A stretch of 64,000 nucleotides of DNA from Haloprofundus salilacus (GCF_020150815.1 NZ_CP083723.1:2542001-2606000), one strand, 5' to 3'. Numbered from the stretch's first letter, positions 1 to 64,000 are shown. Translations and numbers: made by a program. The notes: a model not told the origin generated them from the letters alone.

Positions 1-728
1 CGAGCGCCGACGCGCTCTCGAAGACGCTCGACCCCGTCGGCGTGCTCGTCGACGAGTGCAAGATTCGCCTCGACGAGGACGGTCTCCGAATCTCGGCGAT
101 GGACCCCGCGACCGTCGGTGTGGTCGAACTCTCGCTCGAAGCGGGTGCATTCGAATCCTACGAGGCCGACGGCGGCGTCGTCGGCGTCGACGTAGACCGA
201 CTCGACGACGTGGTCGAGATGGCCGACACGGGCCAACTCGTCCACCTCGAACTCGACGCGGAGACGCGTCAACTCCGGATTCGAATCGGCGGACTGGAGT
301 ACACCCTCGCGCTCGTCGACCCCGACGCCATCCGGCAGGAACCGGACCTCGACTCGATAGAGTTGCCCGCCAGCGCCGTCGTCGAGGGTCGGCAGTTCGG
401 GCGGGCGATAGATGCCGCGGAGATGGTTTCGAACCACGTCGCCGTCGGCGTCGACGAAGTCGAGGAACAGCTGTACGTGAACGCGGAGGGTGATGTGGAC
501 AGCGTCCACTACGAACTGCCCGCGGACGACCTCGTCGACTTCCAGCCTGCATCTGCCCACTCGCTGTTCTCGCTCGACTACCTCACCGAGATGAACCGCG
601 TCGTTCCCGATGACGCGGCGGTGACGCTCGAACTCGGCGAGGAGTTCCCGATGCGACTCGGGTACGAGTTCGCCGACGGGGAGGGAAAAGCGCTGTACTT
701 CTTGGCTCCACGGATACAGAGTCGGTGA
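1..728 (+). CDS. pcn: DNA polymerase sliding clamp PCNA (5' end cut by window edge)
   Basis: This is the homotrimeric ring that tethers replicative polymerases, FEN1 and ligase to DNA. The reading frame is open from base 3, where the residues preceding LVDECK match the usual haloarchaeal clamp N-terminus; only about six residues are missing. I see the first-domain block LVDECKIRL, the central SIELPASAVVEG interdomain region, SLFSLDYLTEMN, and the family C-terminus LAPRIQS, which ends as clamps normally do. The readable part is about 242 residues, close to the usual 245-249. The GTG at base 42 is an internal Val, not the start. A convergent peptidase gene follows 24 bp downstream. The sequence is somewhat divergent from typical Haloferax PCNA, so a paralogue is possible, but haloarchaea usually have one. 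Confidence 0.95.
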   Translation, partial: SADALSKTLDPVGVLVDECKIRLDEDGLRISAMDPATVGVVELSLEAGAFESYEADGGVVGVDVDRLDDVVEMADTGQLVHLELDAETRQLRIRIGGLEYTLALVDPDAIRQEPDLDSIELPASAVVEGRQFGRAIDAAEMVSNHVAVGVDEVEEQLYVNAEGDVDSVHYELPADDLVDFQPASAHSLFSLDYLTEMNRVVPDDAAVTLELGEEFPMRLGYEFADGEGKALYFLAPRIQSR

Positions 729-752
729 CCGTCTCTAACCCCGGTACGACCG

Positions 753-1862
753 CTACACCGACTCCGCCGCGTTCCGGTAGATGCGATAACACCGCTCCAG
801 CACGTCCAGTCCGACGCTCTCCGTCTTCGTGTGCGCCTCGCCGGGTTCGGACGCGCCGCAGACGACGCAGGTCGTCCCGGCCTGCGCCAACCACCCGGCG
901 TCCGTCGCGTGCGGTTTCGTCACCAACTCGGGGTCGCCGTCTTGGGCGTCTTTCGCCGCCTCCAACACGGAGTCGGCGAACGTCTCGTCGTCGCAATCCA
1001 TCGGCGGCAGGTCCTGGTCGACGGTCCACGTGATGCCCTCGATTTCCTCGACGCGCTCCAGTTCGGCGCGGACGCCCGGCACGGTCCGCTCGTCGACGAT
1101 AATCTCGCACTCGTCGGGGATGACGTTCCACGCCGTCCCGCCGTCGATGCCGGTGACCGCGACAGTTCCTCGTAGCTGTTCGCCGAACACCTCGACTTCG
1201 GGAAACTCCAGTTCCCGCACGATATCGATGGCGTCCGACGCCCGGTAGATGGCATTCTCGCCCGCCTCGGGCTCGCTGGCGTGCGCCGCCGACCCGCGGG
1301 CGACGAGGGTGCTCGCGCGGCGACCCTTATGTGCGACCACCACGTCAGTGACGCCCGGTTTCGAGTAGTTCGTTGAGCCCTCGGCGACGATGGCGTAGTC
1401 GGGCGCGAAGCCCTCGTCGATGGCCACTCGTGCACCCGTCCCGCCGATCTCCTCGCCGACGAAACTCGCGAAGACGAGTTCGCAACTCGGATCGGCGTCG
1501 CGGAACGCGAGCATCGACGCCGCCACCGCACCTTTCATGTCGGCCGACCCGCGGCCGTACAGTCGGCCGTCGCGTTCCTTGACGACGTACTCTTCGCCGT
1601 CGAGTTGCGACGGCGCGGGCGGGACCACGTCGTGGTGGCCGACGAGCGCCAGCGAGGGCGCGTCGTCGCGACCGTCTCCGTCGCCCGGTCCCTTGCGGGC
1701 GATTACGTTGCCCGCGCTGTCGCGGGTCACGTTTCCGTCGGTGTGTTCGTGGAGCCAGTCCTCGATGGCGTCGCCCGCGGCGGTTTCGTCCTCGTGGCTC
1801 GGTATCGAGACAAGTTCCCGCGTCAGCGTCGTTACGTCGTCCGTGCCGCCCGTATCGTCCAT
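753..1862 (-). CDS. M20-family metallopeptidase (ArgE/DapE/CPG2-like deacylase)
   Basis: The 369-residue product is a cytosolic di-zinc amidohydrolase of the ArgE/DapE/acetylornithine deacetylase group. Visible family marks are the first zinc-binding stretch LVGHHDVVPP, the bridging Asp block GRGSADMKGAV, the catalytic/metal acid block FVGEEIGGTGA, and a late GASEPGEAHTKTE stretch carrying the final His ligand. A dimerisation-domain insert lies between. I start it at ATG 1862, where the acidic start MDDTGGTDD begins; the frame stays open about 70 codons further upstream, but that stretch is Ser/Arg rich and unlike a protein. The substrate cannot be told: LysE/LysK, DapE and dipeptidase relatives share these motifs. 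It stands alone, convergent with pcn and divergent from the next acidic ORF. Confidence 0.88.
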   Translation of the reverse strand: MDDTGGTDDVTTLTRELVSIPSHEDETAAGDAIEDWLHEHTDGNVTRDSAGNVIARKGPGDGDGRDDAPSLALVGHHDVVPPAPSQLDGEEYVVKERDGRLYGRGSADMKGAVAASMLAFRDADPSCELVFASFVGEEIGGTGARVAIDEGFAPDYAIVAEGSTNYSKPGVTDVVVAHKGRRASTLVARGSAAHASEPEAGENAIYRASDAIDIVRELEFPEVEVFGEQLRGTVAVTGIDGGTAWNVIPDECEIIVDERTVPGVRAELERVEEIEGITWTVDQDLPPMDCDDETFADSVLEAAKDAQDGDPELVTKPHATDAGWLAQAGTTCVVCGASEPGEAHTKTESVGLDVLERCYRIYRNAAESV

Positions 1863-1945
1863 ATCGTGCGGTAGCGGGTGACGACGTAATAAGGGGTTGT
1901 GTGTAACGGCAAAGCGGCTATTCACGTCGAAACGGGAGTTCGGAT

Positions 1946-2226
1946 ATGGGAGACGACACCGAACCGAGAACGAACCCGACAACGAACCGGACGAACACGA
2001 GGGGGAGAACTGTGAAGGAGCGGAGACGACGGGCGAAATCGATGACCCGCCGAGCGAGGAGCGCAGCGACTCGCTCATCGAACAGACGATGATGGACTCC
2101 GACGCGGAGACGCACGACGCCGCGGCGGTCGAACCCGGCGAGTCCGTCGGCGAGGACGACGAAAACGAGGGGAACGAAGTCGGCGAAGGCGAGGGGAACG
2201 AGTCGGAGCGTCGAACGAGTGAGTAG
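1946..2226 (+). pseudogene. Small acidic protein, apparently frameshifted near 1964
   Basis: An ATG at 1946 begins MGDDTEP in one frame, but that frame turns Arg/Thr rich and stops near 2091. The overlapping frame ending at 2226 is strongly halophile-like (about 85 residues dominated by Glu, Asp, Gly and Asn, including DDPPSEERSDSLIEQ) but has no ATG start, only a TTG at 1897 with a basic, unlikely N-terminus. Adding one C beside bases 1964-1965 would join the two into one acidic protein of roughly 94 residues. So I read it as a single gene with a one-base deletion or a sequencing error. I do not recognise the family. A conserved-looking segment SDAETHDAAAVEPGES suggests a real protein rather than low-complexity noise. 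Confidence 0.4.
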
Positions 2227-2320
2227 GACCGACGACTGACGGGAGTGCCGTCGTCGAGACGCCCACGTTGTAAGAACCAGCATCGCCACTAACTGACTCC
2301 TCGTCGTTCGTTTCCACGGC

Positions 2321-2566
2321 ATGAGCGACGACGACCATACCGACGAGAACCGAGACAACGAGGAGGAGACGCAGGGAGACTACGGCGGGGAGGAGGACAC
2401 CCAGTACGGCGAAGACGACCAGAACCAGTACGCCGGCGACGACGACGATGGCGACGAAAGTTCGGACGAGTCGGAGGCGCAGGGAGACAACGAAGACGAC
2501 GAGGCGTCCGACGAGGAGTGGGTGGAGTCCGAACACGAGAACCCGGACGACGCAGAGGAAGGCTGA
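2321..2566 (+). CDS. Small highly acidic hypothetical protein (81 aa)
   Basis: About 60 percent of the residues are Asp, Glu, Asn or Gln, with repeats of the type DDxGDxxS and EETQGDYGGEEDTQYGED. There is no hydrophobic segment, no Cys and no signal peptide, so it is probably a soluble, intrinsically disordered cytosolic protein. It starts at ATG 2321, and its TGA stop (2564-2566) lies one base before the GTG that probably starts the next gene, so the two may be co-transcribed. I do not recognise a family. The base composition matches the neighbouring acidic gene at 1946-2226 and suggests the two belong to the same kind of halophilic filler protein. Function unknown. Confidence 0.6.
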   Translation: MSDDDHTDENRDNEEETQGDYGGEEDTQYGEDDQNQYAGDDDDGDESSDESEAQGDNEDDEASDEEWVESEHENPDDAEEG

Positions 2567-2567
2567 C

Positions 2568-3137
2568 GTGGCCGAGTCGCAGGACACCGGTCGCTTCGAG
2601 CGACACGAGGAGACGGGACGCCCCGCCCGAACGGCGGCGAACGTCGAGGAGACTACCGACCGACCGCTGCTCCGCGCCGGGGCGGTACTCGGCTTCGGTC
2701 TCGGGGGTCTCGTCGACGTGCTGATCTTTCATCTCGTGCTGCGGACGCACCACCTCATCTCGGGATGGGTACCGCCGACGACGCCGCAGGCGCTGCAGTT
2801 GAACCTCCTCGCGGATGGGGCGTTCTCGCTTCTGATGCTGGCTATCATGGCCGTCGGCTTCGGGATGCTCTGGAAGACGGCCGAGCGGCCGGAGGTGCCG
2901 TGGTCCGCCGGGCTGTACGCGGGGGCCGTCGTCGTCGGGATGGCGATATTCAACCTCTACGACGGCATCGTCGACCACTATATTCTGGAGATGCACCACG
3001 TGACACAGGGACTTCAGCCGGACGTGTTCGATCTCCTGTGGCTCGTCGGAAGCGTCGTCTTGCTGGTCGCGGGCCTGCTCGTTGTTCGCGCGGAGCGCAA
3101 GGAGGATGGGACGCCGCCGGGCGACGGGCAATTGTGA
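2568..3137 (+). CDS. DUF2243-type membrane protein
   Basis: The 189-residue product has a charged N-terminal 35 residues followed by four predicted membrane helices: LRAGAVLGFGLGGLVDVLIF, LLADGAFSLLMLAIMAVGF, SAGLYAGAVVVGMAIFNLY and VFDLLWLVGSVVLLVAGLLV. Conserved polar stretches between helices (HLVLRTHH, YDGIVDHYILEMHHV) contain several His residues and match what I know of DUF2243 proteins, whose function is undefined. I choose GTG 2568, just after the upstream stop, because an earlier in-frame ATG at 2448 would lie inside the acidic gene and add an Arg/Thr-rich, non-halophilic stretch. The His-rich loops could bind metal or haem; that is inference. Confidence 0.75.
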   Translation: MAESQDTGRFERHEETGRPARTAANVEETTDRPLLRAGAVLGFGLGGLVDVLIFHLVLRTHHLISGWVPPTTPQALQLNLLADGAFSLLMLAIMAVGFGMLWKTAERPEVPWSAGLYAGAVVVGMAIFNLYDGIVDHYILEMHHVTQGLQPDVFDLLWLVGSVVLLVAGLLVVRAERKEDGTPPGDGQL

Positions 3138-3145
3138 GCGTCGGA

Positions 3146-3352
3146 TTACTCTGCGTTCGTCTGTCGTCGGTTGCCACCGCCCGAATTCACGACAGCTATC
3201 GTGTCGATGAGAATCGCGAAGACGGCGATTGTTGCGCCGAGAATCACAATCAGTTCTCCGCGATACGCCCCTAAGTCGAGCAGTTGACGAGAGATACCGA
3301 ATGCGATGACGACGATACCAAATCTGTAGCCGTTTGCTTCGAGGGGACCCAT
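3146..3352 (-). CDS. Small two-helix membrane protein (68 aa)
   Basis: The product has two hydrophobic segments (FGIVVIAFGISRQLLDL and LIVILGATIAVFAILIDTIAVV) separated by the short charged loop GAYRGE, then a polar tail ending RRQTNAE. This is consistent with a hairpin integral membrane protein with both ends on the same side. It is convergent with the DUF2243-type gene (8 bp gap) and lies downstream of the catalase gene on the same strand, about 70 bp away. No family is recognised. Its base composition is slightly more AT-rich than its neighbours, which may indicate recent acquisition or relaxed selection. Confidence 0.55.
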   Translation of the reverse strand: MGPLEANGYRFGIVVIAFGISRQLLDLGAYRGELIVILGATIAVFAILIDTIAVVNSGGGNRRQTNAE

Positions 3353-3423
3353 CGGCTACGTCTGCAAATCGACACGATATCAAACTGCTGAAAAATGAGT
3401 CCGTCGCAGGCGAACGCTCGTCG

Positions 3424-4245
3424 CTATTCGCCGCTCGGCTTGTTGTACATCTCGTCGATGACTTCCTCGAGGTCGGGCATCCCGCCGCCGGGTTGCTCCG
3501 AGCGGAAGGAGAACTCGCCCTTCCCGTCGGGCGACTGCCCCTGCGTCCACCGCTGGTCGGGGTCCTCACGCTGCTCACGGAACGTGGACATGAAGTCGTA
3601 GTTCACGTCCTGGTTCTCCTTCTCCTGCGGGAAGCTCGCCGGCACCGGAATGTGGTCTTCCATCGTCTCGAGCGCCGCGTGCCACTGGTTCTGGTGCATC
3701 GTGTCGCGGGCGATGAGGTACGCGAGCATGTCCTTCATCCCCGGGTCGTCGGTCATCTCGTACAGCCGCGTCGCGAGCAGGCGGCCCGTCGACTCCGCCA
3801 TCACGTTGGCGTACATGTCGGCGGCAAGGTTGCCGGAGGCGACGACGTAGCCGCCATTGAACGGAACGCCGTTACTGTCGACCGGCATCGCGTGCAGGCC
3901 CGCCGAGAGCGCCTGCCGGGGCTGACCGCCGCTCATCATCGCGTCGATGACGGCGTCGTTCTCGCGCGCCTCCTCGCGCATGTGCTCGGGCGCGCCTTCG
4001 AGGTTCTTCGCCACCGCCGTCGCGAGCATCTCGATGTGCCCCAACTCTTCGGCGGCCGTCTCCATCAGCAGCGTTCGGTACTCCTGTTTGTCGGCGGGGA
4101 CGGCGAACGCCTGAAACATGTACTGCAGCGCGACGCGCATCTCTCCCTCCGCGCCGCCGATTGCCTGCTGGAGCATCTTCGCGAAGTACGGGTCCGGCTC
4201 TTCGACTTCGACTTCGTACTGGAGTTCGGGCTCGTGGTAGAACAC
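3424..4245 (-). CDS. Manganese (non-haem) catalase
   Basis: This is a di-manganese ferritin-like enzyme that dismutates hydrogen peroxide to water and oxygen in the cytosol. It begins at the family N-terminus FYHEPELQYEVEVEEPDP, and the ligand-bearing helices are visible: AIGGAEGEMRVALQYMFQAF, ETAAEELGHIEMLATAV with the Glu...His pair, a later MAESTGRL Glu, and ARDTMHQNQWHAALE. These supply the expected five carboxylate/His ligands. I favour the GTG at 4245, giving 273 residues, because homologues begin at this point; an ATG at 4290 would add 15 residues (MHKLPF...). It is divergent from the PIN/ATPase gene across a repeat-rich 246 bp gap and is probably induced under peroxide stress. Confidence 0.93.
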   Translation of the reverse strand: MFYHEPELQYEVEVEEPDPYFAKMLQQAIGGAEGEMRVALQYMFQAFAVPADKQEYRTLLMETAAEELGHIEMLATAVAKNLEGAPEHMREEARENDAVIDAMMSGGQPRQALSAGLHAMPVDSNGVPFNGGYVVASGNLAADMYANVMAESTGRLLATRLYEMTDDPGMKDMLAYLIARDTMHQNQWHAALETMEDHIPVPASFPQEKENQDVNYDFMSTFREQREDPDQRWTQGQSPDGKGEFSFRSEQPGGGMPDLEEVIDEMYNKPSGE

Positions 4246-4331
4246 ACGGTGTGGGCCACGAGCAGTGACAACAAACGGTAGCTTGTGCATTCAACACGGT
4301 TTGGACCTGAAATTCGCCGGACGCGAGCGGT

Positions 4332-4363
4332 CTCCGTACGGAGGCGAAGACGTGCTGCACGTC
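4332..4363. repeat. Two adjacent perfect palindromes upstream of the catalase gene
   Basis: Bases 4332-4343 (CTCCGTACGGAG) are a perfect 12 bp palindrome. Six bases later, 4349-4363 form a perfect inverted repeat with 7 bp arms (GACGTGC / GCACGTC) around a single T. Both lie in the divergent region between the Mn-catalase and the PIN/ATPase genes. They could be regulator operators or a hairpin pair; the sequence does not decide which. Confidence 0.6.
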
Positions 4364-4381
4364 GGAAAAACGACGAGGGCG

Positions 4382-4435
4382 ACGAACGCTGCGGGCGACG
4401 ACTGGACGAAAAACAACGAACGCTGCAGGCGACGA
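4382..4435 (+). repeat. 20 bp direct repeat, 34 bp period
   Basis: Bases 4382-4401 and 4416-4435 are the same 20-mer, ACGAACGCTGCnGGCGACGA, except for one base (19 of 20 identical). They lie 56 bp or more before the PIN/ATPase start. A 34 bp period is about three helical turns, so two regulator molecules could sit on the same face of the DNA. Confidence 0.6.
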
Positions 4436-4491
4436 TGCGGCGACGCCTGCCGCTTAAACACTCTTATGACGCTCCCGGACGGAGTGTGGAT

Positions 4492-6375
4492 ATGAACATC
4501 GTCCCGGACACGAGCGCGGTCATCGACGGCCGCGTGTCCGAACGAGTAGAGAGCGGGGCGTACGACGGCGTGACCGTCCTTGTCCCCGAGGCGGTGGTCG
4601 GCGAACTGGAGTCGCAGGCCAACGCCGGCTACGACAGCGGCTGGGAGGGTCTCGAAGAGTTGCAGAAACTCGCGACGTACGTCGACGAGGGCGTCATCGA
4701 GGTCGAGTTCGTCGGTCGTCGCCCCTCGGGGGACGAACAGAACGCCGCCCACGAGGGCGACGTCGACGCGCTCATCCGCGACCTCGCCGACGACTACGAC
4801 GCGACGCTTCTAACGAGCGACGTAGTGCAAGCCGAGGTCGGACGCGCGAAAGGAATCGAAGTCGAGTACGTCGAACCGCGCATCCGCGGCGGCGAGAGCC
4901 TCGCCATCGAGGAGTTTTTCGACGACGAGACGATGAGCGTCCACCTGAAGGCGGGGACGAAGCCGAAGGCCAAGCGCGGCGCGCTCAGCGATATGCACTA
5001 CGAGATCATCTCCGACGAGGTCTCCGACGAGGTGCAGATGAAAGAGTGGGCCGACGACATCGAACAGAGCGCCCGCTCCAGCAACCAGGGCTTCATCGAA
5101 CTGTCCGAACCGGGGATGAAGATCGTCCAGTTCCGCAACTACCGCATCGCCGTCGCCCGCCCGCCCTTCTCCGACGGCATCGAGATCACGGCGGTGCGAC
5201 CCATCGCGAAGACAAGCCTCGAAGATTACGAGTTCGTCAACGAACTGAAAGAGCGCCTGCTCGAACGCCAGCGCGGCGTCCTCATCTCCGGAGCGCCGGG
5301 TGCCGGGAAGTCGACGTTCGCGCAGGCCGTCGCGGAGTTCCTCAACAACAACGATTACGCGGTCAAGACGATGGAGAAACCGCGCGACCTGCAGGTCGGT
5401 CCCGAGATTACGCAGTACACCGCCCTCGGCGGGCAGATGGAGAAGACCGCCGACTCGCTCCTGCTCGTCCGCCCTGACTACACCATCTACGACGAGGTTC
5501 GGAAGACGAACGACTTCTCGGTGTTCGCGGACATGCGACTGGCGGGCGTCGGCATGGTCGGCGTCGTCCACGCGACGCGCGCTATCGACGCGCTCCAGCG
5601 CCTCATCGGCCGGGTCGAACTCGGCATGATTCCGCAGGTCGTCGACACCGTCGTCTACATCGAAGCCGGGCAGGTCCACACGGTGTACGACGTGACGACG
5701 CAGGTGAAAGTGCCCGAGGGGCTCACCGCCGAGGACCTCGCGCGCCCCGTCATTCAGGTGCGAAACTTCGAGACCGGTCGCCCCGAGTTCGAGATATACA
5801 CGTTCAACCGCCAGGTCGTCACCGTCCCGCTGGGCGAGGACGGCGGCAGCAACGAGTCGAGCGTCGGCCGAATCGCCAAACAGGAGATAGAGCGCGAGAT
5901 ACGCTCCATCGCCCGTGGTCACGTCGACGTCGAACTCAAAGGCCAGAACCGCGCGGCGGTGTACGTCGAGGAGGACGACATCTCCTACGTCATCGGGAAA
6001 GGCGGCGGCCGTATCACCGACATCGAGGAGCGACTCGGCATCGACATCGACGTGCGAACCCACGACGAGAACCCGAAGATGGGGTCGGCGGGAGGATCGG
6101 CAGGGTCGTCGGGAAACGGTAGCGGCGGCGCAGGCGGCCGGATCGGCGAACCCGAGGGCGAGGTGGTGACGCCCGAAATCACCTCGCGACACATCGTCGT
6201 CCGGATGGACGGCCACGTCGGCGAGACGGTCGAGGTCCGCGCTGGTGGCGAGTACCTGTTCACCGCGACGGTCGGCCGCGGCGGCGACATCCAAGTGTCG
6301 CGCGGCAGCGCCATCGCCGACGAACTGGAGAACGCCATCGACCGCAAAGAGCAGATCACTGTAGTCCCCGCATAA
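4492..6375 (+). CDS. PIN domain - PilT/VirB11-like ATPase - KH domain protein (COG1855 type)
   Basis: The 627-residue archaeal protein combines an N-terminal PIN nuclease fold (residues about 1-130; acidic PDTSAVIDGR and TLLTSDVVQAE), a secretion-type ATPase (Walker A GAPGAGKST near residue 267; YDEVRK and HATRAIDALQRL later) and a KH-like RNA-binding segment (YVIGKGGGRITDIEERLG near residue 505). A Gly/Ser-rich linker then leads to a C-terminal beta-rich domain. The order is that of the archaeal PINc/VapC-family ATPases, whose role is not established; RNA cleavage or processing is the usual guess. The ATG at 4492 gives the canonical MNIVPDTSAVIDGR start. The frame is open upstream but encodes Arg-rich, unlikely sequence. 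A TTAAA-like element lies 35-40 bp ahead. Confidence 0.93.
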   Translation: MNIVPDTSAVIDGRVSERVESGAYDGVTVLVPEAVVGELESQANAGYDSGWEGLEELQKLATYVDEGVIEVEFVGRRPSGDEQNAAHEGDVDALIRDLADDYDATLLTSDVVQAEVGRAKGIEVEYVEPRIRGGESLAIEEFFDDETMSVHLKAGTKPKAKRGALSDMHYEIISDEVSDEVQMKEWADDIEQSARSSNQGFIELSEPGMKIVQFRNYRIAVARPPFSDGIEITAVRPIAKTSLEDYEFVNELKERLLERQRGVLISGAPGAGKSTFAQAVAEFLNNNDYAVKTMEKPRDLQVGPEITQYTALGGQMEKTADSLLLVRPDYTIYDEVRKTNDFSVFADMRLAGVGMVGVVHATRAIDALQRLIGRVELGMIPQVVDTVVYIEAGQVHTVYDVTTQVKVPEGLTAEDLARPVIQVRNFETGRPEFEIYTFNRQVVTVPLGEDGGSNESSVGRIAKQEIEREIRSIARGHVDVELKGQNRAAVYVEEDDISYVIGKGGGRITDIEERLGIDIDVRTHDENPKMGSAGGSAGSSGNGSGGAGGRIGEPEGEVVTPEITSRHIVVRMDGHVGETVEVRAGGEYLFTATVGRGGDIQVSRGSAIADELENAIDRKEQITVVPA

Positions 6376-6519
6376 CGGAGACTACGACGCCTCACTCGTA
6401 CCACTCGCGAGCCACCGTCGTACCGGCGTAGCAAACACCGCAACTCCGCACTCGCTGTCGCTGGGGAGACAGAGAAAAATGGACGAGAGAAGAAATCGAC
6501 GTTCAGCCCGGTCCGTCGA

Positions 6520-6801
6520 TTACTGTTCTGCGGTGCAGGCTTCCGACCCGCCGTCGACAGCCGCCTTCGGTTTCTCGGTGAGTTGGTAGAGATTCTGGCG
6601 CGCGTCGGCGAAGTAGACGTCCTCGTCGACGACGCCGATGCCTTCGAGTCGTTCGAGCGCGTAGCGAACGGTCCGCGCGGAGAGCATCGACTCCTGGACG
6701 ATGCCTTTCTGCGTTAGAGGGCCGTTGTATTCGAGCACTTTGAAAACGAGTTTCGCACTTGGGGGGAGGTCGTCGAGACTCTCCTGTTCTGTTCCAGCCA
6801 T
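6520..6801 (-). CDS. Winged-helix MarR/TrmB-like DNA-binding protein (93 aa)
   Basis: A single winged helix-turn-helix domain fills the protein: helix one LPPSAKLVFKVLEYNG, the HTH LTQKGIVQESMLSARTVRYALERLEGIG, and a beta-wing DEDVYFADARQNLYQL. The C-terminal tail holds one Cys (GSEACTAEQ). It looks like the small haloarchaeal MarR-family or archaeal transcription-regulator class. ATG 6801 is chosen because the halophilic sequence starts there; the frame further upstream is Arg/Pro rich. A CCTTTAT TATA-like element (minus strand, around 6830) sits about 29 bp before this start, supporting a leaderless transcript. The effector is unknown. Confidence 0.82.
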   Translation of the reverse strand: MAGTEQESLDDLPPSAKLVFKVLEYNGPLTQKGIVQESMLSARTVRYALERLEGIGVVDEDVYFADARQNLYQLTEKPKAAVDGGSEACTAEQ

Positions 6802-7134
6802 CGTTACGAATCGAAACGGTGCACGAGCATAAAGGTTCATGGAATGGTACGCGTCAACTCGGTGCAACGAGGGGCGCCAGATCGCGTCGGTAAGGTCGAC
6901 GTTTACGAACTGTAGTCGCGGCTGAAACTGATGTTTCGACGGTGAAACCGGGGTTCGGAAGCCGTCGGTCGTCGCGTTCACCGTCGGTCGCGTCAGTGCG
7001 GACGGTCGCCGACTGACGGCCGAGGCGGTGCGGCGTATCCGACGCGAACGGGCGGACTCATCACGAGGGGGAACGGATTCCGCGCCGCCAGCCAGAGCGA
7101 ACGGCTTTTGACGCCTCATATCACACGTTCGGGT
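6802..7134. other. 333 bp divergent intergenic region
   Basis: No convincing gene. It carries the TATA-like element of the HTH gene near 6830 (minus strand), a direct repeat of CCGTCGGTCG at 6962-6971 and 6981-6990, and an inverted repeat CGTCAGT (6991-6997) / ACTGACG (7012-7018). It also holds a weak TTTTGAC element near 7104-7110, at the right distance for the EMC6-like gene. The open frame crossing it on the minus strand is Arg/Ser rich and looks non-coding. Confidence 0.6.
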
Positions 7135-7449
7135 ATGGCGACCGAAACAGCGACCGGCCTCTCCGGCCACATGCGGGGGGTGACTGTCACGACGCTCTCG
7201 TGTCTCGCGGGCATCGGGGCGGCGTTCGTCTCCGCGATGGTCGTCGGGACGACCGTCGACGACGCCGCGAGCACGCTCTCGCTTGCCGTGTTCGGGGCGT
7301 TCGTTCTCGTGCAGTTCCCCCTGTTGCGCCTCGTCGGCGTCGACATGGACGGGTTCGGTGCGAAAGATTACCTCTACGTCGCGTTCATGACGTTCGCGCT
7401 CTGGTTCATCAGCTACACCGTGTTTCTGAGTACGGGTGTGACGTTCTAA
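7135..7449 (+). CDS. EMC6-like small membrane protein
   Basis: The 104-residue product has three predicted helices: VTTLSCLAGIGAAFVSAMVVG, TLSLAVFGAFVLVQFPLL and YLYVAFMTFALWFISYTVFL. The motif RLVGVDMDGFGAKDYLYVAFMTF fits the family I know from haloarchaeal annotation as EMC6-like membrane protein, named for a distant resemblance to a subunit of the ER membrane insertase; a role in membrane-protein insertion is plausible but not shown. ATG 7135 is used, with GGGT just before it. Its TAA overlaps the ATG of the ABCE1 gene (TAATG, 7447-7451), so the two are translationally coupled, which suggests a link to ribosome recycling or co-translational insertion. Confidence 0.78.
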   Translation: MATETATGLSGHMRGVTVTTLSCLAGIGAAFVSAMVVGTTVDDAASTLSLAVFGAFVLVQFPLLRLVGVDMDGFGAKDYLYVAFMTFALWFISYTVFLSTGVTF

Positions 7450-9266
7450 TGGCCGACGACAGCATCGCCGTGGTCGACCTCGACCGGTGTCAACCCGACC
7501 GCTGCAACTACGAGTGCTCGAACTACTGCCCGCCGAACCGGACGGGCAAGGAGTGCATCACCGTTCGCGGCGAGGACACCAAAGAGGGCGACCCCGACCA
7601 GATTCGCATCTCCGAGGAGATCTGTCTCGGCGAGACCTGCGGCATCTGCGTCGAAAAATGTCCGTTCGACGCGATCGAGATCATCAACCTGCCGCAGGAA
7701 CTCACCGAGGACCCTACTCACCGCTACGGCGAGAACGCGTTCGCGCTGTACGGCCTCCCGGTCCCGGACCCGGGCAAGGTGACGGGTATCCTCGGCCCCA
7801 ACGGGATCGGGAAGTCGACCGCCGTGCGGATTCTGGCCGAGGAGATAACGCCGAACCTCGGCGACTACGGCGCGGAACCCGACTGGGAGACGGTGCTCGA
7901 CCGCTACCGTGGAACGGAGCTCCAGAACTACATCGAGCGCCTGATGGAGGGCGACATCACCGTCGCCCGCAAGCCGCAGTACGTTGACCAGATTCCAAAG
8001 CAGTTCGACGGGAATACCCGCGACCTGCTCGAACACACCGACGAGCGCGGCCAACTCGACTACCTCGTTGACGAACTCTCCATCGCGCCAGTGATGGACC
8101 AGTCCATCGACTCCATCTCCGGGGGCGAACTCCAGCGCGTCGCGCTGGCGGCGACGCTCGCGCGCGACGCCGACTTCTACTTCCTCGACGAGATCACGCC
8201 GTACCTCGACATCGGCCAGCGCGTGAAAGCCGCCCGCCTGATTCAGGAACTCGCCGAGGACGACGCCGACCGCTCGATGCTCGTCGTCGAACACGACCTG
8301 GCGATTCTCGACTTGCTGACGGACACGCTCCACATCGCCTACGGTGAGCCGAGCGCGTTCGGCGTCGTCACGCCGCCGAAGTCGGTCCGGAACGGCATCA
8401 ACGAGTATCTGAAGGGCTACCTCACGAACGAGAACATGCGCATCCGGCCGAACGACATCACCTTCGAGGAGCACGCGCCGCGGGAAACGGCCAAGAGCGC
8501 GCCGCTCGTCGAGTATCCCGACCTGACCAAGTCGTACGGCGAGGGCGAGTTCTCGCTCGAAGTCGACAGCGGCACCATTCACCACGGTGAGGTGCTCGGC
8601 GTCGTCGGTCCCAACGGTATCGGGAAGTCGACGCTGGCGAAGATGTTCGCCGGAGAGCTCGAACCCGACGAGGGAGAGCTCGACTACCGCTTGGACATCG
8701 CCTACAAGCCGCAGTACATCGAGATCGACCAGCCGATGCGCGTCGACGTGTTCCTCTCCTCTATTACCGACGAGTTCGGCTCGTCGTACTGGAACACCGA
8801 AGTCGCGCAACCGCTCCAACTCGGCCGCATCATGGAGCAGAACCTCACCGACCTCTCCGGCGGCGAGCGCCAGCGCGTCGCCATCGCGGCCTGCCTGTCG
8901 AAGGACGCCGACCTCTACGTGCTCGACGAACCGTCGGCGCACCTCGACGTCGAACAGCGCGTGCAGGCGACGACGGCCATCCGCCGCTACGCCGAGAACC
9001 ACGACGCGACGGTGCTGGTCATCGACCACGACATCTACATGATAGACCTGCTGGCGGACCGCCTGATGGTGTTCGACGGCGAACCCGCCCAGCACGGTCA
9101 CGCGTCGACGCCCCAGGAGATGCGCGCCGGGATGAACGACTTCCTCTCGGACCTCGAAATCACGTTCCGCCGCGACGAGCGAACGGGACGTCCGCGCATC
9201 AACAAACCCGACAGCCAGTTGGACCGCGAGCAGAAGAAACAGGGCGAGTACTACTACGCGCCCTGA
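7449..9266 (+). CDS. ABCE1/Rli1 ribosome recycling ATPase
   Basis: ABCE1 splits ribosomes after termination and recycles them for initiation. The 605-residue protein has the N-terminal iron-sulfur domain with two cysteine clusters (Cys14, 19, 23, 27 region, and CLGETCGICVEKCP around 59-71), then two ABC ATPase modules. NBD1 has Walker A GPNGIGKST, signature SGGELQRVALAA and FLDEITPYLD. NBD2 has GPNGIGKST, LSGGERQRVAIAA and VLDEPSAHLD. A conserved C-terminal basic tail follows. ATG 7449 overlaps the upstream stop and gives the standard MADDSIAVVDLDRCQPDRC start. aRF1, its partner in termination, is encoded about 5 kb downstream. Confidence 0.98.
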   Translation: MADDSIAVVDLDRCQPDRCNYECSNYCPPNRTGKECITVRGEDTKEGDPDQIRISEEICLGETCGICVEKCPFDAIEIINLPQELTEDPTHRYGENAFALYGLPVPDPGKVTGILGPNGIGKSTAVRILAEEITPNLGDYGAEPDWETVLDRYRGTELQNYIERLMEGDITVARKPQYVDQIPKQFDGNTRDLLEHTDERGQLDYLVDELSIAPVMDQSIDSISGGELQRVALAATLARDADFYFLDEITPYLDIGQRVKAARLIQELAEDDADRSMLVVEHDLAILDLLTDTLHIAYGEPSAFGVVTPPKSVRNGINEYLKGYLTNENMRIRPNDITFEEHAPRETAKSAPLVEYPDLTKSYGEGEFSLEVDSGTIHHGEVLGVVGPNGIGKSTLAKMFAGELEPDEGELDYRLDIAYKPQYIEIDQPMRVDVFLSSITDEFGSSYWNTEVAQPLQLGRIMEQNLTDLSGGERQRVAIAACLSKDADLYVLDEPSAHLDVEQRVQATTAIRRYAENHDATVLVIDHDIYMIDLLADRLMVFDGEPAQHGHASTPQEMRAGMNDFLSDLEITFRRDERTGRPRINKPDSQLDREQKKQGEYYYAP

Positions 9267-9382
9267 CGGAGGCGGCCGGTCTTTCGACGCCACGAGTGAC
9301 GACAAACGCCATCGTCGACCCGACATAGTTCTTCGCCGGACGGTTTATCCGACTGCTCGTTGCACTTCGAAATCAGGATGAG

Positions 9383-10384
9383 ATGGCGATGAGTGACGAT
9401 GGAAGCGGCAGCGGAGACGAAAGCTCGTTGAACGTCGCCGAGAGGTGGCTGTACCTCACCGGAAGTCGGCGTGTCATCACGCTCGTCGTCGTTCTCGTGG
9501 TGTTCGCCGTCGTCCGCCTGCTCACCGAGGCGGGCGTGCTCCACGTCGCGAGTGGGAGTTACCTCGCGACGCTGATGGCCAGCGGCGCGTTTTCGGGACT
9601 GCTCACGCTCATCACGGTGGTGCTCTCCATCAACCAGCTCATCCTCTCGCGGGTGTTTGGGTCGCCGTCGAGTCTCTCCGAGCAACTCGACGGCAATCTC
9701 GAGTTTCGCCGGTCGGTCGAGGAGATCGCCGACTCACCCGGCAGTCCGAACGAGCCGGGGCCGTTTCTGGCATTCATCGGCGAGACACTGCAGCGAGAGG
9801 CGGGGTCGTTCCAGGAACGACTCGCCGGGGAGGACGGGGAGCTGGCCGACGAGTTCGAGGAGTACACCACCAATCTCGTCGAGTACGGCGACCACCTCAC
9901 GGAAGCGCGGTCCGACGACAGCACCGTCGACGTGCTCCTCATCTGTCTCGGCAGCGAGTACGCGCAGTATCTCGACCAGACGCGGGAGTTCGAGAACCGC
10001 CACGGTGAACGTCTCTCCGACGGCGCCGCCGAACAACTCGACGATATCCTCGGACTGCTGAAGGCGGTCGCCACCGTGCGACAGTTCTTCAAGACGCTCG
10101 CGATCCAGCAGGACCTCGCACGCCTCTCGCGTCGACTCATCTACCTCGGCGTCGCGGCGCTGTTGGTCGTCTACTGCTTCGCGCAGGTGTACAAGAGTCC
10201 CTCGTCGCTGTCGCCGACGCTCACCGCACCGACGTTGCGGTGGGTGTCGAGCGCCGTCGCCGCTGTCGTGTTCGCGCCGGTGGCGCTCCTGGTGTCGTAT
10301 CTGCTCCGCGTCGCGACGCTCACGCTGTACACCGTCTCCGTCGGGTCGTTCGTCCCCCCGGAGGAGCAAATCGAGACCCCGTGA
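9383..10384 (+). CDS. Haloarchaeal four-helix membrane protein, unknown function
   Basis: The 333-residue product has two N-terminal helices (VITLVVVLVVFAVVRLLTEAG; SGAFSGLLTLITVVLSINQLIL), a soluble acidic region of about 160 residues with heptad-like helices (ADSPGSPNEPGPFLAFIGETLQREAGSF and following), then two more helices (RLIYLGVAALLVVYCFAQVY; SSAVAAVVFAPVALLVSYLLRV). This layout is common among uncharacterised haloarchaeal membrane proteins. No catalytic motif is visible. Start ATG 9383 (MAMSDD) or 9389 (MSDD) are both possible. It stands alone, 116 bp after ABCE1, with a TTTATCC element at about 9343. I do not recognise a named family. Confidence 0.75.
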   Translation: MAMSDDGSGSGDESSLNVAERWLYLTGSRRVITLVVVLVVFAVVRLLTEAGVLHVASGSYLATLMASGAFSGLLTLITVVLSINQLILSRVFGSPSSLSEQLDGNLEFRRSVEEIADSPGSPNEPGPFLAFIGETLQREAGSFQERLAGEDGELADEFEEYTTNLVEYGDHLTEARSDDSTVDVLLICLGSEYAQYLDQTREFENRHGERLSDGAAEQLDDILGLLKAVATVRQFFKTLAIQQDLARLSRRLIYLGVAALLVVYCFAQVYKSPSSLSPTLTAPTLRWVSSAVAAVVFAPVALLVSYLLRVATLTLYTVSVGSFVPPEEQIETP

Positions 10385-10390
10385 CTCGTC

Positions 10391-10446
10391 GGTGCACTCT
10401 CGATTCGTCGTGCATTCACGATTCAGCGGTGTACTCGCGATTTGTC
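10391..10446 (+). repeat. Three tandem degenerate 18-19 bp repeats
   Basis: Units 10391-10409, 10410-10427 and 10428-10446 share the consensus GTGyAyTCnCGATTyrkC. They lie just after the stop of the membrane-protein gene and end about 53 bp before the YbhB-family start, so they may be regulator half-sites or a local slippage product. Confidence 0.65.
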
Positions 10447-10499
10447 GATGTGTGAAAACGAGTGACAAAGATGTTGTCCGAGCACCGCCAACCTCCGGT

Positions 10500-10961
10500 A
10501 TGTCGCTTCAACTCACGAGTCCGGCGTTCGACGACGGCGGGGCGATACCGGAACAATACGGCTACGAGAGAGAAAACGTCAACCCCCCGTTGCGCGTCGA
10601 AGGGGTACCCGACGAGACGAAGTCACTGACGCTCGTCGTCGACGACCCCGACGCCGAGCAAGTCGCCGGAAAGCTGTGGAACCACTGGCTAGTCTGGAAC
10701 GTCGACCCGGACGTGTCGGAGATTCCCGAGGCGTGGTCTCCCGCACGCAACGGCGCGATAGAGGGCAAGAACGACTACGGTGAACTGGGCTACGGCGGCC
10801 CGAACCCGCCGGACCGCCCGCACCGCTACCGGTTCCGGCTGTGGGCGCTCGACCGGGAGCTCTCGTTGGTCGCGGGCGCGACGCAGCGGGAACTCGACGC
10901 GGCGATGGATGGCCACGTGCTCGAAGGCGCGTTGCTGTTGGGAACGTACGAACCGAACTGA
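10500..10961 (+). CDS. YbhB/YbcL family Raf-kinase-inhibitor-like protein (PEBP fold)
   Basis: The 153-residue protein has the PEBP-family ligand pocket: LTSPAFDDGGAIPEQYG, the central VVDDPDA (DPD motif), WNHWLVWNV, a GYGGPNPPDRPHRYRFRLWAL block (GP.PP..HRY hallmark) and the C-terminal HVLEGALLLGTYE. Bacterial and archaeal members bind small anions or phospholipid head groups; no reaction is established. ATG 10500 gives the normal MSLQLTSPAF start; an in-frame upstream ATG would run into the tandem repeats. It is a cytosolic protein without a signal peptide and stands alone between unrelated genes. Confidence 0.92.
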   Translation: MSLQLTSPAFDDGGAIPEQYGYERENVNPPLRVEGVPDETKSLTLVVDDPDAEQVAGKLWNHWLVWNVDPDVSEIPEAWSPARNGAIEGKNDYGELGYGGPNPPDRPHRYRFRLWALDRELSLVAGATQRELDAAMDGHVLEGALLLGTYEPN

Positions 10962-11002
10962 GTGGAGAGAGAAGATAGTCGGGCGGCCGCGGCGCGTCGT
11001 GT

Positions 11003-11524
11003 TCAACCAAACGTCCGGCTACAGGTGCCGCAGAGGTTCTCCTCTTTCACGTCGACTTCCCGCACGGTCGGGGAGAAACTCATCACGCACTTCGAGTTGT
11101 CGCAGTGTTCGAGACCGAACGTGTGTCCAATTTCGTGGACGACCTCTTTCCGAACACGGTCGGCGAACACCTCGGAGGCCGGCTTCGTCGAGATGCCGCC
11201 GTCCGAGGAAGTCTGCAGGCGGTACGTCGAGATGACCGAACCGTTGCCATTGAGGTACGCGAGACCGAAGACGTAGTTTCGCCGACGGTAGTAGAGATCC
11301 ATCGGCGTTACGCCGATGTTCTTGTCGCCGCTGCCGACACGACTCGCCAGCTCGATGAACTGCTCGGCCCGGTACTGATTTCGGCTGCGGTCGTACGCGC
11401 CCTCGGGGATGCCCTGCTCGTCGTGGACCGTCACGTCGCAGCTGTATACCGAACGCAACGCGGCGGAGGCCTCGCGCTTGACCTGCGCTGGCACGTCCCC
11501 GATGGGCACGATGTCGACAAGCAT
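11003..11524 (-). CDS. Archaemetzincin family zinc metalloprotease
   Basis: The 173-residue protein carries the archaemetzincin signature HEIGHTFGLEHC followed by additional cysteines (DNSKCVM and the terminal NLCGTCSR), which bind a second, structural zinc. The N-terminal half (MLVDIVPIGDVP) is the usual start, so I choose ATG 11524; an upstream in-frame ATG at 11551 would add nine residues. Glu in the HExxH motif is the expected general base. Substrates of archaeal archaemetzincins are unknown. It is divergent from the UPF0146 gene with only 39 bp between start codons, so both promoters overlap in a very short space and the transcripts are probably leaderless. Confidence 0.92.
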   Translation of the reverse strand: MLVDIVPIGDVPAQVKREASAALRSVYSCDVTVHDEQGIPEGAYDRSRNQYRAEQFIELASRVGSGDKNIGVTPMDLYYRRRNYVFGLAYLNGNGSVISTYRLQTSSDGGISTKPASEVFADRVRKEVVHEIGHTFGLEHCDNSKCVMSFSPTVREVDVKEENLCGTCSRTFG

Positions 11525-11563
11525 GAAAGCGGTTAAGACGGGGCTTGCCATAAACTTCCCGAC

Positions 11564-11986
11564 GTGAAAGACCGGAGAGAAGAGGCGCTCGTCGCCCGAC
11601 TATCGGCGTACGACTCGCTCGTCGAAGTCGGCGTCGGCCGCCGCCCCGACGTGGCCGCGGGTCTCGCGGCGGCGGGGTGCGCCGTCACGGCGACGGACGT
11701 CCACGAGTTTCCGGTCCCGGACAGCGTTGAGTTCGTCCAAGACGACGTCGTCGCCGCCAGCGAGGCGGCGGCGCCGGGCGAACACTACCAAGCCGACGCG
11801 CTGTACGCGCTGAACTCCCCGCCGGACCTCCACGGGCCGCTCCGCGACGTGGCGCGTGCGGTAGGCGCGGACTGCCTGTTCACGACGCTCGGCTTCGACG
11901 AACCCGCAGTACCGGTTCGACGGGAGTCGCTTGACGCCGAGACGCTGTACGTCGCCGAGAGCGACGTGAGGGGCGGTCTGTCGTAG
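11564..11986 (+). CDS. UPF0146 family protein
   Basis: The 140-residue protein has a truncated Rossmann/methyltransferase-like fold: [33 protein letters not shown] is like SAM-binding motif I followed by an acidic residue at the end of strand two. The segment [25 protein letters not shown] is typical for UPF0146, an archaeal family without known reaction. It starts at GTG 11564; no better start lies nearby. It is shorter than a true class I methyltransferase, so an enzymatic role is uncertain. It is followed by the HAD hydrolase gene on the same strand after 118 bp. Confidence 0.85.
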
Positions 11987-12104
11987 CACCGCCCGAGAAC
12001 GGCCGAGAGAGGGCGCGTCGAGTCTACTCCCGACGACTCGAAGAACTCGGCGAGTTGGGAGGTTATCCGGAACGCATTTGCGGTCTCCGGTTCGCACGAA
12101 ACGT

Positions 12105-12968
12105 ATGCAGACCGACGCGGTCGTTCTCGACGTAGATGGAGTGCTCGTCGACGTCGCCGACTCCTATCGCCGCGCCGTCGTCGAGTCCGTCGACTGGGTG
12201 TACGGGCGGACGGTTCCGGTCGCGAACCTCCAGGCGTTCAAGGACGCGGGCGGGTTCAACAACGACTGGGAGTTGACGTACGCCGTCGCGCTCTACGTGC
12301 TCGCACAGCGGGAGGGACTGAAGATGGCGCCCGACAATTTCGCGGCGCACGTCGCCGAACGCGGTGGCGGTCTCGACGCCGCGCAGTCAGTCGTCGCCGA
12401 CATGCCGAGCATCTCGCAGGCGCGGGTCCGCGACAAGTGGGACCCAGAGCGCCTCCGAGACGTGTTTCAGGCGCTGTATCTCGGAAGTGACCTCTACCGC
12501 GAGTTCGAGGGTGGCGACCCGCCGTTCGAGACGACGGGCTACATCCACGACGAACCGGTCATCCTCGCCGAAGAGACCGTGAGAGCCCTCACAGGACGTT
12601 TCGACGTCGGCGTGTTGACCGGCAGACCCGAAGCGGAGGCCGAGATCGCGCTCGACAGAGTCGGCCTCGACGTTCCCGAGAACTACCGCTTCACGATGGA
12701 CGACTGGGAGGAGGGGAAACCGCATCCGAAGGCGTTGATGACGCTCGCCGAGCGCTTCGAGGCGGAAACGGTGACGTTCGTCGGTGACACACTCGACGAC
12801 GTGCGGACGGCGGTGAACGCCGCCGAACGCGACCCCGAGCGGACGTACCGTGGCGTCGGCGTGTTGACCGGCGGTCTCACCGGCGAGGAGGGACGAGCGA
12901 AGTACGAGACGACCGGAGCGGCAGCCGTCGTCGACAGCGTGAACGATCTGCCCGCACTGCTGGAGTGA
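12105..12968 (+). CDS. HAD-superfamily hydrolase, TIGR01548 type
   Basis: The 287-residue protein has HAD motif [10 protein letters not shown], motif II at [11 protein letters not shown], a basic motif III (GKPHPKAL) and motif [15 protein letters not shown] helical cap of about 100 residues sits between motifs I and II. The pattern matches the haloarchaeal TIGR01548 family, in which similar proteins are sometimes annotated as histidinol-phosphatase-like; the substrate is unproven. ATG 12105 is selected since [12 protein letters not shown] is the family start. A small membrane protein gene follows four bases after the stop, so the two probably share a transcript. Confidence 0.9.
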
Positions 12969-12972
12969 ACCG

Positions 12973-13203
12973 ATGAACCGACGGCGCTTCCGGGCGTTTC
13001 TGCTCACCATGCTGGCACTGGATGCGCTGGCGCTCGTCGTCGTCCCGTTCGTGATACCACCGGACCCGACGGCGCGGATGATGGTGTTCGCCGCGGTGCT
13101 GCTGACGATTCCGGCGCTCGCGTTCTGGTTGGCGTACCGCGGCGGGTTGGAGCGCCTCGGCGTCTGGTCGCCGGAGACCGAAAAGTCGGCCGACGACGAG
13201 TGA
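12973..13203 (+). CDS. Small two-helix membrane protein (76 aa)
   Basis: The product has helix one FLLTMLALDALALVVVPFVI, a short PPDPTAR loop, helix two MMVFAAVLLTIPALAFWLAY, and a charged tail ending EKSADDE. The start ATG 12973 lies four bases after the HAD hydrolase stop, implying co-transcription. Small proteins of this shape next to this hydrolase occur in other haloarchaea as far as I recall, under a DUF name I cannot give with certainty. Function unknown. Confidence 0.7.
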   Translation: MNRRRFRAFLLTMLALDALALVVVPFVIPPDPTARMMVFAAVLLTIPALAFWLAYRGGLERLGVWSPETEKSADDE

Positions 13204-13282
13204 GTTCGAGGTGGGCTCGGCGACTCTCGACAGTTCTCTCCGCTCGCGCAACGTTTAGGGAACGGCCCGACACACATCCACC

Positions 13283-13951
13283 ATGCGAATCGCGTTACTC
13301 GGCGGAACCGGCGACATCGGCGAAGGACTGGCCCTTCGGTGGGCGTACGACACACCCCACGAGGTGCTCATCGGCTCTCGCGACCCCGAAAGGGCGCGCA
13401 CGAAGGCCGAGGAGTACGAGACGGAACTCGACAGCCGCGGCGTCGAGGTGAAGATAAACGGGTTCGCGAACGAGATGGCCGCCGACCGCGCCGATGTCGT
13501 CGTCCTCGCGGTGCCGCCGTACCACGTCGCAGACACCGTCGAGGCGGTCGCCGACAAACTCGACGACGGGGACGTGCTCGTCAGTCCGGCGACGGGGATG
13601 AAACGCGACGACGACGGGTTTCACTACCACCCGCCGAGCGCCGGGAGCGTGACGCAGTTGGTCGCCGACAGCGCGCCCAACGGCGTGCCGGTCGTCGGCG
13701 CGTTCCACAACCTCGCGGCCGGACGGCTTGCCGATTTGGACGCCGACCTCGGCGTCGACGTGCTGCTCGTCGGCGACGACCCGGACGCGAAGGAGACGGT
13801 GCGGATGCTCACCGAGGCGATCGACGGTCTGCGCGCCGTCGACGCGGGCAGCATCACCAACGCGGCGGAAGTCGAGAGCGTGACGCCGCTTCTGGTGAAC
13901 GTCGCGATGAACAACGACGATATGCACGATCTGGGCGTCCGGTTCGAGTAG
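13283..13951 (+). CDS. npdG: F420H2:NADP oxidoreductase (NADPH-dependent F420 reductase)
   Basis: This enzyme moves hydride between coenzyme F420 and NADP in the cytosol. The 222-residue length and the N-terminal Rossmann motif ALLGGTGDIGEGLALRWA followed by GSRDPERA (Arg favouring NADP) are typical. Further family segments are VVVLAVPPYHVADTVEAV, VSPATGMKR, VVGAFHNLAAGRLADL and the C-terminal ITNAAEVESVTPLLVNVAMNN. A GTTTAGG element about 30 bp ahead of ATG 13283 is the likely TATA box. It is convergent with the aRF1 gene, with a hairpin between them. Haloarchaea use F420 sparingly, so its partner enzymes elsewhere in the genome would be of interest. Confidence 0.95.
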   Translation: MRIALLGGTGDIGEGLALRWAYDTPHEVLIGSRDPERARTKAEEYETELDSRGVEVKINGFANEMAADRADVVVLAVPPYHVADTVEAVADKLDDGDVLVSPATGMKRDDDGFHYHPPSAGSVTQLVADSAPNGVPVVGAFHNLAAGRLADLDADLGVDVLLVGDDPDAKETVRMLTEAIDGLRAVDAGSITNAAEVESVTPLLVNVAMNNDDMHDLGVRFE

Positions 13952-13993
13952 GAGGGAACGCCGCGTTCGGCTCGAAGCCGGCTTCTACAAATG

Positions 13994-14034
13994 TTTTCTC
14001 AGCCGGTGAAATAAATTCTCACTGCGTGAGAAAA
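13994..14034. terminator. Bidirectional hairpin between npdG and prf1
   Basis: A 7 bp perfect stem TTCTCAC (14016-14022) / GTGAGAA (14026-14032) with a three-base loop is flanked by A/T runs on both sides. A further TTTTCTCA at 13994-14001 can pair with TGAGAAAA at 14027-14034 as an alternative fold. The location between two convergent genes and the A/T-rich flanks fit transcription termination for both. Confidence 0.65.
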
Positions 14035-14060
14035 ATATGTCAGTTAGAATACTGGTGTGC

Positions 14061-15305
14061 TTAGACGCCGGTGGAGTAGCGCAGAATGCCGGCGATACCG
14101 CCGAAGGCGTCGTACAGTTGCTCGCCTTTCTCGAAGTCGGTGCTGATGAACTTCGTCTCCGTGCCGCGCTGGTCGGCGATCTCCATCAGGTGTTCGATGA
14201 CATCCTCGCGTTCGACGACTTCGGCCTCGCCGCCGTCGACGCACTTGTGGTTCGGCGTCGCGTGGCGGGCGTCGACGATCTCGTACTCCTCCTGTCCGTC
14301 GCAGTCGTAGACGACCACGTCTTTGCGGAGATCCTCGCTGATGAGCAGGCGGTCGACCGAACCCATGACCAGGTTCTTCCGGGTCGCCTCGAAGCCGTAG
14401 GTGGCGAGGTCGCCGGCGTGGAGGCTCTCGAAGAACTCCTCCATCTCGGCTTTGTCCTTCATCACCTCCTGGTCGGCGAGCACCTCCTGTGCGGCGTCGA
14501 CGAGGTCGTACAGCCCCGACTCGTCGGTGTAGGAGACGTCGAACTTGCCGACGACTTTGTCCTGAATCTCGTGGTGAAGGTAGTCGCCGTCGAGGAACTC
14601 GTCTTTCGTCGGCGACGGGCCGCCGACGAGCACGCCGTCGAGTTCGTGGCGCTTAGCGACGAACAGGTCGTTGGCCATCTCGGCGACCTCCTGATAGAAG
14701 TTGTCGATAGCTTCGAGGCGGAGGCGGGCGAAACGCTGGGCGGACTGGCCGCCTTTGCGCTGCTTGCCCGGCACGAGCGAGGAGGCGGATTTGACCGGTT
14801 CGACGCGCTTGCCCTTCAGCCAGCCGACGTTCGCCTCGCGGCGGTCGAGGACGATGAGGCCGAACAGCCCCTTGTCCGAGAGCATCTGCTCTAACGGCTC
14901 GGTCAGGAAGGCCGAGTCACAGTGATAGCGGAACGACTGGACGGGTTCGGGCGGACTCTCCAGGGTCTTCGTCACCATCGTCGTCTGGCCACCGCCGGAG
15001 TTGATCGCGCCGGAGAAGATGACGATGCCGTTGTCCGGCGGGAACGTGTCGAAGTAGCGCAGGCGGTCCTTGATGCTCGTGAGCGCGTCCTGCACGTTCG
15101 TCCGCGTCTGCTTGGACTTGATGTTGGCCGCCTCGCTGTGTTCTTGGATGACGTGGTCGACCACGTCGGAGATCTGTTTGTCGGGAGGGATGTAGATAGT
15201 GACGAGCTGCGTCCCGGAGCCTTCGTACTCCGATAGCTCCTCGATGACCTTCCGGAACTCGTACTTCCGGCGGTCGTCGCTCGGCCCCTCGGCGTCAGCA
15301 CTCAT
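14061..15305 (-). CDS. prf1: Peptide chain release factor aRF1
   Basis: aRF1 recognises all three stop codons and hydrolyses peptidyl-tRNA. The 414-residue protein shows the codon-recognition NIKS motif (AANIKSKQTR), a YF region near RYFDTFPPDNG, the catalytic GGQ loop (KQRKGGQSAQRF) and the C-terminal ABCE1-interacting domain ending GIAGILRYSTGV. ATG 15305 gives MSADAEGPSDDRRKYEF, matching family starts; the frame further upstream is Arg rich. All motifs are intact. It is divergent from the MinD-like gene and functions with the ABCE1 encoded nearby at 7449-9266. Confidence 0.98.
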   Translation of the reverse strand: MSADAEGPSDDRRKYEFRKVIEELSEYEGSGTQLVTIYIPPDKQISDVVDHVIQEHSEAANIKSKQTRTNVQDALTSIKDRLRYFDTFPPDNGIVIFSGAINSGGGQTTMVTKTLESPPEPVQSFRYHCDSAFLTEPLEQMLSDKGLFGLIVLDRREANVGWLKGKRVEPVKSASSLVPGKQRKGGQSAQRFARLRLEAIDNFYQEVAEMANDLFVAKRHELDGVLVGGPSPTKDEFLDGDYLHHEIQDKVVGKFDVSYTDESGLYDLVDAAQEVLADQEVMKDKAEMEEFFESLHAGDLATYGFEATRKNLVMGSVDRLLISEDLRKDVVVYDCDGQEEYEIVDARHATPNHKCVDGGEAEVVEREDVIEHLMEIADQRGTETKFISTDFEKGEQLYDAFGGIAGILRYSTGV

Positions 15306-15451
15306 TACCACTACTAGTCCCGTCGGCCGGTAAGTATGCTTTGACTGGCGGGTGCCCCGACTGCGTGCGCGTCTCACGGCCGTCAGCGCGGGGTCGGCCG
15401 CCGGGGGCTACATTTATATCCCCGACACGGGAGGATGTGGATAACTCAATC

Positions 15452-16762
15452 ATGGCTCGGATATACGCGGTCGCGAGTGCGAAAGGCGGCGTCGGAAAGA
15501 CCACCACGACGGCGAATCTGGGCGCGGCGCTCGCAGCATCCGGGTACAGCGTCGCCGTCGTCGACGGCGACCTCGCGATGCCGAATCTCGCTGCCGCGGT
15601 CGGCGTCGACGTCTCGGAGGCGACGCTGCACGACGTACTCGCCGGACGAGCGTCCGTCGAAGACGCGACGTACCGCGCGGCGTCGGGCGTCGACGTCGTC
15701 CCCGGCGACGGGAGTCTGGACGCGTTCGCGGCCGCGGACCCAAGCGCGCTGCACACCGTCCTTACGGAACTCGACTCCTACGACTTCGTGCTCGTCGACA
15801 CCGGCAGCGGCCTGACCCACGACGCCGTCCTCCCGTTGGGACTGGCCGACGCCGTGTTTCTCGTCTGCAACACCGAACGCGATGCGCTCGGCGACACGGA
15901 CAAAACGCGCGAGGTGACCCAGCGACTGGGTGGAACGGTCGCCGGCGTCGTCCTGACGCGAGTCGACCCGGAGAACCCGAACGCCGAGGAAGTCGCGTCG
16001 CGTCTGGACGCGACGGTCATCGAGGCGATTCCGTCCGACGATGCGGTCGTCGAGTCGGTCGCGGCGTCGGTGCCGGTCTCGACGCACGCCCCCGACAGTC
16101 CCGCCGCCGCGGCGTACGCGGCGCTCGCCGAGACCGTCGAAGCGTACGAGCCGGGCGCGAAGGCGACGGCTCAGACCGATGACGCCGAAGCGGTCGAAGA
16201 AAACGACGGCGCTGACGAGGACGACGACACTGAAGCGGTCGAAGGGAACGACGACGCCGAAGCGGGCGAAGAGCCGGTGGACGCGGGGTTCGACGACGGC
16301 GGAAGTGCTCCAGCCGAGAGTGCGTTCTCCATCGCCAACGCGGAGGCAAAACTCGGCATCGGCGGCGACGAAATCACCGAAGGCGTCGACGACGACGAAA
16401 CCGCCGAGAGCGGCGAACTCGACGAAGGCAACAAAGACGACGCTACCGACCCCGTCACTGACGCCATCGTCGAAGCCGAAGGGACAGCAGATGCGGTCGA
16501 CGAGGCAACTGTCGACGACGAAGATGGGGATTCTGACGACGAGGTTGACGGAGACGACGGCGTGTTCGACACCGCGCTGGTCGAGGAGGCGGAGAACACC
16601 GGGGCCGCAGGCGACGACTCCGACCGCGGCGCTACGGCGACCGACGAGGGAGAAGCTAATGGAGCCGAAGAAGCGGACGAAGGGGAGGACGAAGAGACGG
16701 CCGACGAGGAAACCGAGAAGCGGGGCAAAGACAGAGGCTTCCTCGGTCGACTGCTGCGTTGA
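15452..16762 (+). CDS. MinD/ParA-family ATPase with long acidic C-terminal extension
   Basis: Residues 1-235 form a deviant Walker A ATPase: ASAKGGVGKTTTTANLG, VVDGDLAMPNLAA, VLVDTGSGLTHDAVLP and VLTRVDPENPNAEE. The remaining 200 residues are a low-complexity Glu/Asp/Ala linker, and the last residues KDRGFLGRLLR form a short basic amphipathic helix that resembles the membrane-targeting tip of bacterial MinD. Haloferax MinD4, which I recall as having an extended C-terminus and helping position archaella and chemosensory arrays, is the best comparison. ATG 15452 fits the family start MARIYAVASAKGG; upstream frame is not protein-like. A CATTTATATCC TATA element lies about 40 bp ahead. No MinE partner is seen, as expected for archaea. 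Confidence 0.88.
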   Translation: MARIYAVASAKGGVGKTTTTANLGAALAASGYSVAVVDGDLAMPNLAAAVGVDVSEATLHDVLAGRASVEDATYRAASGVDVVPGDGSLDAFAAADPSALHTVLTELDSYDFVLVDTGSGLTHDAVLPLGLADAVFLVCNTERDALGDTDKTREVTQRLGGTVAGVVLTRVDPENPNAEEVASRLDATVIEAIPSDDAVVESVAASVPVSTHAPDSPAAAAYAALAETVEAYEPGAKATAQTDDAEAVEENDGADEDDDTEAVEGNDDAEAGEEPVDAGFDDGGSAPAESAFSIANAEAKLGIGGDEITEGVDDDETAESGELDEGNKDDATDPVTDAIVEAEGTADAVDEATVDDEDGDSDDEVDGDDGVFDTALVEEAENTGAAGDDSDRGATATDEGEANGAEEADEGEDEETADEETEKRGKDRGFLGRLLR

Positions 16763-16802
16763 AAACGGGAAGTTCTTTTAGGCGACCCGTCACACCAACG
16801 GT

Positions 16803-16943
16803 ATGGCCGAAGACGAAACCGTCCCTTTCTGGTGGGTCGCGTTGTTTCTCGCACTCGCACTCGGTGCGGGCGTGATAGCCGTCACCTCCGTCGGCGGTAG
16901 TCTCATCGACTCCGCGGGCGTCGTGCTCCCGCTGCTTTTCTGA
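16803..16943 (+). CDS. 46-residue single-helix membrane protein
   Basis: A short frame begins MAEDETVPFWWVALFLA and contains one long helix (WVALFLALALGAGVIAVTSVGG), followed by a second weakly hydrophobic stretch ending VVLPLLF. It has its own TCTTTTAGG element 22-30 bp before ATG 16803, in a leaderless arrangement, and lies 40 bp after the MinD-like gene on the same strand. The negative N-terminus before the helix suggests a small inner-membrane peptide. No family recognised; coding is supported by the good promoter spacing and typical haloarchaeal amino-acid use. Confidence 0.55.
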   Translation: MAEDETVPFWWVALFLALALGAGVIAVTSVGGSLIDSAGVVLPLLF

Positions 16944-16955
16944 GCCGACGCGCGC

Positions 16956-18728
16956 TCACATCGACGTCGGGGCTTCGACACCGAGAGCGTCGAGTGCGTT
17001 GGCGACCGAGTGCCGAGCGCCGGCGACAAGCGCGAGTCGGGCGTCTCTCTTTTCACCTTTGGCGGTGAGCACCGGACACTCGCGGTAGAACGCGTTGAAC
17101 GTCTCCGCGAGTTCGCGCGTGTACGTCGCGACGACGTGCGGTTCGAGGTCCTCGGCGGCTTCTTCGATGACCGCCGGGAACCGAGCGAGCGTCCGGACGA
17201 GCGCGCGTTCCTCGGGTGCGTCGAGGAGGTCCGCGTCGATGGTTCCGAGGTTCAGCGACTGACCCTCTGCGACGTTCACGCCCGCCTCCGTGAGAATACC
17301 GCAGCAGCGCGCGTGGATGTACTGGACGTACGGCGCGGACTGCGCCTCGAAGTCGAGCGCGCGGTCCCACTCGAACGTGATGGCCTTCGTCGGCTGTTTC
17401 GAGACGATGTCGTAGCGGACGGCCCCGATTCCGACCTGTCGGGCGATGCGTTCGATGTCTTTCTCCGTGAGGTCGTCGTCGCGGATTCGCGAGTCGAGTC
17501 GGGACTCGACCTCCTCGCGGGCGCGGGCGATGGACTCGTCGAGCAAGTCGTCGAGGTCGACGCCCGTCCCCTTGCGGGTGCTCATCTTCCCCTCCGGGAG
17601 ATTGACGTAAGAGTAGATGGCGTGACGCAGTTGGCCAATGTCGTTGCCGAGCAGTTCGAGCGCGGCGTTCAGCTGTTCGGCCTGCAGTTTGTGGTCCTCG
17701 CCGAGCACTGTCACCGCCTCGTCGTAGTTAGTGAACTTCCACTCGTGGTGGGCGAGGTCGCGGGTGGTGTACAGCGTCGTCCCGTCCGACCGGAGGAACA
17801 CCAGTTTCTTCTCGATGTCCCAGTCGGTGAGGTCGAGTTGCCAGGCGTCCTCCTCGTAGACGGCTTGGTCCGAATTTTTGAGACGCTCGACTAACTCGTC
17901 GGCGGAGCCGTCGCGCATGAACCGCGACTCCTTGACGAACTCGTCGAACACCGCCGGGAGCCGGGCGAGCGACTGGCGCATCCCGCCGAGCACCTGGTCG
18001 ACGACGACCTCGACGCGCTCGAACGCCTCCTCGTCGCCCTCCTCCAGCCCTCGCATGATGGCCTCGATCTCCGCTTCCGCATCGGCAACGGCGTCGGCGT
18101 CGCCCTCCTCCAGAAACTGGTTGCCTTTGCGGTAGTACCGCACCAGGTCGTAGTCAGCTCGGTCGCGCTCGGGTTCCGGGAGGTCGGACTCGTCGAACGT
18201 CTCGTACGCCCACGTGAAGACGGCGACCTGGCGACCCGCGTCGTTGACGTAGTAGTGACGCTCGACGTCGTTGCCCGCGTAGTCGAGAACGCGCGCGACG
18301 GCGTCGCCGAGGATTGGGTTGCGCGCGCGGCCGACGTGGACCGGCCCAGTCGGATTTGCGCTCGTGTGCTCGACGACAACCGATTTGCCGGTGTCGGGGA
18401 GGCGGCCGTACTCCTCGTCGGTCGCCGCGGCGTCGAGCGTGTCGGCGAGGTAGGAGTCGGTCGGAGTGAAGTTGACGTAAGGGCCCTGCGTCGTCGCGTC
18501 GGCGACGTACTCGTACTCGTCGAGGGAGAGTTCGTCGACGAGCCGAGCGGCGACCTGCGGCGGGGCCGCGCCGAGTTCGCCCGCGAGGCGGAACGCGACG
18601 CTCGACGCGAGGACGGCGTCGACGTCTTCGGGCGGTTCCTCGACGCCGAGGTCGTCGGTCGGCGCGTCGAGTGCCGACAGCGCGTCGGTCAGCGCCGACT
18701 CGACCTGACTCCGAAACTGTCTGAACAT
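16956..18728 (-). CDS. argS: Arginyl-tRNA synthetase
   Basis: A class Ia synthetase that charges tRNA-Arg in the cytosol. The 590-residue protein has the N-terminal Add-1 tRNA-binding domain, the ATP-binding HIGH-type motif ([15 protein letters not shown]), the KMSKS-type motif in [17 protein letters not shown], the helical anticodon-binding domain beginning [16 protein letters not shown], and a DALRF-type end ([18 protein letters not shown]). Motifs are complete. It is convergent with the small membrane-protein gene (12 bp gap) and divergent from the riboflavin operon. Confidence 0.98.
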
Positions 18729-18897
18729 GCCCGTTGGTTTTCGAGGGTCGGATAAATGTATTTCCGAACCGCGGGCCGACGCGTCGCTGTCGCACGGACC
18801 ACGCTAACGTATCACCGTGACCGATGAACTTAGATGGGTGAACGTCGTTACTTGCGGTAGGCGTCGCGTTCTCACGGTAAGTACCCCATAACACATT

Positions 18898-18930
18898 TGA
18901 GACGCATCTCAGATTCGTCATACTTATGCG
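18898..18930 (+). promoter_or_regulatory. Palindrome plus TATA-like element before ribK
   Basis: TGAGA-CGCA-TCTCA at 18898-18911 is a perfect 5 bp inverted repeat with a four-base centre. It is followed by CATACTTATG (18919-18928), a TATA-like element centred about 28 bp before ATG 18953. A palindrome directly upstream of a TATA box suits an activator or repressor; autoregulation by the HTH-kinase fusion is an attractive inference. Confidence 0.5.
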
Positions 18931-18952
18931 GGCGGCAACCGGAGTGAGACGT

Positions 18953-19651
18953 ATGCCAGAAACGGTAGTCGCCGTCGGCCACGACGAGTTGGCCGCGTTG
19001 AAGCACGTCGCTCTCGATGGCGGATTGGCCGGACCCGTGAAAGTGTCCTGCGCCGGACTCGCCGGGCGTCTCGACGCGTCGAACCAGACGGCGTCCCGCC
19101 GCCTCCAGCGCCTCGACGAGGCCGGACTCGTCGAACGCGACATCGTCAGCGACGGACAGTGGGTGTCGATAACCGACGACGGTGAGGCAGCGCTCCGACA
19201 GGAGTACGCCGACTATCGCCGCATCTTCGAAGACGACACCGAACTCACCCTGACGGGAACCGTCACGGGCGGGATGGGCGAGGGTCGCCACTACATCTCG
19301 CTTTCGGGATACATGGAGCAGTTCAAGGAGCGACTCGGCTACGAACCGTTCGCGGGGACGCTCAACGTCGAACTCACCGACGAGTCCGCTCGAACGCGCG
19401 CCGGGATGGCGAATCTCGACGCGGTCCCGATAGACGGTTGGGAGGACGACGAGCGGACGTTCGGTCCGGCCGCCTGCTACGCGGCGACGGTCGAACATGA
19501 CGGGTCGACGTACGAGACGGCCCACATCATCGTTCCCGAACGAACCCACCACGACGAGCGCCAACTGGAGATCATCGCCCCCGAAAAACTCCGCGACGCG
19601 TTGGGTCTCGACGACGGAACGACGGTCACCGTCTCCGTGGAGGACGCCTGA
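18953..19651 (+). CDS. ribK: HTH - CTP-dependent riboflavin kinase fusion (RbkR type)
   Basis: The 232-residue protein joins a winged helix-turn-helix (residues about 10-80; [29 protein letters not shown]) to an archaeal CTP-dependent riboflavin kinase (from residue 95; [18 protein letters not shown], a substrate loop with [10 protein letters not shown], and [10 protein letters not shown] near the end). The kinase makes FMN from riboflavin. Fusions of this type were described as RbkR, a bifunctional regulator of riboflavin genes, so the protein probably also binds DNA. The start ATG 18953 ([13 protein letters not shown]) is preferred to an upstream GTG/ATG. Its TGA overlaps the ATG of ribB (TGATG). 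Confidence 0.93.
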
Positions 19652-20382
19652 TGACCCAACGCGCGAGCGACGACGCCGTGAACTCGACTCCGGGTGCGGA
19701 CGCAAATACGAGCGCCGACGGCGGCGTTCGGGACGCAGTCGACGCCTTCCGGCGCGGCGAACCGGTTCTCATCCACGACTTCGACGACCGAGAGGGCGAG
19801 ACGGACATCGTCTACCCCGCAGGCGCGGTGACGCCGACGGCCGTCTCGCACCTCCGAAACGACGCGGGCGGTCTCGTCTGTACCGCGCTCTCGGACGCCG
19901 TCGCCGACGCCGTCGGCCTGCCGTTTCTCGACGACGCGCTCGACCATCCGAGCGCCGGCGACCACGACCTCCGATACGATAGCCGGTCGTCGTTCTCGCT
20001 GCCGGTGAACCACCGCGACACGTTCACCGGCGTCACCGACGAGGACCGCGCGCTGACTATCAGGAAACTCGCCGAGGCGGCGACCGCCGTCGAGACCGTT
20101 CCGGCAAGCTACGGACCCGAGGAGTTCGCCGCGGAGTTCCGTTCGCCCGGCCACGTCAACCTGCTTCGCGGCGCGCCGGCGCTGCTCGCCGACAGGCGCG
20201 GACACACCGAACTCGGCCTGGCGCTCGCCGCCGAGGCCGATCTTCCCGCTGCTGTTGTCGTCTGTGAGATGCTCGACGACGAGAGCGGGCGGGCGCTCTC
20301 GCCCGCCGACGCGCGTGCGTACGCCGAGCGACGCGGATTCGTCTACCTCGAAGGCCAGCAGTTGGTCGACGAACTGGCGTAG
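19651..20382 (+). CDS. ribB: 3,4-dihydroxy-2-butanone 4-phosphate synthase
   Basis: RibB converts ribulose 5-phosphate to the four-carbon riboflavin precursor. The 243-residue protein keeps the family core: AFRRGEPVLIHDFDDREGETDIVYPAG (acidic metal loop), LRNDAGGLVCTALS, VNHRDTFTGVTDEDRALTIRKLAEA with the catalytic His/Thr region, FRSPGHVNLL, and RRGHTELGLALA ending at AVVVCEMLDDESG. A halophilic, disordered N-terminal 25 residues precede it. ATG 19651 overlaps the ribK stop by one base, so the two are translationally coupled and give one riboflavin/FMN transcript. Confidence 0.97.
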   Translation: MTQRASDDAVNSTPGADANTSADGGVRDAVDAFRRGEPVLIHDFDDREGETDIVYPAGAVTPTAVSHLRNDAGGLVCTALSDAVADAVGLPFLDDALDHPSAGDHDLRYDSRSSFSLPVNHRDTFTGVTDEDRALTIRKLAEAATAVETVPASYGPEEFAAEFRSPGHVNLLRGAPALLADRRGHTELGLALAAEADLPAAVVVCEMLDDESGRALSPADARAYAERRGFVYLEGQQLVDELA

Positions 20383-20402
20383 TCGCCACTTTTTCGGCCC
20401 TC

Positions 20403-21293
20403 TCACTCCGCCTTCCGCCAGCTTCGCATCGGCGTCCACCCGAGCATCTGCGTCGCTTTCGACGTGTCCACGAGGCTCTCGTAGTCAGAGAAGTCGTGCC
20501 GGGTCTCGGTGTCCGGATACACCTCGTCTACGAGGTCCGCCGTCGGGCAGCCGACCGTCGTGTCCGTCGCCGCCGCCCAGAACGTCTCATGACCCCGGAA
20601 GTCGGTTTCGAGACAGCGCCGAAAGAGGTCGGAGAGGTCGTCGAGGTGGACGTACGCGAACAGCGTGTTCCGCGCCGAGTGAAAGAAGGGCGCGTCGCGA
20701 ACCGCGTCGAGCGAGCGGTCTCCGTCGACGAGCGTCTCCTCCATATGGTCGTCGTCCATCACGATGGGAAATCGGAGCGTACTGACCGTCTGCGGACCGT
20801 CGTTGCGGCGGGCGATACCCTCGGCCGTCTGTTCGAGGACACGCTTGCCCAGTGCGTACGGGTCCCGGGGGTCAACCGGGTGCGGTTCGTCGACCGGCAG
20901 GTAGTCGAGGCGGACCGGGTCGGGGTCGAACCCCGCGCCGAGGGCGCTCATGCTCGACGCGACGGCTGCGCGATCGATGCCGAGGTGCTGGCACGCTTCG
21001 AGCACGTGGTAGGTCGACAGCACGTTGCTCTCGAAGGTGACGTGGCCCGGGCCGGCGTCGGGGCGCGGAATCATCCCAAGGTGGACGACGCTGTCGGCGT
21101 CGCTCGCAGCGAGTGACCCGTACACCTCGCCTGCGTCGAGGAGGTCGGTGCGGCGGTACTCGTCGGCGACCGACTCGCGCCGCGACCCGCGACTGAGGTT
21201 CACCGTCCGGTAGCCATGTTCTCGCAGGTGTGCGAGGACGCCGCGACCGACCTGTCCGTTGCCGCCGGTGACAGCGATCGTTCGAGTGCGCAT
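20403..21293 (-). CDS. NAD-dependent epimerase/dehydratase (extended SDR)
   Basis: The 296-residue protein has the extended SDR glycine motif TGGNGQVGRGVLAHL, an acidic residue later in DLLDAGEV, the VHLGMIPRP strand, Ser-containing SSMSALG, and the YALGKRVLE motif corresponding to YxxxK (Tyr and Lys active-site pair). The C-terminal half resembles sugar-nucleotide epimerases (SLVDTSKATQMLGWTP). ATG 21293 follows a normal RTRTIAVTGGNG beginning. It is convergent with ribB. The exact substrate is not visible; related haloarchaeal genes are annotated as NAD(P)-dependent oxidoreductase or uronate dehydrogenase-like. Confidence 0.9.
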   Translation of the reverse strand: MRTRTIAVTGGNGQVGRGVLAHLREHGYRTVNLSRGSRRESVADEYRRTDLLDAGEVYGSLAASDADSVVHLGMIPRPDAGPGHVTFESNVLSTYHVLEACQHLGIDRAAVASSMSALGAGFDPDPVRLDYLPVDEPHPVDPRDPYALGKRVLEQTAEGIARRNDGPQTVSTLRFPIVMDDDHMEETLVDGDRSLDAVRDAPFFHSARNTLFAYVHLDDLSDLFRRCLETDFRGHETFWAAATDTTVGCPTADLVDEVYPDTETRHDFSDYESLVDTSKATQMLGWTPMRSWRKAE

Positions 21294-21410
21294 AGCTCCG
21301 TCTCCGTCCGCCGGAAACAAAGCGTCTGTCCTGTTAGCGGAACAATACACGGAGGATAGACCGTGAGGAATACGGGGTGTTTTATACGCACACCCGCGAA
21401 TGAGGCCACT

Positions 21411-22340
21411 ATGGGCTTCGACGAGATGGACGTTGATACCATCTGGATGAACGGCGAGTTCGTCGACTGGGACGACGCGAAGATTCACGTGCTGTCGCAC
21501 GGTCTCCACTACGGAACCGGCGTCTTCGAGGGCGTCCGCTGCTACGACACGGAGAACGGTCCGGCCATCTTCCGCTGGGAGGAGCATCTTGAGCGGTTCT
21601 ACGACTCCACGAAACCGTACGACATGGAGATTCCGTACGAACCGGCCGAACTGACCGAGGCGACGCTCGAACTCATCCGGAGACAGGACCTCCAGAGCTG
21701 TTACATCCGGCCGATAGCCTACTACGGCTACGACTCGCTGGGCGTCAGTCCGGGCGACTGCCCGACGGACGTCACCATCGCGGCGTGGCCGTGGGGGGCG
21801 TACCTCGGCGAGGAGGCGCTGGAGAACGGCATCGAGGTGATGGTCTCCTCGTGGCGCAAGCACGCGTCCAGTCAGATTCCGACGAACGCGAAGACCACCG
21901 GCCTGTACGTCAACAGCCTCCTCGCCGGCGAGGAAGCGCGACGCAACGGCTTCGCCGAGGCCATCGTCCTCAACAAGGAAGGCAACGTCGCCGAGGGTCC
22001 GGGCGAGAACATCTTCCTCGTCCGCGACGAGACCATCTACACGCCGGGACTCTCGCAGAGCATCCTCGACGGCATCACTCGCGACACCGTCATCAAACTG
22101 GCGCGCGAGCGCGGCTACGAAGTCGACGACACGGCGACCATCAGCCGCGGCGAACTCCACACCGCCGACGAATTGTTCTTTACCGGCAGCGCCGCCGAAG
22201 TGACCCCCATTCGGCAGGTCGGAAACGTCGAAATCGGCGACGGGTCGCGCGGTCCCGTAACCGAGGAGCTCCAGTCGGCCTTCTTCGACCTCGTGGAGCG
22301 GCGGACCGACGACCACGACGAGTGGTTCGACTACGTCTGA
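21411..22340 (+). CDS. ilvE: Branched-chain amino acid aminotransferase
   Basis: This fold-type IV PLP enzyme makes Leu, Ile and Val from their keto acids. The 309-residue protein has HGLHYGTGVFEGVRCY, YIRPIAYYGYDSLGVSP, the PLP Lys in TNAKTTGLYVNSLLA, EAIVLNKEGNVAEGPGENIFLV, TPGLSQSILDGITRDTV and ELFFTGSAAEVTPIRQV. All match IlvE rather than D-amino acid transaminase. ATG 21411 (MGFDEMDVDTIWMNGEFVDW) is the family start, and a TTTATAC TATA box at 21381-21387 is 24-30 bp ahead, indicating a leaderless mRNA. It works with threonine deaminase (ilvA, 51469) in isoleucine synthesis. Confidence 0.97.
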   Translation: MGFDEMDVDTIWMNGEFVDWDDAKIHVLSHGLHYGTGVFEGVRCYDTENGPAIFRWEEHLERFYDSTKPYDMEIPYEPAELTEATLELIRRQDLQSCYIRPIAYYGYDSLGVSPGDCPTDVTIAAWPWGAYLGEEALENGIEVMVSSWRKHASSQIPTNAKTTGLYVNSLLAGEEARRNGFAEAIVLNKEGNVAEGPGENIFLVRDETIYTPGLSQSILDGITRDTVIKLARERGYEVDDTATISRGELHTADELFFTGSAAEVTPIRQVGNVEIGDGSRGPVTEELQSAFFDLVERRTDDHDEWFDYV

Positions 22341-22374
22341 AGAGGATTCTGAGGCGAACAGGCGAGACGGCCGT

Positions 22375-22398
22375 CGTCTTCGTCTCCGTCTCCGTCTC
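22375..22398 (+). repeat. Short CGTCTC hexanucleotide repeat
   Basis: Four successive hexamers (CGTCTT, then three CGTCTC) lie in the convergent gap between ilvE and the DUF502 gene. It is a small simple-sequence tract; I see no gene or hairpin tied to it. Confidence 0.6.
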
Positions 22399-22548
22399 CG
22401 CGTGACGCGCCGAGGTGTCTCGCGCACCCGCCTCGGCCCCGACGCGGCGATAAGTCAACGCACGCGGGCGGATTGTCCCGCTATCACGTTTCAACCTACG
22501 GAGCGGCGACGCTGGTCACAAATCGCACCGAGAGGAATTCGCGGCCAC

Positions 22549-23181
22549 TCAGTTGTCGTTCGACCGCTGGATGTCGTCGACGGACACTTCGTCAATGACG
22601 TCGATGTCGATACCGGGGTCGGAGTTCTCGCCGAATCCGGCGCTGAGGATGCGCGTCAGCGCCTCCTCGACCCGTTCGTCGGTCTCTTCGATTCGGTCTT
22701 CGTCGACTTCGATCACGAACCCGGAGGTGATGTTCGGAGCGGTCGGAAGAAAGAGGACGACGCGGCCGTCGTCGGTTCGTTTGCCGGTTTTGAACGCCGT
22801 CATGCGCAGGCCGTTCCACGTTTCGATACGAACGGGGGTCTGGAGTTCTTCGGTTCCGGTGAGAGCGGTTTCGACGGCGAGTTTCGAGGCGTTGTAGAGA
22901 ATGCGAATCAGCGGGACCTGGTTCATCGTTGCGTCGATACCGTCTTCGACGAGACGGCCGAACGTCGTGCGCATGAGGTAGCCGACAGAGAAGACGAGCA
23001 TCAGGAAGATGGTGATTATCGTCAGTACGGCCATCCACTCGTACTCCATCTGGCCAACGAGATACTCGATGATCGGAAGATCGGCGATCTGTTGGTAGAA
23101 CCAGTTGAGGACGAGGAGGATAACCAGAAGCGGGGTGAGGACGACGAGGCCGCTCGCGAAGTCGCGTTTCCACGTGGACAT
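22549..23181 (-). CDS. DUF502 membrane protein
   Basis: The 210-residue protein has two N-terminal helices (FASGLVVLTPLLVILLVLNWFY; WMAVLTIITIFLMLVFSVGYLM) and a soluble C-terminal domain with the conserved segments VPLIRILYNASKLAVETALTG and VVLFLPTAPNITSGFVIEVDED. This layout is the DUF502 family, present in bacteria and archaea without a known activity. An acidic C-terminus (ENSDPGIDIDVIDEVSVDDIQRSNDN) is typical of haloarchaeal versions. It is convergent with ilvE across a 208 bp gap and lies 107 bp downstream of the proline dehydrogenase gene, which is on the same strand. Confidence 0.9.
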   Translation of the reverse strand: MSTWKRDFASGLVVLTPLLVILLVLNWFYQQIADLPIIEYLVGQMEYEWMAVLTIITIFLMLVFSVGYLMRTTFGRLVEDGIDATMNQVPLIRILYNASKLAVETALTGTEELQTPVRIETWNGLRMTAFKTGKRTDDGRVVLFLPTAPNITSGFVIEVDEDRIEETDERVEEALTRILSAGFGENSDPGIDIDVIDEVSVDDIQRSNDN

Positions 23182-23288
23182 TCTCGGGCGATACTGCGTC
23201 CGGCGGGGTTAAGAGGTCTTCTACCGAGTTGCTAGGTCAGCCGGTCGTGACTGTACGTTCCGCGCGTCTCCGCCGAGTGTCTCGGTCC

Positions 23289-24128
23289 TCAGACGCCAGC
23301 GATGGCGCGGAGGGCGAACAGCGCGTTCTCCTTGCGCTCGCGGACCCGGCGGTAGAAGTAGGAGAACCACTTGCCGCCGTAGGGCGCGTACTGCCACACC
23401 TCGTAACCGTCGGCGGCGAGTTCGCGCTGTGCATTCTCGCGGACGCCCATCAGCATCTGTATCTCGAAGTCGGTGCCGTACTCGTCGTGGAGGTCGATGG
23501 CGTACTGAATCATCGCCGGGTCGTGACTCCCGACGGCGATGCCGCCGTCGAACTCCTGAAACATGAACTCCAGATTCTCACGGTAGGACTCGTTAACGTC
23601 GGCTTTGTCCGTGTACGCGATGTCTTCGGGTTCGTCGTACGCGCCCTTCACGAGACGGACCTTTCCGGGCACGTCGGCCAGTCGTTCGAGGTCGGTCCGC
23701 GTCCGGCGGAGGTTCGCCTGGACGCAGACGCCGACGTTGCCGCCGGTCGCTTCGGCGAACGTCTCGTACGCCGCCAACGTCGCGTCGGTGGTGCCGTGGT
23801 CCTCCATGTCAACCCAGACGAACTCGTCGTGTTCGGCCGCGGCGTCGGTGATGCGTTCGAGGTTCTCTCGGAACACGTCCTCGCCGACGTCGAGGCCGAT
23901 CTGTGAGGGTTTGACCGAGATGCACGCGTCGAGGTTCGTCCGGCCGAGGTCGGCCAGCAGGTCGACGTACGCGTCTGCGTCGGCGTCGGCGGGTTCGCGG
24001 GAGTCGTAGTGTTCGCCTAACAGGTTGAGGATGACCTTCACGCCGTCGGCGTTCGTCCGGCGGGCGTGTTCGAGCGCCGCCGCTGGCGTCTCGCCCGCGA
24101 CGAACCGACCGGCGATGGGCGGAATCAT
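23289..24128 (-). CDS. Proline dehydrogenase
   Basis: An FAD-dependent beta-alpha barrel enzyme that oxidises proline to pyrroline-5-carboxylate. The 279-residue protein has family blocks GVKVILNLLGEHY, CISVKPSQIGLD, FVWVDMEDHGTTD, VGVCVQANLRRTRTDLERL, VRLVKGAYDEP, IAVGSHDPAMIQYA, FEIQMLMGVRE and the C-terminal YAPYGGKWFSYFYRRVRERKEN that contacts proline and FAD. It is the stand-alone archaeal/Gram-positive type rather than PutA. ATG 24128 (MIPPIAGRFVAGETP) is the only convincing start. It is divergent from carS. Confidence 0.95.
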   Translation of the reverse strand: MIPPIAGRFVAGETPAAALEHARRTNADGVKVILNLLGEHYDSREPADADADAYVDLLADLGRTNLDACISVKPSQIGLDVGEDVFRENLERITDAAAEHDEFVWVDMEDHGTTDATLAAYETFAEATGGNVGVCVQANLRRTRTDLERLADVPGKVRLVKGAYDEPEDIAYTDKADVNESYRENLEFMFQEFDGGIAVGSHDPAMIQYAIDLHDEYGTDFEIQMLMGVRENAQRELAADGYEVWQYAPYGGKWFSYFYRRVRERKENALFALRAIAGV

Positions 24129-24237
24129 GCTGACCAGTTGCGACCACCGCGTTATCAGCGTTATCCTCTGAAATCGAGGTCGGCGAATCGGCAGTCGACA
24201 GGAGAGAGATTAAATGCCGTCCACGAGTGGCCGCCGT

Positions 24238-24780
24238 ATGGTCATCTCGCACCTCGTCTCGGCCGTCTGGTCGATGCTGCCCGCGTACGTCCCGAACAAC
24301 GCCGCCGTCCTCTCCGGCGGCGGCGACCCCATCGACGGCGGGCGGACGTTGGGGGAGCGCCGACTGCTCGGCGACGGGAAGACGTGGCGCGGCACGGCGG
24401 TCGGCAGCGCCGTCGGCGTCCTCCTCGCCGTCTTGCTCAATCTCGTCCGCGGACGCGTCGAGACGCGCCTCGGCGTCTCGCTACCGAAGTTCAGCCTCGG
24501 CGGGGCCGTCGGTCTCTCCGTCGGCGCGATGCTCGGCGACATCGCGGCGTCGTTTCTCAAGCGTCGAACCGGGCGAGAGCGCGGCGCTTCCTTCCCGCTT
24601 CTCGACCAACTGGACTTCGTCGTCGGCGCGCTCGGACTGGCGAAACTGCTGGCGCCGACGTGGTTCGCCCGGACGTTCACGCCGGTTCGAATCGTCGTCG
24701 TCGTCGTCGTCACGCCCGTCCTCCACCTTGTGACGAACGCCATCGCGTATCTGCTCGGATTGAAAGACGAGCCCTACTAG
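24238..24780 (+). CDS. carS: CDP-archaeol synthase
   Basis: This integral membrane enzyme transfers CTP to digeranylgeranylglyceryl phosphate in archaeal lipid synthesis. The 180-residue protein has several hydrophobic helices and the CarS motifs [45 protein letters not shown] and [20 protein letters not shown] element at 24211-24216 lies 24-27 bp ahead of ATG 24238, favouring that start; an alternative ATG at 24214 would overlap the TATA box. It is divergent from proline dehydrogenase and followed by pyrE after about 210 bp. Confidence 0.94.
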
Positions 24781-24798
24781 ACCGACCTTTTACGCTGC

Positions 24799-24821
24799 GC
24801 GAAACCGCTTTGCGGTTTCGC
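24799..24821 (+). terminator. 10 bp perfect hairpin downstream of carS
   Basis: GCGAAACCGC (24799-24808) and GCGGTTTCGC (24812-24821) form a perfect stem with a TTT loop, about 20 bp after the carS stop and after a short T-run. It sits in a 211 bp gap with low-complexity GC-rich sequence before pyrE. It probably ends carS transcription; degenerate cousins of this GC-rich junk are common in haloarchaeal intergenic DNA. Confidence 0.55.
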
Positions 24822-24991
24822 TCAGTGAAAGCTTGACCAAAAGCACTCCTCCCTCGCTACACTTCGTTCTGCTCGGTCGTCGGCCCGCTCGCTCGCACGC
24901 GGCCTCGCTCGCGGCACGACAACTTGCCCTGGACCACCGTCCTCGCCGCCAACCGGCCCGTTTATGACGCTCGGCGAACCCACACCGAGCA

Positions 24992-25513
24992 ATGGCGAAC
25001 GAGGAACTCATTGCGGCGCTTCGCGACGCAGAGGCGGTGAAGTTCGGCGAGTTCGAACTCTCCCACGGCGGGACGAGCGACTACTACGTCGACAAGTATC
25101 TGTTCGAGACCAACCCACACTGTCTACGCCTCATCGCCGAGGCGTTCGCCGAGCGCGTCGGCGACGAGAAACTCGCGGGCGTCGCACTCGGCGCGGTGCC
25201 GCTGGTCGCGGTCACGTCGGTTGAGACGGACCGCCCCTACGTCATCGCCCGCAAGAAAGCCAAGGAGTACGGGACGGCCAAGCGCATCGAGGGTCGCCTC
25301 GACGACGGCGAGAAGGTGTTGGTGCTCGAAGACATCGCGACGACCGGCCGGAGCGCCGTCGACGCCGTCGAAGCACTCCGCGACGCCGGGGCAGTCGTCG
25401 ACCGGGTCCTCGTCGTCGTCGATCGCGAAGAGGGCGCGGAGGAACTGCTCGCCGAACACGACGTCGAACTGCAATCGCTGCTGACGGCGACAGACCTGCT
25501 GGCCGACCGGTAG
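24992..25513 (+). CDS. pyrE: Orotate phosphoribosyltransferase (PyrE2 type)
   Basis: PyrE joins orotate to PRPP giving orotidylate in pyrimidine synthesis. The 173-residue protein begins [36 protein letters not shown], then has [31 protein letters not shown] and the PRPP loop [25 protein letters not shown]. The length and the haloarchaeal pattern resemble the Haloferax PyrE2. It stands between carS and the gfcR gene and shares with gfcR the PRTase fold but not the HTH. Confidence 0.97.
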
Positions 25514-25625
25514 TTGAGTCAGTCGGACCGGGTCGACCCCGTGCGCGTGGTAGCCATGCACGTGCGTAAATTTCGAACCGAGAATATCGAAGTGTTCATT
25601 GTTGTGCAAACGCGAAACGCGGGGT

Positions 25626-26339
25626 ATGAACAGAGCCGAGAAGGCCGCCCTCCAACTGCAGGCGGTCGCAGTCCTCCGGATGCTGAAGGAGACGCGCACG
25701 TACGACGAACTCTCGGCGGTGACGGGACTTCCCGCCGGCGACCTCAACCGGTACGTCAACGGCCACGTCCTCCCCGGGAGCGAACGCGCCCGCGAAGTCG
25801 TCGAAGGCGTCGGCCGCGACGCCCTCTCGGCGGAACTCGAAGCGCGCGTCCGCTTCGACGACGAAGGCTACGTCGACAACTCCGGCGTCGTCTTCGACCA
25901 GTCGTTCTTGGACCTCGTTGCGCCCGTCGCCGCTAACAGCTTCGGCTTCGAGCGCCCCGACGTGATTCTGACCGCCGCCACCGACGGCATCACCCTCGGC
26001 GCGGCGATGGCGCGCTACTTCGACGCTCGCCTCGCCTACGCGAAGAAGTCGAAAGAGACGGCCGTCGAGGAGTTCATCGAGTCGCGCCAGCGTCTCGCCT
26101 CCGGCATCGAACTCACCTACTACCTCCCCGCGAGCGCGCTCTCGTCGGGCCAACGCGTCCTCGTCGTCGACGACCTCATCCGGTCGGGCGAGACCCAGGA
26201 ACTGCTACTGGACATCGCCGAGCAGGGCGACACCACCGTGACGGGCGTGTTCGCGCTCATCGGCGTCGGCGACAAAGGCCTCGACCGGGCGCGAGAACTC
26301 ACCGACGCGCCAGTCGGCGCGCTGACGACCCTCGACTGA
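25626..26339 (+). CDS. gfcR: GfcR-type transcriptional regulator (HTH + PRTase-like domain)
   Basis: The 237-residue protein has an N-terminal HTH (LQLQAVAVLRMLKETRTYDELSAVTGLPAGDLNRYVNGHVLPGS) and a phosphoribosyltransferase-like domain with RPDVILTAATDGITLGAAMA and the PRPP-loop motif VLVVDDLIRSGETQELLL. It matches haloarchaeal GfcR, reported as an activator of glycolytic enzyme genes, formerly annotated as a PyrE homologue. The PRTase pocket is intact and may sense a sugar phosphate. The start ATG 25626 (MNRAEKAALQLQ) is favoured over an upstream start. The placement between pyrE and two nucleobase permeases would also fit a nucleotide-related sensor. Confidence 0.9.
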   Translation: MNRAEKAALQLQAVAVLRMLKETRTYDELSAVTGLPAGDLNRYVNGHVLPGSERAREVVEGVGRDALSAELEARVRFDDEGYVDNSGVVFDQSFLDLVAPVAANSFGFERPDVILTAATDGITLGAAMARYFDARLAYAKKSKETAVEEFIESRQRLASGIELTYYLPASALSSGQRVLVVDDLIRSGETQELLLDIAEQGDTTVTGVFALIGVGDKGLDRARELTDAPVGALTTLD

Positions 26340-26429
26340 GCGACGCTCACTCGCACGTTCTTGCACTTCTCGTCGGGAGCGATGGCAACGCCTATACGCG
26401 AGGTACTGCTTCGATGGCAAGGGTACTCG

Positions 26430-27911
26430 ATGGAAAAACAGGATACGTCGGACGAATCGCAGCGTAGTTTCGGGCGCGCCACGACGAGTGTCGAACGGGC
26501 GCTCGATTCGTACTTCGGGCTCACAGAGCGCCGAAGCGACGTTCGAACGGAGGTGCTCGCGGGGCTGACAACGTTTCTGACGATGAGTTACATCGTCGTA
26601 GTCAACCCGGCGATACTGGCGGGTATTTCGGGTGAGAAACCAGGTATCGTGATACCGGGCTACGGCGTCGCGGAAGTGCAGGCGATGATTGCGGTAGCGA
26701 CGGTTCTCGCCGCCGCCGCCGGGACGCTCGTAATGGCGCTGTACGCTAACCGACCGTTCGCGCAAGCGCCCGGGATGGGACTCAACGCGTTTTTCGCGTT
26801 CACCGTCGTCGGCGCGCTCGGCGTCCCGTGGCAGACGGCGCTCGCGGCCGTCGTCGTCGAGGGGTTGCTCTTCGTTGCTCTGTCGGCGGTCGGTGCGCGC
26901 GAGTACGTTCTGAGCGTGTTTCCGAAACCCGTGAAGTTCGCCGTCGGAACGGGCATCGGTCTCTTTCTGGCCATCATTGGGCTGCAGGAGATGCAGGTGG
27001 TCGTCGCCGACGAGTCGACACTCGTCACGCTGGGCGCCGTCGCCGCCGACCCCGTGGCGATGCTCTCGGTGGTCGGGCTGTTCCTCACCGTCGCGTTGTA
27101 CGCTCGCGGCGTCCGCGGCGCTATCGTCCTCGGACTTCTCGCGACGACGGTTGCGGGGGCAGTAGCCGCGTTCGTCGGAGTCGTCGAACCGGGCGTCCTC
27201 GCCGTCGACGCGATTCGGGCAGGGAGCGTCGACCTCGCGTCGCTGCCGTCGGTTACCTACGACATCACGCCGCTGGCGGGCGCGTTCGTCGCCGGTCTCT
27301 CGACGGTCGACCCCACGACGTTCGCGCTGGTCGTCTTCATGCTATTCTTCGTCGACTTCTTCAACACTGCGGGAGCGTTGACCGGCGTCGCGCAGGTATC
27401 GGACGACCTCGACGAGAACGGCGACGTGCCCGACGCCGACGAGGCGCTGATGGCCGACGCCGTCGGCACCACCGTCGGCGGGATGCTCGGCACCTCCACG
27501 GTCACGACGTATATCGAATCGGCGGCGGGTGTCGAGGAAGGCGGTCGGACCGGCCTCACGGCGCTCGTCGTCGCGCTGCTGTTCGTCGCCTCGCTCGTGC
27601 TCGTCCCGCTGGCCGCAGCGATACCGCTGTACGCCTCCCACATCGCCGTCGTCGTGGTCGGCATCCTCATGTTCAGAAACGTCGTCGACATCCGGTGGGA
27701 CGACATCACCCACGCCGTTCCGGCCGCGTTGACGATTCTCGTGATGCCGTTCACGTACTCCATCGCCTACGGCATCGCCGCGGGTATCGTCTCCTATCCG
27801 CTCGTCAAACTCGCCGCAGGCGAGATGGATGGGACGCGACCGGGTCACTGGGCGCTCGCTGGCGCGTTCGTCGTCTACTTCTACCTTCGAGCGGGCGGTA
27901 TCAGCATCTAA
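26430..27911 (+). CDS. NCS2-family nucleobase permease (AzgA-like), copy 1
   Basis: The 493-residue protein has about 12-14 helices. Characteristic AzgA/NCS2 motifs are RTEVLAGLTTFLTMSYIVVVNPAIL, FAQAPGMGLNAFFAF, a VGTGIGLFLAIIGLQ segment, VDFFNTAGALTGVAQ and TSTVTTYIESAAGVEEGGRTGLTALV, the last two being the substrate-binding helices. It probably imports hypoxanthine, adenine, guanine or uracil with H+ or Na+. ATG 26430 (MEKQDTSDESQRS) is preferred; a CCTATACG element lies about 30 bp ahead. A paralogue follows 116 bp downstream. The two are clearly related along their whole length but differ in the loop between helices 7 and 8. Confidence 0.92.
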   Translation: MEKQDTSDESQRSFGRATTSVERALDSYFGLTERRSDVRTEVLAGLTTFLTMSYIVVVNPAILAGISGEKPGIVIPGYGVAEVQAMIAVATVLAAAAGTLVMALYANRPFAQAPGMGLNAFFAFTVVGALGVPWQTALAAVVVEGLLFVALSAVGAREYVLSVFPKPVKFAVGTGIGLFLAIIGLQEMQVVVADESTLVTLGAVAADPVAMLSVVGLFLTVALYARGVRGAIVLGLLATTVAGAVAAFVGVVEPGVLAVDAIRAGSVDLASLPSVTYDITPLAGAFVAGLSTVDPTTFALVVFMLFFVDFFNTAGALTGVAQVSDDLDENGDVPDADEALMADAVGTTVGGMLGTSTVTTYIESAAGVEEGGRTGLTALVVALLFVASLVLVPLAAAIPLYASHIAVVVVGILMFRNVVDIRWDDITHAVPAALTILVMPFTYSIAYGIAAGIVSYPLVKLAAGEMDGTRPGHWALAGAFVVYFYLRAGGISI

Positions 27912-27966
27912 TCGGCCGCCTGACCGTCCCGCGGCCGGAAATTTTCGACGGCGCAGTATCCGCATA

Positions 27967-28017
27967 GATGCATAACTGTGCGAGATTAGATGGCAATTGT
28001 TAAGTTGGTAATGCATC
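27967..28017. promoter_or_regulatory. Inverted ATGCAT elements before permease copy 2
   Basis: GATGCAT at 27967-27973 and ATGCATC at 28011-28017 are inverted copies separated by 37 bp, close to the start at 28028. AT-rich sequence between them could hold the TATA box. The arrangement could be a dimeric operator; the arms are short so chance is possible. Confidence 0.35.
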
Positions 28018-28027
28018 ATCGACCAAC

Positions 28028-29458
28028 ATGGGGCTACTGGATTCGTACTTCGAATTCGAAAAACATGGGACAAACTTACGAACAGAGGTTCTCGCGGGCA
28101 TAACGACGTTCCTGACGATGAGCTACATCGTCGTGGTCAACCCGCAGATTCTCAGCGCGGCCATTGACGTGCAAAACCGAACCGATGCGCAGACCGTGCA
28201 GATGCTCGCCGTCGTGACACTCATCTCGGCGGCGGTGGCGACGTTCGTGATGGCGCTGTACGCCAAGCGGCCATTCGCGCAAGCGCCCGGCTTAGGGTTG
28301 AACGCGTTCTTCGCGTTCACCGTCGTTCTGGGGCTGGGGATTCCGTGGCAGACGGCGCTCGCCGCCGTCGTCGTCGAAGGGCTGTTGTTCATCGCGCTGA
28401 CCGCCGTCGGCGCGCGCGAGTACGTTATCAATCTCGTTCCCGAACCCGTCAAGTTCGCCGTCGGCGGCGGTATCGGCCTCTTCTTGGCCATCATCGGACT
28501 ACAGGCGATGCGCGTCGTCGCCGGTGACTCGGCGACGTTCGTCACGTTCAATCCCGTCTTCGCACAGGACCCCGTCGCGATCATCTCGGTTGTCGGCCTG
28601 TTCTTGACGCTCGCACTGTACGCTCGCGGCGTCCGCGGTTCCATCATCATCGGCATCGTCGCCACCTCCGTACTCGGGTACGCGGCGTCGACGCTGGGGT
28701 ACAACGCATTCCCCGCCGACCAGGCCCCGCAAGGGACGACACTGCTGGGGTCGTCGCTCGTCGGCGACACCACGCTCACCTACGACCTCGCGGGCTACGA
28801 CATCACCCCGCTCGTCGGCGCGTTCCTCGAAGGCCTCTCGAACGTCGACGCCCTCGCGTTTTCACTCGTCGTCTTCACGTTCTTCTTCGTCGACTTCTTC
28901 GACACGGCGGGGACGCTCGTCGGCGTCAGTCAGACCGGCGGCTTCCTCGACGAGGAAGGGAACCTGCCCGACATCGACAGGCCGCTGATGGCCGACGCAA
29001 TCGGCACCACCGTCGGCGGGATACTCGGCACCTCCACGGTCACGACGTACATCGAGTCGTCGACCGGCGTCGAGGAGGGTGGCCGGACCGGCATGACCGC
29101 GCTGGTCGTCGCGCTGCTGTTCGTCGCCTCGTTGGCAATCGTCCCGCTGGCCGCGGCGATTCCGATGTACGCTTCCCACATCGCGCTCGTCGTCGTTGCG
29201 GTGTTGATGCTCCGCAACGTCGTCGACATCCGCTGGAACGACATCACCCACGCCGTCCCCGCCGGGATGACCATCCTCGTGATGCCGTTCACGTTCTCGA
29301 TCGCCTACGGCATCGCCGCAGGTATCATCTCCTACCCGCTGGTAAAAATCGCCGCCGGAGAGCGCCGCGACGTCAGCGTCGGTCAGTGGGTGCTGGCGGG
29401 CGCGTTCGTCCTCTACTTCTTCGTCCGCACCAGCGGCATCCTCAGCGGACAGCTGTAG
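28028..29458 (+). CDS. NCS2-family nucleobase permease (AzgA-like), copy 2
   Basis: The 476-residue tandem paralogue of the preceding permease starts MGLLDSYFEFEKHGTNLRTEVLAGITTFLTMSYIVVVNPQIL, with the same FAQAPGLGLNAFFAF, GGGIGLFLAIIGLQ, VDFFDTAGTLVGVSQTGG and TSTVTTYIESSTGVEEGGRTGMTALV motifs. The substrate helices carry the change NTAGALTGVAQ to DTAGTLVGVSQ, which could alter base specificity. A high density of hydrophobic helices is preserved and there is no frameshift. It has its own AT-rich upstream region, so it may be expressed separately. Which of the two takes purines and which pyrimidines cannot be told. Confidence 0.93.
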   Translation: MGLLDSYFEFEKHGTNLRTEVLAGITTFLTMSYIVVVNPQILSAAIDVQNRTDAQTVQMLAVVTLISAAVATFVMALYAKRPFAQAPGLGLNAFFAFTVVLGLGIPWQTALAAVVVEGLLFIALTAVGAREYVINLVPEPVKFAVGGGIGLFLAIIGLQAMRVVAGDSATFVTFNPVFAQDPVAIISVVGLFLTLALYARGVRGSIIIGIVATSVLGYAASTLGYNAFPADQAPQGTTLLGSSLVGDTTLTYDLAGYDITPLVGAFLEGLSNVDALAFSLVVFTFFFVDFFDTAGTLVGVSQTGGFLDEEGNLPDIDRPLMADAIGTTVGGILGTSTVTTYIESSTGVEEGGRTGMTALVVALLFVASLAIVPLAAAIPMYASHIALVVVAVLMLRNVVDIRWNDITHAVPAGMTILVMPFTFSIAYGIAAGIISYPLVKIAAGERRDVSVGQWVLAGAFVLYFFVRTSGILSGQL

Positions 29459-29522
29459 CCGCCGGAGGAGACGAGGACCGGCAAACATCAAGTTTCATAG
29501 CGGCACCAACCAACCGGACGCC

Positions 29523-30917
29523 ATGGACCTGCCCTCCAGACGGTGGATACTGCGGGCGTTGGTCGCGTTCGCGGTCGTCGGACTGTTCGTCCCAGCCGGA
29601 ATCGCGGCAGTCACGTACGACCCCGAAGACAAGACATCGCTTCAGCGCGGGACGGTTACCGACCGCGCGAACGGGTCGACGGTCGTCAGCGTCCAGGGCT
29701 TTCACTTCCAGGGCGAAGGGAACCAGAAGAAGCCGGCGCGCCTCGTCTCCGTCGACGAGCGCGGCGGAACAGAGTGGGTGTACGACGGCGGCAAGCGCGG
29801 TGCGACGTGGTTCTACGACGTCGACCCGCTCGACAACGGCAACCTGTTCGTCGTGTCGACGCGCCCCGAACAGACGCTCGTCTACGAACTCGACCCCGAG
29901 ACGAAAGAGCGCGTCTGGCAGGAGGAGTTCGACATCGTCGACACCCACGACGCGGTGATGCTGAACGACGAGGAGATCGCGGTCGCCAACATGCGCAACT
30001 GGAACGAGTCGGCGGGGCGCAGCGACGACCGCGTCTTCGTCTACAACCGCACGACTGACGAGATAACCTGGGAGTGGTACTTCCGCGACCACTACGACGA
30101 GAGCACCGACGGCGGGATGAACGCCGACTGGACCCACGTCAACGACATCGAACCCGTCGGCGACGAGCACCTCCTGCTGTCGCCGCGGAACTTCGACCAG
30201 GCAATTCTGCTCAACCGGACGAGCGGCGAGATAGACCTCCGACTCGGCGAGGACGGTAACCACGACGTGCTCAACGAGCAGCACAATCCCGACTTCATGG
30301 AGAGCGAGGACGGCAACCCGGTCGTTCTCGTCGCCGACTCGGAGAACCACCGCGTTGTCGAGTACGAACACGTCGACGGCGTGTGGGAGCGGACGTGGGA
30401 GGTCGGCGAAGGGCAGTTCACCTGGCCGCGCGACGCCGACCGCCTCCCGAACGGCAACACGCTCATCACCGACACGATGAACCACCGCGTCGTCGAGGTG
30501 ACGCCGCAGGGCGAGATCGTCTGGGAGTACTACGCGACGTGGGGGCCGTACGACGCCGAGCGCGTCGCCCACGGCGGCGGATCGAACGGCCCGACCATCA
30601 GCGACATGGGTGCGGAGGGAAGCTACGAACTCTCCGGCAGCGCCGGTCTCTCGCCCGGCGAGGGCGACCGAGTCTCCTTCAGCAACTGGGTCGTCGGCCC
30701 GTTCCTCGACACGCCGCTCGAGGGACTCGTGAGCGAGTTCGCGACGACGTGGGCACACCTCACGCCGTGGATTCGACCCGCGTGGCTCTCTAGTTGGGAC
30801 TTCGTCTACAGCGTCCTCGGCGCGCTGCTCCTGCTCGGGTGGGCCGTAGCCGAACTGGTCGTCAACCGAAGTCGCATCCGGCGGCGAGTCTCCACCGCGA
30901 CGAGACAGCGACTGTAG
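29523..30917 (+). CDS. Arylsulfotransferase (ASST)-like membrane-anchored beta-propeller protein
   Basis: The 464-residue protein has an N-terminal helix (ILRALVAFAVVGLFVPAGIAAV), a large extracellular region of repeated beta-blades, and a C-terminal helix (FVYSVLGALLLLGWAVAELVV) with a basic tail. Blades carry repeats of the type NGNLFVVS, NGNTLITDTMNHRVVEVTPQGEIVWEY and HDAVMLNDEEIAVAN, plus DWTHVNDIEPVGDEHLLLSPRN, matching the ASST family including the HVND-type segment around the active His. Bacterial ASSTs move sulfate between phenols; haloarchaeal members are uncharacterised. It stands alone after the permeases and before glutaredoxin. Confidence 0.82.
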   Translation: MDLPSRRWILRALVAFAVVGLFVPAGIAAVTYDPEDKTSLQRGTVTDRANGSTVVSVQGFHFQGEGNQKKPARLVSVDERGGTEWVYDGGKRGATWFYDVDPLDNGNLFVVSTRPEQTLVYELDPETKERVWQEEFDIVDTHDAVMLNDEEIAVANMRNWNESAGRSDDRVFVYNRTTDEITWEWYFRDHYDESTDGGMNADWTHVNDIEPVGDEHLLLSPRNFDQAILLNRTSGEIDLRLGEDGNHDVLNEQHNPDFMESEDGNPVVLVADSENHRVVEYEHVDGVWERTWEVGEGQFTWPRDADRLPNGNTLITDTMNHRVVEVTPQGEIVWEYYATWGPYDAERVAHGGGSNGPTISDMGAEGSYELSGSAGLSPGEGDRVSFSNWVVGPFLDTPLEGLVSEFATTWAHLTPWIRPAWLSSWDFVYSVLGALLLLGWAVAELVVNRSRIRRRVSTATRQRL

Positions 30918-31002
30918 CGCGACGGCGCGAGACCACCTCCCGTGTGCACGCTCTCCGCACGCTCCCGGTGGGCTTTACCCTCTGGCTTTCCAAAGTCGGG
31001 TG

Positions 31003-31257
31003 ATGTCGAACCTCGTACTGTACGAACTGGAGGGCTGTCCGTACTGCGCGAAAGTGAAGAACAAACTCGCCGAACTCGACCTAGAGTACGAGCCCCGGAT
31101 GGTACCGCGGTCGCACTCCGAACGGACCGAGGTGAAGGAAGTGAGCGGCCAGACCGGCGTTCCGGTGCTCGTCGACGAAGAACACGACGTCCGCGGGATG
31201 CCCGAGAGCGACGACATCATCGCATACCTCGAAGAGACGTACGGGTCGGCGAGCTAA
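31003..31257 (+). CDS. Glutaredoxin
   Basis: The 84-residue thioredoxin-fold protein has the dithiol active site CPYC (LYELEGCPYCAKVKNKLAELDLEYE), the cis-Pro block TGVPVLVDEEH, and a DDIIAYLEETYG helix at the end. It reduces disulfides or mixed thiols in the cytosol; haloarchaea lack glutathione, so gamma-glutamylcysteine or thioredoxin reductase would be its partner. ATG 31003 is used; a GTG at 31000 would add one residue. It follows the ASST-like gene and is convergent with the MmcQ/YjbR-like gene (4 bp gap). Confidence 0.93.
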   Translation: MSNLVLYELEGCPYCAKVKNKLAELDLEYEPRMVPRSHSERTEVKEVSGQTGVPVLVDEEHDVRGMPESDDIIAYLEETYGSAS

Positions 31258-31261
31258 CGGC

Positions 31262-31603
31262 TTACTGGCCGACGCCGCGAGCCGTCTCGTAACTTCGTCT
31301 GACGAACGGGAGGAGCGATTCGAGTTCGTTCGGCGAAATATAGACCGTCGACCACGTCTCCATCACGCCCGTCTCGCTGCGGAACGGGTCGACGAACCAC
31401 TCGTTTTCGAACGCCGCTCGGGAGTCGGCGGTGAGGTCAGTGAGCGCGAGGCGCATTCCGTCCAAGACGGCGAACGGTTTGTTGTTGACGGTGTACGTCG
31501 TATAGCCGTCGCGCTGGCTGATGCAGACGTTCGGCCACGCCAGGACGAGGCTCTCGAATGCTTCACTGAGTCTCCCCGACCGCTCTGCACTCGGGTAGAC
31601 CAT
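31262..31603 (-). CDS. MmcQ/YjbR-like protein
   Basis: The 113-residue protein shows the MmcQ/YjbR layout: an N-terminal helix, LAWPNVCISQRDGYTTYTVNNKPFAVLDGMRLALTDLTADSR, a FENEW.VDPFR stretch, METWSTVYISPNELESLLPFVRRSYETA at the end. Similar small alpha/beta proteins bind DNA in the CyaY-like fold, but no activity is proven. ATG 31603 begins MVYPSAERSGR. The frame upstream has an Arg/Ser-rich character and is not used. Family assignment rests on the W..V...L..L...I..SYE pattern, so moderate confidence. Confidence 0.65.
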   Translation of the reverse strand: MVYPSAERSGRLSEAFESLVLAWPNVCISQRDGYTTYTVNNKPFAVLDGMRLALTDLTADSRAAFENEWFVDPFRSETGVMETWSTVYISPNELESLLPFVRRSYETARGVGQ

Positions 31604-31667
31604 GTTATTCACATACGGCACGTACGGGCAAGAACTCACCGTCGGCCCGTTCACCGGAGTGTCTCGA

Positions 31668-32639
31668 CTACTGGTCGGTCGGTTCACCGGCGCGTTCGCG
31701 GATGAGGTCGCGAACGTCGTCGGGGTCGTCCATCGCTTCGAGTTCGTCACAGCCGACGAGCGCCGTCCCTTCGACGGAGTCGCGCTTGGTCCGCTTCTCG
31801 ACGAAGTACACAGACCGCGTTCGCGTGACCGCGCCGAGTGAGGACATGATGCGAGCGCGTTTCTTCGCCGAGCGAGTGAACGCGGAGTGACCGGCCAGCA
31901 GGTTCTCCTCTCGGCTGTCGCTGTCCTCGCCGACGGCTTTGAACGGCGCGCGCATCGTCGGGTGCATGTCGAACCCTGCGCGGGTGAGAACGGTGACCAC
32001 GTGGGCGTCCTCGGGGTCTGCTTCGGGGTCCTGCGGCGTCGGGTCGGCGTCGCGAACCTCGTCGGCGCCGTCGAGCACCGAGACGGGCGTGCTGAACGGT
32101 TGCTCGAACAGCTCTTCCAACTGGATGGCGACGTCGATGCTGGCGTTCATGCCGTCCTCGTACTTCGAGACGGTCCGCCGCGAGACGCCGAGTTCGGAAG
32201 CGAGTCGCCCGAGGCTCCAGCCGCGGCGCTCTCGCTCGTCGGCGAGCAGGTCGCCGTCGATGTCGACGTATAGTCCCCCGGGAGCCGCGTAGATGAGCGG
32301 CGGCACCTCCTCGATGAACAGGTCGTACGCCGTGTCCGGGTTGAACACCGGAACGCCGTGGCGGAAGTACACTACGCCGGGCTTGAGATCCTCGTCGCGC
32401 GTCCGCAGTCCGATCACCATCGGCGTCGCCGAGAGGTAGTTGCCGAGGCGGCGCATCTCCGCGCCCGTCGCGGCGTCGAACGCGTCGATGTTGCCGAGAA
32501 TCTTCAGGAGGAGGAGGTCCTCGCCGCGGCGGGCGGCAAGGTCGAAGCTCTTCGGGCGGACGGCACAGCGGTCGCTGACGACGAACTCCGCGTCGCGCAG
32601 CATCGCGGTGACGTTCCCTACCAGAGCAGAGCGGGACAT
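31668..32639 (-). CDS. HTH-type transcriptional regulator, COG1395 type
   Basis: The 323-residue archaeal protein starts [23 protein letters not shown], has a Lys/Asp region typical of a restriction-endonuclease-like core ([22 protein letters not shown]), then a Cro/C1-type HTH ([48 protein letters not shown]) around residues 128-175, and a C-terminal domain ending in [25 protein letters not shown]. This is the order of the archaeal putative HTH-type regulatory protein family COG1395. It is divergent from tiaS across a 119 bp region. The start codon is ATG 32639. Confidence 0.92.
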
Positions 32640-32758
32640 GGGGGGTAATAAGCCGTCACTTGTACATAATCGTTTCGGCGACTATCGCGTCGCCGTCAGT
32701 CGATTACTTTCACTCATGTCCGATAGCGTTAAGTAAGGAACAACGAGGCGAAAGCGGG

Positions 32759-34057
32759 ATGTGGTCCCCGCGCCAACCGCCGAGGGTGACGGTCATCGGC
32801 CTCGACGACACCGACTCCCGCGAGCAGGGAATGTGTACGACGTACGCGGCGACGCTCGTCGCCGACGCGATTCGGGAGGCGGGCGGACGCGTCGAGCGTC
32901 GGCTCCTCGTGCGACTCAACCCGGCGGTGAAACACAAGACGCGAGGGAACGCGGCGCTGGCGCTGCACGCCGACGTCTCGCCCGAGACGGCCATGGACCT
33001 CGCCGCGGACGTCGTCGACCGCTTGGCGATCGGCGACGACCCACGAACGAGTCCCGGCGTCGTCGTCGCCAACGGCGACCCGGCGTCGGTGCCCGAATCG
33101 GTTCGGGCGTTCGCCCGCGAAGCCGTCCGCGAGTTCCACGCGACGGATGACGCCGTCGGACTCGCCGAGTCGGCAGGCTGCCGGCACCGCGGGTGGAGCG
33201 GCGGCCGCGGCCGCATCGGGGCGCTCGCGGCCGTCGGCGCGTGGGCGGCGTTCGACGAGTGGACCTACGAACAGATCTCCTACCGCGAGTTCGACCGCTG
33301 CGGGACGTCCCGCGCCGTCGACGACGACTCCGTCTTCGCGGCGGCCGAAGCCGCCTACCCCGACGCCTGGGACACCGTCGATACCGAGGAGGGACAGGCG
33401 GTCTGCGTGCCGAACGCGCCCGGCCCGATTCTCTACGGCGTCCGCGGCGACGACGCCGACGCCGTCCGCCGCGTCGCCGACGCTATCGAGAGCGAGCCGG
33501 TCGAGCGGACGGCGCTGTTTCTGACCAATCAGGGAACCGACGCCCACTTACGCGCCGGAACGCTCGACTCCGTCGAAGATGGCCGGGCCTACCGCCTCGA
33601 CGGCCGCGTGTACGCCGACCCTGAGACCCGCGCAGGCGGCCACGTGTTCGTCACCCTCGCCGACGAGGGCGGTGAGACACTCCCCTGCGTCGCCTTCGAA
33701 CCGACGAAGCGGTTCCGCGACCGGGTGCGGGCGCTCCGCGAGGGTGACCGCCTCACCGTCTGCGGCGAGGTGAGCGGGGGGACGCTCAAGTTAGAGAAGT
33801 TCGCCGTTCGGTCGCTCGACCGGGTCGAGACGGTCGTTCCCGATTGCCCGGACTGCGAGCGGCGGATGGAGAGCGCGGGGCGAGATCAGGGGTACAGATG
33901 CCGCGACTGTGGGACGCGGAGGGCGGGGAAAGTCGAGCGACGTGTCGAGCGCGACCTCGAAGAAGGGTGGTACGAGGTGCCGCCATGCGCGCGCCGCCAC
34001 ATCGCGAAACCGCTGGTCAGGGGCGGGTTCGACGGAGCGACCCATCCCGAGCGATAA
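32759..34057 (+). CDS. tiaS: tRNA(Ile2) 2-agmatinylcytidine synthetase
   Basis: TiaS attaches agmatine to C34 of tRNA-Ile(CAU) so that it reads AUA. The 432-residue protein has the N-terminal VIGLDDTDSREQGMCTTYAA block, kinase-like NPAVKHKTRGNAALAL, the conserved HRGWSGGRGRIGALAAVGAW, an OB-fold region (VFVTLADEGGETLPCVAFEPTKRFRDRVRALREGDRLTVCGEV) and a C-terminal zinc ribbon with C-x2-C pairs (CPDCERR and CRDCGTR). ATG 32759 is the nearest upstream start; a GTG closer to the VTVIGLDDTD block (V10) is an alternative. It is divergent from the COG1395-type regulator. Confidence 0.96.
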   Translation: MWSPRQPPRVTVIGLDDTDSREQGMCTTYAATLVADAIREAGGRVERRLLVRLNPAVKHKTRGNAALALHADVSPETAMDLAADVVDRLAIGDDPRTSPGVVVANGDPASVPESVRAFAREAVREFHATDDAVGLAESAGCRHRGWSGGRGRIGALAAVGAWAAFDEWTYEQISYREFDRCGTSRAVDDDSVFAAAEAAYPDAWDTVDTEEGQAVCVPNAPGPILYGVRGDDADAVRRVADAIESEPVERTALFLTNQGTDAHLRAGTLDSVEDGRAYRLDGRVYADPETRAGGHVFVTLADEGGETLPCVAFEPTKRFRDRVRALREGDRLTVCGEVSGGTLKLEKFAVRSLDRVETVVPDCPDCERRMESAGRDQGYRCRDCGTRRAGKVERRVERDLEEGWYEVPPCARRHIAKPLVRGGFDGATHPER

Positions 34058-34191
34058 TGCCGGGCCAACTCGTGTGAGACGGTGCGTAACCACCGTTCCC
34101 GTGGGTACATCCGAGATTACGTCGCGGTAAATCCGGTCGTACACCGAGTAGCGACTCGATAGTAAAGACCGAGGGTGTCTACGTACTCTCT

Positions 34192-34380
34192 GTGACAAAC
34201 GAGTGGAAAACACCCCCCGACCTCTCGTGGTTGTTCGAGGTCGACCACGTCATCTCGCCGAGCAGCTTCGGGCCGGACCGGTGTACGCTGTTCCCCGCGG
34301 ATGCGACCGACGAGGAACTGCTCACGACGTGGGTGTCGGCGGACGAGGGCGCGTACACGTCGCTCGACGAGATGCGCTGA
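34192..34380 (+). CDS. DUF7511-like small haloarchaeal protein (62 aa)
   Basis: The protein begins VTNEWKTPPDLSWLFEVDHV and ends with CTLFPADATDEELLTTWVSADEGAYTSLDEMR. The TLFPADATDEELLTTWVSADEGxxxSL motif is one I recall as typical of a halobacterial DUF7511 family with no known function. Start GTG 34192; an AGTAAAG element 26-30 bp ahead is a plausible TATA box. The protein is soluble and acidic. It lies alone between tiaS and the convergent threonine-synthase-like gene. Confidence 0.65.
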   Translation: MTNEWKTPPDLSWLFEVDHVISPSSFGPDRCTLFPADATDEELLTTWVSADEGAYTSLDEMR

Positions 34381-34488
34381 GCGGCGGGTCGGTGCAACGA
34401 TGTCAGTGACACGATTAGTTCGGGGTCCACGCGACGGACAGTCCGGTATTTTTGGTAAGGCCCCTCCCTCGTCTCATCTCGTGCTCCG

Positions 34489-35568
34489 CTACTGCTTCAG
34501 ACCGCTACCGGTGAGCGGAACGACCACGTCGTCGTCGGCGTCGAGGACGCCGCGTTCGCGGTAGGCCCGGAGCGCGGCGGGTGCGACGGCGCAAGTCGGT
34601 TCGGTGTAGAAGCCGGCGCGGTGAAGCGCGTCGAGTTCCTTGGCGACGGCCGACTCCCCGAGGGCGATGGCGTCGCCGTCGGTGTCGTCGATTGCGCCGA
34701 GAATCGCCTCGCGCTGCACCGGCTCTCGAATCTGGATGCCGTCGGCGACGTCGTTGGTCTCCGGGTCGCCGTCACCGTGGAGTTCGGCGGCGATGGGGGC
34801 GTAGCCCGCCGCCTGCGCGCCGAGCAGTCGCGGCATACGGTCGGTCCACCCGGCGTCGTAGAGCGCGCGGAAGCCGTAGTAGGCGCCGAGAAACAGCGTC
34901 CCGTGGCCCAGCGGCGTCACGACGGCGTCGGGAACGTCCCAATCGCGCTGGAGCGCCGTTTCGTAGGCGAACGTCGCCGTTCCGGCGAAGAACGCCGGGT
35001 TCCACGCGTGGCTGGCGTACCAGCCGTCGCCGGATTCGACGGCCGAGAGGCAGGCGTCGGTCACGTCCTGCCGCGAGCCTTCGACGCGCACCGGCGTCGC
35101 CCCCGTGCGTTCGATAGCGCGGAGTTTCGATGCCTTCACCGACGCCGGGACGTAGATTTCGGCGTCGATGCCCGAGCGGGCGGCGTAGGTGGCGATCGCC
35201 GCGCCCGCGTTGCCCGACGAATCTTCGACGACCGTGTCGACGCCGAGTTCGACCGCCCGTGAGAGCGTCGTCGTCGCGCCGCGGTCTTTGAAACTCCCTG
35301 TCGGAAAGACGTATTCGAGTTTGAACTGCGCGTTCCACCCCTCCGCAGCGACGAGCGGGGTCGTCCCCTCGCCGAGCGAGACGCGGCGCTCGACGGGGAT
35401 GAACTCCGAAAACGACCAGAGCCCGTCTCGGACGTCGAACGCCGCCGGGTCGGGCGCGGGACCGTCGGGGAGCGGACGGTCGGCGAATTCGAGCGGATGG
35501 CCGCACTCGCAGCGCCAGCGGTCCTCGTACGTTCGGCCGCAGTCGGGACAGGCGAGGTGGGTTGGCAT
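34489..35568 (-). CDS. Threonine-synthase-like PLP-dependent enzyme
   Basis: The 359-residue protein has an N-terminal zinc ribbon (CPDCGRTYEDRWRCECGHPL), then a fold-type II PLP domain with LGEGTTPLV, the Lys in FPTGSFKDRGATTTLSRA, the phosphate loop in SSGNAGAAIATYAARSG, and a C-terminal PLTGSGLKQ. This is the pattern of threonine synthase and its haloarchaeal paralogues. Because haloarchaea carry several ThrC paralogues, I cannot say whether this is the main enzyme making threonine from phosphohomoserine; the C-terminus lacks the usual substrate-binding extension seen in longer enzymes. ATG 35568 is the start. It is convergent with the DUF7511-like gene. Confidence 0.85.
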   Translation of the reverse strand: MPTHLACPDCGRTYEDRWRCECGHPLEFADRPLPDGPAPDPAAFDVRDGLWSFSEFIPVERRVSLGEGTTPLVAAEGWNAQFKLEYVFPTGSFKDRGATTTLSRAVELGVDTVVEDSSGNAGAAIATYAARSGIDAEIYVPASVKASKLRAIERTGATPVRVEGSRQDVTDACLSAVESGDGWYASHAWNPAFFAGTATFAYETALQRDWDVPDAVVTPLGHGTLFLGAYYGFRALYDAGWTDRMPRLLGAQAAGYAPIAAELHGDGDPETNDVADGIQIREPVQREAILGAIDDTDGDAIALGESAVAKELDALHRAGFYTEPTCAVAPAALRAYRERGVLDADDDVVVPLTGSGLKQ

Positions 35569-35694
35569 ACTCCCGTAGCTTCGGCCTATGAACCAGTAAC
35601 TGACGGTTCGGGAGTCGTAGGCAGTGCATAGAAGTTTAGCACCAGTTGTCGACCGCGAGCGAGGCCGGAGGCCGAGCGGACGACTTTGCCGTCC

Positions 35695-35714
35695 ACGCAG
35701 AGTAAAAGCTGCGT
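35695..35714 (-). terminator. Small hairpin at the end of the deacylase gene
   Basis: ACGCAG (35695-35700) and CTGCGT (35709-35714) are inverted arms around an A-rich eight-base loop, ending at the stop codon of the deacylase-like gene on the minus strand. It may serve as a termination structure; the stem is only 6 bp, so this is weak. Confidence 0.35.
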
Positions 35715-36673
35715 CAGACTGAGTCGATGTCCACGCCTACGGAACAGACGTACTCGCCGGTTGCGACCTGCGGGAGTCGGCGCGAACGCCAGAAGATGCC
35801 CGCGTTGTCCGCGGTAACGCGGCCTTTCAGCTGTCCGAACACGTCCGTCACCTCGAACAGCGTCTCTCCGGCGGAGACGCGGTCGCCGAGGTCGCACCTG
35901 AACTCGACGAGACCGCCGGCAGGCGAGCCGTACTGGTCGAAGCCGCCGGCGCGGGTCTGCGGGCTGCGCTCGACGTCGCCGTCGAGGAAGCCGTAGTCGT
36001 GGAGGACGTTGAAGATGCCACGGACGCCGAGCCGAATGCTCTCGTCGTCCCAACCGACGCAGCCGCCGAGCTCCGGGTCGATGGTCGGAATCCCCTCGTC
36101 GGGACCAGCGCGGGCGAGTTGGCCGTCCGGACCCTTCTGGTCGAGGATGTAGCCGCAACCGAACGTCTTCGCGAGGTCGAGACACTCGCGGTGGAGGCGG
36201 TGCCGCGGCCCGCAGCGGACGCGAACCTCGTTTATCATCCGGCTGGTCGAGCCCTGGTGGAGGTCGAGGATGAGGTCCGCGCGGGTCGCAGCGTCGAACG
36301 TCGCCGCCGCGATGCGCTCGGTCGAGGTGCCGTTCTCGTCGCCGGGGTACGCCCGGTTCATTTTCGTGTCGTCGATGGGGTTTCGGTGTTCGGCGACCTG
36401 GAAGGCGTGGTAGTTGACGATGCCGACGACGAGTATCGTTCCCGACAGTTCGGCCGGGTCTATCCGCGGAATCGCTCGCTTCACGACGCCGACGCCGTTC
36501 AGTTCGTCGCCGTCGCTCGCCGCCTGAATGTAGAGAGTTTTGCCGTCGCGAACGCCGTTTATCACCGCGACGGGGAGTCCGACCGTGGTCCCATCGCGGG
36601 TTTCACCGACCTCGAGTCGGCCCGTAGCGAACTCGCCGGGAGCCGCGCTCGCGGTTCCGAGCGTCGTCTTCAT
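35714..36673 (-). CDS. Succinylglutamate desuccinylase/aspartoacylase-family protein
   Basis: The 319-residue M14-like zinc-carboxypeptidase fold protein has AASDGDELNGVGVVKRAIP, the second metal block LDLHQGSTSRMINEVR with a His, an EGIPTIDPELGG loop for the Glu/substrate site, and the C-terminal beta-rich domain starting SPQTRAGGFDQYGSPAGGLVEFRCDLGDRV. In the AstE/AspA family the first block is normally H-G-D/E-E, but here a Ser takes the first position (SDGDE), so one expected zinc ligand is replaced. ATG 36673 is preferred: a CCTAAAGG TATA-like element (minus) lies about 27 bp ahead; an in-frame ATG at 36757 would add 28 residues. The substrate is unknown. Confidence 0.82.
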   Translation of the reverse strand: MKTTLGTASAAPGEFATGRLEVGETRDGTTVGLPVAVINGVRDGKTLYIQAASDGDELNGVGVVKRAIPRIDPAELSGTILVVGIVNYHAFQVAEHRNPIDDTKMNRAYPGDENGTSTERIAAATFDAATRADLILDLHQGSTSRMINEVRVRCGPRHRLHRECLDLAKTFGCGYILDQKGPDGQLARAGPDEGIPTIDPELGGCVGWDDESIRLGVRGIFNVLHDYGFLDGDVERSPQTRAGGFDQYGSPAGGLVEFRCDLGDRVSAGETLFEVTDVFGQLKGRVTADNAGIFWRSRRLPQVATGEYVCSVGVDIDSV

Positions 36674-36777
36674 TATCCGATGGACGAACGCACCCGCCTT
36701 TAGGGGTTCGGTCGTCGAGAGCGAGGCCGCCGCTCCCGAACTGATCGACCCGGCCATTCGTCGGTCGAGTCCAAAAC

Positions 36778-36787
36778 TTTATCATAT
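36778..36787 (+). promoter_or_regulatory. TATA-like element of the DUF7504-like/CHAT pair
   Basis: TTTATCATAT lies 23-32 bp ahead of ATG 36810, at the spacing expected of a haloarchaeal TATA box with a leaderless transcript. It sits on the far side of the divergent deacylase gene promoter. Confidence 0.5.
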
Positions 36788-36809
36788 ACGTTATCTAACA
36801 AAAGAGGAA

Positions 36810-37487
36810 ATGCGTGTCGAGGGCCGGAGTCGCGGGGAGGAGGCGGTAGATCCCCTCCGAGGGGAGTTGATGCGTTTGAAAGAGCGAGGCTGCAACCTGC
36901 TGGTCACCGGTGCGGTGTCCGAGTCGGTGACCGCACGGGCGACGCAACGGCTCCTCGGTTCGCCGGTCGAAGAGCGAAAGCGACTGGTCACGCTCACGGA
37001 CACGCCGACGAGCGCTGTCGACTCCCGCCTCCCTATCGGCGTCTCCGCCGACGATGCGGACGTGAGGGTCATCGAGCGACAACGCGTCGAGCGGTCGGCA
37101 GCCGAGGCGGTGGAACGTGGGGATGGCGGCGGCGACGCCGAACTTCGGCGACTCGAAGGCGAAATCTCTCGCGCCATCGCTTCGCTGGACGACGGCAGCG
37201 GGTTCGGTCCGGCCGAACTTCGCCTCTCCGTCGACTCGATAGGCGCCCTCTTGGAGACGTACGACGCCCACCGGATCCGCGAGTTCCTTCAACGAGTCTG
37301 CGACACCGTCGAAGACAGCAACGGGATGGGTCATTACCACCTGCCGCTCTCCGACGACAGCCGGCGGGTTCAGCAGCTCGAAAGCGTGTTCGACGCCCGC
37401 ATCGAACTCCGACAGCGCGAACCGTTCGGTCCGGAGCAGCGGTGGCACGTGCCGGGGTACGGCACGACGGGGTGGATACAGATATGA
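36810..37487 (+). CDS. RecA-fold-like haloarchaeal protein (DUF7504-like), partner of the CHAT protein
   Basis: The 225-residue protein has no Walker A motif but shows an alternating strand/helix pattern like a degenerate RecA-type domain: LKERGCNLLVTGAVSESVTARATQRLLGSPVEERKRLVTLTDT, then a Cys-poor, acidic middle, SRAIASLDDGSGFGPAELRLSVDSIGALLETYDAHRIREFLQRVCDTVEDSNGMGHYHLPL, and a conserved C-terminal WHVPGYGTTGWIQI. I recall this architecture as a Halobacteria-specific family (DUF7504), function unknown. The gene ends 10 bp before the CHAT gene, so they form an operon. The NLLVTG strand and the following VTLTD segment resemble sensor proteins that report to proteases. Start ATG 36810. Confidence 0.75.
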   Translation: MRVEGRSRGEEAVDPLRGELMRLKERGCNLLVTGAVSESVTARATQRLLGSPVEERKRLVTLTDTPTSAVDSRLPIGVSADDADVRVIERQRVERSAAEAVERGDGGGDAELRRLEGEISRAIASLDDGSGFGPAELRLSVDSIGALLETYDAHRIREFLQRVCDTVEDSNGMGHYHLPLSDDSRRVQQLESVFDARIELRQREPFGPEQRWHVPGYGTTGWIQI

Positions 37488-37497
37488 GGGGATTCTC

Positions 37498-39618
37498 GTG
37501 ACCTCCCTCCACTGCGTCGAGTTGGCCGACCGGGACGGCGTCTGTCTCGTCGACGGCATCGAGAACGCCCGCTTCGAGTTGTACACGTCGGGTCCGGTCA
37601 CGGCCGCAGAGGCCGAGTCGTCGGCCTTTTATTTCCCGGTCGATTTTGCCGTCGAACTCCGCACGTCGTCGCTGAAGCTGCCGAAACTGACCGGCGCTAT
37701 CGTCCGCGGACAGGACGGTCGAACCCTCACGCAGTCGATGAACCGCCGAGGCGTCGACCTCGACGTCGGCGCGTACGACATCGAAGTGACGACGGCACCG
37801 ATGAAGCTGTTCGTCGTCGTCGACGCCGCCGTCTCGATACGCTACGGCGAGCGGAGTACGACCTTCGAGTTCGGCGAACCAACGCGGGTCTCCGTCGGCG
37901 CGCGGTCGTTCCACGAGCGGCCGGCGGGAACCGTCGTGACGCCCGACGACCCGGAATCGACGATGCGCGCCATCTCGTTTCTGGGGTCGGCGTTGAAGAC
38001 GACGACGCCCGAACGGTCGTTTCCGACGCTTCGGGGACACCCGCCACTCGTCGAACGCGGCGAGACGTTCGACGCGCCCGACCACCTCCGGACGCCGGAG
38101 ACGGGCGTAACGCTGGTGCTGCCGCCCGAGCGCACGGCGGTGTACGCCAGCGCGCCGCTGGCGTACTACCTCGGCGCGACAGTCGTTCCGGGGTCGGAGG
38201 CGCGACTCGAACTCGCCGGGTGGGAGTTCCCGCTCGCCCCCGGCGGCGACGTGGAGCGCGGACTGGGTCAGACGCTCAGACAGGTGTTCTTCCTCGACTG
38301 TCTCACGCGCACGGAGGGGTACTATCCGGTCGACCTCCACGAGCGCCACGCGGTCGAGACGGCGTTCGACGTGGCGTTCGAGGCGCTGTACGAGTTGCCG
38401 CTGGACGAGCAACTCGCCGAGTACCTCTCGATGCCGTTCGGAGATCTCGAACCGCATCTCCCGGCGTGGAACCTCACGACCGACGTTCGACCGACGCAGG
38501 AGAATGTCGAGATGCTCCCGTTCGTTGCCAACGACCTCTCGCTGGTGCGCTGTCCCGACCGACTGTCGCTCACCCCGCCGGAGCCAGAACCGAAGGCGGT
38601 AACAGATTTCTTCCGTCAGAGTACTCGGGGGCCCGCAGCGGGAGAGACGGACGACACGTTCGTCCGCGGTGCGTCCGAGGCCGGGGAAGGAGAAGAGATA
38701 GTCCACCCGCGGCCCGCAGAGACGGTCGAACACGCGTGGGTCGGCGAGGGGTTCCCGCTGGGGGCGAGCAAAGCGACGGCGGCGTCGTACCGCCGCCGCC
38801 TCGAACGCGACGTCGCCGACCGGACGAGCATCGACATCACCGTCGTCTGCAACGACGAACAGATGCGCGAGGAAGGCGTCGTCGCCGAACTGTACGGACT
38901 CCGTGATCTGCTGCAGTTCGAAATCGACATCCGGTACGACCTGACCTGCGAGGAGTTGGCCGCCCTGCTCTCGCGTCCGACGAACTTCCTTCACTACGTC
39001 GGCCACGTCGACCGCCGCGGGATGCAGTGCGCCGACGGCTTCCTCGACGCGCGGGAACTCGACGACGTGGCCGTCGAGTCGTTCCTGCTCAACGCTTGCA
39101 GTTCGTACAAACAGGGCGAGGCGCTCGTCGAACGCGGAAGCTACGGGGGCGTCGTGACGCTCTCGGACGTGGCGAACACGACGGCGACGAAGTTAGGACA
39201 GACGCTTGCCCGACTGCTGAACTGCGGATTCACCCTCCGTTCGGCGCTGACGATCGCGCAGCAGGAAGTGTTCACCGCGAATCGGTACATCGTACTCGGC
39301 GACGGCGGGTTGTCGCTGTGTCAGAACGAGAGCGGTGTGCCCGGAGTCTTACAGATAGAACCGTGCGGAGAGAACACGTTCGAAATTGAACTTGAGTACT
39401 ACCCTGTGAAGTCTTACGACTTGGGGAGTTTGGTTAAACCGCTCTTGGACGCTGTGGACCGCCATCACTTAGCGACGGGAACAGTCGGAAAGTTCGAGAT
39501 AGGTGCCGAGGAACTGAAGAACTTCCTCGAGTTGGAACGGGCACCCGTGAAAATCGGTGGGTCCCTGCAGTGGAGTGACGAACTCAGCGTTGAGTTTCCG
39601 GGTAACTTCGGTCTGTAA
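37498..39618 (+). CDS. CHAT-type caspase-like protease domain protein
   Basis: The 706-residue protein is acidic. Residues 1-400 have no family I recognise but contain beta-rich segments. Residues 440-600 match the CHAT (caspase HetF-associated) fold: strand DITVVC, RPTNFLHYVGH with catalytic His503, then VESFLLNACSSYKQGEALVERG with nucleophile Cys534, VVTLSDVANTTATKLGQTLARLL and the helix RSALTIAQQEV. The His-Cys spacing of 31 residues is normal for the fold. A C-terminal beta domain (CGENTFEIELEYYPVKSYDLG) follows. The start GTG 37498 comes 10 bp after the RecA-like gene. A convergent small peptide gene abuts the stop codon. Function is inferred as a regulated endopeptidase. Confidence 0.75.
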   Translation: MTSLHCVELADRDGVCLVDGIENARFELYTSGPVTAAEAESSAFYFPVDFAVELRTSSLKLPKLTGAIVRGQDGRTLTQSMNRRGVDLDVGAYDIEVTTAPMKLFVVVDAAVSIRYGERSTTFEFGEPTRVSVGARSFHERPAGTVVTPDDPESTMRAISFLGSALKTTTPERSFPTLRGHPPLVERGETFDAPDHLRTPETGVTLVLPPERTAVYASAPLAYYLGATVVPGSEARLELAGWEFPLAPGGDVERGLGQTLRQVFFLDCLTRTEGYYPVDLHERHAVETAFDVAFEALYELPLDEQLAEYLSMPFGDLEPHLPAWNLTTDVRPTQENVEMLPFVANDLSLVRCPDRLSLTPPEPEPKAVTDFFRQSTRGPAAGETDDTFVRGASEAGEGEEIVHPRPAETVEHAWVGEGFPLGASKATAASYRRRLERDVADRTSIDITVVCNDEQMREEGVVAELYGLRDLLQFEIDIRYDLTCEELAALLSRPTNFLHYVGHVDRRGMQCADGFLDARELDDVAVESFLLNACSSYKQGEALVERGSYGGVVTLSDVANTTATKLGQTLARLLNCGFTLRSALTIAQQEVFTANRYIVLGDGGLSLCQNESGVPGVLQIEPCGENTFEIELEYYPVKSYDLGSLVKPLLDAVDRHHLATGTVGKFEIGAEELKNFLELERAPVKIGGSLQWSDELSVEFPGNFGL

Positions 39619-39753
39619 TTACGGACCGTTGGTACAGAACGCGTTGTTCGCCGCCACGGTCCCCGCCTGCGACAGCAGGAGCATCATCGTGAACAGGACG
39701 CCGATCATTCGTGGGTGGTCGCGCAGGTAATTTGCGATTGGTTGTTCGCTCAT
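39619..39753 (-). CDS. DUF7503-like 44-residue single-helix peptide with Cys tail
   Basis: The reverse frame encodes MSEQPIANYLRDHPRM, a helix IGVLFTMMLLLSQAGTVAA and a tail NNAFCTNGP ending with a stop that abuts the CHAT stop codon. The segment pattern fits a small haloarchaeal family I recall as DUF7503. A basic N-terminus before the helix and a possible signal-peptidase-like AxA region (VAA) suggest membrane insertion or export, leaving a Cys-containing tail outside. Its start is preceded (39754-39842) by AT-rich DNA (TTTAATTAACTAAAATAATC and TATAAATATA), well suited for a strong promoter. It is likely to be functionally tied to the CHAT pair. Confidence 0.65.
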   Translation of the reverse strand: MSEQPIANYLRDHPRMIGVLFTMMLLLSQAGTVAANNAFCTNGP

Positions 39754-39842
39754 GTACATCAACCACAATTCGGGATGGAGAAATTTAATTAACTAAAATA
39801 ATCTTATAAATATATAGTGCTAAAAACCACGACACTTCTCGC
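39754..39842. promoter_or_regulatory. AT-rich divergent promoter region
   Basis: This 89 bp gap is far richer in A/T than the rest of the window and carries TTTAATTAAC, AAAATAATC and TTATAAATATAT tracts. It can serve TATA boxes for both the small peptide gene (minus) and the MFS gene (plus), whose start is GTG 39843. Confidence 0.55.
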
Positions 39843-41234
39843 GTGAGCATATCATCTCCGACGACAAAAGACTCCTCCGGAGATGATGCGATCCCGTTAG
39901 TACCGAGTAGTTTTGAGCGCCGCTACGTATCTACGGGCATGCAGCAACGCGAAGACGCCGATCCGTTCTCGCCGTTCAAGCAGTTCTTCGCGCTGGAGGG
40001 CGACGTGCTGGTTCTCTCGGTGGCGATGTTCGCGTTCAGCCTCGGGTTCCAGATGACGGGTCGCTACATGCCCCGGTACATGAGCGTCATCGGGGCCGGA
40101 AGCGTCGCCATCGGTCTCTACGGGAGTTTCGGCAACCTCATCAGCGCCGTCTACCCGTACCCCGGCGGAGCGCTGTCGGACCGCATCGGGTCGCGGGTGG
40201 CGCTGACGCTGTTCGGTCTCGCTTCGACGGTCGGCTTCGTCCTCTGGTATTTCGCCGGGTCACTGACCGAAATCGCCGTCGGACCGACCAACCTCGCCAT
40301 CGTCGTCATCTTCCTCGGCTTGGCGCTCTCGCAGGCGTGGAAGTCGTTCGGGCTGGGGGCGACGTTCGCCATCGTCAAGCAGAGCGTCTCCGCGGACCGT
40401 CTCGCGACGGGGTTCGCGAGCACCGAGACGTTTCGACGGACGGCGTTTCTGCTCGGCCCGCTCGTCGCCGCCGGACTGCTGGCGACGTACCCCTTCGAGG
40501 TGGGTTTCGGCTACGTGCTGTTGGTCGCCGCCGCGTTCGGTCTCGTCGCCACCGTCGCCCAGCACTTCCTCTACGACTCCTCCGAGGACAGTTTCGGCAA
40601 GTCGTTTTCGGGTCTCAAGGCGGTTCTCGACGACCTGCGGGGACTGCCCGAACCGCTCCGACCGCTGCTCATCGCCGATACGCTCGTCCGCTTCGCCAAC
40701 GGGATGGTGTACGTTTTCTTCGTCATTGTCGTCACCGAGTTTCTCGACGTGGGTGCGACGCTGCCGGTCGTGGGGGCGCTCAACCCCGACGCGTACTTCG
40801 GCGTGCTTCTGGCCGTCGAGATGGCCGTCGCGCTGCTCGTGATGGTTCCGGTCGCCAAACTCGCTCGGCGGGTGGGTCTGAAACCGGTCGTTGCGCTCGG
40901 CTTCGCCGTCTACGCCGTGTTTCCGGCGCTGCTGATTCTCTCGCCCCCGAACGCGGCGGTGCTCGCCGTCCTCTTCGCGTTCTCGGGGCTTCGGTTCGCC
41001 GGACTCCCCGCGCACAAGGCTCTCATCGTCGGCCCGGCCGAGCGCGACGCGGGCGGGCGAGTGACCGGGTCGTACTACCTCGTCCGCAACGCGGTGACCA
41101 TCCCGAGCGCCGTCGTCGGCGGGTGGCTGTACGCCTCCTCGCCGACGCTGGCGTTCGGTGTCGCGACGGTCGTCGGCGTGCTCGGGACGGCGTACTTCCT
41201 CGTCTTCGGCGAGGAGTTCGCCGCGTACGCGTGA
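39843..41234 (+). CDS. MFS-family transporter
   Basis: The 463-residue protein has about 12 helices in two six-helix halves: the first half contains LSVAMFAFSLGFQMTGRYMPRYMSVIG, GGALSDRIGSRVALTLFGL (the MFS motif A G-x3-D-R-x-G-x-R/K), and the second ends LAFGVATVVGVLGTAYFLVFG. Similar haloarchaeal MFS exporters are common and substrates are unknown. The GTG at 39843 is the first start; ATG 39939 (MQQREDADPFSPFKQFFALEG) begins the conserved part and is an equally good start since the first 32 residues are disordered. It is divergent from the DUF7503-like peptide gene. Confidence 0.85.
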   Translation: MSISSPTTKDSSGDDAIPLVPSSFERRYVSTGMQQREDADPFSPFKQFFALEGDVLVLSVAMFAFSLGFQMTGRYMPRYMSVIGAGSVAIGLYGSFGNLISAVYPYPGGALSDRIGSRVALTLFGLASTVGFVLWYFAGSLTEIAVGPTNLAIVVIFLGLALSQAWKSFGLGATFAIVKQSVSADRLATGFASTETFRRTAFLLGPLVAAGLLATYPFEVGFGYVLLVAAAFGLVATVAQHFLYDSSEDSFGKSFSGLKAVLDDLRGLPEPLRPLLIADTLVRFANGMVYVFFVIVVTEFLDVGATLPVVGALNPDAYFGVLLAVEMAVALLVMVPVAKLARRVGLKPVVALGFAVYAVFPALLILSPPNAAVLAVLFAFSGLRFAGLPAHKALIVGPAERDAGGRVTGSYYLVRNAVTIPSAVVGGWLYASSPTLAFGVATVVGVLGTAYFLVFGEEFAAYA

Positions 41235-41312
41235 CCGGCGTCTGCGTGTAATGGACTGTGAGTTGACAATCCCGACTCGCTACTTTTGTCGCTCCGTCCG
41301 GTAGTCACCGTC

Positions 41313-41990
41313 ATGGGTATCGTCACCGAGTTCTCGATTCCGGCCGAGTCGTTCGCGCTCTCGCAGACCTTCGACCGCGTCCCCGACCTACTCGTCGAGG
41401 TCGACCGCCTCGCGACGCACAGTCGCGAGTGGGTGCTTCCGTTCTTCTGGGCGTCCAGCGAGACCGAATCGGCAGCCGTGGTCCGGGAGGCGATTGAGGC
41501 GGACCCAACCGTGAAGGAACTCAACGTCGTCGACGCGTGGGAATCGGTCGCGCTCTACAACGTCCACTGGAGCGAGGAGGTCCAGCAGTTGGTCGACGAG
41601 ATCATCGACCAGCACGGTATCGTCCTCTCGGCGGAGGCGCACGACGGTCTGTGGTCGCTCAAAATTCGATTTATCGACCGGTCGATGTTCGACGACTTCC
41701 GGGCGTACTTCGCCGACCACGATCTGACGTTCGAGTTAGAGCGCATTCACGAGATGCAGGAACCGAAACAGCGCGAATACGGACTGACGCCGCCGCAGCG
41801 GGAGACGCTCGTCGCCGCCTTCGAGATGGGCTACTTCACCGTCCCCCGGAAGGCGAATATCACCGATTTGGCCGACGAACTCGGCGTGTCGCCGAACGCG
41901 GTCTCTCAGCGGCTTCGACGAGCGAACGCTGCGCTCGTGCAGAACGCGCTACTGATCGACGAGCAGGACGACGGGAGAACGGAGTCCTGA
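41313..41990 (+). CDS. Bat-type regulator with C-terminal HTH-10 domain
   Basis: The 225-residue protein has an N-terminal beta-rich bacterio-opsin-activator-like region (VTEFSIPAESFALSQTFDRVPDLLVEVDRLATHSREWVLPFFW) and a C-terminal HTH-10 (YGLTPPQRETLVAAFEMGYFTVPRKANITDLADELGVSPNAVSQRLRRANAALVQNALL). This is the common haloarchaeal Bat-like regulator class lacking a sensor domain, acting probably as a transcriptional activator. ATG 41313 is used. It follows the MFS gene by 78 bp on the same strand, so it may control that transporter. An inverted repeat of 10 bp arms lies downstream. Confidence 0.88.
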   Translation: MGIVTEFSIPAESFALSQTFDRVPDLLVEVDRLATHSREWVLPFFWASSETESAAVVREAIEADPTVKELNVVDAWESVALYNVHWSEEVQQLVDEIIDQHGIVLSAEAHDGLWSLKIRFIDRSMFDDFRAYFADHDLTFELERIHEMQEPKQREYGLTPPQRETLVAAFEMGYFTVPRKANITDLADELGVSPNAVSQRLRRANAALVQNALLIDEQDDGRTES

Positions 41991-42021
41991 CGACCGATCG
42001 GCGGACTGATTCACAGTGAAC

Positions 42022-42056
42022 GGTCGCCGACGGACCGATCACTGTCGTCGGCGACC
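42022..42056. terminator. 10 bp inverted repeat after the HTH-10 gene
   Basis: GGTCGCCGAC (42022-42031) and GTCGGCGACC (42047-42056) are perfect inverted arms with a 15 bp spacer, 31 bp after the HTH-10 stop and 52 bp before the next gene. It may terminate transcription or be an operator for the DUF7344-like gene; the sequence cannot decide. Confidence 0.5.
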
Positions 42057-42107
42057 TTCAGAGTTGAGGGCGTGGCGTCAAGGGGGTAGAGATGCTGAGA
42101 GTACTTC

Positions 42108-42482
42108 ATGAGCGAACCGACGGTGACCGACTACCCCGATAGAAGCGAACTCGACGCAGACGGGTGCGACGAACTGTTCGATTCACTCGCCGCCGCCCGC
42201 CGACGCGCGGTTCTGCTCGAACTCGCCGAGCGCGGGGGTCCGCTGTCGATAGACGACCTGACGCGCGCACTGGTCGAGCGACGCGACCGCCGCGTCGCCC
42301 AGTACACGCAGTTCGACGAAACGACGACTGAGCGGGTCGAGCGCCTTCGAATCGACCTGTACCACGTCCACCTACCGAAGCTAGCGGCTGCCGACCTCGT
42401 CGCGTTCGACCACGAGACGCGGCGGGTCTCGACGACCGAGCGAACGTCTGCCGGCGTCGACTTCATCGACGAACTGCAGTAG
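42108..42482 (+). CDS. DUF7344-like winged-helix protein
   Basis: The 124-residue protein is a winged helix: CDELFDSLAAARRRAVLLELAERGGPLSIDDLTRAL, then VERLRIDLYHVHLPKLAAADLVAFDHETRRV with a short basic/acidic wing and C-terminal FIDELQ. I recall this family in haloarchaea as DUF7344, small HTH regulators often near signal-transduction genes. ATG 42108 is used; there is a GAGAGTACTTC region before it. Acidic N-terminus. Its target is unknown; it is followed by a small membrane protein gene on the same strand after 58 bp. Confidence 0.8.
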   Translation: MSEPTVTDYPDRSELDADGCDELFDSLAAARRRAVLLELAERGGPLSIDDLTRALVERRDRRVAQYTQFDETTTERVERLRIDLYHVHLPKLAAADLVAFDHETRRVSTTERTSAGVDFIDELQ

Positions 42483-42540
42483 CCGCCGAGGGCCGTCCCG
42501 AGGCGACGGGATTTTGAGCCACTGGGACGATGTTCTAGAC

Positions 42541-42828
42541 GTGAGCGACGTTCCAGAACGGCCGCAGTCGGGCGGCCTCCTGCAGGCGCTGTCGGTGCCA
42601 CAGCACGCGAAAGTCGGCGTCGCGTCGGGCGTCGCGCTGGCACTCTGCGCGTATCTCTTTCGCGTTCTCGAACTTCTCGGGCCGTTCGGCGGGACGCAGC
42701 GGTTCCCCGTCGTCGGTCCCGAGGGCTGGTTTATGCTGCTGGCGTTCGTGCTCGCGACGACGACGGCGATGCTCGTCACCGCCGCGCTGACCGTCGTCTC
42801 GGCGTATCAGCTGGCGCGCGAACTCTGA
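42541..42828 (+). CDS. Small two-helix haloarchaeal membrane protein (DUF7536-like)
   Basis: The 95-residue protein begins VSDVPERPQSGGLLQALSVPQHAKVG, then a helix VASGVALALCAYLFRVLELLG, a hydrophilic loop GPFGGTQRFPVVGPEGW and a second helix FMLLAFVLATTTAMLVTAALTVVSAY. It has the pattern I recall for a halobacterial DUF7536 family. Start is GTG 42541; the frame from an earlier ATG at 42514 would add nine residues. It is convergent with the PhoU-TrkA_C gene. Function unknown. Confidence 0.65.
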   Translation: MSDVPERPQSGGLLQALSVPQHAKVGVASGVALALCAYLFRVLELLGPFGGTQRFPVVGPEGWFMLLAFVLATTTAMLVTAALTVVSAYQLAREL

Positions 42829-42835
42829 TGTATCC

Positions 42836-44074
42836 TTACTCGAACTCGCGGGCGTCGCCCGCGAGTTCGCTCAGGCGCTCGGCGCCCGCGCGGGTCCCCT
42901 TGGCGATGATGACGTCGCCGGTGTGGAGTTCGGTCGTCGGTCCCGGGGAGACGACCCACTCGCCGCCGTCGCGTTCGGAGGCGGCCTCGGGGCGGCGGAC
43001 GGCGATGACGCGCATCCCCGTCTCGGTTTTCACCATCCGCTCGGCGAGCGTCGCGTCCGCGAGCGTGCTCCCTCCAGCGACGGTGAGGCGGACGATTATC
43101 TCGTCGGACTCCTCGACGGCGGCGGCGACGACCGGATGCGTGTCGAGTCCGCGCAGGACGCCCTCGCTGATTTCGAGGGCGGCGTCGCTTATCTCCTCGG
43201 TGGCGGTCGCGAGGTGGACGAGGCCGCGAAGCGAGATGGGGTCGTCGACGCGCGCGGCGGCGCGGAGCACCCACGCCTCGAAGCGCGACTGGAGTGCGTC
43301 GACCTCTGCCTCCAGTTCGTGGACCTCCTCGGCGACGCCCTCGCTGTCGAACAACACCGCGCCGTAGGCGAGGTCGACGGCGAGTTCGCTCATGTTCTTC
43401 ATCAACACGATGGAGTCGACGGCCCGACCGAGATCGTCGATGGTCGGGTCGGGCGCGTCCGGCGCCTCGTACGGGTTGCCCGTGGCTGTCTCGTAGACGG
43501 TGTCGAGTCCCTCCGTGCGACCTCTGAGGATGACAACGTCGCCGGCGTGCAGCGTCGTATCCCGGTCGGGGTTCGTCAGCCATCCCGTCTTCCCCGTCGG
43601 CTGCGACTGGCGGATGGCGATGATACGGACGCCCGTCTCGGTCTCCATATTGATGTCCGCGAGCGTCCGACCGTCGTACGGCGTCCCCTCGGCGAGTTCG
43701 GCGCGGACGACCACCTCGACGGCCTCGGGGAGCGCCGCGCGCATCGCCTCCGGCAGGCCGATGTCTTCGAGGACAATTTTGGCGATGTCGCCTGCGGCGT
43801 CCGAAATCTTCTCCGCCGCGCCGACGACGCCGAGGACGGGTGCGAGCGCCTCCGCGTCTTCGGTGGTTCGTGCCGACATCAGGAGGCTCATCCGCGCTTT
43901 GAGTTGGAGGATGTCCATCTGCTCTTCGAGCATCAACACTTCGGCGGCGAGCGGGTCGTTCCCGTGCAGCACGGCGGAGTACGAGAGGTCGATGAGCAGT
44001 TCGGCGGTGTCTTTCATCTCCGAGAGCACCGCTTTCACGCTCACGGGTTCGTACTTGACCGCTCCGGGGTCCAT
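42836..44074 (-). CDS. Duplicated PhoU-TrkA_C protein (ion channel/transport regulator)
   Basis: The 412-residue protein consists of two PhoU-like helical modules, each followed by a TrkA_C (RCK C-terminal) domain: KAVLSEMKDTAELLIDLSYSAVLHGNDPLAAEV ... LPEAVEVVVRAELAEGTPYDGRTLADINMETETGVRIIAIRQ with DVVILRG, then VDSIVLMKNMSELAVDLAYGAVLFDSEGVAEEV ... EIIVRLTVAGGSTLADATLAERMVKTETGMRVIAVRR with DVIIAKG. It has no membrane segments or Rossmann NAD-binding RCK domain, so it must act in trans on a K+/cation channel. ATG 44074 (MDPGAVKYEP) is used. The related halves suggest internal gene duplication. Confidence 0.87.
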   Translation of the reverse strand: MDPGAVKYEPVSVKAVLSEMKDTAELLIDLSYSAVLHGNDPLAAEVLMLEEQMDILQLKARMSLLMSARTTEDAEALAPVLGVVGAAEKISDAAGDIAKIVLEDIGLPEAMRAALPEAVEVVVRAELAEGTPYDGRTLADINMETETGVRIIAIRQSQPTGKTGWLTNPDRDTTLHAGDVVILRGRTEGLDTVYETATGNPYEAPDAPDPTIDDLGRAVDSIVLMKNMSELAVDLAYGAVLFDSEGVAEEVHELEAEVDALQSRFEAWVLRAAARVDDPISLRGLVHLATATEEISDAALEISEGVLRGLDTHPVVAAAVEESDEIIVRLTVAGGSTLADATLAERMVKTETGMRVIAVRRPEAASERDGGEWVVSPGPTTELHTGDVIIAKGTRAGAERLSELAGDAREFE

Positions 44075-44196
44075 ACGCTCAGGTTCTCGTCGCGAGGGCA
44101 AAAGGGTTGTTAGGCTGTCGCACCCCCACTGGGAGATTCCGGCAGCAAAGCCGAGAACGGCAACGCTTTTTTGAAAGCGTCATGAACCTTCATGAC

Positions 44197-45336
44197 ATGG
44201 CAGACGAGCTAAAGCGGGGGCTTGAAGGCGTCCTTGTCGCCGAATCCGAACTCAGTCATATCGACGGCGACGAGGGCCGTCTCATCTATCGCGGCTACAC
44301 CATCGAAGACCTCGCGCACAACGCGAGCTACGAGGAAGTGCTCTATCTGCTGTGGCACGGGGAACTTCCTACGCGCGAGGAACTCGACTCGTTCTCGGCG
44401 TCGATGGCCGAGGAGCGACACCTCGACGACGGCGTCTACGACGAGATTCGCGAACTCGCCGAGAACGACGAGGAACCGATGGCCGCGCTCCGGACCATCG
44501 TCTCGTCGTTCTCGGCGTACGACCCCGACGCCGACGCCGAGGACGTCACCGACGAGGAGGTCAACGCCCGCAAGGGCCGCCGCATCACGGCGAAGATACC
44601 GACGGCGCTGGCGGCGTTCAATCGCTTCCGACACGGCGAGGAACCGGTCGAACCGCGCGAGGACTTCGGTCACGCGGCGAACTTCCTCTACATGCTCAAC
44701 GACGAGGAACCTGACGACGTGCTCGCCGAGACGTTCGACATGGCGCTCGTGCTCCACGCCGACCATGGCCTGAACGCCTCGACATTCTCGGCGATGGTCA
44801 CCGCCTCCACGCTGTCGGAACTGCACAGCGCCATTACGAGTGCGGTTGGCACGCTCTCGGGCAGCCTCCACGGCGGCGCAAACGCGAACGTGATGAAGAT
44901 GCTGAAGGAGGTCGACGAGAGCGACCGCGACCCGACCGACTGGGTGAAGAACGCGCTCGACGAGGGTCGCCGCGTCCCCGGCTTCGGCCACCGCGTCTAC
45001 AACGTGAAGGATCCGCGCGCGAAGATTCTCGGCGAGAAATCCGAGGAACTCGGCGAGGCGGCGGGCGACACGAAGTGGTACGAGATGAGCGTCGCCATCG
45101 AGGAGTACATCGACGAGGAGAAGGGTCTCGCGCCGAACGTCGACTTCTACTCGGCGTCGACGTACTACCAGATGGGCATCCCCATCGACATCTACACGCC
45201 CATCTTCGCGCTCTCGCGCGTCGGCGGATGGATCGCGCACGTCCTCGAACAATACGACGACAATCGACTCATCCGACCGCGCGCCCAGTACGTCGGCGAC
45301 GAGGACAACGAGTGGGTCGACATCGACGAGCGGTAG
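44197..45336 (+). CDS. citZ: Citrate synthase
   Basis: Citrate synthase condenses oxaloacetate and acetyl-CoA. The 379-residue protein starts MADELKRGLEGVLVAESELSHIDGDEGRLIYRGYTIEDLA, and the catalytic triad is seen: His in SLHGGANANVMKML, His in PGFGHRVYNVKDPRAKIL and Asp in APNVDFYSASTYYQMG, along with the CoA/citrate Arg in RPRAQYVG. Family length. ATG 44197 is the family start, although ATG 44182 (MNLHDM) is an in-frame alternative. A CTTTTTTGAAAG TATA-like element is 25-30 bp ahead. It is the TCA cycle entry enzyme, divergent from the PhoU-TrkA_C gene. Confidence 0.97.
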   Translation: MADELKRGLEGVLVAESELSHIDGDEGRLIYRGYTIEDLAHNASYEEVLYLLWHGELPTREELDSFSASMAEERHLDDGVYDEIRELAENDEEPMAALRTIVSSFSAYDPDADAEDVTDEEVNARKGRRITAKIPTALAAFNRFRHGEEPVEPREDFGHAANFLYMLNDEEPDDVLAETFDMALVLHADHGLNASTFSAMVTASTLSELHSAITSAVGTLSGSLHGGANANVMKMLKEVDESDRDPTDWVKNALDEGRRVPGFGHRVYNVKDPRAKILGEKSEELGEAAGDTKWYEMSVAIEEYIDEEKGLAPNVDFYSASTYYQMGIPIDIYTPIFALSRVGGWIAHVLEQYDDNRLIRPRAQYVGDEDNEWVDIDER

Positions 45337-45514
45337 TTCGCTGAAACTTCGTCGGCTTTCTCGCCCGTTTTCCGGGAGCGAACCCAGCGAGTGACCGGCT
45401 ACGGCACGTCCCAGAGGAGGTACCACGCTCTGAATCCGTTCGCGGACAGTTCGACGTTCGCGAATGACACCGGGCCACAAGGGTTTTACATACAAACGGC
45501 CTATGCGCCGCTGC

Positions 45515-45757
45515 ATGGCACAACGACGCGTCGATACTGAGGAGATGAAGCAGCGAGCGAAAGTTCGAGCCAAGGTGGAAGCCGACAAACAAGCGGACGT
45601 GCTCCGTTCGCGTCTGGGCGAACTCGCCGTCGAAGCCGCCCAAGAGTACTTCCCCGAACAGTACCAGCGCCGCCGCCGCCAGGACATGGTGAAAGCGTTC
45701 GCCGCGGGTATCGCGGTGGGTGTGCTGTCGCGGTGGGCGGTCAAACGCCGACGGTAA
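45515..45757 (+). CDS. Small basic hypothetical protein with C-terminal helix (80 aa)
   Basis: The protein starts MAQRRVDTEEMKQRAKVRAKVEADKQADVLRSRLGELAVEAAQEYF, an amphipathic helical region with alternating Lys/Arg and acidic residues, then QRRRRQDMVKAFAAGIAVGVLSRWAVKRRR, a hydrophobic helix with basic ends. It could bind membranes or nucleic acid. A TTTTACAT TATA-like element at 45485-45490 is 25-30 bp before ATG 45515; alternative start ATG 45503 would add MRRC. Family unrecognised; it stands alone 178 bp after citrate synthase. Confidence 0.6.
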   Translation: MAQRRVDTEEMKQRAKVRAKVEADKQADVLRSRLGELAVEAAQEYFPEQYQRRRRQDMVKAFAAGIAVGVLSRWAVKRRR

Positions 45758-45913
45758 CGACGACCTCCGTTCTCGTTTCTTTCGTTTTCGTTCGTAGCGA
45801 CAGTAGCGTCAGTTCGGCCAGATACTCCTCAGTTTATGCGATAGATTGTTCAACAAGAATGTAATACCGTCTACACACAGCGTTTTTGTCCACGGGACGA
45901 CGACGGATGGGCG

Positions 45914-48907
45914 ATGGACGACAGGGCCACTGTGGCGACGGAGCTACAGTTCCGGACGTTACTCCAAAGCGCCGAGGGAGTCGCGGTGTTCGTGCTGGAC
46001 GACGAGGGACGGGTCGTGTCGTGGAACGCCGGAGCGGAGCGGATGACGGGTCGAAGTACAGACGACGTTCTCGAACAGTCGCTGGCGACGTTTTACCAGC
46101 CGCGGAAGGAGACAGAGACGCCGACAGCGCTCTGTGACGCCGCGAGACAGGGCGGGCGAACCGAATCCGTCGGATGGTGCCGCGGCGCGGACGGCGAGAG
46201 CTATCCGATCGAACTGGAACTTCGGCCGGTCGACGAGGGAACGCCGGGCCAGTTCGTCGTCACGCTGCGCGACGCGCGCGGCGAGGGCGTCGCGCGGAAC
46301 AAAAGCGACGTGACCGCCGCAGCCGATCTGGCCGTCAAAGCCGACGTGCGCGTCGACGAGGCGGAGCAATCGGAGAGCGTCACGGAGGGACCCAACGTGA
46401 TCGACGTAACGGACGACGGCGTCGAAGGCGAAGTCGACGGTAGCGTCGGGGACGGAGTCGACAGCGGCGTCGAGGGTGAGAACGACTCGGTCATCTCGAA
46501 CGGACTGTTCGAGGTGGCCGAGGAGGCGCTCTACCGACTCGACACCGACGGACGGTTCGTCACGATCTCGGAGGGCGTCGCGTCGATAACGGGCTACAGT
46601 CAGGAGGACCTGCTCGGCGAGCACGTCTCGAAACTGTTCGACCCCGAGACCGTCGAGCGACTGCATCCGCTCGACGAGTCCTCGACTGCGGGCGACGTCA
46701 GCGAGACGCGGACGACGACGACGCTGGAGACGGCCGACGGCGAGGGCGTCCGCTGCGAGATTCGGAGTCGCGTCGTCGGCTCCGACCGACGGGTTCGCGG
46801 AAGCGTCGGCGTCATCGAGAACGTCTCCGACCGCGTCGGCGAGGCCTCGTCGCTGGAACACCAGCGCGAAGTGGTTCAGCGACTGCTCGACACCGCGCCG
46901 GTCGCGCTTGCGATCAGAGAGAGTCAGACCGGCGTCACGCTCGGAAACGCCCGGGGGCGGGAACTGTTCGATCTCGTCGGGGAGGACGACTCGGGGGCGA
47001 CCGAACCGGCGGTTCGATTCTTCGACGCCGACGGAGAGCCGATGGCCGCCGCCGAGCGACCGATTCTCCGCGCGGAGCGGACGCTCGAACCGGTGTACGG
47101 CGAGAAGTTATCGGTCGAGCAAGACGGCGACCGCCGTCGGTCGTTTCGCGTCCACGCCGTCCCCGTGACCGACGAGGGGGGCGAACTCACGCACGTCGTC
47201 GCCGCCGCCGAGGACATCACCGAACACAGAGAGCGCGAGCAACAACTCGAGTCGCTCGCGGAGGCGGCCGGACGGCTGCTGAACGCGGACTCCCCGAAGG
47301 AGGTGGCGACCATCGCCGTCGACGCCGCCGAGGACGCACTCAACGGTCTGTTCGTCTCGGTGGCACTGTACGACGAGGCCAGCGGTTCGCTTCGACCGCA
47401 GATCAGACCGTCGAGCGACGCGCATCTCGTCGACATCGAACGACTGCTCGACCCGGACGTCGAACTCGCCTGGCGGGCGTACGTCGACGACGAGCGGTAC
47501 GTCTTCCGTGACGTCGACCCGGTCGACGAGCGTACCAACCCGTTCGACGTAGTCGTCTACCCGCTGGGCCGTCACGGCGTGTTCGTCTTCGGTGAGACCG
47601 ACGCCCCCGAGACGACGAGCTTCGCGCGCATCCTCGCTGCGAACACCGAGTCGGCGTTGGACCGCGCCGACCGGGAGTCGCAGCTCGTCGAGCAGCAGAC
47701 GAAGCTTCGCGAGCAGAACCAGACGCTCGGCCGTCTCAACCGGGTCAACGGCGTCACGCGCCAGATCCTCCGGACGCTCGTCGACGCCACCTCGCGGACG
47801 GAGATAGAGCGATCGGTCTGCGAACAGTTGACGACGACTGGTCCGTACCGGTTCGCGTGGATCGGTGGCCACGACGTGGTCGACAACACCGTCACCCCGC
47901 GAATCTCCGCGGGCTTCGAGAACGGGTATCTTTCCCAACTCCGAGAGCTGACGGACCGGTCGCACCCGTCGGTACGGGCGGCCGAAGGGACCGAACCCGT
48001 CGTCGTCGACGATCTGCACGACGACCCGCCGTTCGACCCCTGGCGCAGCGAGGCTTTGAAACGCGGCTACCAGTCGCTGATCTGCCTGCCGCTTCGCTAC
48101 CGCGGGACGTCGTACGGCGTACTCTGCGTGTACGCCGACCGATCGGGCGTGTTCGACGAGATGGAGCGCTCGGTGCTGCGCGAACTGAGCAACACGACCG
48201 CGTACGCCATCAACGCCGCCGAGAACAAGCGGAGCCTCGTCGGCGACGCCGACGTCGAACTCGAACTCACCGTCGAAGACGCCTCCGTCTCGTACCTCCG
48301 CGCGAGCGAGGAACTCGGCTGCACGCTCGAACTCGACGACCTCGTCACGGTCGAAGAAGGTGGTCTCAGAGCCACCTTCACCGCCCGAGGGGCGGAGACA
48401 GCCTCGGTAGTCGAGTTCATGAAGCAGACGCTCGACGTCCGCGACATCCACGTCGTCGACGAGAGCAAAACGAACGCCGTATTCAAATGTACGGTCTGCA
48501 TCGACCACATCTTCCAGACGTTCATCGACCACGGCGCCGTCCCGCAGCGGTTCGACGCCGCCGACGGCGTCGGCGCGGTCACCGTCACCGTCTCCGACCG
48601 GTTCGACGTTCGGTCGTTCGTCGAGACGCTTCGCGCGCGGTACGACCGCGTCGAACTGACCGCCCGCCGGGAACGCGCGCGGGGGTCGCCGACGCTCGGG
48701 GAAGTCCGCGCCCAGTTGAAACAGCAGCTCACCGAACGGCAACAGGAGGCGCTCGAAACCGCGTTTTTGAACGGCTTCTTCGAATCGCCGCGGACGAGCA
48801 CCGAACGCGAAATCGCCGACCGCCTCGGTATCGCCCAGTCGACGCTCAACGGCCATCTTCGCGCAGCACAGCGGAAGATACTGGAGTATCTCTACCAGTC
48901 CGACTGA
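45914..48907 (+). CDS. PAS/GAF sensor regulator with Bat and HTH-10 domains
   Basis: The 997-residue soluble protein holds a PAS domain (about 12-115; GVAVFVLDDEGRVVSWNAGAERMTG), an acidic linker (about 125-190), two more PAS-like domains (about 195-300 and 305-430, ending EDITEHRERE), two GAF domains (about 445-565, and about 590-740 with QSLICLPLRYRGTSYGVLCVYADR), a Bat-type beta domain (about 745-910) and a C-terminal HTH-10 (LTERQQEALETAFLNGFFESPRTSTEREIADRLGIAQSTLNGHLRAAQRKI). No histidine kinase domain is present, so it is a one-component sensor/activator of the bacterio-opsin activator type. A GCGTTTTTG element precedes ATG 45914. It neighbours a HalOD1 protein gene. Confidence 0.9.
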   Translation: MDDRATVATELQFRTLLQSAEGVAVFVLDDEGRVVSWNAGAERMTGRSTDDVLEQSLATFYQPRKETETPTALCDAARQGGRTESVGWCRGADGESYPIELELRPVDEGTPGQFVVTLRDARGEGVARNKSDVTAAADLAVKADVRVDEAEQSESVTEGPNVIDVTDDGVEGEVDGSVGDGVDSGVEGENDSVISNGLFEVAEEALYRLDTDGRFVTISEGVASITGYSQEDLLGEHVSKLFDPETVERLHPLDESSTAGDVSETRTTTTLETADGEGVRCEIRSRVVGSDRRVRGSVGVIENVSDRVGEASSLEHQREVVQRLLDTAPVALAIRESQTGVTLGNARGRELFDLVGEDDSGATEPAVRFFDADGEPMAAAERPILRAERTLEPVYGEKLSVEQDGDRRRSFRVHAVPVTDEGGELTHVVAAAEDITEHREREQQLESLAEAAGRLLNADSPKEVATIAVDAAEDALNGLFVSVALYDEASGSLRPQIRPSSDAHLVDIERLLDPDVELAWRAYVDDERYVFRDVDPVDERTNPFDVVVYPLGRHGVFVFGETDAPETTSFARILAANTESALDRADRESQLVEQQTKLREQNQTLGRLNRVNGVTRQILRTLVDATSRTEIERSVCEQLTTTGPYRFAWIGGHDVVDNTVTPRISAGFENGYLSQLRELTDRSHPSVRAAEGTEPVVVDDLHDDPPFDPWRSEALKRGYQSLICLPLRYRGTSYGVLCVYADRSGVFDEMERSVLRELSNTTAYAINAAENKRSLVGDADVELELTVEDASVSYLRASEELGCTLELDDLVTVEEGGLRATFTARGAETASVVEFMKQTLDVRDIHVVDESKTNAVFKCTVCIDHIFQTFIDHGAVPQRFDAADGVGAVTVTVSDRFDVRSFVETLRARYDRVELTARRERARGSPTLGEVRAQLKQQLTERQQEALETAFLNGFFESPRTSTEREIADRLGIAQSTLNGHLRAAQRKILEYLYQSD

Positions 48908-48994
48908 GGGCGAGCCTATCAGTATAGCCCCTGAGAGCGAGAGAACCGATGTGGATAGTGGAACTTCACATGGGCCCCCGGAAAAGTATAGGAC

Positions 48995-49321
48995 ATGGGA
49001 ATGTCTAAAACTGTAACTGAATGGACCACTGCGTCCCGGCCGGTCTCCGTCACTGCCGTCGAGGCCGTCGCCGAGTGCCGAGGGACGAGTCCGTTAGAGC
49101 TCGAAACTCCGTTGGTCGACATCATCGACGCCGACGCACTTGACGACCTGTTCGACGAGCGGTACCACAGAATCGGGACCGATGGGCTGACTCTCGTTGC
49201 ATTCGTGTTTTGCGGGTGTGAAGTCACCGTTCACAACGACGGAAGAGTCGTCGCGACTCTACTTGAATCCAGTTCTGCCGTGTCAGCGGACGACAACTCG
49301 AAACAGGCGCTTCGGCGCTGA
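48995..49321 (+). CDS. HalOD1 output domain protein
   Basis: The 108-residue protein has SVTAVEAVAECRGTSPLELETPLVDIIDADALDDLFD, followed by LVAFVFCGCEVTVHNDGRVVATLL. This is the halobacterial output domain 1 (HalOD1), found as the effector in many haloarchaeal two-component or stand-alone signalling proteins. A single-domain version without a receiver. Start ATG 48995 or ATG 49001 (MSKTV). An AAAAGTATAGG element is about 22 bp ahead of ATG 48995. Location just after the PAS/GAF/Bat gene suggests a shared signalling module but the spacing (87 bp) does not force a shared transcript. Confidence 0.85.
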   Translation: MGMSKTVTEWTTASRPVSVTAVEAVAECRGTSPLELETPLVDIIDADALDDLFDERYHRIGTDGLTLVAFVFCGCEVTVHNDGRVVATLLESSSAVSADDNSKQALRR

Positions 49322-49348
49322 TTCCGTTCCGGAGGGCACAGCGCCTTG

Positions 49349-50722
49349 TCAGCTTTCGGTCGTGGTGCCTCGCTCAGCCATCATTCTCGCCGCTCGGCTC
49401 GCCCAGTCGCTCCGGCGGAAACTCCACCCGACGACGAGCGCCATCCACAGGTAGCTGAGTCCGATGCCGAGGTACGCGCCGACCGGACCGTAGCCGAGTA
49501 TCTCGCCAACCAGCCACGAGAATCCGAGGAAGAAGCCGAGCATCCCGGTCGCGCGCGCGACGAACGGCATTCGCGTCTCGCTCGCGCCCTGGAGCGCCCC
49601 CGAGAGCGCGACGAACACGACGAGCGCCCCTCCCGAGAGCCCGTACACTCGCGCGAAGTTCGTCGCGTACCGGACCGTCTCCGGGTCGTCCGAGAACAGT
49701 CGGACGAACCACCCCGCGCCGAAGACGAGCAGGATCCCGACGACGCCGACGGTGACGACGCCGAGCGCCGCGACGGCCCAGCCTTCGAATCTCGCTCGGT
49801 CGGGGTCGCCGTCGCCGAGCGCCTGTCCGACGACGACGCTCGCCGCGACACTGTAGCCGCGCGAGAGCGGCCCGGTCACCTGCTGGTACATCCGGCGACC
49901 GATTTGGAAACCGGCGTTGACGGCGGTGCCGAAGCCCAGAAGCAGCGAGTTGAAGGGGAACTCGGCCAGCGTAGCGATGAACCCCTCGGCGATCCGCGGG
50001 ACGCTGACCTCGACGAGTTGGCGGGCGATAACCAGATCGCGGGGCCGGGCGAACGACGCCTCGCTCCACGAACTCCACATGGCAAGAAGCAGCAGGAGGG
50101 CTGTGGCGACGTTGGCGGCGGCGGTCGCGATACCGACGCCGACGACGCGCAGTTCCGGAAAGCCGAACAGGCCGAGACCGAGCACGACGGTCCCAGAGAT
50201 GTTGAGCGCGTTCGCGAAGACGTTGATGTACATCGGCGTCCGCGTATCCCCGGTTCCCTGCAGCGACCGCGCGCCGATGAGCGCGACGTGGCGCGCCGGC
50301 GCAGTAGCGAAAATGAGCGCGAGATACTGCCCGCCGAGTTCGGCGACTCGCTCGGACGCCCCCAGTATCGAAATCGCCAACTCGCCGAAGAAGAGCCCGA
50401 AGAGGGCGAACGGAATGCCGGCGAGGACACCCATCAACAACGCCTGCGTGATAGCTTCGTCGCGGTTCGCCGTCGCGCCGCTGCCGGTATCCTGACTGGA
50501 GAGCGCGATGGCGCCGCCGCCGAGTCCGAGACCGATTCGCAGCGGGAACCGAGCGTAGAGGTCCGCGAGACCGATAGCGACGACGGCCGCCGGGGAAAAG
50601 AGTGCCGTGACGATGACGTCCGTCGTCCGCATCAGCGTCCGGAACGTCTGTTCGGCCATCACCGGCCACGCTAGCGAGAGCACCCGCCGCCAGACCCGCC
50701 GGAGTCGCGGCCACAAGCTCAC
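49349..50722 (-). CDS. MATE-family multidrug efflux transporter
   Basis: The 457-residue protein has two six-helix MATE halves, each with a MatE-like pattern: SLAWPVMAEQTFRTLMRTTDVIVTALFSPAAVVAIGLADLY, and VSVPRIAEGFIATLAEFPFNSLLLGFGTAVNAGFQIGRRMYQQ. Others are SLQGTGDTRTPMYINVFANALNISGTVVLGLG and its half-two equivalent LSGALQGASETRMPFVARATGM. MATE proteins export cationic drugs or metabolites using Na+ or H+ gradients. ATG 50722 is the only well-placed start. It is convergent with the HalOD1 gene and divergent from the cyclotransferase-like gene. Confidence 0.95.
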   Translation of the reverse strand: MSLWPRLRRVWRRVLSLAWPVMAEQTFRTLMRTTDVIVTALFSPAAVVAIGLADLYARFPLRIGLGLGGGAIALSSQDTGSGATANRDEAITQALLMGVLAGIPFALFGLFFGELAISILGASERVAELGGQYLALIFATAPARHVALIGARSLQGTGDTRTPMYINVFANALNISGTVVLGLGLFGFPELRVVGVGIATAAANVATALLLLLAMWSSWSEASFARPRDLVIARQLVEVSVPRIAEGFIATLAEFPFNSLLLGFGTAVNAGFQIGRRMYQQVTGPLSRGYSVAASVVVGQALGDGDPDRARFEGWAVAALGVVTVGVVGILLVFGAGWFVRLFSDDPETVRYATNFARVYGLSGGALVVFVALSGALQGASETRMPFVARATGMLGFFLGFSWLVGEILGYGPVGAYLGIGLSYLWMALVVGWSFRRSDWASRAARMMAERGTTTES

Positions 50723-50817
50723 GGTCGGCCCTCGTCGTCTCCGCGCATACCGGCGAGAGGAAGTAACCGGTGTTACGCTCCCCGAAGGGGGAAGTGACTG
50801 CCGGTACTGTCGGTCGT

Positions 50818-51249
50818 ATGGACGTCTTCGTCTACGGAACGCTCACCGACCCCGAGCGCGTCGCCGAACTCGTCGACTCGTACGTCTTCGTCGGTCCCGC
50901 CCGACTCTCTGGTCTCCACCCCGTCTCGGGGCGCTACCCGACGCTCGCGCCGGGCGGCGAGGTGGCGGGCCGACTGCTGCGGACCGACGACGTGGAGGCG
51001 CTCGACCGTTACGAGGGCGTCGACGCCGGACTGTACGTCCGCGTCGCGGTTCCGCGGATCTCGACCGACGAGAACAGTCTGGACGACAGCCGAAACGGGG
51101 AACACTCCGGGGACGTGGCGGTGTACGTCGGCGACCCCGAGCGCCTCGACACCGAGGAGCCGATATCGTGGCCGGGCGAGGGACCCCTCGACGCGCGGGT
51201 CCGCCGGTACGTCGAGGAACACGACGTGAAAGTCAACGAACTGGAGTGA
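50818..51249 (+). CDS. Gamma-glutamylcyclotransferase-family (AIG2-like) protein
   Basis: The 143-residue protein has the BtrG/GGCT fold marks: the N-terminal MDVFVYGTLTDPERVAELV (Y-G-T/S-L pocket), GRYPTLAPGGEVAGRLLRTDDVEALDRYEGV with the catalytic Glu, and YVRVAVPRI, followed by a C-terminal acidic insert (STDENSLDDSRNGEHSGDV) before VYVGDPE. The family releases pyroglutamate from gamma-glutamyl peptides or cleaves similar bonds. Haloarchaea accumulate gamma-glutamylcysteine, a possible substrate. ATG 50818 is used. It is divergent from the MATE gene with 95 bp between starts. Confidence 0.88.
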   Translation: MDVFVYGTLTDPERVAELVDSYVFVGPARLSGLHPVSGRYPTLAPGGEVAGRLLRTDDVEALDRYEGVDAGLYVRVAVPRISTDENSLDDSRNGEHSGDVAVYVGDPERLDTEEPISWPGEGPLDARVRRYVEEHDVKVNELE

Positions 51250-51468
51250 CCGATGAAATGTTATTTATGCTACAGTTACGCCCGACAGACGGGTGGCCGA
51301 CGGGTGTCTGACGGGCGGTCGAGGTCGACGCAGTCTTGCACTTTCACTTTCACCGCGCGTGCCTGACGTTTATATACACCCACCACATAGCCGAAGTTGC
51401 ACGTCACGCGTGCATTCCCCTTTCCCCTAAGGATAAACGATTAACAACCACCGACAGGTATCTCGGGT
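51250..51468 (+). promoter_or_regulatory. Promoter/leader region of ilvA
   Basis: The 219 bp region holds TTTATATACAC at 51370-51380, a palindrome CACGCGTG (51405-51412) inside an inverted GCACG/CGTGC pair (51399-51413), and a second AT-rich TAAACGATTAAC near 51434-51445, about 25-30 bp before ATG 51469. Two promoters or one promoter plus operator is possible. Confidence 0.5.
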
Positions 51469-52680
51469 ATGCTCTCTCTGTCGGACGTTCTGGCGGCCCG
51501 CGAGCGGGTGAACGAAGTCGCCCGCCACACGCCGCTGGAGTACTCGCACACGTTTTCGGATATGACCGGCGCGGACGTGCATCTGAAACTGGAGAACTTC
51601 CAGCGCACGGGGTCGTTCAAGATCCGCGGCGCGACGAACCGCATCGTGACGCTCTCAGACGAGGAAAAAGCGGCCGGGGTCGTCACCGCCAGCGCCGGCA
51701 ACCACGCGCAGGGCGTCGCGCTCGCGGCCACGCGTGCGGGCGTCGAGTCGACCATCGTGATGCCGGAGTACGCGCCCATCTCGAAGGTGAAAGCGACCGA
51801 GCGCTACGGCGGCGACGTGGTGCTCTCGGGCGTCGACTACAACGACGCGCAATCGAAGGCCCGCGAGATAGAGGCGGCCGAGAACCGAACGTACGTCCAC
51901 GCGTTCGACGACGAGTACGTGATGGCCGGACAGGGGACCATCGGTCTCGAAATCGTCGAGGACTGCCCGAACCTCGATACCGTCGTCGTCCCCATCGGCG
52001 GCGGCGGCCTCATCTCCGGCATCGCCACGGCGATAAAGGCCAAGAAGCCCGACGCACGCGTCATCGGCGTCGAGTCCGAGGGTGCGTCGAGCGTCACCGA
52101 CTCGCTGCAGAAAGGCGAGATACACCAGTTGGACAGCGTCGACACCATCGCCGACGGTATCGCGACGCGCAACGTCGGGACGGCGCCGTTCGAGGTCATC
52201 CGCGAGCGGGTCGACGAGGTGGTCACCGTCTCCGACGAGGAGATAGCCGTCGCGCTGATGTACCTGCTCGAACGGAGCAAGACGCTCGTCGAGGGCGCGG
52301 GTGCGGTGGCTCTGGCGGCGCTGCTCTCGGACACGTTCGACTACGAGGAAGGCGAGACCATCGTCCCGGCGCTCTGCGGCGGCAACATCGACCTCAACAC
52401 GCTCACGACGGTCATTCTTCGCGGACTGGTCGAAACCGGCCGCTACCTCAAGATCCGGACGGTGCTCAAGGATCGACCGGGCGCGCTGGAGGATCTCATC
52501 CACATCGTCGCCGAGCAGCAGGCGAACATCTACGCCATCCGCCACGACCGAACGTCCCGCGACATCGGGATGAGCGACACTGAGGTGGAACTCGATCTGG
52601 AGATGCGCGGACCCGAGCACGTCGAGGCGTTACTCGCCGAGATTCGCGAACGCGGCTACGAAGTCGAAGTACTCGTCTGA
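51469..52680 (+). CDS. ilvA: Threonine ammonia-lyase (threonine deaminase)
   Basis: The enzyme turns threonine into 2-oxobutyrate, the first committed step to isoleucine, through a reactive enamine. The 403-residue protein has the PLP Lys in FQRTGSFKIRGATN, the SAGNHAQGVALAA phosphate loop, VVPIGGGGLISGIA and the C-terminal ACT domain (TVLKDRPGALEDLIHIVAEQQANIYAIRHDR), which usually senses isoleucine or valine. The start ATG 51469 (MLSLSDVLAARERV) matches. The RidA gene 50 bp downstream deals with the enamine by-product. Confidence 0.96.
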   Translation: MLSLSDVLAARERVNEVARHTPLEYSHTFSDMTGADVHLKLENFQRTGSFKIRGATNRIVTLSDEEKAAGVVTASAGNHAQGVALAATRAGVESTIVMPEYAPISKVKATERYGGDVVLSGVDYNDAQSKAREIEAAENRTYVHAFDDEYVMAGQGTIGLEIVEDCPNLDTVVVPIGGGGLISGIATAIKAKKPDARVIGVESEGASSVTDSLQKGEIHQLDSVDTIADGIATRNVGTAPFEVIRERVDEVVTVSDEEIAVALMYLLERSKTLVEGAGAVALAALLSDTFDYEEGETIVPALCGGNIDLNTLTTVILRGLVETGRYLKIRTVLKDRPGALEDLIHIVAEQQANIYAIRHDRTSRDIGMSDTEVELDLEMRGPEHVEALLAEIRERGYEVEVLV

Positions 52681-52730
52681 GTCGAGGAAGGTCCCCGCGT
52701 ATTAAGTCGCCGCCGCGCGACGCCCCGATC

Positions 52731-53111
52731 ATGAAGCGCATCATCAGCACGGACGACGCGCCCGCGGCAGTCGGCGCGTACAGTCAGGCGACGACCGACG
52801 GTTCCATCCTCTTCACCGCGGGCCAGATTCCGCTGACGCCCGACGGCGAACTGCTGGGCGACGCCGACATCGCGACGCAGACCGAGCAGGCGCTCGACAA
52901 CGTAATGGCGATTCTCGCCTCTGAGGACGCCGACGCCAGCGACGTGCTAAAGATGACCGTGTTCCTCGGCGACATCGACGACTTCGAGGAGATGAACGAG
53001 ACGTACGCGACGTACTTCGACGAGGAGCCGCCGGCGCGCAGCGCCGTCGAGGTCGCGAACCTCCCGAAAGGCGTCGGCGTCGAAATCGAGGCCATCGCGT
53101 CGCTGGAGTGA
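52731..53111 (+). CDS. ridA: RidA family reactive imine/enamine deaminase
   Basis: RidA hydrolyses 2-aminoacrylate and other enamines produced by PLP enzymes such as IlvA. The 126-residue protein is full length: STDDAPAAVGAYSQATTDGSILFTAGQIPLTPDGEL, QALDNVMAILASEDADASDVLKMTVFLGDIDDFEEMNETYATYFDEEPPARSAVEVANLPKGVGVEIEAIA, with the Arg that binds substrate carboxylate in PPARSAV. The pair IlvA-RidA is consistent metabolically. The stop TGA overlaps the GTG of the next small gene. Confidence 0.97.
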   Translation: MKRIISTDDAPAAVGAYSQATTDGSILFTAGQIPLTPDGELLGDADIATQTEQALDNVMAILASEDADASDVLKMTVFLGDIDDFEEMNETYATYFDEEPPARSAVEVANLPKGVGVEIEAIASLE

Positions 53112-53308
53112 ACCGGCGCGTCAAATCGAGCCTCCTGTGGGGGCTTGTCGGCGTGTTCGCCTTCCTCGTGCTCGCGCAGGGGTACGACCTGCTCGTCGAG
53201 GGACTCCCCGCCAGCTTTCTCGCGCGAGTCGGCATCGCGCTCGTCGTCGGCGCAGTCGCTGCGGGTGTCTCGTACGTCGCAGAACCGCGGCTACTCGCGC
53301 GGCGGTAG
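53108..53308 (+). CDS. Small two-helix membrane protein (66 aa)
   Basis: The protein begins with a GTG overlapping the ridA stop (GTGA), gives VNRRVKSSLLWGLVGVFAFLVLAQGYDLL, then VEGLPASFLARVGIALVVGAVAAGVSYVAEPRLLARR, forming two helices with basic ends. Translational coupling with ridA suggests co-expression. Family not recognised with certainty. Convergent with the PRC-barrel-like gene (9 bp gap). Confidence 0.65.
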   Translation: MNRRVKSSLLWGLVGVFAFLVLAQGYDLLVEGLPASFLARVGIALVVGAVAAGVSYVAEPRLLARR

Positions 53309-53317
53309 CCGGTCGAG

Positions 53318-53557
53318 TCAGACGACCTCTCGGAGGCGAATCTCGCCTTCGCTCACCGTCTCGACGAACTCGCCGTCGACCGCCAAGTCGTCGGAATCGG
53401 CGTCCTCGCGGCCGAAGACCGCCATGATCGCGTCGGTGATTCCCGGTTCCGGGTCGACGTAGGCGACGTTTCGTTCGACGGTTTTCACGAGACCGAGTTT
53501 CTCGCCTGCGGCATCGACCAGCACTTTCCCCTCGTCTTCGGAAGTGAGCGTTGCCAT
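53318..53557 (-). CDS. PRC-barrel-like small protein (79 aa)
   Basis: The product reads MATLTSEDEGKVLVDAAGEKLGLVKTVERNVAYVDPEPGITDAIMAVFGREDADSDDLAV and ends GEIRLREVV. The G-x-V-x-D-x-x-G-x-K-L-G-x-V pattern is that of PRC-barrel domains, which occur as single small proteins in haloarchaea (and include CdpB cell-division proteins). Acidic and cytosolic. ATG 53557. It is a small single-domain protein; whether it is CdpB-like cannot be decided. Confidence 0.68.
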   Translation of the reverse strand: MATLTSEDEGKVLVDAAGEKLGLVKTVERNVAYVDPEPGITDAIMAVFGREDADSDDLAVDGEFVETVSEGEIRLREVV

Positions 53558-53646
53558 CGTCGGAGGTTCGGGCCGTAGTACCGTAGTGCTGTCGGGCGGT
53601 GCGAAAGGAAGGGTTTAAACGAGACACGGGCCAAAACTCGGTGCGA

Positions 53647-53727
53647 GCCAGGATGGCCGAGTGGTAAGGCGCACGCCTGGAAAGCGTGTTCCCTCTGGGA
53701 TCCAGGGTTCAAATCCCTGTCCTGGCG
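53647..53727 (+). tRNA. tRNA-Ser (GGA anticodon)
   Basis: A complete class II tRNA: acceptor GCCAGGA (53647-53653) pairs with TCCTGGC (53720-53726) and discriminator G at 53727. The anticodon stem CACGC/GCGTG encloses the loop CTGGAAA (anticodon GGA), a long variable arm CCC-TCT-GGG follows, and the T stem CAGGG/CCCTG encloses TTCAAAT. It reads UCC and UCU serine codons. CCA is not encoded. A TTTTT run at 53728-53732 follows immediately, acting as the transcription stop. Confidence 0.97.
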
Positions 53728-53729
53728 TT
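53707..53729 (+). repeat. Direct repeat copy 1 at tRNA-Ser 3' end (attachment-site-like)
   Basis: The 23 bases covering the tRNA T arm and acceptor 3' strand are repeated exactly at 53859-53881, 152 bp downstream. Such duplication of a tRNA 3' end is the usual mark of integration by a tyrosine recombinase. Here this copy completes the functional tRNA gene. Confidence 0.85.
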
Positions 53730-54052
53730 TTTACGACGAGCAACCCAGCGAGTACCGCGTAGCGTGTTCGAGCGAACACCGCGAGTCGCAAACGGCCCGC
53801 CGCAGGGATTTGAGCCAGCAAGTCGCAGCGCGAGCGAAGCGAGCGACCGTCTCGTGTCGTTCAAATCCCTGTCCTGGCGTTCTTGGAGCACAACACTCCT
53901 GAGCGTCGCGTCCTGTCATGACGCGGAGCGGTGGACGAGAGAGACGAGAGACACGAGAGCGACTCCAACTTTGCAGACAATGGCGGAAGCAATGACACGA
54001 CAGCGAAATCGGAGAAAGATTGATAGGGGTGGCAGACATTCCCAAACACGAA
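53728..54052. other. 325 bp of non-coding DNA with tRNA remnant repeats
   Basis: Between the tRNA and the next small gene I find an inverted repeat GTGTTCG / CGAACAC (53764-53779), an inverted 11 bp copy of the tRNA T arm (CAGGGATTTGA at 53803-53813), and the second direct copy of the tRNA 3' end at 53859-53881. There is no integrase or other gene. The sequence after 53881 (CTTGGAGC...) diverges from that after the tRNA, as expected of a scar left after excision. Confidence 0.7.
53859..53881 (+). repeat. Direct repeat copy 2 of tRNA-Ser 3' end (attachment-site-like)
   Basis: An exact 23-base copy of 53707-53729 (T arm plus acceptor strand). The 5' two-thirds of the tRNA are not present here, so it is not a tRNA gene. 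Probably the distal attachment site of a lost or minimal element. Confidence 0.85.
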
Positions 54053-54238
54053 ATGCCTGACACGAAAAGCGGCCGCGAGAGGAAGGGCAGAAACAAGCGT
54101 GCACAGCTGGAGCACCACCTCGCTCGTCGGGAGGTACGGACGCTTGACGTGGACGACGAACCGGAGATATACGACGACGTGGAGGACCTCGACGATGACG
54201 TTCTCAACCTCTACGCGTTGAACGGCCGAGAGCAGTAG
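54053..54238 (+). CDS. Small hypothetical protein with basic N- and acidic C-terminus (61 aa)
   Basis: The protein begins [31 protein letters not shown] and switches to the acidic tail [30 protein letters not shown]. The basic half suggests nucleic-acid or membrane binding; the acidic half is halophilic. ATG 54053 is used; an earlier in-frame ATG at 54020 adds MIGVADIPKHE. Positioned just beyond the tRNA-Ser scar. The family is not recognised. Upstream AT-rich sequence could contain the promoter (GATTGATAGG at 54019-54028). Confidence 0.6.
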
Positions 54239-54485
54239 CCGAACTCCGCTGCGGCGCGCATTTTTTGGGAGATTCGACGTCCGAGCTGTGCGTCTGTGCA
54301 GAGTTGATACGAGGGCGACCCCACAGCGGCCGAGTTACGTATATAAACCGCGTGTTTCGCGACGTAGACGGCGATCTGTGCTCCGCGGTGATTCCGGACA
54401 GCACCTTCGACTGAGGAGGTTCAGTCCGGGTGTTTTTGCGACATCCGTGCTTGTTCGTCTCGTGGCTCGTGTTACCTCGTATTCG

Positions 54486-54500
54486 AAACATTTTTATAGA
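54486..54500 (+). promoter_or_regulatory. Likely heat-shock-type promoter of the thermosome gene
   Basis: CGAAACATTTTTATA runs from 54484 to 54498, with TTTTTATAG at 54491-54499 about 27-35 bp before ATG 54526. A CGAA element just before a TTTATA TATA box was reported for Haloferax cct1 heat-shock promoters (from memory), and the same arrangement is visible here. Confidence 0.6.
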
Positions 54501-54525
54501 ATCACAAACAATCTCGGGATAGACT

Positions 54526-56202
54526 ATGAGCCAGCGAATGCAACAGGGCCAGCCGATGATCATTCTCGGAGAGGATTCCCAGCGCGTCAAGGACCGCGAC
54601 GCGCAGGCGTACAACATTCGCGCCGCCCGCGCGGTAGCGGAGGCCGTCCGCTCCACGCTCGGGCCGAAAGGGATGGACAAGATGCTCGTCGACTCGATGG
54701 GCGACGTCACCGTTACGAACGACGGCGTCACCATCCTCAAGGAGATGGACATCGACAACCCGACGGCCGAGATGATTATCGAGGTCGCCGAGACCCAGGA
54801 GGACGAAGCCGGTGACGGCACGACAACGGCCGTCGCTATCGCGGGCGAACTGCTCAAGAACGCCGAGGACCTCCTCGAACAGGACATCCACCCGACGGCG
54901 GTCATCAAAGGCTACAACCTCGCCAGCGAGAAAGCGCGCGAGGAAGTCGACAACATCGCGACGCAGGTCGACCCCGACGACGAGGACCTGCTGAAGAAGG
55001 TCGCCGAGACCTCGATGACGGGCAAGGGCGCCGAACTCAACAAAGAAGTGCTCGCAAACCTCGTCGTCGGCGCGGTCCAGCAGGTCACCGTCGAGGCCGA
55101 CGACGGCTCGCACGTCGTCGACATGGAGAACGTCAAGATCGAGACGCAGACGGGTCGTTCGGCGGGTGAGTCCGAACTGCTCCGCGGCGCGGTCATCAAC
55201 AAAGACCCCGTTCACGACGACATGCCCGTCGAGTTCGACGAGGCGAACATCCTGCTGCTCAACGAGGCCATCGAAGTCGAAGAGGCGGGCGTCGACACGC
55301 AGGTTTCCATCGACAGCCCCGACCAGCTCCAGAAGTTCCTCGACCAGGAAGAGGAACAGCTGAAAAAGAAGGTTGACCAGATCGTCGACTCCGGCGCGGA
55401 CGTCGTCTTCTGCCAGAAGGGCATCGACGACCTCGCCCAGCACTACCTCGCGAAACAGGGCGTGCTCGCGATTCGCCGGACGAAGAAGTCCGACATCGAG
55501 TTCCTGAAGAACGTCGTCGGCGGCAGCGTCGTCACCGATCTTGACGACATCGGCGAGAGCGAACTCGGCTTCGGCTCGGTCCGCCGCGACGAGGAGGACG
55601 AGCTGTTCTACGTCGAGGGTGAGGACGCCCACGGAGTCACGCTCCTGCTCCGCGGCTCCACCGACCACGTCGTCGACGAACTCGAACGGGGCATCAAGGA
55701 CGCGCTCGACGTCGTTGCGACGACCGTCTCCGACGGCCGCGTGCTCGCAGGCGGCGGCGCCATCGAGGTCGAACTTGCCTCCCGACTCCGCGACTACGCC
55801 GACTCCGTCTCCGGCCGCGAGCAGCTCGCCGTCGAGGCGTTCGCCGACGCGCTCGAACTCGTCCCGCGCGTCCTCGCGGAGAACGCCGGTCTCGACTCCA
55901 TCGACACGCTCGTCGACCTCCGTGCGGCCCACGAGGACGGCGACGTGCTCGCCGGCCTGAACGCCTTCACGGGCGACGTCGAGGACACGTTCGAGGCGGG
56001 CATCGTCGAACCCGCGCACGCCAAAGAGCAGGCGCTCTCCTCCGCCACCGAGGCCGCGAACCTCGTGCTCAAGATAGACGACATCATCGCCGCGGGCGAC
56101 CTCTCGACCGGCGGCAACGACGACGAGGAAGGCGGCGCACCCGGCGGCATGGGTGGCATGGGCGGCATGGGCGGCATGGGCGGTATGGGCGGCGCGATGT
56201 AG
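54526..56202 (+). CDS. Thermosome subunit (group II chaperonin)
   Basis: The 558-residue protein folds proteins in an ATP-driven double ring. Recognised family blocks are [74 protein letters not shown], a [17 protein letters not shown] apical loop and [27 protein letters not shown]-terminal GGM-repeat tail ([19 protein letters not shown]) is typical of haloarchaeal thermosomes and lies inside the chamber. The start ATG 54526 ([20 protein letters not shown]) is standard. It stands alone with a heat-shock-like promoter. Haloarchaea usually have two or three such paralogues elsewhere. Confidence 0.98.
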
Positions 56203-56278
56203 AAGCCGGCCACGACCTACTACCCCCAACCGACTCCCGCCCGCATCGGCGTTCGACCGACTCCCGAATTTTTACAGA

Positions 56279-56297
56279 CGGCTACACGGAGTAGCCG
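56279..56297 (+). terminator. Hairpin downstream of the thermosome gene
   Basis: CGGCTAC (56279-56285) and GTAGCCG (56291-56297) are inverted arms with an ACGGA loop. An upstream T-run (56270-56274) is the more likely archaeal stop signal, and the hairpin may add to it. The rest of the 224 bp gap to the next gene holds no further structure I can support. Confidence 0.45.
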
Positions 56298-56426
56298 CAG
56301 CACTCACCCGCAGATACAGCGCTAGCGGCAAGTGAGCGGAACGACTGACGAACGACACTCGTAGGTCCGACTAACCCCGTCGAAGCTTAGCAGTAACTAA
56401 ATACGCCCTCCGCAAAATTTGCGAGC

Positions 56427-57419
56427 ATGAAGACGCTGCTCCTCAACAGCGAGGACGTACACCACAACGCCCGGATGCCGGAACTCATTCGGGCAATCGA
56501 GGACGCCTTCGCCGCCTACGAGCGCGGCGACGCGCAGATGCCTCCGAAGTCGTACATCGACCTGCCGCAGTACAACGGCGACTTCCGGTCGATGCCCGCG
56601 TACTTGGAGGCCGCTGACTGGGACGCCGCGGGCATCAAGTGGGTGAACGTCCACACCGACAACCCCGACGACCACGACCTGCCGACGGTGATGGGGACGA
56701 TGATCTACTCGGACCCCGAGACGGCGTTTCCCCTCGCCATCATGGACGGTACCGAACTGACGATGCAGCGCACCGGCGCGGCCGCCGCCGTCGCCACCGA
56801 CCACCTCGCCGTCGAGGACGCCACCTCGATGGGTATCGTCGGGGCGGGCGTCCAGTCCTACACGCAACTGCGCGCTATCTCCCAGATTAGACCTATCGAG
56901 GAAGTCGTCATTTCGGATTTGGACGAAGAGCGCGTCGCGCGCTTCGTCGACACCTTCGAGGACGAGTTCGACATCCGCGCGGGCAGCATCGAGGAGGCCG
57001 CGTCCTGCGACGTGCTCTCGACGGTGACGCCCGTCGAGTCGCCCATCGTCCCCCGCGAGGCCGTCGGCGACCACACACACATCAACGCGATGGGCGCCGA
57101 CGCCGAGGGCAAACACGAACTCGCCGACGAGGTGCTTCTCGACGCCAAACTCGTTATCGACGACTACGACCAGACGACCCACTCCGGCGAGATCAACGTC
57201 CCGTACAACGCGGGCGTCCTCGGCGACGACGACATCTACGGCCAGATCGGCGAGATCGTCGTCGGGAAGAAGGAGGGCCGCACAGCCGACGACGGCATCA
57301 CAGTCTTCGACTCGACCGGGCTGGCGATTCAGGACGTCGCCGCCGCGCACGTGGTCTACGAGCACGCCGACGAGAACGACAACGGCTACCCGTTCGACCT
57401 GCTCGGTCTCGACGCGTAA
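56427..57419 (+). CDS. Ornithine cyclodeaminase/mu-crystallin family, archaeal alanine dehydrogenase-like
   Basis: The 330-residue NAD(P)-dependent enzyme starts MKTLLLNSEDVHHNARMPELIRAIEDAFAAYERGDAQMPPKSYI and has the substrate Arg/Lys region MPAYLEAADWDAAGIKWVNVHTDNPDDHDLPTVMG, the Rossmann VGAGVQSYTQLRAI, and INAMGADAEGKHELADEVL. The arrangement resembles the archaeal alanine dehydrogenase (AF1665 type) rather than ornithine cyclodeaminase, as haloarchaeal homologues are generally annotated so. It interconverts alanine and pyruvate. A ATACGCC/TAAATACG element precedes ATG 56427. It is convergent with the small DUF7535-like gene. Confidence 0.88.
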   Translation: MKTLLLNSEDVHHNARMPELIRAIEDAFAAYERGDAQMPPKSYIDLPQYNGDFRSMPAYLEAADWDAAGIKWVNVHTDNPDDHDLPTVMGTMIYSDPETAFPLAIMDGTELTMQRTGAAAAVATDHLAVEDATSMGIVGAGVQSYTQLRAISQIRPIEEVVISDLDEERVARFVDTFEDEFDIRAGSIEEAASCDVLSTVTPVESPIVPREAVGDHTHINAMGADAEGKHELADEVLLDAKLVIDDYDQTTHSGEINVPYNAGVLGDDDIYGQIGEIVVGKKEGRTADDGITVFDSTGLAIQDVAAAHVVYEHADENDNGYPFDLLGLDA

Positions 57420-57444
57420 GCGTCAGCGGAACGGCGTCGCCGCG

Positions 57445-57675
57445 CTACTCTGCGTCCGTTTCCTCGCTCCCATCGCGCCGTCCGATGCGCTCGAACACGC
57501 GAGTGAGCACCCAGACGACAACCATGAACGGGAGCAGCGGGACGATGAGAATCAGCAGCAGCAACGCGTAGGTGATGCCGATGAGGTTCATCTCGTTGTC
57601 CGGATGGCTCGCGTAACGCGGCGTCACCGTCCGGTACGTTTTCGTCACCAACCCTGGCTCGTCGTCGGAACTCAT
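57445..57675 (-). CDS. Small one-helix haloarchaeal membrane protein (DUF7535-like, 76 aa)
   Basis: The protein reads MSSDDEPGLVTKTYRTVTPRYASHPDNEMNLIGITYALLLLILIVPLLPFMVVVWVLTRVFERIGRRDGSEETDAE, a soluble N-terminus, one long hydrophobic segment (possibly two short helices) and a charged tail. It resembles a halobacterial family I recall as DUF7535. ATG 57675 is the chosen start. It is convergent with the alanine-dehydrogenase-like gene and lies upstream-adjacent of the AtoE gene's end (same strand, about 130 bp). Confidence 0.65.
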   Translation of the reverse strand: MSSDDEPGLVTKTYRTVTPRYASHPDNEMNLIGITYALLLLILIVPLLPFMVVVWVLTRVFERIGRRDGSEETDAE

Positions 57676-57808
57676 GGGAGAACGTACGTCGTCCTGCAGA
57701 TTAAGCGTTGGTCGGCCGACGGGTCGGTCCCGCGCGACTGACCGCATTCGAAAACGAGCGTCGAGTGAGATCAGTGGCAGAGAAAACGAAACCGCGTCCG
57801 CGCGGCGG

Positions 57809-59242
57809 TTAGGCGCCGATTCCCATCCCGAGGAACAGCGTCATCGTGATAGCCATGATGACGAACCCGGCGACCATCGCGACGGTGGTGTAGCCGAGGA
57901 TGTCGCGGGCGCGCAGTTTCGCCAGCGCCAGCGCCGGAACGGCCCAGAACGGCTGAATCATGTTCGTCAGTTGGTCGCCCATCATCTCGATGACGACGGC
58001 GGTGTACAGCGGCATCCCCAGTTCCCGAGTCGTCTCGAGGAGAATCGGTCCCTGCGCGACCCACTGGCCGCCGCCGGAGGGGACGAACACGTTGACAATA
58101 CCCGCGCTGATGAGACCGAGCACCGGCCAGGTCAGCGGCGTCGCGATGTCGGCGAAGAACCCCGAAATGACTGCGGCGAGCGCCGTCCCGGTGAGCAGTC
58201 CGGCGATACCTGCGTAGAACGGGAACTGGAAGAGGATGCCGGCGACGTTCTTCACGCTGTCGTCCATCTGGTTGACGATACGCTTCGGCGTCACCCAGAG
58301 GACGATGGCACAGAAGATGAAGAACGCGTTGATGGTGTTGAGGTTCACTGCCCCGAGTCCGCTCTGGACGACGTCCGTGATGAAGTAGTACGCCGGGAAA
58401 ATCGCGATTATCAGCCCGAGTATCCGCGAGTGGTTGAGTCGGTCCGCTAGCGTCGTCCGCGCGGTGGCGACGCCGCCGTCGGTCGTGACGCCGGGACCCG
58501 AGGTGTCGTCCCCTTTCGTCTCCAGTCCGGTCGAAATCTCGTCGTAAACGCTGTCCGGGAGTTCGGTAATCCCCTCCTTCCTGTTCGGATGGAGACTCCC
58601 CATCACGACTGGGATGACGGCGAGCAACAGCACGACGGTGACGATGTTGACCATGCTTCCGATGGTGTCACCCAGCGGGATACCCTCCTGTGCGTACTCA
58701 GGGAACGTCGACGGAATCGCAGCGGGGTCGGCCATAATGAGGCCGCTGGACGTGGTGATGCCGGAGTGCCAGATCATCAGCGCCGTGTAGCCCGCGGCGA
58801 TGAGAAGCGGGTAGTGCAGTTTGAGTCCGTTTTCCTTGCCGCGGAACGCGACCTGACGGGCGATGACCGCGCCGACGATCAGGCCGATAGCCCACGAGAT
58901 GAGGCCGGCGACCATCGCGACGAACGACGTCAGCGCGACAGCCGAAAACTGTGAGTTCGGTAGTCCGGCGATTCGTCGAAGCAGTCGAGACACCGCCGGT
59001 GACTTCGCGATGGCGTCGCCGACCATCAGCGTCAGAGAGAACTGGGCCATGAAGACGAGCAGCGTCCAGACGCCGCCGAACCACGCGTCCATCACACCCG
59101 TCGGTGACGTGCCGACCAGCAACGCACCGACCGCTGCGATGAACGTGAGGAAGATGACGAGGACGTACGGATCCGGGACGTACTCCATGGCGATATCTGC
59201 GAACCATTCACCGAGTCGCTTGATCGGGTCTGTAATAGCCAT
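57809..59242 (-). CDS. Short-chain fatty acid transporter, AtoE family
   Basis: The 477-residue membrane protein has about 12-13 helices; conserved segments are VPDPYVLVIFLTFIAAVGALL, FSLTLMVGDAIAKSPAVSRLLRRIAGLP, WHSGITTSSGLIMADPAAIPSTF, FFADIATPLTWPVLGLISAGIVNVFVPSGGGQWVAQGPI and MMGDQLTNMIQPFWAVPALALAKL. These fit the AtoE/short-chain fatty acid uptake family, moving acetoacetate, butyrate or similar acids. ATG 59242. It is divergent from the thiolase/DUF35 genes across a 207 bp AT-rich region, so import and beta-ketoacyl cleavage would be coordinated. Confidence 0.95.
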   Translation of the reverse strand: MAITDPIKRLGEWFADIAMEYVPDPYVLVIFLTFIAAVGALLVGTSPTGVMDAWFGGVWTLLVFMAQFSLTLMVGDAIAKSPAVSRLLRRIAGLPNSQFSAVALTSFVAMVAGLISWAIGLIVGAVIARQVAFRGKENGLKLHYPLLIAAGYTALMIWHSGITTSSGLIMADPAAIPSTFPEYAQEGIPLGDTIGSMVNIVTVVLLLAVIPVVMGSLHPNRKEGITELPDSVYDEISTGLETKGDDTSGPGVTTDGGVATARTTLADRLNHSRILGLIIAIFPAYYFITDVVQSGLGAVNLNTINAFFIFCAIVLWVTPKRIVNQMDDSVKNVAGILFQFPFYAGIAGLLTGTALAAVISGFFADIATPLTWPVLGLISAGIVNVFVPSGGGQWVAQGPILLETTRELGMPLYTAVVIEMMGDQLTNMIQPFWAVPALALAKLRARDILGYTTVAMVAGFVIMAITMTLFLGMGIGA

Positions 59243-59449
59243 ACGCTACAGTCCCGAATGAATAATTGATATATAATAATTTGGCATGCTATCTCATCAC
59301 ACCCGACAGAAAATTGAGACAATGTGGAAATTTGATAGATCCGCCCTCGTTTGCCGCTACGTCACTCCCCACAGCGCGAACGAGCGCCTTCGAGAGCCGC
59401 ACGTCCGTCGACGTGACGCTTAAGCATCGAGCGCACGGACGCAACGACA
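59243..59449. promoter_or_regulatory. AT-rich divergent control region, AtoE / thiolase
   Basis: The 207 bp gap contains AATTGATATATAATAATTTG (59264-59283), suitable for the AtoE promoter on the minus strand, and TTAAGCATC at 59419-59427, about 27 bp before the thiolase ATG 59450. The shared region could be a regulator binding site for fatty-acid use. Confidence 0.55.
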
Positions 59450-60613
59450 ATGAAAGATGTGTGCATAGTTGGCATGGGGACGACCGAGTTCGGCGTCCTC
59501 GACGAGGGAATCAAAGAACTGGGAATCACGGCGGTCGCTCGGGCGCTTCGGTCCTGCGATGTCGACAGAGAGGACGTCGACGCGCTCTACCTCGGGAACT
59601 TCGTCGCCGGCATGTTGGAGGGGCAGGAGACGCTCGCGCCGCTCGTCGCCGACAGCGTCGGCCTCGTCGGCGTTCCGACGATGAAGACGGAGGGCGCGTG
59701 TGCGAGTTCGGGCATTGCGTTCAGACAGGCGTACCAGGCGATTCGAACCGGCGTCCACGACGTTGTCGTCGTCGCCGGCGTCGAGCGGATGACGAACGCC
59801 GAAACGCCGGAGTTCACCCGCGCGCTCGGCAGCGCCGCCGACCACGACACCGACGGGGCGACGGGGCTGACGTTTCCGGGCTTCTACGGTCTCGTGCTCA
59901 ACCGTTACATGCACGAGTACGGCGCGACCCGCGAGCAGGTCGCGGCGGTTTCGGTGAAGAACCGACGAAACGGCGTGTCGAATCCCCGCGCTCGGTTCCG
60001 GTCGCCGGTGACCGTCGAGGACGTGGTCGACTCGCGCCTCGTCGCGGACCCGCTCCGCCTCTACGACTGCTGCCCCGCCGCCGACGGCGGCGCCGCGGTG
60101 GTTCTCGCGTCGGCTGACGTCGCCCAGTCGTTCACGAACGCGCCGATTCCGGTGCTCGGGAGCGGTCACGCGACGGGTCGAAGCGCCGCCTACCGCTACG
60201 ACGACCTGACGACGCTCGAAGCCACGTCGCTCGCCGCCGAGGAGGCGTACGGCGAGGCAGGCATCTCGCCCTCCGAGGTCGACGTCGTCGAACTCCACGA
60301 CTGCTTCTCGGCCGCCGAAATCGGCGACTCCGAGGACCTCGGCTTCTTCGAGAAGGGCGAGGGCGCGGCGGCCGTCGCGGAGGGACGAACCGCCGTCGAC
60401 GGCGAACTCCCCATCAATCCGAGCGGCGGACTGCTCGCGAAGGGTCACCCGGTCGGCGCGACCGGCATCGGCCAGGTTTACGAGGTGTGTCTGCAGTTGC
60501 TCGGCGAGCACGAAAACCAAGTCGAGGGGGCCGAGGTCGGCGTCGCGCACAACCTCGGCGGGAGCGGCGCGGTGAGCACCGTGACCGTCCTCGGAGGGCC
60601 GTCGCATGTCTGA
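59450..60613 (+). CDS. Thiolase-family acyltransferase (acetyl-CoA C-acetyltransferase)
   Basis: The 387-residue enzyme has the archaeal thiolase N-terminus MKDVCIVGMGTTEFG, the acylation Cys84 in KTEGACASSGIAF, a VELHDCFSAAEI block with the second acid/base His, and INPSGGLLAKGHPVGATG carrying the third catalytic His. It condenses or cleaves acetoacetyl-CoA. The next gene overlaps by eight bases and encodes the DUF35 partner, as in the archaeal thiolase-HMG-CoA synthase complex. ATG 59450 is the start. With AtoE upstream, it may process short-chain ketoacyl-CoA; a role in mevalonate synthesis is the alternative. Confidence 0.93.
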   Translation: MKDVCIVGMGTTEFGVLDEGIKELGITAVARALRSCDVDREDVDALYLGNFVAGMLEGQETLAPLVADSVGLVGVPTMKTEGACASSGIAFRQAYQAIRTGVHDVVVVAGVERMTNAETPEFTRALGSAADHDTDGATGLTFPGFYGLVLNRYMHEYGATREQVAAVSVKNRRNGVSNPRARFRSPVTVEDVVDSRLVADPLRLYDCCPAADGGAAVVLASADVAQSFTNAPIPVLGSGHATGRSAAYRYDDLTTLEATSLAAEEAYGEAGISPSEVDVVELHDCFSAAEIGDSEDLGFFEKGEGAAAVAEGRTAVDGELPINPSGGLLAKGHPVGATGIGQVYEVCLQLLGEHENQVEGAEVGVAHNLGGSGAVSTVTVLGGPSHV

Positions 60614-60941
60614 GTCGCCGCCGTCGTTTCCGGCGCAGCGGTGCGCCGACTGCGGCCTGCGCTACGGTCACGGCGCTCACGTCTGCCGCCAGTGCGGGTC
60701 CGAGGCGTTCGAGGACGCGCCGCTCTCCGGCGAGGGGACGGTGTACGCGCGGACGACGATCAGAATACCAGGCTCCGACCAGCAGGGGGAGGAGCCGTTC
60801 GAGGTGGCCGTCGTCGACGTCGGCGGCGCCGAGTCGGTCAGGGTGACCGCCCGTATCGAGGAGAACCCCGGACTCGGTCCCGACGACCCCGTCGAGTTCG
60901 TCGAGCGGCGCAACGGCGTCTTCTACTTTCGAGCGGTCTGA
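60606..60941 (+). CDS. DUF35 zinc-ribbon/OB-fold acyl-CoA partner protein
   Basis: The 111-residue protein has an N-terminal rubredoxin-like zinc ribbon (RCADCGLRYGHGAHVCRQCGSEAF, with two C-x2-C pairs) and a C-terminal OB fold (GEGTVYARTTIRIPG ... EEPFEVAVVDVGGAESVRVTARI). DUF35 proteins join archaeal thiolases and help channel the acyl-CoA intermediate. It overlaps the thiolase gene by 8 bp, so expression is coupled. Start ATG 60606. All four Cys ligands are present. Confidence 0.94.
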   Translation: MSESPPSFPAQRCADCGLRYGHGAHVCRQCGSEAFEDAPLSGEGTVYARTTIRIPGSDQQGEEPFEVAVVDVGGAESVRVTARIEENPGLGPDDPVEFVERRNGVFYFRAV

Positions 60942-60966
60942 GTCCCCCCGGCTTTGCGAGACGGCG

Positions 60967-61326
60967 TTACCGTCCGATAACGGGGTCTTTCAGCTCGACC
61001 ACCTGCGCCATGATGGCCTCCACGTTGTCGTCGGCGACGCCGTTATCGCGCAGCGCCTGTTCGAGATACGTTCCGACGGTGTCGAACGCCTCCTCGTCGA
61101 TATCGAGGTGGGCGTGCGCCTCGCGCATGTCGGCGCCGGAGTACTCGACGGGGCCGCCGGCGACGGAACTGATGAACTGTACCTGGTGCGCCCGGAGGCT
61201 CTCCATCTCCATCCCCTCGAAGTAGCCGACGAGTCGGTCGTCGGAGAGGACCCGGTCGTAGAAGTCGTCCACGACGCTCTCGACCGCTTCCAGCCCGCCG
61301 ATTTCGCGGTAAACTGATTGGGACAT
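60967..61326 (-). CDS. Truncated haemoglobin (group I)
   Basis: The 119-residue globin has the trHb pattern: YREIGGLEAVESVVDDFYDRVLSDDRLVGYF, GMEMESLRAHQVQFISSVAGGPVEYSGADMREAHAHLDIDEEAFDTV, with the proximal His in REAHAHLDI and the short helix D. It probably binds O2 or NO in the cytosol, for NO detoxification or oxygen handling. ATG 61326 is used; an ATG at 61335 (MHS) is an alternative. A TTATATAAATAA TATA box (minus, 61387-61398) is about 65 bp ahead, implying a leader. It is convergent with the DUF35 gene and lies directly downstream of the NarO/DmsR-like regulator. Confidence 0.93.
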   Translation of the reverse strand: MSQSVYREIGGLEAVESVVDDFYDRVLSDDRLVGYFEGMEMESLRAHQVQFISSVAGGPVEYSGADMREAHAHLDIDEEAFDTVGTYLEQALRDNGVADDNVEAIMAQVVELKDPVIGR

Positions 61327-61429
61327 CGAATGCAAGCGACGCTTGGTCCACCGGCGGGATACGAGTTCTCGCGAAGATACTCGGGGTTATTTATATAATG
61401 TGCTAACGTGTTGCACGAAAATATGCGTT

Positions 61430-61470
61430 GGATTACGAGACGGTGAAGACGGATTACGCGACGGCGAAGA
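61430..61470 (-). repeat. 21-bp-period tandem duplication at the end of the NarO/DmsR-like gene
   Basis: Bases 61430-61449 and 61451-61470 are two copies of GGATTACGnGACGGnGAAGA differing at two positions. The second contains the stop codon (TTA at 61454-61456 on the plus strand). The period of 21 bases keeps frame, so the first copy carries a second downstream in-frame stop. Confidence 0.75.
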
Positions 61471-62098
61471 GTTGGTCAAGGAGTTTTCGCTGGGCTACGG
61501 AGAGATGTTCGCTGAACGTCGCCACCGAGATGTCGAGCGCGGCCGCGACGTCGGCGGAGTCCGCTCGCTTGGGGTGTGCGAAGTAGCCCATCTCGTGGGC
61601 GGTCCGGAGAACCTCGTACTGGCGGTCGGTGAAGGCACTCCGATTCACGAACAGGAGCGTCCGTCCCTCGTCCGGCGTCGAGCGAGTCAGTCGTCGAACG
61701 CTGACCGCGGCGCAGCAGGATTGGAGGTCGGCGACTATCGACCGTAGCGTCTCCACGTCGGGGGCGACGAACGACAGCACGAGCGACCCCCCTGTCGCGC
61801 GTATCTCACGAACCGGACAGCCGTGGTCGGGGACGCGTCTGCACGGGCAGTCTTCCCCCTCGTTCGCGAACCGGTACACCGACTGCGCGTCGTCGGTGAA
61901 CACGCGCTCGGCCGCTTCGGGGTCGGGCGCAGCGTCAGAGGCGTGTTCGAGCGTGACCTCGCCGACGACGCCGCCGCCCGCGGACGCGGTTCGGCGCTCG
62001 GCGACGACCGACTCTACCTCGAACTCCTCGCTGATGGCGGCGGCGGGGCATCCTTCGACGTCGCTCACCGACAGCTGCGCGTAGATTCCGGAGTTCAT
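61454..62098 (-). CDS. NarO/DmsR-like HTH-10 regulator with Cys redox motif
   Basis: The 214-residue protein has an N-terminal cysteine motif (DVEGCPAAA near residue 17; then EDCPCRRVPDHGC, a C-x-C-x7-C) and a C-terminal HTH-10 (YEVLRTAHEMGYFAHPKRADSADVAAALDISVATFSEHLSVAQRKLLDQLF). The CxnCxCx7C pattern was described for haloarchaeal NarO and DmsR, oxygen/redox responsive activators of nitrate and DMSO respiration. Four Cys ligands could bind an Fe-S cluster. ATG 62098 is the start; upstream residues are Arg-rich and non-halophilic. Adjacent to the truncated haemoglobin gene, its probable target, and divergent from the quinone reductase. Confidence 0.85.
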   Translation of the reverse strand: MNSGIYAQLSVSDVEGCPAAAISEEFEVESVVAERRTASAGGGVVGEVTLEHASDAAPDPEAAERVFTDDAQSVYRFANEGEDCPCRRVPDHGCPVREIRATGGSLVLSFVAPDVETLRSIVADLQSCCAAVSVRRLTRSTPDEGRTLLFVNRSAFTDRQYEVLRTAHEMGYFAHPKRADSADVAAALDISVATFSEHLSVAQRKLLDQLFAVA

Positions 62099-62210
62099 CG
62101 AATAGTCGACGGAACGGTCGCGTCGTATAAGTCGGGCGCGAAACGAGGTGCGCGATCTCCCCCGTGCCGGGAGTGAGACTTTACCCCTGCGACGGATTGT
62201 GACACCAAGT

Positions 62211-63173
62211 ATGCGTGCGATTAGATACCACGAACACGGCGACCCGGACGTACTGCGCGTCGACGAGGTGGCGAAACCGGTTCCGAACGAGGGCGAGATT
62301 CGAATCGAACTGAAGGCGGCCGGCGTCAACCCCGTCGACACGTACTTCCGCGACGGGTCGTACCAACCGTTCACGCTCCCGATGGTCCCCGGCGTCGACT
62401 TCGCGGGCGTCGTCGACGAGCTGGGTGCGGGCGTCACCGAGTTCGACGTCGGCGACCGCGTGTTCGGCACCGGGTTGGGTAACGATCGCTACGGAAGTGC
62501 GGCCGAGTACGTGACCGTGCCGACTGACCGCGTCGCGAACCTCTCCGACGGCGTCTCGTTCGTCGAGGCAGGCGCGGCGGGTGTCGCAACCGTCACGGCG
62601 TGGCGCGCCGTCGTCGATCACGCGGAACTCGAACCGGCCGAATACTGTCTCGTTCACGGCGGTAGCGGCGGCGTCGGTCACGCGGCGGTACAAATTGCCG
62701 CCGCGTCGGGCGCTCGCGTCGTGACGACAGCGAGCGAGCAGTATCACGACGCCTTGGTGGACCTCGGCGCGCGGACAGTGCTCGACTACGGCCGCGACGA
62801 CCTCGACTCGGCGGTCGTCGAGGCGACCGACGGCGGCCCGAACGTCGTCGTCGATCACATGCTCGAACGCTACCTCCAGTTCGACTGTGACGTGGCCGCG
62901 CCGTACGCCCGCATCGTCCTCTTTCGCAATCGGCATCTGGAAGCCGGGTTCACGAACGTCCCCGCCGCCGGCGGGAAGGAACTGCAGTTCCACCTCATGA
63001 GCATGTACAACGCGCCGCAACTCGCCGACCCGCTGGAGCGCGTGGACAGACTCCTGGCCGACGGCCTCCTCGAGGTCGAAGTCGCCGGAGAGTACGGCTT
63101 CGACGAGGTGGCAGAGGCTCACCGGCGGGTGCGCGAAGAGAGTTTCCTCGGGAAGCTGGTCATCGTTCCCTGA
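62211..63173 (+). CDS. Zinc-independent MDR: NADPH:quinone oxidoreductase
   Basis: The 320-residue protein belongs to the medium-chain dehydrogenase family without a zinc site: MRAIRYHEHGDPDVLRVDEVAKPVPNEGEIRIELKAAGVNPVDTYFRDG, VPGVDFAGVVDELGAGVTEFDVGDRVFG, EAGAAGVATVTAWRAV, and the NADPH motif VHGGSGGVGHAAVQIAAASGARV. It reduces quinones with NADPH. ATG 62211 is the start. It is divergent from the NarO/DmsR-like regulator with 112 bp between starts, so redox-linked control is plausible. Confidence 0.92.
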   Translation: MRAIRYHEHGDPDVLRVDEVAKPVPNEGEIRIELKAAGVNPVDTYFRDGSYQPFTLPMVPGVDFAGVVDELGAGVTEFDVGDRVFGTGLGNDRYGSAAEYVTVPTDRVANLSDGVSFVEAGAAGVATVTAWRAVVDHAELEPAEYCLVHGGSGGVGHAAVQIAAASGARVVTTASEQYHDALVDLGARTVLDYGRDDLDSAVVEATDGGPNVVVDHMLERYLQFDCDVAAPYARIVLFRNRHLEAGFTNVPAAGGKELQFHLMSMYNAPQLADPLERVDRLLADGLLEVEVAGEYGFDEVAEAHRRVREESFLGKLVIVP

Positions 63174-63210
63174 GCCGGAGGAACTGCCGTTCAGTCGGTT
63201 ACTCCCGTGT

Positions 63211-63486
63211 TCATCGGCGTCGGTCTCGGTAGAGGTAGACGACCGCGACGACGGGCAGTGCGGCGACGAGCGCGTAGTGCCACTCGTTCGCGAACACCGG
63301 TGGTGCCCAGTAGACGAGGACGACGAGATAGCCGACGAGCGTGCCGACGACCGTCCCGCCTCTCGCATCGCCGAAGTACTCCGCGAGCCCGCCGGCGACG
63401 GCGAACAGGACGATAGCGACGAGCATGACCGTCATCTCGTCGAGTGACGACAGAAAGCCGTGTCCGGGGTCGAAGAAACCCGGCAT
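63211..63486 (-). CDS. Small haloarchaeal membrane protein (91 aa)
   Basis: The protein has three predicted helices (MTVMLVAIVLFAVAGGLAEYFG; GGTVVGTLVGYLVVLVYWAPP; HYALVAALPVVAVVYLY) and a short basic tail RDRRR. The start is at ATG 63486 (MPGFFDPGHGF), with 63432 (MTVML) as an alternative. Function unknown. It is convergent with the quinone reductase gene and downstream of the acyl-CoA synthetase on the same strand. Confidence 0.65.
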   Translation of the reverse strand: MPGFFDPGHGFLSSLDEMTVMLVAIVLFAVAGGLAEYFGDARGGTVVGTLVGYLVVLVYWAPPVFANEWHYALVAALPVVAVVYLYRDRRR

Positions 63487-63644
63487 CGGCTCAGCCCCGC
63501 CTACCGGCTTTGCAATCCACGGCGAGAGCGGACTCGGAAACGTGACTCATAGGAGGAGTACGTCGGGTGAGCCATTGAGCGTTGCTTCACCAGAGCGACG
63601 CAGAGACAGCAGAGAACGCCGAGATTCGGGGACTCGGGGATCGA

Positions 63645-64000
63645 CTACTCACGGAGTTCGACGCGTCGAATCTTCCCGCTCGACGTTTTCGGGAGTTCGT
63701 CGATGAACTCGATCTCTCTGGGATAGGCGTGTTTGGCGAGTCGTTGGCGGACGAACTCGCGGATCGAGGCGGCCAGTTCGTCGTCGTGGTCGAACCCCTC
63801 GGTCGTGACGACGTACGCCTTCACGAGTTCGCCGCGGGTCTCGTCGGGGACGCCGACGACGGCCGCCTCCGCGACCGCCTCGTGTTCGAGCAGCGTGCTC
63901 TCGACCTCGAACGGGCCGATACGGTAACCCGACGAGAGGATGACGTCGTCGGCGCGGCCGACGAACCAGAGGTAGTCGTCGGCGTCGCGCTCGGCGGCGT
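63645..64000 (-). CDS. AMP-binding acyl-CoA synthetase, C-terminal end (gene runs off right edge)
   Basis: The open frame on the minus strand reaches the window edge and ends at TAG 63645-63647. The readable 118 residues are the C-terminal lid of an acyl-adenylate enzyme: ADDVILSSGYRIGPFEVESTLLEHEAVAEAAVVGVPDETRGELVKAYVV, then ASIREFVRQRLAKHAYPREIEFIDELPKTSSGKIRRVELRE, with the catalytic Lys in KTSSGKIRR. It activates a fatty or related acid to acyl-CoA. The N-terminal AMP-binding core lies outside the window. The neighbouring AtoE/thiolase genes make a short-chain fatty-acid link possible. Confidence 0.93.
   Translation of the reverse strand, partial: AAERDADDYLWFVGRADDVILSSGYRIGPFEVESTLLEHEAVAEAAVVGVPDETRGELVKAYVVTTEGFDHDDELAASIREFVRQRLAKHAYPREIEFIDELPKTSSGKIRRVELRE

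What the first reader, a model, noticed from the sequence alone, without database searches (positions are those of the whole stretch)
36810..39753. Candidate haloarchaeal CHAT protease module: RecA-like protein, CHAT protein and a helix-plus-Cys-tail peptide
Three genes are packed together: a 225-residue DUF7504-like protein without Walker A, a 706-residue protein with an intact CHAT dyad (His503, Cys534) after an unrecognised 440-residue N-terminal part, and a 44-residue membrane peptide (DUF7503-like) on the opposite strand, whose stop codon directly abuts the CHAT stop codon (39618|39619). CHAT proteases elsewhere act in regulated cell death, phage defence or peptide release with a sensor and a cleaved substrate. 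Here the RecA-like protein could sense, CHAT cut, and the peptide be substrate or pore. The roles are inference; only the architecture is seen.
Basis: partly seen in the sequence, partly recalled or inferred. Interest (0 to 1): 0.85.

Follow-up and report, generated by a model that had tools for sequence, protein, structure and literature searches.

The report
Archaeal protease with matching variable peptide
A caspase-like protease found across salt-loving archaea is paired tail-to-tail with a tiny signal-peptide-like gene, and the end of the protease and the end of the peptide change together between close relatives, as if each version of the protease reads only its own peptide.

Summary
The three genes are real and at the stated coordinates. 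CHAT-like: AlphaFold pLDDT 91, nearest folds separase, gingipain and SAVED-CHAT; His503/Cys534 invariant in the peptide-bearing clade. DUF7504 folds like KaiC/ArlH but has no P-loop. DUF7503 is a 44-aa hydrophobic peptide. In 31 haloarchaeal genomes all 38 DUF7503 genes lie convergently just 3' of a CHAT gene; 37 of 43 'clade A' CHATs have one, against 0 of 36 other CHATs. DUF7504 is within 1 kb of 23/43 (0.4 expected).
The last ~90 CHAT residues and the peptide's last ~8 residues form one contiguous, low-GC, hypervariable cassette across the abutting stop codons, between a conserved protease core and a conserved peptide core. In close relatives whose CHAT cores are 89-97% identical, this domain is on average only ~45% identical and tails differ; where the domain is conserved, so is the tail (within-clade permutation 0/5000). 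A peptide-less paralogue lacks this.
Best reading (0.5): a polymorphic ligand-receptor pair, like agr or ComX/ComP in logic, with a CHAT protease as reader. Binding, cleavage and output are unshown. The Cys tail is not conserved; cell death and phage defence have no support.

The parts
36810..37487 (+). DUF7504 protein, KaiC/ArlH-like fold without Walker A; directly upstream of CHAT (10 nt gap)
   Evidence: PF24336 E 3e-51; AlphaFold pLDDT 92.4, Foldseek KaiC and FlaH E ~2e-8; no GxxxxGK[ST] in any of 43 homologues; within 1 kb of 23/43 clade-A CHATs against 0.4 expected and 0/36 other CHATs
37498..39618 (+). CHAT-like (caspase/separase fold) protein, 706 aa, clade A
   Evidence: AlphaFold pLDDT 90.8, pTM 0.91; Foldseek separase 1e-7, gingipain 2e-7, SAVED-CHAT 6e-6, TPR-CHAT 1e-4; homologues in 129 of 146 genomes of the order
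39004..39006 (+). predicted catalytic His503 (HYIGH motif)
   Evidence: invariant in 71 aligned CHATs of clades A and B; lost only in the peptide-less pseudo-CHAT clade
39097..39099 (+). predicted catalytic Cys534 (LNAC motif)
   Evidence: invariant in the same 71; aligns with Cys of the LNAC motif of SAVED-CHAT 8tl0
39319..39618 (+). CHAT C-terminal domain (residues 608-706), the hypervariable, predicted recognition domain
   Evidence: DNA identity to congeners falls from 0.80-0.95 to 0.53-0.77 here and recovers in the peptide core; GC 0.53 against 0.67 for the CHAT core; same pattern in Halorubrum
39619..39753 (-). DUF7503 peptide, 44 aa, MSEQPIANYLRDHPRMIGVLFTMMLLLSQAGTVAANNAFCTNGP
   Evidence: PF24335 E 8e-23; 38/38 convergent with CHAT in 31 genomes
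39622..39648 (-). variable peptide tail NNAFCTNGP (ends in conserved GP); predicted specificity determinant
   Evidence: tail pN 0.44 against 0.05 in the core and 0.01 in PGP (Halorubrum); tail covaries with the CHAT C-terminal domain
39319..39648 (.). contiguous hypervariable cassette spanning the two abutting stop codons
39754..39840 (-). AT-rich (30% GC) upstream region: likely own, leaderless-type promoter of the peptide gene
   Evidence: GC 0.299; 0.82-0.90 identical over 39778-39837 in congeners; TATA-like elements at a similar distance in Halorubrum loci

Best explanation
A polymorphic cognate peptide-protease pair. Shown: each clade-A CHAT gene is, with few exceptions, followed tail-to-tail by a DUF7503 gene; CHAT has a predicted separase/caspase fold and an invariant His-Cys pair; the C-terminal domain of CHAT and the last ~8 residues of the peptide vary together as one DNA cassette while everything around them is conserved. 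Inferred: the peptide is made as a membrane-targeted precursor (conserved juxtamembrane and hydrophobic core, then an A-x-A site), its short variable tail ending in Gly-Pro is the ligand, and the CHAT C-terminal domain is the receptor that accepts the tail of its own allele. Tail binding switches the protease. The KaiC-like DUF7504, where present, is a docking or switching partner. The convergent order is kept because it places both specificity determinants next to each other, so that recombination between conserved flanks swaps them as a unit and keeps the pair matched. The likely biology is allele-specific peptide signalling or self-recognition, with each paralogous pair in a genome forming its own insulated channel. 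The output of the protease is unknown.
For: Obligate pairing: 38/38 peptides convergent with CHAT; 37/43 clade A against 0/36 other CHATs; 62 of 87 pairs have 2 nt or less between stops (27 with a 4-nt overlap). Peptide conserved at H/N-P (157/157), Phe (156/157), Gly (150/157) and C-terminal GP (150/157) around a variable tail. Hypervariable block: Halorubrum CHAT core identity 0.83, C-terminal domain 0.38, peptide core 0.91, tail 0.35; DNA ~0.95 to ~0.5 to 1.0 along the locus in close pairs. All groups: at core identity 0.89-0.93 the C-terminal domain is 0.48 identical, but 0.86 in the peptide-less clade B and 0.85 in one genus where the tail is also conserved. Covariation: tail identity 0.82 when the domain is >=65% identical, 0.41 when <50%; within-clade permutation 0/5000, partial on core 0/5000; without the largest group p 0.0006 and 0.0008. 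In the window's own genus L001 and L004 share the tail and much of the domain (0.75), L004 and L005 do not (0.56) although their cores are closer (0.94 against 0.89). The C-terminal region has lower GC than the core in 151/151.
Against: Tail and C-terminal domain are contiguous DNA, so their covariation is expected from linkage once the block recombines; it does not prove contact. Covariation over all distant pairs is near zero and in a plain Mantel test on Halorubrum not significant. The tail is predicted outside (N-in, C-out) and CHAT cytoplasmic (no hydrophobic segment of TM strength; no evident signal peptide), so contact needs re-import or another topology. Diversity was seen between species, not tested within species. 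No expression, binding or cleavage data.
Confidence: 0.5

Rival explanations
1. Protease and dedicated substrate. CHAT, once triggered, cleaves the peptide at the conserved juxtamembrane [HN]P[RK] motif or at the tail, releasing a membrane-active or signalling fragment, as Csx29 cuts Csx30 or proteases cut gasdermins. The C-terminal domain is only the substrate-docking site.
For: Intact dyad in all peptide-bearing CHATs; [HN]P invariant and R/K in 151/157 just before the hydrophobic stretch; peptide core covaries most with CHAT 561-620 next to the active site; a known CHAT protease has a neighbouring dedicated substrate (PMC10028731).
Against: The core covariation weakens in a non-redundant set (z about 1.7); R/K before a TM is also expected from the positive-inside rule; a substrate does not by itself explain why only the last residues vary with the C-terminal domain; clade B keeps the dyad without any peptide.
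Confidence: 0.22
2. Toxin-immunity or self-inhibition pair: CHAT is a harmful protease held off by its own peptide (membrane tether or pseudo-substrate inhibitor, securin-like); polymorphism marks self against non-self cells or viruses.
For: Matched polymorphic pair with an exchangeable low-GC specificity cassette; several paralogues per genome; separase is the closest fold.
Against: Some clade-A CHATs have no recognisable peptide; no defence-gene context, no PADLOC match, none in viruses.
Confidence: 0.15
3. The hypervariable block is a by-product: a recombination hotspot or relaxed C-terminus at the convergent junction, with no recognition function.
For: Synonymous as well as non-synonymous divergence is raised in the block (pS 0.81) and GC is low; tail and domain are physically adjacent.
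Against: The block stops sharply inside the peptide gene while the last two residues (GP) stay conserved; the domain is predicted well folded (pLDDT ~95); no such block in peptide-less clade B with the same domain, nor in the genus where the tail is conserved.
Confidence: 0.13

Closest known systems
CHAT/caspase-like proteases (SAVED-CHAT 8tl0, Csx29 TPR-CHAT of Craspase, separase)
   Same: Fold by Foldseek, His and Cys motifs, a conserved partner gene beside the protease
   Different: No CRISPR, TPR, SAVED or NLR part seen; all-beta N-terminal region plus a C-terminal hypervariable domain; partner is a 44-aa peptide gene in convergent orientation
ComQXPA / agr type polymorphic pheromone systems of Bacillota
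   Same: A contiguous polymorphic stretch covers the signal gene and the recognition part of its partner (for comQ, comX and the 5' end of comP see PMC6334282; agr from general knowledge)
   Different: Archaeal, reader is a predicted cysteine protease rather than a histidine kinase, no modifying enzyme, genes tail-to-tail
RRNPP / Rgg-SHP peptide pairs (general knowledge)
   Same: Short precursor with signal-peptide-like start and the active stretch at the very C-terminus, next to an intracellular reader; some shp genes are convergent to rgg
   Different: No TPR or HTH reader; conserved Gly-Pro end; re-import not shown
KaiC-like ATPases / ArlH
   Same: DUF7504 fold
   Different: No P-loop, single domain of 225 aa, predicted non-ATPase
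Bacterial gasdermin-protease pairs (general knowledge)
   Same: Caspase-like protease next to a membrane-active candidate
   Different: 44-aa single-helix peptide, no gasdermin fold, no defence context

Membership tests
CHAT / caspase-fold cysteine protease | caspase-like alpha/beta fold | tested here: met
   model pLDDT 90.8; separase, gingipain, SAVED-CHAT, TPR-CHAT, caspases are the hits
CHAT / caspase-fold cysteine protease | His and Cys dyad after two neighbouring core strands | tested here: met
   H503 follows strand 495-501, C534 follows strand 526-532; invariant; aligned with 8tl0 motifs. The atom distance could not be measured
CHAT / caspase-fold cysteine protease | Pfam PF12770 over its cut-off | tested here: inconclusive
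   window protein below cut-off; 39 of 71 relatives match, best E 1.7e-9
CHAT / caspase-fold cysteine protease | proteolytic activity | not testable with these tools
   needs the enzyme
polymorphic peptide-receptor pair (agr/ComQXPA-like logic) | contiguous hypervariable region spanning ligand end and partner domain between conserved flanks | tested here: met
polymorphic peptide-receptor pair (agr/ComQXPA-like logic) | covariation of ligand and receptor alleles | tested here: met
   within-clade permutation 0/5000; linkage alone could also give it
polymorphic peptide-receptor pair (agr/ComQXPA-like logic) | export and processing of the peptide | tested here: inconclusive
   hydrophobic core, N-in charge pattern, small residues at -3 and -1 in nearly all; no secretion data
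polymorphic peptide-receptor pair (agr/ComQXPA-like logic) | homologous receptor (kinase, Rgg/RRNPP) | tested here: not met
   partner is a CHAT protein; so not a member, at most an analogue
KaiC/ArlH ATPase (DUF7504) | Walker A | tested here: not met
   0 of 43
anti-phage defence system | match to known defence families or defence context | tested here: not met
   no PADLOC hit; neighbours, by reading their translations, are metabolic or transport genes
gasdermin-protease pair | gasdermin-fold partner | tested here: not met
   partner is a 44-aa DUF7503 peptide

The most novel reading that the evidence does not exclude
Haloarchaea have a peptide-based communication or self-recognition system of a new kind: a caspase/separase-fold protease whose hypervariable C-terminal domain is the receptor for the tail of a tiny cognate peptide, encoded tail-to-tail so that receptor and ligand specificity are exchanged as one cassette.
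Probability: 0.35. Interest if true: 0.95.

Novelty: new variant of a known kind. Interest (0 to 1): 0.86.

Why it matters
[quoted passage not shown] PMC12240190 counts three earlier cases of archaeal quorum sensing, two with unknown signals). Haloferax volcanii has strong caspase-like activity for which no gene had been found (PMC3615174); this family, present in 129 of 146 sampled genomes of the order, gives candidates that can be deleted. The variable tail gives exact nonapeptides to synthesise, which makes receptor-ligand specificity directly testable.

Tried and rejected
Cys tail as a defining feature: rejected, Cys occurs at scattered tail positions in a minority of 157 peptides. Obligatory triad: rejected, DUF7504 is near 23/43. 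Phage defence or virus origin: no PADLOC match, none in viral contigs or phages. CHAT 561-620 against peptide-core coevolution: strong in the full set, not in a non-redundant set; kept only as a lead. Global Mantel test of tail against C-terminal domain in Halorubrum: not significant, probably because most pairs are saturated; nearest-neighbour and within-clade permutation tests were then used, so these tests were chosen after seeing the first one. Literature: no paper with DUF7503/DUF7504 or with CHAT domain plus haloarchaea or Haloferax in the held library; a paper on KaiC-like hubs was not held. Small ORFs near the peptide-less clade-A CHATs were searched with a loose motif, nothing convincing. 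Complex prediction of CHAT with the peptide was not possible with the single-chain tool. Haloferax volcanii: the control genome matches DUF7503 and DUF7504 but I could not read its locus, and its CHAT genes were not checked.

Full report
Observation. The three reading frames are exactly where the finding puts them. Protein 1 (36810-37487) matches DUF7504 (E 3e-51), protein 3 (39619-39753, minus strand) matches DUF7503 (E 8e-23), and protein 2 (37498-39618) gives only a sub-threshold CHAT match. PADLOC and NCBIfam give no useful match.

What the proteins are. With 90 sequences in the alignment the CHAT protein is predicted with pLDDT 90.8 and pTM 0.91. Foldseek against the PDB returns separase, gingipain R, SAVED-CHAT filaments, TPR-CHAT of Craspase and caspases. 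His503 follows strand 495-501 and Cys534 follows strand 526-532, the caspase order; both are invariant in 71 CHATs of two clades, and a family profile aligns their motifs with those of SAVED-CHAT. Residues 1-140 are all-beta; the middle is alpha/beta and may be a second, inactive caspase-like lobe (inference from the long gingipain alignment). Residues ~616-692 form a separate C-terminal alpha/beta domain. DUF7504 is predicted with pLDDT 92.4 and resembles KaiC and ArlH/FlaH, with no P-loop in any of 43 relatives. The peptide has a conserved N-terminal stretch, [HN]P[RK], a hydrophobic stretch, a small-residue site fitting the -3,-1 rule of signal peptides, a short variable tail and Gly-Pro at the C-terminus.

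Distribution. CHAT relatives occur in 129 of 146 sampled genomes of the order, often several per genome. DUF7503 occurs in 66 of 393 genomes of the phylum, and every listed match is in this order. In 31 genomes searched for all three families, all 38 DUF7503 genes lie within 276 nt of the 3' end of a CHAT match, always on the opposite strand. 37 of 43 clade-A CHATs have the peptide; none of 36 others does. DUF7504 is within 1 kb of 23 of 43 clade-A CHATs against 0.4 expected, and of none of the others; it lies mostly upstream on the same strand, or beyond the peptide. Genomes without CHAT have no DUF7503. Clade B keeps the dyad, has no peptide, and sits in fixed synteny between glyA and tbsP (glyA by reading its translation). 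A third clade has lost both catalytic residues and has no peptide.

The hypervariable cassette. Comparing Halorubrum species, the last ~80 codons of CHAT have pS 0.81 and pN 0.46 against about 0.35 and 0.1 in most of the rest, and the peptide tail has pS 0.80 and pN 0.43 against 0.22-0.29 and 0.03-0.08 in the peptide core. Along the DNA of close pairs, identity is ~0.95 in the CHAT core, falls to ~0.5 in the last ~270 nt, and returns to 1.0 in the peptide core. The same is seen in the window's own genus: 0.80-0.95, then 0.53-0.77 between about 39360 and 39660, then 0.80-0.93. Over 151 CHAT-peptide loci, pairs with 0.89-0.97 core identity have on average 0.44-0.48 identity in the C-terminal domain. 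It has lower GC than the core in 151 of 151 loci (0.51 against 0.66; third positions 0.59 against 0.85). Controls: in a genus with 29 genomes, the peptide-less clade B has a domain nearly as conserved as its core (0.86 at core 0.89-0.93), and the clade-A locus of that genus has a fairly conserved domain (0.85) together with a conserved tail (0.83). So the domain is not variable by nature, and where it is stable the tail is stable too.

Covariation. Among 365 pairs of close relatives in 11 groups, tail identity is 0.82 where the domain is at least 65% identical and 0.41 where it is below 50%, at similar core identity (0.89 and 0.86). Permuting tails within groups never reached the observed association in 5000 trials, with or without correction for core identity; without the largest group p is 0.0006 and 0.0008. 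Examples: the window and L004 share the tail NNAFCTNGP and 75% of the domain; L004 and L005 have closer cores (94%) but different tails and a 56% domain. In Halorubrum, nearest-domain partners share tails more than expected (0.64 against 0.44); tails beginning NQ, and tails with Q three residues after the conserved N, each go with one domain type, the latter also across backbones. The limits are plain: a Mantel test over all Halorubrum pairs is not significant, distant pairs carry no signal, and tail and domain are adjacent DNA, so linkage alone can create the association.

Interpretation. This is the logic of comQXP, where comQ, comX and the 5' end of comP are polymorphic together (PMC6334282), but with a CHAT protease as the predicted reader. 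The tail is therefore most likely the ligand of the CHAT C-terminal domain, and the protease the output. Whether the peptide acts from outside after processing, as a membrane-tethered partner, or also as a substrate is open. The peptide is on the opposite strand and has its own AT-rich upstream region, so it is transcribed separately from CHAT. Nothing here shows cleavage, binding, secretion or cell death.

Relation to what is known. No paper in the held library joins haloarchaea with CHAT domains or names DUF7503 or DUF7504. Haloferax volcanii has caspase-like activity without an assigned gene (PMC3615174) and a quorum signal that resists proteinase K (PMC12240190), so the latter is probably not this peptide. 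On plasmids these CHAT genes are mostly annotated as hypothetical proteins.

Noticed in passing
L090 2983-5094 (own genome C1:920120-922027), L091-L096, L100, L101: A peptide-less CHAT paralogue (clade B, HYIGHC / FFLNACGS motifs, dyad intact) sits in conserved synteny between glyA and the regulator gene tbsP across haloarchaea; it looks like a housekeeping caspase-like protease and is another candidate for the orphan caspase activity.
   Followed up: partly
L098, L099, L097: CHAT-like proteins without His and Cys, in tandem arrays in one genome (G087 has 14 CHAT matches): pseudo-proteases without peptide.
   Followed up: partly
L081, L087, L088, L089, L064, L110, L134, L143: Clade-A CHATs without a recognisable peptide; several still have DUF7504 upstream. 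Their partner, if any, is unknown.
   Followed up: partly
G056:C1:486534-486796 (L050): Two peptide genes in tandem behind one CHAT gene, with the same tail in both copies.
   Followed up: no
L119, L123, L065, L136, L207, L075, L103: A minority of peptides end in TID, TIV or TIG in place of GP.
   Followed up: no
Halorubrum loci L161-L197, region upstream of the peptide ATG: Conserved upstream blocks (TTCAAATATC, ACCGCAnAACAATCT, TATA-like element about 25 nt before ATG) suggest a regulated, leaderless peptide gene.
   Followed up: partly
Halorubrum peptide core codons: Synonymous variation in the peptide core (pS 0.22-0.29) is below that of the CHAT core (about 0.35), possibly a nucleotide-level constraint.
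   Followed up: no
G493:C1:1112674-1114709, G488:C3:3361161-3363196, G475:C2:959738-961682: Clade-A CHAT genes apparently split by frameshifts or stops in one genus, i.e. recurrent decay.
   Followed up: no
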